Assembly: GCA_021203585.1 (NCBI GenBank)
Contig: JAJQAW010000369.1
Location: 1-16,106, forward strand
Direction: 5' to 3'
Length of the DNA: 16,106 bases
Origin: Rikenellaceae bacterium
Lineage (GTDB): Bacteria; Bacteroidota; Bacteroidia; Bacteroidales; Rikenellaceae
Positions 1-16,106 of the stretch are shown here, one piece after another (within the stretch, counting starts at the first letter, position 1; every line of letters starts with the position of its first letter). The notes beneath the pieces are model-generated. The model was given only the letters and a program-made list of their open reading frames with translations. It did no database searches and was not told the DNA's origin. The position numbers and the translations under genes are program-made.

Positions 1-1
1 A

Positions 2-82
2 TACTACACACTCCCCGTGTACCCATACCCGCAGAACACTATAAACAGCTATCCGGAATTCGAACATTTCGGAAGCCCATAA
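2..82 (+). CDS. C-terminal tail of an unidentified gene entering from the left
   Basis: The frame starting at base 2 is open for 26 codons up to a TAA at 80-82. The peptide is rich in Pro and Tyr (YYTLPVYPYPQNTINSYPEF...). The spacing of LPVYPYPQNTINSYPE loosely resembles the last strand of SusD-like proteins, which often end in a P-I-P-x-x-x-I type motif, so this could be the end of another SusD-like gene; that is inference from memory. No start is visible because the gene begins outside the window. A chance open stretch of this length is possible, so confidence is limited. Confidence 0.4.
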   Translation, partial: YYTLPVYPYPQNTINSYPEFEHFGSP

Positions 83-386
83 GGAAGGGAAAAAACGTTT
101 GTAGATCTTAATTTTTGATAATCAATTTGCTGAGTCCGAAAGAAAGCGTATGGCGAATCCAATGAAATACGGTTGCCGGAGTCATTTACCGGTTTTTTGA
201 TTCCTCGGTTTCGATCCCGCTGCCCGGAAGCGGACGGTGATTTTCGGATCGATCGGGCGAGGGAAGAATCTTGGAGCGTATTTCGACAAAATTGAAATAA
301 GGGCCTTAGACTCTCGTAAATAAAGGGAATTAGTTATTCAAGATACCAATACCTTATCCGGATAAAAACAATTGCCGGCCAGCAAT
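83..386. other. Intergenic region without a recognisable gene
   Basis: About 300 bases between the upstream tail and the regulatory region of the susC operon. I see no credible coding frame, no tRNA and no convincing terminator. A weak CCGG-N9-CCGG pairing followed by TTTTTT (around 164-200) could end the upstream transcript, but its stem is only 4 bp. The right half is AT-rich. Confidence 0.5.
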
Positions 387-420
387 AAACAATCGTTTTT
401 TGAGGAGGGAAAAAACAAAA

Positions 421-445
421 CAAACCGGAGGATTACCCCGGTTTG
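421..445. promoter_or_regulatory. Palindrome overlapping the -33 box of the susC promoter
   Basis: CAAACCGG (421-428) and CCGGTTTG (438-445) form an 8-bp perfect stem with a 9-base loop. The last four bases, TTTG, are the proposed -33 element. The palindrome is therefore well placed as an operator or activator site. Read on the - strand the stem is followed by TTTTGTTTTTT, so it could also act as a leftward terminator, but no - strand gene lies to its right to be terminated. Confidence 0.4.
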
Positions 446-473
446 AAAAAATATAGAACGTGTTGTATGTTAG
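442..473 (+). promoter_or_regulatory. Bacteroidetes-type promoter for the susC operon
   Basis: TTTG at 442-445 is followed after exactly 20 bases by TATGTTAG at 466-473. The Bacteroidetes primary sigma consensus is TTTG and TAnnTTTG with about 19-21 bases between, so the -33 box is perfect and the -7 box has one mismatch. Transcription would start near 480 and leave a leader of about 75 bases before the susC start. Confidence 0.55.
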
Positions 474-507
474 CCTTTAATGTTTCAGTAAACGATTGTT
501 TTTTAAC

Positions 508-526
508 AGTGCAGCGTTCCTGCACT
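508..526 (+). promoter_or_regulatory. Leader hairpin upstream of susC
   Basis: AGTGCAG and CTGCACT form a 7-bp stem with a 5-base loop in the predicted 5' leader. A T-rich stretch follows (about 529-549), beginning several bases after the stem. It could be a weak attenuator or simply leader structure; the gap before the T tract argues against an efficient terminator. Confidence 0.3.
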
Positions 527-554
527 CCTGTTCTTATTTTTTATTTTATATGAA

Positions 555-3500
555 ATGCCTATGAAAAGATTTTACCTGACATTCCTTTCCCTGCTTGTGG
601 GGATCGGATTGTACGCCCAGACTGTGGAAATCACAGGCGTTGTGGTGGACGAAGGCGGAGCTCCGATTATCGGTGCGGCCATAATGGTGAAAGGGACCAC
701 CCACGGCGTGGTCACCGGACCGGACGGCAAATTTACCATCGGTGCGCCCGGCCCGGACGCTACCCTGCAAGTAAATTTTCTGGGTTATAAACCCCGGGAA
801 GTCACCGCGCAACCGGATATGCGGATTGTGCTGGCCACGGACGATGTAGCCATCGATGCCGTTGTGGTAACCGGGATGAATACGATCGACAAGCGGCTGT
901 TTACCGGGGCAGCGGACTTTCTGAATGCCGACGATATCAAACTGGACGGGATGCATGACATCAGCCGCGCCCTGGAAGGGAGATCGGCCGGGGTGTCGGT
1001 GCAAAATGTCTCCGCCACGTTCGGTACCGCGCCCAAAATCCGGATCCGCGGAGCTACCTCCATCCTGGGAAGTTCCAGTCCGCTGTGGGTCGTGGACGGT
1101 ATCGTACTGGAAAATGTGACCGAAATTTCATCCGACGACCTGGCCACCGGAGATGCCGTTACGTTGATCAGTTCGGCCGTAGCCGGATTGAATGCGGACG
1201 ATATCGAGAGCTTTCAAATCCTCAAGGACGGTTCGGCTACCTCCATTTACGGTGCGCGGGCCATGGCCGGAGTGATCGTGGTGACGACCAAAAAAGGACG
1301 GCCGGGAACCAGCCGAATCAATTATACGGGAGAATTCACCACCCGGCTCAAACCCTCCTACCGGGACTACGACATCATGAATTCGCAGGATCAGATGAGC
1401 GTGTACAAAGAGATGGAAGAAAAAGGGTGGCTCAATTTTTCGGACGTCTATCGGGCGCGGAACTCCGGAGTATACGGGCAAATGTATAAGCTGATCAATA
1501 CCTACGACGAAACTTCCGGCCAGTTCGGATTGGAAAATACCGCAGCGGCTAAATACCAATTCCTGCAGCAGGCCGAATACCGGAATACCGATTGGTTCGA
1601 TCTGCTGTTCGACAACGCGGTCATGCAGTCTCATTCGATCAGCGTATCCAACGGTACGGAAAAATCCAGCACCTATTTTTCGCTCAACTACATCAACGAC
1701 CCGGGATGGTACACTCAGAGTAAATTCGACCGGTATACGGCCAACGTGAATTCCAGCTACAACATCCTGCCTAACCTGCAATGGAACATGTATTCCAGTC
1801 TGGCTTACCGGAAACAGCATGCGCCCGGGTCGATTTCCCGTTCCACTTCGCGGTATTACGGGGAGATCAAGCGAGATTTCGATATCAACCCCTTCAGTTT
1901 CGCCACCAACAGCTCCCGAACGCTCGATCCGGATACCTATTACACCCGCGAATATGCCCCGTTCAATATCTTTCACGAACTGCAAAACAACTACATCCAA
2001 TCGGATGTGGTCAATACCAAATTTCAGGGAGAAATCAAGTGGACGGTCATACCGAACCTCGATATTTCGGTCATGGGAGCGGTTAAGTACAATACCACTT
2101 CGCAGCAGCACCACATCAAAGACGATTCTAATTTTGCGGCGGCTTACCGGGCTATGGACGATGCTACCATTCGCGACCTCAACAAATACCTGTATTCCGA
2201 TCCGGATATCGCCAATTCTCTTCCGGTGACCATCCTGGAAGAGGGAGGGATTTACGAAAAGCGGGAATACAAACAGTTGGCTTACGACTTTCGCGCTTCG
2301 GCTACCTGGCGTAGAACTTTTAACAACGTACACATTGTCAATGCTTACGGAGGCCTGGAGTTCAATTCCAACAAGCGGACCAACGACTGGTTCCAGGGGT
2401 GGGGAATGCTCTACAACTACGGGGAACTGGCTTATTCCAACTACCTGGCCTTCAAGAAACTCGAGGAAAACGGGGACAACTATTTTTCCTTGAGCAATTC
2501 GATCTATAAAAATGCCGCCTATTTTGCCACCGCCACCTATTCCTACAAGGCCAAGTACACCGTCAACGGAACCGTCCGTTACGAAGGGAGCAACCGCCTG
2601 GGTAAATCGCGTTCGGCACGGTGGCTGCCGACCTGGAATGTATCCGGGGCCTGGAACATTCACGAAGAAGAATTTTTCGAAAATTGGAGAAACGTCCTCT
2701 CCAGCTTGACTTTCCGGGCGTCGTACAGTCTGACGGCCGACCGCGGTCCCTCGTACGTGACCAATTCCACGCAGATTGTCAAAAGTTATTCTCCCTGGCG
2801 CCCCAGTACGAGTGTCAATGAAACCGGATTGGAAATCGAATATTCGGCCAACCATGAACTGACCTATGAAAAAAAGCACGAACTCAACCTCGGGCTGGAC
2901 GCCAGTTTTCTGGAGGGCCGGATTACCGCGACGATGGATGTATACAAACGGGATAATTACGATCTGATCGGACGGGTTCTCACTCAGGGTATTACCGGTG
3001 AAATCCGGCGTTATGCCAACATTGCCGACATGAGTTCCCACGGGGTCGAACTTTCCGTGCATACCGTAAATATCCACCATCCGAAATTCAAATGGCATAC
3101 CGATCTGACTTTCAGCTATGCCACCAACAAAATCAAAAGCTACAATTCGGCGGCCTACCTGATGAGCCTGGTCAGCGCCAGCATCTTTTCACTGGAAGGC
3201 TATCCGGTGGGCGGATTGTTCTCCATTCCCTATGCCGGATTGGACTATGACGGACTTCCCATGTTCACCGTAGACGGCCAGCGGGTGGACCAGTCCAATT
3301 ACGGAAATATCAATTTCCAAGCTACCTCCGATTATGAATGGCTCAAATACGAAGGCCCCTCCGATCCTCCGTATACCGGCGGACTTAACAATACGTTCAG
3401 TATCGGTGATTTCCGGCTGACCGCCTTCTTTACCTACGCGTTCGGCAATAAGCTCCGATTGAATCCGATATTCAGCAATCAATACTATGACCTGGATGCG

Positions 3501-3881
3501 CATTCCGAAATCTTTAAAAACCGGTGGGTGGCTCCGGGAGACGAACAGTATACGGATATTCCGGTGATCGCCAGCTACCGGCAAAACACCCAGATTTCCC
3601 AGCTTCGCCGGGCTTACAACGCCTACAATTACTCGGATGCCCGGGTAGCCAAAGGGGATTTCATTCGGTTGAAAGAAATATCGGCCATGTACCAATTCCC
3701 GCGCGAAAAAACCCAAAAATGGTTCGGAGGGGATTTATCGCTCAAAGTGGCGGCCACCAATCTTTTCCTGTTGTATGCCGATAAAAAACTGAACGGCCAG
3801 GATCCGGAATATTATTCTTCCGGCGGAGTCTCCTCTCCGTTGGCCCGGCAATTTACATTCACCGTCCGGTTAGGATTTTAA
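555..3881 (+). CDS. SusC/RagA-family TonB-dependent outer-membrane receptor
   Basis: Outer-membrane channel that imports a substrate captured by its SusD partner, powered by TonB. The 1108-residue product has a signal peptide ending in GLYAQ (about 1-22). A carboxypeptidase-regulatory-like beta domain follows at about 24-93 (VEITGVVVDEGGAPIIGA). A TonB-box-like DAVVVTG sits at 101-107 and a plug domain at about 116-247, with RIRGATSILGSSSPLWVVDG and the conserved KDGSATSIYGARAMAGVIVVTTKKG region. The remainder is a 22-strand-type barrel ending in the aromatic C-terminus FTVRLGF. Length and order are normal for the family and the frame is intact. ATG 561 (MKRFYLTF) is as plausible a start as ATG 555. 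It is the first gene of a five-gene operon, with susD 10 bp downstream. The substrate cannot be read from sequence; the neighbours suggest a peptide-containing ligand, as for RagAB. Confidence 0.93.
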   Translation: MPMKRFYLTFLSLLVGIGLYAQTVEITGVVVDEGGAPIIGAAIMVKGTTHGVVTGPDGKFTIGAPGPDATLQVNFLGYKPREVTAQPDMRIVLATDDVAIDAVVVTGMNTIDKRLFTGAADFLNADDIKLDGMHDISRALEGRSAGVSVQNVSATFGTAPKIRIRGATSILGSSSPLWVVDGIVLENVTEISSDDLATGDAVTLISSAVAGLNADDIESFQILKDGSATSIYGARAMAGVIVVTTKKGRPGTSRINYTGEFTTRLKPSYRDYDIMNSQDQMSVYKEMEEKGWLNFSDVYRARNSGVYGQMYKLINTYDETSGQFGLENTAAAKYQFLQQAEYRNTDWFDLLFDNAVMQSHSISVSNGTEKSSTYFSLNYINDPGWYTQSKFDRYTANVNSSYNILPNLQWNMYSSLAYRKQHAPGSISRSTSRYYGEIKRDFDINPFSFATNSSRTLDPDTYYTREYAPFNIFHELQNNYIQSDVVNTKFQGEIKWTVIPNLDISVMGAVKYNTTSQQHHIKDDSNFAAAYRAMDDATIRDLNKYLYSDPDIANSLPVTILEEGGIYEKREYKQLAYDFRASATWRRTFNNVHIVNAYGGLEFNSNKRTNDWFQGWGMLYNYGELAYSNYLAFKKLEENGDNYFSLSNSIYKNAAYFATATYSYKAKYTVNGTVRYEGSNRLGKSRSARWLPTWNVSGAWNIHEEEFFENWRNVLSSLTFRASYSLTADRGPSYVTNSTQIVKSYSPWRPSTSVNETGLEIEYSANHELTYEKKHELNLGLDASFLEGRITATMDVYKRDNYDLIGRVLTQGITGEIRRYANIADMSSHGVELSVHTVNIHHPKFKWHTDLTFSYATNKIKSYNSAAYLMSLVSASIFSLEGYPVGGLFSIPYAGLDYDGLPMFTVDGQRVDQSNYGNINFQATSDYEWLKYEGPSDPPYTGGLNNTFSIGDFRLTAFFTYAFGNKLRLNPIFSNQYYDLDAHSEIFKNRWVAPGDEQYTDIPVIASYRQNTQISQLRRAYNAYNYSDARVAKGDFIRLKEISAMYQFPREKTQKWFGGDLSLKVAATNLFLLYADKKLNGQDPEYYSSGGVSSPLARQFTFTVRLGF

Positions 3882-3891
3882 ATGATAAGCA

Positions 3892-5430
3892 ATGATGAAA
3901 ATAAAATATATCGTATTAGCGGTTATGGCGCTTGGGTTCACCGGCTGCGATAAATTCCTGGACGAAGTGCCCGATTCGCGTATCGAAGTGGATACAAAGG
4001 AGAAAATCCAGTTGTTGTTGGTTTCTGCCTATCCCTCATCCCATCCCATGATGGGTTTCGAACTGATGTCCGATAATCACGAAGACAACGGTTCGCAGTA
4101 CGCCTCCAACGCCGACTTGATTGCGGACTATTACCTGTTTAAAGAGGATGCCTCTTCGATTTCACAGGACAGCCCCTACTACCTGTGGGAATCTTTCTAT
4201 GGGGCCGTTGCGACGGCGAATCTGGCTTTGGAATCCATCGAAATGCTGGAAAATCCGGAAGAGGCCGAGGCTGAAAAAGGAGAGGCATTGTTGTGCCGGG
4301 CTTTCGGCCATTTTTTGGCCGTTCAGACCTTCTGCCAGGCTTACAATACCCTGACCAGCGATACGGATTTGGGAGTTCCCTATTCCACCCTATCCGAAGT
4401 GACGGTGCATGAAAAATACGATCGGTCCAATGTGGCGGAAGTATACCGGAATATCCTCGCGGATATCGAAGCGGGTATTCCTTTGCTGGATGACTCCAAC
4501 TACAAAGTTCCGAAATATCACTTCACCCGCAAGGCCGCCTACGCGTTCGCCGCGGAGGTATACCTGTACTACGGAGATTATGACCGGGCGATCGAATATG
4601 CGACCAAAGCTCTGGGAGACAACCCGAAAGGAGTGCTTCGTAATCATGTGCCGCTGAGCAATGCCACTTCCAATTCCGATGCTCACCTGGCCTACATCAC
4701 CCCGGACGAACAGGCTAACCTGTTGATTTTGCCTTGTATGTCCAACTGGGGACGGTATATGGTGGGAAGTCCTAACTACAACCGGTATGGTCATACCTTG
4801 GCCATTTGCACCAACGGAACTTACCGCAGTTCCGGCCCGTGGGCGGCCAAGGGAAGCAGTTACCTGGCGGGTTTCAAAAACTGGAACCGGACCGGTTATT
4901 CCACTCAATATGTGTACAGCGGATTGGTCAATTATATTTTCGAAACGACCGACGAAGCGACCAATATCGGCTACTATCACACGACCATTCCGGTCTTCTC
5001 CACGGACAAGGCGATACTGGTCCGGGCCGAAGCCTATGTGATGAAGCAACAATACGAACTGGCGGCGCAGGATCTCTCCTGGTGGATCGAAGCCAAAGAC
5101 TGTAATCCCGGGAATGAATACGTGCTGCAGGATTTCCTGGATTATTATTCCACCGCCGACGAAGAATGGATCCGTCAACCACTCAACCCCCGCGGAATTA
5201 CCTTCGCGGACGAAACCCAACTGACCATGCTCTATGCCGTGCTGCATGCCCGTCGGATCGAAACCCAGGGACAAGGATGGCGGTTCATAGACCTCAAACG
5301 CTACGGGATCGGATATGTCAAATACGTATACAACGCCACCGACATTACCCTGGAACCCTGGGATCTCCGCCTGGCGGTGCAAATTCCCTCCGGAGTATAC
5401 GGTTCCGGTATGCAGAAAAACCCGAGATAA
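3892..5430 (+). CDS. SusD/RagB-family nutrient-binding outer-membrane lipoprotein
   Basis: Surface lipoprotein that forms the lid of the SusC channel and binds the substrate. The signal peptide ends in a lipobox GFTGC with the lipidated Cys at residue 19. The N-terminal part has the helical SusD/TPR pattern (SFYGAVATANLALESIE, EALLCRAFGHFLAVQTF, LGVPYST). The C-terminal part carries LHARRIETQGQGWRFIDLKRYGI, the usual SusD region with an R-x-x-E and an aromatic-rich helix. At 512 residues it is normal in length and intact. Tandem ATG codons at 3892 and 3895 give almost identical starts. It lies 10 bp after susC and 14 bp before the metallohydrolase gene, so co-transcription is near certain. 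Confidence 0.92.
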   Translation: MMKIKYIVLAVMALGFTGCDKFLDEVPDSRIEVDTKEKIQLLLVSAYPSSHPMMGFELMSDNHEDNGSQYASNADLIADYYLFKEDASSISQDSPYYLWESFYGAVATANLALESIEMLENPEEAEAEKGEALLCRAFGHFLAVQTFCQAYNTLTSDTDLGVPYSTLSEVTVHEKYDRSNVAEVYRNILADIEAGIPLLDDSNYKVPKYHFTRKAAYAFAAEVYLYYGDYDRAIEYATKALGDNPKGVLRNHVPLSNATSNSDAHLAYITPDEQANLLILPCMSNWGRYMVGSPNYNRYGHTLAICTNGTYRSSGPWAAKGSSYLAGFKNWNRTGYSTQYVYSGLVNYIFETTDEATNIGYYHTTIPVFSTDKAILVRAEAYVMKQQYELAAQDLSWWIEAKDCNPGNEYVLQDFLDYYSTADEEWIRQPLNPRGITFADETQLTMLYAVLHARRIETQGQGWRFIDLKRYGIGYVKYVYNATDITLEPWDLRLAVQIPSGVYGSGMQKNPR

Positions 5431-5444
5431 TATAAATAAATACG

Positions 5445-6323
5445 ATGATTATGAAAAGAATTTTATATGCATTGATTATCTCCGGTATGATCTTCCTCTC
5501 GTGCGAGGAGGATAAAATCAAAGGAGATTCCATATTTGAAAACCCGGACGAGGAGGTCACCGAACTGGACGTATGGCTGGAAAAAAATATTCGTTCCGTG
5601 TACAACATCGAATACCTGTACAAATGGAAGGATATCGAAACCAATATGGGCTTCAATCTGATTCCGGCCACTTACGAGAAATCCCGTGATTGGATCAAGG
5701 TGATCATGTTCCTTTTGCTCTAAGCCTACGACGAAGTGGCCGGAGTGGATTTCACCCGCGCCTATTTTCCCAAGCAAATCCTGGTGATCGGTTCTCCGGC
5801 CATGTACTCTTCCACCAACACGGTGGGTACGGCCGAAGGGGGGATTAAAATCGTCCTGTACGATATCAACAACATCGATCCGACCGATGTGGATGCGTTG
5901 ATCAGCAGCAGTTCGCGATTCAAAACCATGCATCACGAATTCGCCCATATCCTGCACCAATTGAAAGATTACCCGACGGAATTCAAAACCATTTCGGCGG
6001 CCGACTACATCGGCAGCAATTGGAACAACCGCACGGATGCCGAAGTGGCTCCCATGGGTTTCGTTTCCCCGTATGCCAGCAGTGAAGCGAACGAGGACTT
6101 TGTGGAAACGATCGCTATCTGGATTACCTTCTCCGACGCTCATTGGGAAAGTTGGCGGGAACTGGCCGGCGAGGAAGGCTGGGCCATTATTCAGAAAAAA
6201 CTCTCCATGTGCCGCGAATATCTCCAGGAAAACTGGGATATTGACCTGGATAATATGCGCGCCATCGTACAACGCCGGTGTGAAGAGCTGCGTACGATGG
6301 ATATCGATTCGATGTACGAATAA
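5445..6323 (+). pseudogene. SusCD-associated HExxH zinc metallohydrolase lipoprotein, interrupted by TAA
   Basis: The product resembles the substrate import-associated zinc metallohydrolase lipoproteins (HExxH type, near peptidase family Mx1) found beside SusC/SusD pairs. It would hydrolyse the substrate, probably a peptide bond, at the cell surface. The signal peptide ends in a lipobox MIFLSC (Cys 20). An in-frame TAA at 5721-5723 (codon 93) cuts it after KVIMFLLL. The same frame continues with AYDEVAGVDFTRAYFPKQ, GTAEGGIKIVLYDINN and the zinc motif HEFAH (about codons 164-168), ending at 6323. With the stop read through it would be 292 residues, about full length. A GTG at 5736 could restart translation but would give an unexported fragment. 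The rest shows no decay, so the lesion is very recent, a sequence error or bypassed. Confidence 0.8.
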
Positions 6324-6334
6324 ATTGTGGATGT

Positions 6335-7675
6335 ATGAAAAAGTTATTATTACTCATTACCCTGACCGGTCTGCTGATCCCTTCCTGCAAGATCGAAATC
6401 GACGAGACGTTCGATACATCGGCCTCCGAAAGAATCGAGGCGGTTAAGCAGGAATTTTCCGAACTGTTGCTCTCCTCCCCAGCGGGTTGGATTATCGAAT
6501 ATTATCCGGGAGAAAACCGGCCTTACGGCGGGTATGTGCTGTTGGCTCGGTTTCACGAGGACGGTACGGTGAGCCTGTCCTCTCAGGCGGCGGAGGATTT
6601 TTCGCAGGTCCTTACCAGTACCTATTCGATTAACGGCAGCCAAAGCGCGGTCTTGTCCTTCGACGGGTACAACGAAATGATTCATTATTGGTGCGACCCG
6701 CAGGTCACCGGTGGCGCCGGCACTTCAGTCGGCTACGGGGGTGATTTTGAATTCGTTTACTATTCCGGGGACCGAAACCAAATCCTTACTCGGGGCAAGA
6801 AGAGAAGCAGCGTCATCCGGTTTACCAAATTTCCCGAAGACACCACCTGGGAACAGTACCTGACCGATCTGGCCGATCTGGTCGACCAAATGCTTTTCGC
6901 CACCTATAATTTACAGGTCGGCGACCAAGAAACGGTGGTCATGACCTTAGACGCCAACGGGTACCAGATTTTACAGTACAACCATCCGGACGAACCGAAT
7001 CCGGATATTTACACCTACTTGCCCTTTATTTACACCGATACGGGTATTAAGCTTTATGAACCGTTGGACATATTCTCCGTACAGCTCCAAAATTTTCAGT
7101 ACGTGCCGGACAGCAAGACGTTTATCTGTACGGATGAGGGAGTGGATGCGGTGATCGAATGCAAAATGAACGAAGGCTACGTATATTACGAAGAATTCCT
7201 GGGCGACTATACGCTGTATTACGCGACTTCCCGCGGCAATCTGGTAGAGAATACCGTAACCGTAAGCCTGGTGGAAGATGTACCGAACGAATCGTTTAAA
7301 CTCACGGGATTGCAGTACGACATCTATATCGGGTTTAACCGGACTATGGGAATTATCAGCATGCTGAACAACAATAATTCCGTAGAATTGGGTACCTACC
7401 TCTACAACGGCGAAGATAAAGAAATCTTCTTGTGGCTCATTACAGATACCGGACACATTTACCGGACTAATTATACCTATGGTATGGATTCGGAAATCAG
7501 CTATGATGCAGACGGAAAAATGATCGTACAATGGAAGGAGAACGGGGTTTGCTACCGGGCTGCTTCGCGGAATATGGAATCGATCGCATTCTATTATTAT
7601 ACGAATGAAATCACCAGTTCTTACCAATACCTGTCTCCCCGTTACTATGGCCCGTTGAGCATGGTAAAGTATTGA
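6335..7675 (+). CDS. DUF4302-type lipoprotein
   Basis: A 446-residue lipoprotein with signal peptide MKKLLLLITLTGLLIPSC (lipobox LIPSC, Cys 18). The early region (TSASERIEAVKQEF, SSPAGWIIEYYPG, YGGYVLLARFHEDGTVSL) matches my memory of DUF4302, a family of unknown function usually placed after SusC/SusD and an HExxH lipoprotein. Residues about 286-446 form a beta-rich module ending YYGPLSMVKY that is repeated in the next gene. The frame is intact. It starts 11 bp after the metallohydrolase and ends 22 bp before the BACON gene. A role as an accessory surface binding protein is inferred from lipidation and operon position only. Confidence 0.75.
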   Translation: MKKLLLLITLTGLLIPSCKIEIDETFDTSASERIEAVKQEFSELLLSSPAGWIIEYYPGENRPYGGYVLLARFHEDGTVSLSSQAAEDFSQVLTSTYSINGSQSAVLSFDGYNEMIHYWCDPQVTGGAGTSVGYGGDFEFVYYSGDRNQILTRGKKRSSVIRFTKFPEDTTWEQYLTDLADLVDQMLFATYNLQVGDQETVVMTLDANGYQILQYNHPDEPNPDIYTYLPFIYTDTGIKLYEPLDIFSVQLQNFQYVPDSKTFICTDEGVDAVIECKMNEGYVYYEEFLGDYTLYYATSRGNLVENTVTVSLVEDVPNESFKLTGLQYDIYIGFNRTMGIISMLNNNNSVELGTYLYNGEDKEIFLWLITDTGHIYRTNYTYGMDSEISYDADGKMIVQWKENGVCYRAASRNMESIAFYYYTNEITSSYQYLSPRYYGPLSMVKY

Positions 7676-7697
7676 TCATCCGAAAAAATGAATCGTT

Positions 7698-8750
7698 ATG
7701 AGAAAAGAAATAAGTTTATTGCTGATTCCGCTGCTCCTGGCTTTTGCCGCCTGCAGCGATAGTGACGAACCGGAAACCGGTCTGGAAATTATCTCCTCTG
7801 TAGCCGAATTTTCCCCGGAGGGGGGAACCGGGCAGGTGGTGTTTTCAGCGCCGGCCGCCGCGACCGTAAAGTCGACCCAGGAGTGGTGTCAGGTCTCTCT
7901 TTCGGGTTCTACCGTAACCCTGACCGTAGAACCGAACCGAGACAATTTATCCCGGGTATCGAATGTCACCATCACCTCCGGCGGCGAAGAGAAAACGGTC
8001 AATGTATACCAGCACGGTTACGCCATCGTGCTGGGAATCGTCTATTTCGATCTGGAATGGGAAGCCGGCTCCTCGGTTTCGACCACCCTGGAAAATGCCT
8101 CCTCCACGGACATCCTTTCCCATCCGGATTGGGTGGAAGCCATCGTCGGTGACGGTACTTTGACCCTGCGGGCGACCGAGTCCAATCCAAAATTGTTCGA
8201 ACGTACCGGCGAGCTGATTCTTTCGGCTTTCGGGATACGCAAAACCGTGCGGATCGTCCAGCAGCCGCAACCGGTCAGTTATTCGGCATTCCTGGGTGAC
8301 TGGACCTTCCAGTATGCTTCCACATCCAAGGGCGATCCGGACTAGCAGGTGACCGTTTCGTTCATCGAAGATGAATACGACCAATCCTATAAATTGACCG
8401 GATTGCGATACGACATTCATGTTCAGTACGATGCCCAAACCAACCAAATGACCATGGTCAACAACAACTTCGGTTACCCCGTGGGAACCTATTCGGAAGA
8501 GGATTACCTGGTCCGGTTCCTGCTGATAAGCCAGACCAATACGTTCAACCATACCAACTCCACTTATAATATGGTTACCCAGATGGATTTCGATGAGCAC
8601 GAGAACATCCGGTTGAGCTGGATCGACGGGGGCGTATGGAGTTCGATAGCGTACAGCTGGAATTTCTCCTACTATACGGATGCTGCCGACACCGGTACCC
8701 GAGCCAATATATTTTTTTATTACGGACCGTTGACCATGGTGAAGCAGTGA
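7698..8750 (+). pseudogene. BACON-domain lipoprotein with DUF4302-like C-terminus, interrupted by TAG
   Basis: Signal peptide MRKEISLLLIPLLLAFAAC (Cys 19). Residues about 33-106 form a BACON-type beta domain with the usual closing motif (VTITSGGEEKTVNVYQHG). Residues about 112-192 look like a second, diverged copy ending TVRIVQQP. BACON domains are non-catalytic modules of Bacteroidota surface proteins thought to bind ligands or act as spacers. From about residue 197 the C-terminal module is similar to that of the preceding gene (FLGDWTFQYAST, SYKLTGLRYDI, ending YYGPLTMVKQ). An in-frame TAG at 8343-8345 (codon 216) falls inside this module at a point where the paralogous protein reads through. 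Without it the product would be 350 residues. The last gene of the operon. Confidence 0.78.
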
Positions 8751-8762
8751 TCCCTGTCCTAC

Positions 8763-8806
8763 TTACCGGTGCCGGGCGCAAGCTTTTTAACTACCGGCAC
8801 CGGTAA
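8763..8806. repeat. 13-bp perfect inverted repeat after the operon
   Basis: TTACCGGTGCCGG (8763-8775) and CCGGCACCGGTAA (8794-8806) are exact reverse complements around an 18-base loop. No T tract follows on either strand, so it is not a standard intrinsic terminator. It may be a 3' stabilising stem of the operon mRNA or a protein-binding site. Confidence 0.55.
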
Positions 8807-8867
8807 AAGGAATATCTACCCGTTTTCTTCCTGAAAAGATTCTCATTTGGGGAAAAGGAGTCATCCA

Positions 8868-8902
8868 GAAAGACGACCCGCAACCGGTCGTCTTTCTTTT
8901 TT
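8868..8902 (+). terminator. Rho-independent terminator of the susCD operon
   Basis: GAAAGACGACC (8868-8878) pairs perfectly with GGTCGTCTTTC (8886-8896) around a 7-base loop, and TTTTTT follows at once. It lies between the convergent ends of the BACON gene (8750) and the AsmA-like gene (8936). On the - strand the bases after the stem are not T-rich, so it mainly stops rightward transcription. Confidence 0.85.
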
Positions 8903-8935
8903 CGCTCCCAATGCAGGGAGAAATTCCGGAGGAAA

Positions 8936-11900
8936 CTACGGCAGCGTGGAAAGGGAATCCGGAAAATCCGATATCCGGGGGAGCCCGGAGACAATCTCCG
9001 GCGACGAGCCGGTTGCCTGATCGACTCGCTCTGCCGGCGCAGATTCGGAAAGGGCGGAATCCTCATCCGGAACCTCTGGGTCATCGAGGTCCATGTCCGT
9101 TACGGCGGTTTCCGGCCGGCGGGAGCGGATTCGCTCGTGGGTGAATCCTCCGGCCAGTTCGGGGGCATTCCGGGCCAGTTGGCTGCGGATGCTCTCCCGG
9201 ATTCCCGCGCGGAGATTGAGGCGGGTTTCCTGCAATTCCTCTTCCCGGGTCGCTTTGAATAAATCCTTATACCGGCATTTGACCACCTTGAATTTGAAAT
9301 CGTCCAGGTCTCCCGCGATATCGATGCCCAGTTTAAACGGGACCGGCGATTTGAGCACCGAAATGTGGTAATCGAAGGTCATATCCAGGTGGTGCAGGCC
9401 GCCTACGGCCAGTGTATAGCGGTCGATCTCGATTTTGAACGGGAAAATTTCGATCCGGTTGTCCCGGATGGAAAGATCGACCGAGATGTAGTCGATCAGA
9501 TTCTTTTCCTTATTTTTGAACATGAGCTTTTTGGAAATTTCGGAAAACGTTTCCCCGTCCAGCAGCACCATGTTTTCCCCGCTCAGGTAGCAGGCCGAGT
9601 GCAGGGTGGGAAAGATGACGTTCATGGCCGAATCCAATTGGCACGAGGCGGTCATCTGGCCGTCCATAACCCCTTCGAAGGAGCGTAGCATCGGCAACAA
9701 GGTATTGATGGCCGGGAACATGCCCAGCAACCGTTCGACGATGATATCTTCCAGTTCCAGTTCGAAACCCACGCCGGCCGACTGCGGCTCCCGGGCCGTG
9801 TAAACCATCGTCAGGTTGCCCGAACCGATATCCGAATCCATGGCCAACCGCCTTAGATTCACGCTTTGGTTGCGGACGATGACCTGTCCTCGGATTTTTT
9901 CCAGGCGGAGGTCCGTGAAATCGGCTTTGCCGATACGGGTACGAAGCACCAGGTCCAGGTTTTTGGGAACGATGAACAACCCATCCTCGAGGGCCTCTTC
10001 CGTAGAGAGTCCGGCCAGCGGATCGGTTTCGTCCCAGTCGATCAACTCTTCTTCTTCGTCCAATAAACCGGAGAGCTCCGGGGAATTCACTTCACCGGTC
10101 TCGGCCCACAGCGAGCTCCGCTGCATGGCTCCCATCAATTGATTGCAGTCCAGGTAATCGCTTTGCAAAGAAAGATTTCCCTGTAAGACCCCGTTTCGAA
10201 GCATGGCCCGCCGCAAGCCGGAGAGGGATCCGGTCAGGGTCAGATCGCTTTGGCCGATATTCATCCGGGCTTCGGAAAGCGTGATTTGATCGGTATCGAA
10301 TTTCAGCGTGGTCCGCTCCAGTCGGGTCGGCAACGGAAACAGTTCGGTAAAAAACCGCATCCGATCGAATTGGATGCTGCTCCGTATTTCCCACTGGCGT
10401 AAAAGCCGATCGGGTGAATCGGGTTCCGTGGAGGTCGCGAGCCGCACTGAAGAGCCTCCAAGGAGGCTATCTCGTGTCCGGCCGGAGGAGTATCCGGAAG
10501 CTGCTGGTTCGGTAGATCGGCGTTCCCGGGTGATCCCGGCGGTTCTGCGCTGCCGCATGGCTTCCCGCAGCGGAAGCATTTCCAGGTCGAACCCCGCGTG
10601 ATTCATCGTCAGTCGGGTGCGGGCCGGAATATCCGCGTAGCGGAGCGTATCCAGCGTAATCTTACCCCCGAACATACCCATTTTGGGATTGGAAGACGAG
10701 CCTTTGAGACCGCCGTCGATGGCGATTTTACGGCCCGAAAACAGTACGGAATCGGGCAAACGGACGGTGAGGTGGTCTATTCGTATCTGCGTAGCTACCG
10801 GCTGTACCCGGGTCGTATCCCAGGTGCGGGAGGTGTGAAGCTGCGCATCCAGTGCACCGACGCGGGCGCTGGTGTGTCTTCCCGAACGTAAATGGAGGGT
10901 ATCCACCTGCAGTCGGGCGGTGACCCACGGTTCCTCGCTTCGGGAGATCCGGGACCGGCGGGCCGTATCGGCTGAAAAATGTACGCCGCTCATAAACAAA
11001 CTGTTTCGAGAGACGCGGTCCGCGACCAATAACCGGTCCATACCGAATTTACCGGCGGCATCCAGGGTGCCGAAATCCCCGTCCATTAAATCCCACAGGC
11101 GGAAATTCGCCCGAATATCCGCGTTCAGGATTCCCTTCACCAACAGGGTGTCGGGATTGAAGATTTCTCCCACGATTCCCTCAAAATCGACGGTTCCCTG
11201 CATCGAAGCCTCGATACGGGGATCGGTCAACAACCGGTCCGCGCGGCCGGTGGCGAAAAAAGCGGTGTTGGATCCGTGTAATTCCAGTTTACGGAACTCC
11301 ACAAAGGAGGAATTCGCCGCGGTTCCGTGACAAAATAGGGTCAAATCGGTTTCCAATTTTTCGATGCCGCGGCTCGAACCTTTTCGTTTGAGCGATCCTT
11401 TTTCCAGTGAGCAGGTGATTCGTACATCGGGTAAGGGCTGCTCGCCGAGCAAACCGTTGATTCTTCCGCGCACTTCCAGCTTGCCGTTGGCTTCGGTACG
11501 TCTCTTTTCGGCCCAATAGACATCGGGAATAAATCGGAGAATATCGGCCAGATTTTCTGCTTGCAGCGTAAAACGGACATCCATCCGCAGGCTGTCGTCG
11601 GCTTTCTCGATTTCGCCTTCGGTCCGGAAAGGAAGCTCGTTGAGCATCAGCCGAGATTCGATAAAGCCGATTTTTCCCCGTTGCACATTCAGTTTACTCT
11701 CGAACCGGAGCGCTAATTCCTGATCCAACCGGTATGCGGGACTGTCGAAGCGTATCGATTCGAAACCGGTTTTGAGCTCCGAGTAGAGGCTTCCCTGGGT
11801 CAATTGGTTGCGCAACCGAAGATTGAACCCGGTCACTTCCGTGTACAACCCGGTGGTTCGGTCTTCGTATATAAAATGTCCGTTGCGGATGCCGATCCGT

Positions 11901-12448
11901 TGCAAATCGATAACCGGCAGCGGTTCCGGCTCCGAATCCAACTCCGGCTCCGAATCATCCGGCGCTTCGGGCGGCGAGTGAGCCGGCTCCCCGGAGATCA
12001 ATATATCCTAGTTGGCCCGGCCAGACTGGTCGATCAATCCGTAAAAAAAGGGCTCTTTCAACGTTAACCGATCCACGGTGATCCGGTCATGCTGAAAATA
12101 ATCCCGAATATTGACCGAAACGACCGCTTCCGAAAAGCGAAGCAGTGTCTCGGGATAGCAACCGTGTTCTTCTTCCGGAGCGCTATTCCGCTGTGGAGCG
12201 GAAAGAACTTCGCCGCCGGTGATCCGTAACCCGACCTGCGGAAAGGTTTCGATGAACGTCAGTTCGATTCGCTCGCAACGGATTTCACCCTCCACCAGCG
12301 GGTCGATATAACCGACCACCAGCGGAGTGAGTCTCTCCGGGGGAAGAACGCCCCATTTGATAATAGCGATACCGATGCCGGGCAATACCAGGAAGAGGTT
12401 GACGAATAGGATCAAAGGGATCATCCAAACTTTCTTTTTTATGCTCAT
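8936..12448 (-). pseudogene. AsmA-like protein, interrupted by TAG at codon 147
   Basis: AsmA-family proteins are long, membrane-anchored beta-groove proteins in the envelope; relatives are linked to lipid transport between membranes. The start chosen is ATG 12446-12448 (MSIKKKVWM), which places an N-terminal membrane helix at about residues 5-27, followed by PERLTPLVVGYIDPLVEG, a typical AsmA opening. The typical C-terminal region ends with SVLKSPVPFKLGIDIAGDLDDF and a charged tail. An in-frame TAG at 12008-12010 falls in GRAN*DIL, where the family usually has N-W-D, so the lost residue is probably Trp. After the stop comes an acidic Pro-rich linker and the rest of the protein (about 1170 residues in all). 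A TTG at 11999-12001 could restart a product lacking the membrane anchor. Apart from this codon the 3.5 kb frame is clean. Confidence 0.8.
11925..11956. repeat. Two 14-bp direct repeats, 18-bp period, inside the AsmA-like gene
   Basis: TCCGGCTCCGAATC occurs at 11925-11938 and again at 11943-11956. On the - strand it encodes the acidic linker D-S-E-P-E-L-D-S-E-P-E-P just after the premature TAG. The period is six codons, so copy-number change would keep the frame. Confidence 0.6.
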
Positions 12449-12498
12449 ATTCGTATAGGCTTTAAGTCCGGTTAGGCAGGCAACGGGCGCCGTCTCTG

Positions 12499-12506
12499 CA
12501 AATGTA
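12499..12506 (-). promoter_or_regulatory. -7 promoter element for the AsmA-like gene
   Basis: On the - strand this reads TACATTTG, a perfect TAnnTTTG. It lies about 50 bases upstream of the AsmA start at 12448. A TTTG occurs upstream (12521-12524 on the - strand) but only 14 bases away, shorter than the usual 19-21, so the -33 element is poor or absent. Confidence 0.45.
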
Positions 12507-12736
12507 ACGATCCCCGTTGGCAAAACGTATAGCGGATTCCAAAAAAGTTTCGGACCGGGCTCCGGAATTTTAGCGTGTTCTGCCTTTAAAAAGGGAAATC
12601 CGATGGGGGCCCGGATTACCGTATGAAAGAAAAATTGAATATATTTATCCACAATCGGAAATGAACCGGGACGGATCGTCATTTCGATATTTTTAATAGA
12701 ACGCTGATCCAATACTTGATTCGAAATCGTAGGACC

Positions 12737-14634
12737 ATGAGAAACTGCAAATTAAAAAAAATAGGGTTGTTCCTCTTGTTGCTGTGTATGGGGGGATGCC
12801 GGTACGGAAATATTCCGGAAGAGGTGCATAAAGCGATCCTTCTTTCGGGAAATAATTCCTCTGAATTGATGAAAGTATTGCATCATTACCGTCGCCCACA
12901 GGACTCACTCAAACTGCAAGCCGCTTATTTTCTCATTGCGAATATGCCGGGTAAATATTCCGAATACATCGATGCCCCTTGAAACGATGTGGCTACGGTT
13001 CGGTTGCGGTGGAGCAGTTCCTCCGACAAACGGTTGGTTACGGATACTTACCGAACCGATAAATGGATTCGGAAAAAGGATATTACCCATATCAAAGCAG
13101 ATTTTTTGATCGATAACATCGATCTGGCTTTTCAGGTGTGGGAAGAAACACCGTGGGGGAAAGAACTCTCTTTCGACCTTTTTGCGAATTGATTTTGCCC
13201 TATCGAATCAGCACCGAACCGTTGGAAAACTGGCGGGAAAAAGCGTTGGCTAGTTTTGCCGATCTTTACCGCTCTTTTTTGGAAAACGACACGTTGAGCC
13301 CGGTCGAAGCTTGTGTTCAACTCAACCGATTACTGCCCCGGTTCCGGGTGGACCGGGATTTCCCCGTCATGAATTTTTCGCAACTGATGGCTTCTTCCCG
13401 GGGAAATTGCGATGCGATGGGATCCCTGGCTATTTTCGCGATGCGGGCCTTGGGAATTCCGGTAGCCAAAGAGTTTACCGTTCAATGGCCCCACAAGCTT
13501 TCTGCCGGCGGACATTCGTGGAATTCGGTCTATGACGGTCAGGGTGGTTATGTCTCTTTTATGGGCACCGAAGCGGATCCCGGCGAACCGCATCAGGGAT
13601 TGGGACCTAAGTATAAAGTTTTCCGGCAAACTTTTGGCCGGCAGATTAATCTTCCGTTGGACCGTAAGCATATATCGCCACGACTGCAGGACAAGTATTT
13701 TATCGATGTCTCTTCCGAATATCCCGATTGTCCGGATATCGTGGTTCCCCAACGGTTTTCCCCTTCCGAACCGACCGGTTATGCTTACCTGGCCATACTT
13801 ACCCAAAACGGATGGGAACCGATTGCCTGAGGGGAAGAGGGCCCGTTGGAGATTCAATTTTCCGGCGTGGGTCACAATTTGCTGTACCTTCCGGTGTACT
13901 ATGCCGACGGTTCGAAGAGTCCCGCGAATTATCCCTTCCGGCTGGGGGAGGATGGCCTTTGCCGGTTTTTCGATCCGGAAGCTCCACCGGTCGAATTGGT
14001 GTTTGAGGGGATCGCAAAAGATACGCCGATTTACTTAAACTTGATGCTTGACGGGCGGTTCGAGGGGGCCAATCGTGCCGATTTCTCCGATGCGCGGTTA
14101 CTGCACCGCATCCAGCAGGTAGAGGGTGGTTTCTACCACACCGTTCCGGTGGAATCGGCCGCGCAGTACCGGTATGTCCGCTACGTCTCTCCGGATAGCA
14201 GCCGCTGCAATGTGGGAGAATTGGAATTCTTCGATACCCGGGGAGAACGATTGACGGGCACGGTCATCGGCAGCCACGGCTCGGATGCACAAACATCGCC
14301 CGGCAATGCCTTCGACGGGAATGTGGCTACGGTGGTCCAGTTGGACCCACTTCACGATGCCTGGATCGGATTAGATTTGGGTGTACCGACCGGTATCGGT
14401 CAAATCCGTTATTTACCGCGAACCAACGGCAAAAATATTTATGAGGGTCATCGGTACCGGTTGACCTATTGGGATGGGCACGAATGGGTGACCACGGAGG
14501 AACAAACCGCCACGGGCCATCGGTTGCACTGTCGGGCTCCGGAAAACACGATTTTCTATCTCTACGATGCTACCCAAAAAGTGCAGGGAAGCTATTTCGT
14601 ATTGGAGGACGGGGTACAAAGATGGTTGTTTTGA
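12737..14634 (+). pseudogene. Lipoprotein with transglutaminase-like and discoidin-like domains, broken by two TGA codons and a frameshift
   Basis: ATG 12737 opens MRNCKLKKIGLFLLLLCMGGC, a lipoprotein signal (Cys 21). The product would be about 632 residues. A conserved helical region (AFQVWEETPWGKELSFDLF, then LPYRISTEPLENWREKA) precedes a transglutaminase-like core with catalytic-type Cys in RGNCDAM (Cys codon 13408-13410), His in GGHSWNSVYD and a following Asp. The C-terminal 150 residues look like an F5/8 type C (discoidin) module (GELEFFD, NAFDGNVATVVQ, WIGLDLGVPTGIGQIRYLPR). Three lesions interrupt it: TGA 12980-12982; a missing T at the T5 run 13179-13183, which puts the downstream protein in the -1 frame; and TGA 13828-13830 in PIA*GEEG, probably a lost Trp. 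The motifs are otherwise preserved. A cell-surface role in protein or peptidoglycan modification is only inferred. Confidence 0.75.
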
Positions 14635-14732
14635 CCGATTCCATTTCTCCGGGGTACACCGACAGGCCATAAGACGGATTCTTCGGTGTCATCGAACCGT
14701 CTGCCGAAGACGAAGCTTTCCCGGTGATGCAA

Positions 14733-15584
14733 TCAGATTTCGCGAACCATTTCATACTGCCGGCCCGAAACCGTTATATGCAGCGTTCGTAAGAATTCGG
14801 TCAGTGCCGTGCAACGAACCTCGGTATTGATGATTTTCAACTCCTGGGCACGGTTCCGGTTCAGGGCCTCTTGCAGCAGCGCCGATCCGATGCCTCGCCG
14901 CCGCTGATCCGGACGGACGGCTATTCGCGCGATATCTCCCGCGGCGGGTTCTAACACACAGTATCCGAGCCAATCTCCCTGCTCGTAGGCACCCAAAACG
15001 ATAAAATCACCGGATGAACGGGCGATCGCTTCGTCGCTGTTTTGCCACGAGGGAAGAAAATCTCCGTAATCGGGCAGCGCGCCGAACGGGTGCCGGTCCA
15101 GGCAACGGACCGAACCGGTGAAGCAGCCCAACCGTTTGACAGGGGGAAGCTGCTCCCTCGGTGTGCGGAAATAATTAAATTCCCGACTGACCCGGAAGCC
15201 GAGTTTGCGGTAAACGGAAATGGCTTTTTCGTTGTGCTGCAACACTTCCAACAGGTACCGGCGGATGCCGGCTTGCCGCAGAAAGGGGAGTGAAAATTCG
15301 AAAATCCGGGTCGCAAGTCCCTGATTGCGGTACTGCGGAAGTGTCCCGGTGCCCGTATCGTAGGCGGTCCTCAGCCCCTTCCAGGTTCCGATACCGTTCA
15401 GGGTAAAAGCCGCAATCCGGTCCCCGTCGAAAGCGGCGAAAGAAAGCGTGGGATCAAACCCGCGGCGGGTGAGCATTTTCTGCAATTGCAGGGCGTCCAA
15501 TTGCATTTCATAGTCGGCAAAAGCCGCTTCGAATGCGGGGAACAGGGAGTCGAAGCCGGTTTGTGCGAGGGAGAGAATTTCCAT
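14733..15584 (-). CDS. Tandem GNAT N-acetyltransferase
   Basis: Intact 283-residue protein with two GNAT acetyl-CoA-binding folds. The first has the motif A loop QYRNQGLA (84-91) and the downstream N-x-x-A-x-x-x-Y-x-K-x-G-F signature (118-130). The second has IAVRPDQRRRGIGSALLQEAL (221-241). Both keep the R/Q-x-x-G-x-G/A pattern that holds the pyrophosphate of acetyl-CoA. It is soluble, with no signal peptide. ATG 15582-15584 is the chosen start because it gives a complete first beta strand. It is convergent with the transglutaminase lipoprotein gene (98 bp apart). The acceptor substrate cannot be deduced; tandem GNATs in Bacteroidota acetylate diverse small amines or peptides. Confidence 0.85.
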   Translation of the reverse strand: MEILSLAQTGFDSLFPAFEAAFADYEMQLDALQLQKMLTRRGFDPTLSFAAFDGDRIAAFTLNGIGTWKGLRTAYDTGTGTLPQYRNQGLATRIFEFSLPFLRQAGIRRYLLEVLQHNEKAISVYRKLGFRVSREFNYFRTPREQLPPVKRLGCFTGSVRCLDRHPFGALPDYGDFLPSWQNSDEAIARSSGDFIVLGAYEQGDWLGYCVLEPAAGDIARIAVRPDQRRRGIGSALLQEALNRNRAQELKIINTEVRCTALTEFLRTLHITVSGRQYEMVREI

Positions 15585-15646
15585 TCTTATTCACTTTAAG
15601 CGGAAAAAATCGAAAGGTGATCGGTCTGAAAAACGCTCGAAAAAAA

Positions 15647-15654
15647 TACCTTTG
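15647..15654 (+). promoter_or_regulatory. Perfect -7 promoter element without an obvious gene
   Basis: TACCTTTG matches TAnnTTTG exactly and follows an A-rich stretch. A TCTG at 15625-15628, 18 bases upstream, is a possible weak -33 box. It points right, into the 3' end of the - strand sigma factor gene, and no + strand gene follows within the window. It may be chance or drive an antisense RNA. Confidence 0.3.
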
Positions 15655-15711
15655 TACCTGCAATTTTTATCCGGAGGATTTTTTATAGGTATACAAATAT
15701 TATAGGCAACC

Positions 15712-16106
15712 CTACCGCCCCATCAGGACCCAGGCCATCAGTACGGAATACAGGTGCCGGAACAGTTCCTGCCGCAAGGCTTTAGAGGCCACTTCCACGT
15801 GCTTTTCCACCGTGCGGGGCGAAATTTCGAGTTTCTGTCCGATTTCCGCGTAAGACATATTTTGAAATTTACTGAGCAGGAACGATTCTTTTTGTCGGGC
15901 CGGTAGTTTGTCGACTGCATCGAGGATCAACGACCGCAGTTCCTCGCCGACGTACAGTTCCGGGGCGAGCGCTCCCTGCGGCTCTCCGGTTTGGAGCGTT
16001 TCTTCCTGGAACCGGCTGCGCACCTGCAGGTGCTAGATGTAATTGAGGCAACCGTTGCGGGTGGCCTTGAACAGATAAGCCTGCTCGATCAGGGCGGGGG
16101 AACGGT
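15712..16106 (-). pseudogene. ECF-type sigma-70 factor (Bacteroidetes expansion family), partial, interrupted by TAG
   Basis: Only the 3' part is in the window; the gene enters from the right edge. The frame reads ALIEQAYLFKATRNGCLNYI, the end of sigma region 2, then a TAG at 16033-16035, then HLQVRSRFQEE and a full region 4 (LPARQKESFLLSKFQNMSYAEIG, helix-turn-helix SPRTVEKHVEVASKALRQEL). The pattern fits the Bacteroidetes-expanded ECF sigma factors, which normally direct transcription of SusC-type genes with a FecR anti-sigma factor. With the TAG obeyed, the promoter -35-binding region would be lost. A GTG at 16021-16023 could start a region-4-only fragment. The gene ends with TAG at 15712-15714. 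No partner FecR is visible. Confidence 0.75.

Follow-up and report, generated by a model that had tools for sequence, protein, structure and literature searches.

In-frame stop codons across the sampled contigs of a Rikenellaceae metagenome-assembled genome, probably arising as consensus errors

The closest described counterparts of a locus whose genes are interrupted by stop codons are codon reassignment, mRNA editing, young pseudogenes and consensus errors in metagenome-assembled genomes (MAGs). Reassignment of UGA to Trp is known, including a case involving a tRNA-Trp with a 4-bp anticodon stem (available part of PMC13092985). As far as that part describes such systems, the DNA considered here resembles them in two TGA codons at mainly Trp sites, and differs in that TAG and TAA also stand in frame at other residues, TGA terminates genes, and the tRNA-Trp, with anticodon CCA, has a full anticodon stem. 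A-to-I editing of bacterial mRNA has likewise been reported (PMC12214031 and others, in the portions accessible), and editing by TadA, which would make a Trp codon of UAG or UGA, would leave the acidic, Gln, Arg and Lys positions affected here beyond restoration. Young bacterial pseudogenes share with the present case stops at Trp, Gln and Arg and proteins that are still recognisable, whereas here frameshifts are few, ribosomal protein L5 is affected and the stops are evenly spread. Consensus errors in low-coverage MAGs match the genome-wide occurrence within our sample, the even spread, the scarcity of frameshifts and a contig tip contradicted by an overlapping contig, but the conserved genes examined lack the missense excess expected of random errors. 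A literature search by terms turned up no paper that treats premature stops in MAGs together with sequencing errors and low coverage.

The window, that is, the whole stretch of 16,106 nt analyzed, is contig JAJQAW010000369.1 of the Rikenellaceae bacterium assembly GCA_021203585.1, a draft genome built from a metagenome. It carries a Bacteroidales SusC/SusD-type locus of nine genes, and a recount agreed with the sequence-only reading that five are broken; all six in-frame stops and the T-run frameshift that it listed are present in the sequence. The intact genes encode a SusC/RagA-type TonB-linked outer membrane protein (555..3881, +; TIGR04056, 630.8 bits; TAA end, no internal stop), a SusD-like lipoprotein (3892..5430, +; PF14322, 126 bits; TAA end), a DUF4302/DUF4987 lipoprotein (6335..7675, +; PF14135 and PF16377; TGA end) and a two-domain GNAT acetyltransferase (14733..15584, -; PF00583 in two stretches; TGA end). 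PADLOC gave no match on four pieces of the window. A contig search, from which records very near the window were possibly omitted, found no independent copy of the species, the best other matches being 52% for the AsmA-like gene, 60% for the transglutaminase gene and 57% for SusC.

Among the broken genes, the zinc-binding metallopeptidase (Peptidase_Mx1; 5445..6323, +; PF15890 on the downstream piece, 188.9 bits) contains an in-frame TAA at 5721..5723 (+), past which the frame runs on; 32 homologues have Asp (26), Glu (4) or Gly (2) at this position, and a conserved Trp two codons upstream has been changed too. A BACON/DUF4987 lipoprotein (7698..8750, +) is interrupted by TAG at 8343..8345 (+), where the single spanning homologue has Lys; PF13004 matches its upstream piece and PF16377 its downstream piece, the latter at 25.6 bits, below the cut-off of 28.7. 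The AsmA-like protein (8936..12448, -; TAG end; 52% identical to P0002, which a source assigns to the AsmA family) has TAG at 12008..12010 (-), aligned with Trp in seven of seven homologues. Three lesions lie in the transglutaminase-like and discoidin-domain protein (12737..14634, +; PF01841 on the middle piece; homologues at most 60% identical): TGA at 12980..12982 (+), with Trp in 63 of 70 homologues; a frameshift at a run of five T (13179..13183, +); and TGA at 13828..13830 (+), with Trp in 59 of 70. In a narrower, chosen homologue set these two stops correspond to Trp in 25 of 26 sequences, with one gap, and in 26 of 26, respectively. Finally, an ECF sigma factor (15712..16106, -; PF08281; TIGR02937, 47.7 bits; TAG end), truncated by the contig end, has TAG at 16033..16035 (-), a site spanned by no homologue.

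The replaced residue could thus be compared with homologues at four of the six stops (5721, 12008, 12980 and 13828). Two lost Trp residues, with Gln or Trp at the remaining sites, had been proposed from the sequence; Trp was borne out, at three mainly Trp sites (12008, 12980 and 13828) rather than two, and 5721 proved acidic. The proposal that every lesion fits a G:C to A:T transition finds no support at 5721, nor at Glu and Lys sites elsewhere in the genome. The density of stops does exceed chance, as had been argued: six per about 4,900 codons, summed over genes, against 0.21 per 10,000 residues in other genomes.

The stop excess is found throughout the sampled contigs and is not a peculiarity of the window contig, to which it might have been confined. 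A scan for in-frame stops with coding-like flanks found 59 in 570,378 bases (59 sampled contigs of the MAG), compared with 13 in 599,056 bases of a same-genus genome, 2 in 278,846 bases from nine further genomes and 17 across 616,682 bases of 34 named loci; these figures belong to one of seven settings, all of which gave the same ranking, and the chosen setting recovers four of the six window stops. A stricter scan retained 11 in the MAG sample, 2 in the same-genus genome and none in the other two sets. The scan stops were evenly distributed among contigs (per-contig dispersion 0.97), and TGA made up 6 of the 59, compared with 19% expected under uniform substitution. A homology census counted up to 22 stops in 49,546 aligned residues of the MAG and 5 in 232,687 of all other genomes (4.4 versus 0.21 per 10,000); the 22 is an upper count, since two L067 rows lie in an upstream extension overlapping the gene next to it, one L077 row begins a mere 38 bases into its contig and the frames of several rows from L068, L076 and L077 are questionable. 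On inspection, upstream extensions also account for four of the five rows in the controls, the fifth (L034) appearing real. Of two earlier censuses, one gave 41 stops over 45,036 aligned residues, of which many fell in shadow frames. In the other, 16,221 residues of the MAG held 6 stops along with 2 frameshifts, against 19 and 10 in 211,420 of all others, 11 of these 19 control stops coming from one ORF over a tRNA. The residues replaced across the genome are mixed, comprising Trp, Gln, Arg, acidic residues and Lys.

We consider it probable that the lesions reflect wrong bases in a low-coverage consensus assembled from short metagenomic reads. Where a stretch is covered by one or few reads, a wrong base would enter the contig; roughly one in 20 amino-acid-changing substitutions would then create a stop, and stops are what readers would notice. 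We infer both the low coverage and the same origin for the interior lesions of the window. This explanation is favoured because the excess extends evenly across the sampled contigs with few frameshifts, because a second conserved residue near 5721 is altered too, because the essential ribosomal protein L5 is affected, and because a second contig has a sense codon at a stop in the tip of rpoC. The L5 gene has one TAG, at a Glu position of the same-genus copy, flanked by stretches identical at 20 of 20 and 18 of 20 residues (its upstream piece scores 182.3 bits, slightly below the naming cut-off of 186). The rpoC TAG sits 86 bases in from one end of L108, and contig L105, which overlaps L108 by 139 bases with 4 mismatches, has Leu in its place.

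The last 55 bp of the window (16052..16106) recur exactly at the beginning of contig C387 (L066), an overlap that fits de Bruijn assembly at k = 55; together with 32 gaps of ten N, this presumably points to a SPAdes-like assembler. The ends of L006 and L007 overlap by 112 bases with six mismatches, all in the half adjoining the L006 end. Among the matches listed, no second contig covers any of the window lesion sites. Apparent frameshifts in rpoB and in L077 were rejected as ten-N scaffold gaps, and a TAA in a tRNA-synthetase match of C262 was rejected as a lesion, lying upstream of the start codon, where a few relatives show such stops too.

The main rival to consensus error is that the stops truly exist, having arisen recently by nonsense mutation in accessory genes of a population with relaxed selection; the broken genes would then be young pseudogenes, accompanied by a few assembly errors. 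We regard this as unlikely, though it deserves serious weight. Three of the six window stops lie at mainly Trp sites, and Gln or Arg positions are hit elsewhere, as transitions would yield; in the available part of the Codetta paper, on yeasts, pseudogene in-frame stops are held to arise most likely from transitions of codons such as UGG (PMC8629427). A number of strongly conserved genes are also unbroken: rpoB, rpoC apart from its tip, and four tRNA-synthetase genes have no internal stop. Against real nonsense mutation stand the even distribution of scan stops over contigs, the lesion in L5 and the lack, in the broken genes, of the missense changes expected of neutral drift. Moreover, gene decay normally produces indels in numbers equal to or greater than nonsense changes. 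Frameshifts are not raised in the MAG sample relative to controls, since of six candidates four lie at ten-N gaps and two remain, compared with five in control genomes; these two, plus the one in the window, contrast with up to 22 stops.

The missense background bears on the preferred reading and its rival alike. Under random error about 19 missense changes would be computed to accompany each stop, yet no matching excess was found in 13 conserved genes (5,027 columns), where private changes numbered 208 in the MAG and 213 in the same-genus relative; this counts against random error and is as real nonsense mutation would have it. Small positive differences for the MAG were seen in rpoB/rpoC, AsmA and a XylE-type transporter gene. 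It is chiefly the near-intact state of broken proteins that speaks against plain random error. In the C part of the transglutaminase protein, none of 78 conserved columns has changed, compared with a median of 2.5% in other homologues and despite the gene's three lesions, and the XylE-type gene, with three stops, has 14 private missense changes to the relative's 8; both weigh against random error, as do the stop-free rpoB, rpoC interior and tRNA-synthetase genes and the low TGA share. Of 26 aligned stretches on two ribosomal contigs, moreover, L5 is on inspection the only one with a stop inside the gene. In tRNA stems, a test of low power, 6 of 255 pairs were unpaired in the MAG against 21 of 544 elsewhere, giving no mismatch excess. 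Two broken genes seem to show little damage besides their lesions; the earlier view of proteins otherwise undamaged is upheld in part, by the transglutaminase C part.

Damaged template DNA, in which deaminated cytosines would surface in the consensus as C:G to T:A changes, is improbable. The Trp, Gln and Arg sites among the stops suit it, and in rpoB/rpoC such changes make up four of nine single-base private changes in the MAG and none of six in the relative, but the 13-gene set shows no bias (18 versus 16), and acidic, Glu and Lys sites are also affected. In tRNA stems, a test of low power, 6 of 255 pairs were unpaired in the MAG against 21 of 544 elsewhere, giving no mismatch excess.

That the stops are read through, whether because a codon is reassigned, by means of a suppressor tRNA or by A-to-I editing that makes UAG or UGA a Trp codon, is very unlikely. 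Protein frames do extend beyond the stops, the three mainly-Trp stops could be restored by editing, and in the window TAG terminates only genes that are themselves broken (AsmA-like and sigma factor); the earlier statement that all three stop codons end genuine window genes therefore holds for TAA and TGA, which end intact genes, and not for TAG. Across 98 MAG gene ends matched to homologues, however, TAA (52), TAG (20) and TGA (15) all terminate genes, with no stop near in 11. With three stop codons in frame and mixed residues in their place (Trp at some, an acidic residue at 5721, Glu in the L5 gene, Lys at a stop in an ABC ATPase, and both Gln and Arg in the XylE-type transporter), plain reassignment of one codon is insufficient, as the sequence-only reading had maintained. 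Editing would place Trp at every edited stop, and 5721 is Asp or Glu in 30 of 32 homologues. No stop-reading anticodon occurs among 15 tRNAs of the incomplete MAG set, a bin that may miss a suppressor (39 tRNA matches in the same-genus genome). Consensus error is thus the best supported of the options first raised, which also took in damage, relaxed selection and recoding, and the mixed residues speak against one-rule recoding and A-to-I editing. Least probable of all is a lineage of Bacteroidales in which in-frame UAA, UAG and UGA are tolerated genome-wide, L5 included, and full-length proteins are made through readthrough by near-cognate tRNAs; such general readthrough gains some favour because no missense excess accompanies the stops.

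If the stops are an artefact, as consensus error would have it, they are a warning that rough species-representative MAGs may hold scattered false stops that are mistaken for pseudogenes or recoding. If, instead, they are real and read through, they would represent a new way for an organism to live with stop codons.

The metagenome-assembled genome to which the window belongs (G000; 404 contigs totalling 2.29 Mb, with a completeness of 82%) contributes here a SusC/SusD-type locus encoding SusC, SusD, an Mx1 peptidase, a DUF4302 lipoprotein and a BACON/DUF4987 lipoprotein, accompanied by genes for an AsmA-like protein, a transglutaminase/discoidin protein, a GNAT acetyltransferase and a partial ECF sigma factor. 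The six in-frame stops and one frameshift described in the sequence-only reading were all confirmed: TAA 5721 (+, Mx1 peptidase), TAG 8343 (+, BACON/DUF4987 lipoprotein), TAG 12008 (-, AsmA-like), TGA 12980 and TGA 13828 (both +, transglutaminase/discoidin, together with the frameshift at the T-run at 13179) and TAG 16033 (-, sigma factor).

Such lesions are not confined to this contig. Stops flanked on both sides by coding-like sequence in the same frame numbered 59 across 570,378 scanned bases of G000 (59 contigs); the same-genus genome G001 yielded 13 over 599,056 bases, a set of nine other genomes 2 over 278,846 and a set of 34 named loci 17 over 616,682. The G000 rate was the highest at all seven settings, and its stops followed a Poisson-like spread over contigs (dispersion 0.97). 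A census by alignment to homologues counted 22 stops across 49,546 residues of G000, an upper count that includes some rows that are not lesions, and 5 across 232,687 residues of the other genomes combined, with none in G001 (23,151 residues) or the comparison genome G008 (21,276). The only control stop of this census that looks real is a TAA (L034:702) at a reference Gln in a SusC homologue of Muribaculaceae MAG UW_MP_MUR1_1; in an earlier census, 11 of 19 control stops came from an ORF (L043:7089-7526) that overlaps a tRNA-Gln (L043:7269-7340) and is probably not a gene.

Genes hit in G000 include 4 of 17 TonB-receptor matches, ribosomal protein L5 (TAG where the G001 protein, 83% identical overall, has Glu), an ABC ATPase (TAA at a reference Lys) and a sugar porter, named XylE-type from its first piece, with three stops within 460 codons. 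The first of these lies at a variable position (Lys and Trp among the residues of 7 relatives) and the others at Gln and Arg, each present in 7/7 relatives. The gene 3' of this porter (L073:4378-5769) has 40 private changes vs 21 in the same-genus copy, a hint that its contig may be richer in errors than most. The two ribosomal contigs (L104, L067) showed a sign of a stop in 3 of 26 aligned stretches, by our reading inside a gene only for L5. No stop was found in rpoB or rpoC, a contig tip in rpoC aside, and four tRNA-synthetase genes were intact, one TAA 5' of a start being set aside.

Recoding by one rule or by A-to-I mRNA editing was not borne out, since the residues replaced differ between the window stops. 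Two had been read as Trp-like and the rest as compatible with Gln or Trp codons; three are in fact mainly Trp, namely 12008 (7/7 homologues, selected from 29 other matches), 12980 (25/26 selected homologues, the remaining one gapped; 63 of a wider 70) and 13828 (26/26; 59 of 70), but 5721 is acidic (Asp 26, Glu 4, Gly 2 among 32 homologues), and a conserved Trp two codons 5' of it is likewise altered. The single homologue spanning 8343 has Lys, and a search for one spanning 16033 found none. Moreover, 98 homologue-matched gene ends carried TAA (52), TAG (20) or TGA (15), 11 having no stop within eight codons; all three codons thus terminate in G000. Within the window, for which the same had been proposed, just two genes terminate at TAG, and each of them is itself interrupted. 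None of the 15 tRNAs found in G000, an incomplete set because G001 gives 39 matches, has a stop-codon anticodon, and its tRNA-Trp has anticodon CCA and a full anticodon stem.

Random substitution should bring ~19 missense changes per stop. Across 13 genes with an outgroup (5,027 columns), private changes numbered 208 in G000 vs 213 in G001; by our arithmetic, an excess of ~20 to 40 would be expected at 2 to 4 stops per 10,000 codons, and the result lies ~1.4 to 2.2 standard deviations under expectation. Altered conserved columns amounted to 0/78 in the transglutaminase C part (median of other homologues 2.5%), 3/36 in its N part (2.8%), 10/181 in SusC (two most deviant homologues 15/186 and 8/179; median 0), 8/517 vs 4/513 (G001) in rpoB and 6/613 vs 4/611 in rpoC. 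The proteins had been described as looking undamaged, which is partly borne out, as in the transglutaminase C part. In AsmA, 29/258 columns, the stop counted, are altered, vs 20/249 and 23/252 in its two nearest homologues. Strong missense damage is absent from the genes compared, and for this reason recent real nonsense mutation, though unlikely, ranks next after consensus errors. Gene decay is expected to bring more indels, yet the sampled part of G000 shows an excess of stops with no matching excess of frameshifts, since 4 of its 6 frameshift candidates fall at N gaps and the control genomes gave 5 (four against a single reference ORF). Stop types in the scan (TAG 27, TAA 26, TGA 6) are low in TGA against both uniform substitution (TAG/TAA/TGA 41/40/19%) and a transition-rich spectrum (44/33/23%), and therefore do not discriminate between the explanations.

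The sampled G000 contigs contain 32 gaps of exactly ten N, one of which accounts for an apparent rpoB frameshift that was rejected. Short dispersed repeats (~33-130 bp; pairs >85% identity) connect nine of these contigs (e.g. L020:3301-3362, L067:5215-5276, L105:385-446). Contig C387, on which a further SusC-like gene lies, opens with the same 55 bases that close the window (16052-16106), so the two contigs are probably neighbours. Wrong or variant bases are directly evident at contig ends: the rpoC stop sits in a tip overlapping a second contig over 139 bases with 4 mismatches, the latter reading Leu at the site, and another pair shows 6 differences in a 112-base end overlap. Among the matches listed, no second contig covers any stop or frameshift site of the window, and the interior lesions are therefore judged by analogy. 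Consensus errors of a low-coverage short-read assembly would be the most likely source of the lesions, a reading we hold to be probable.
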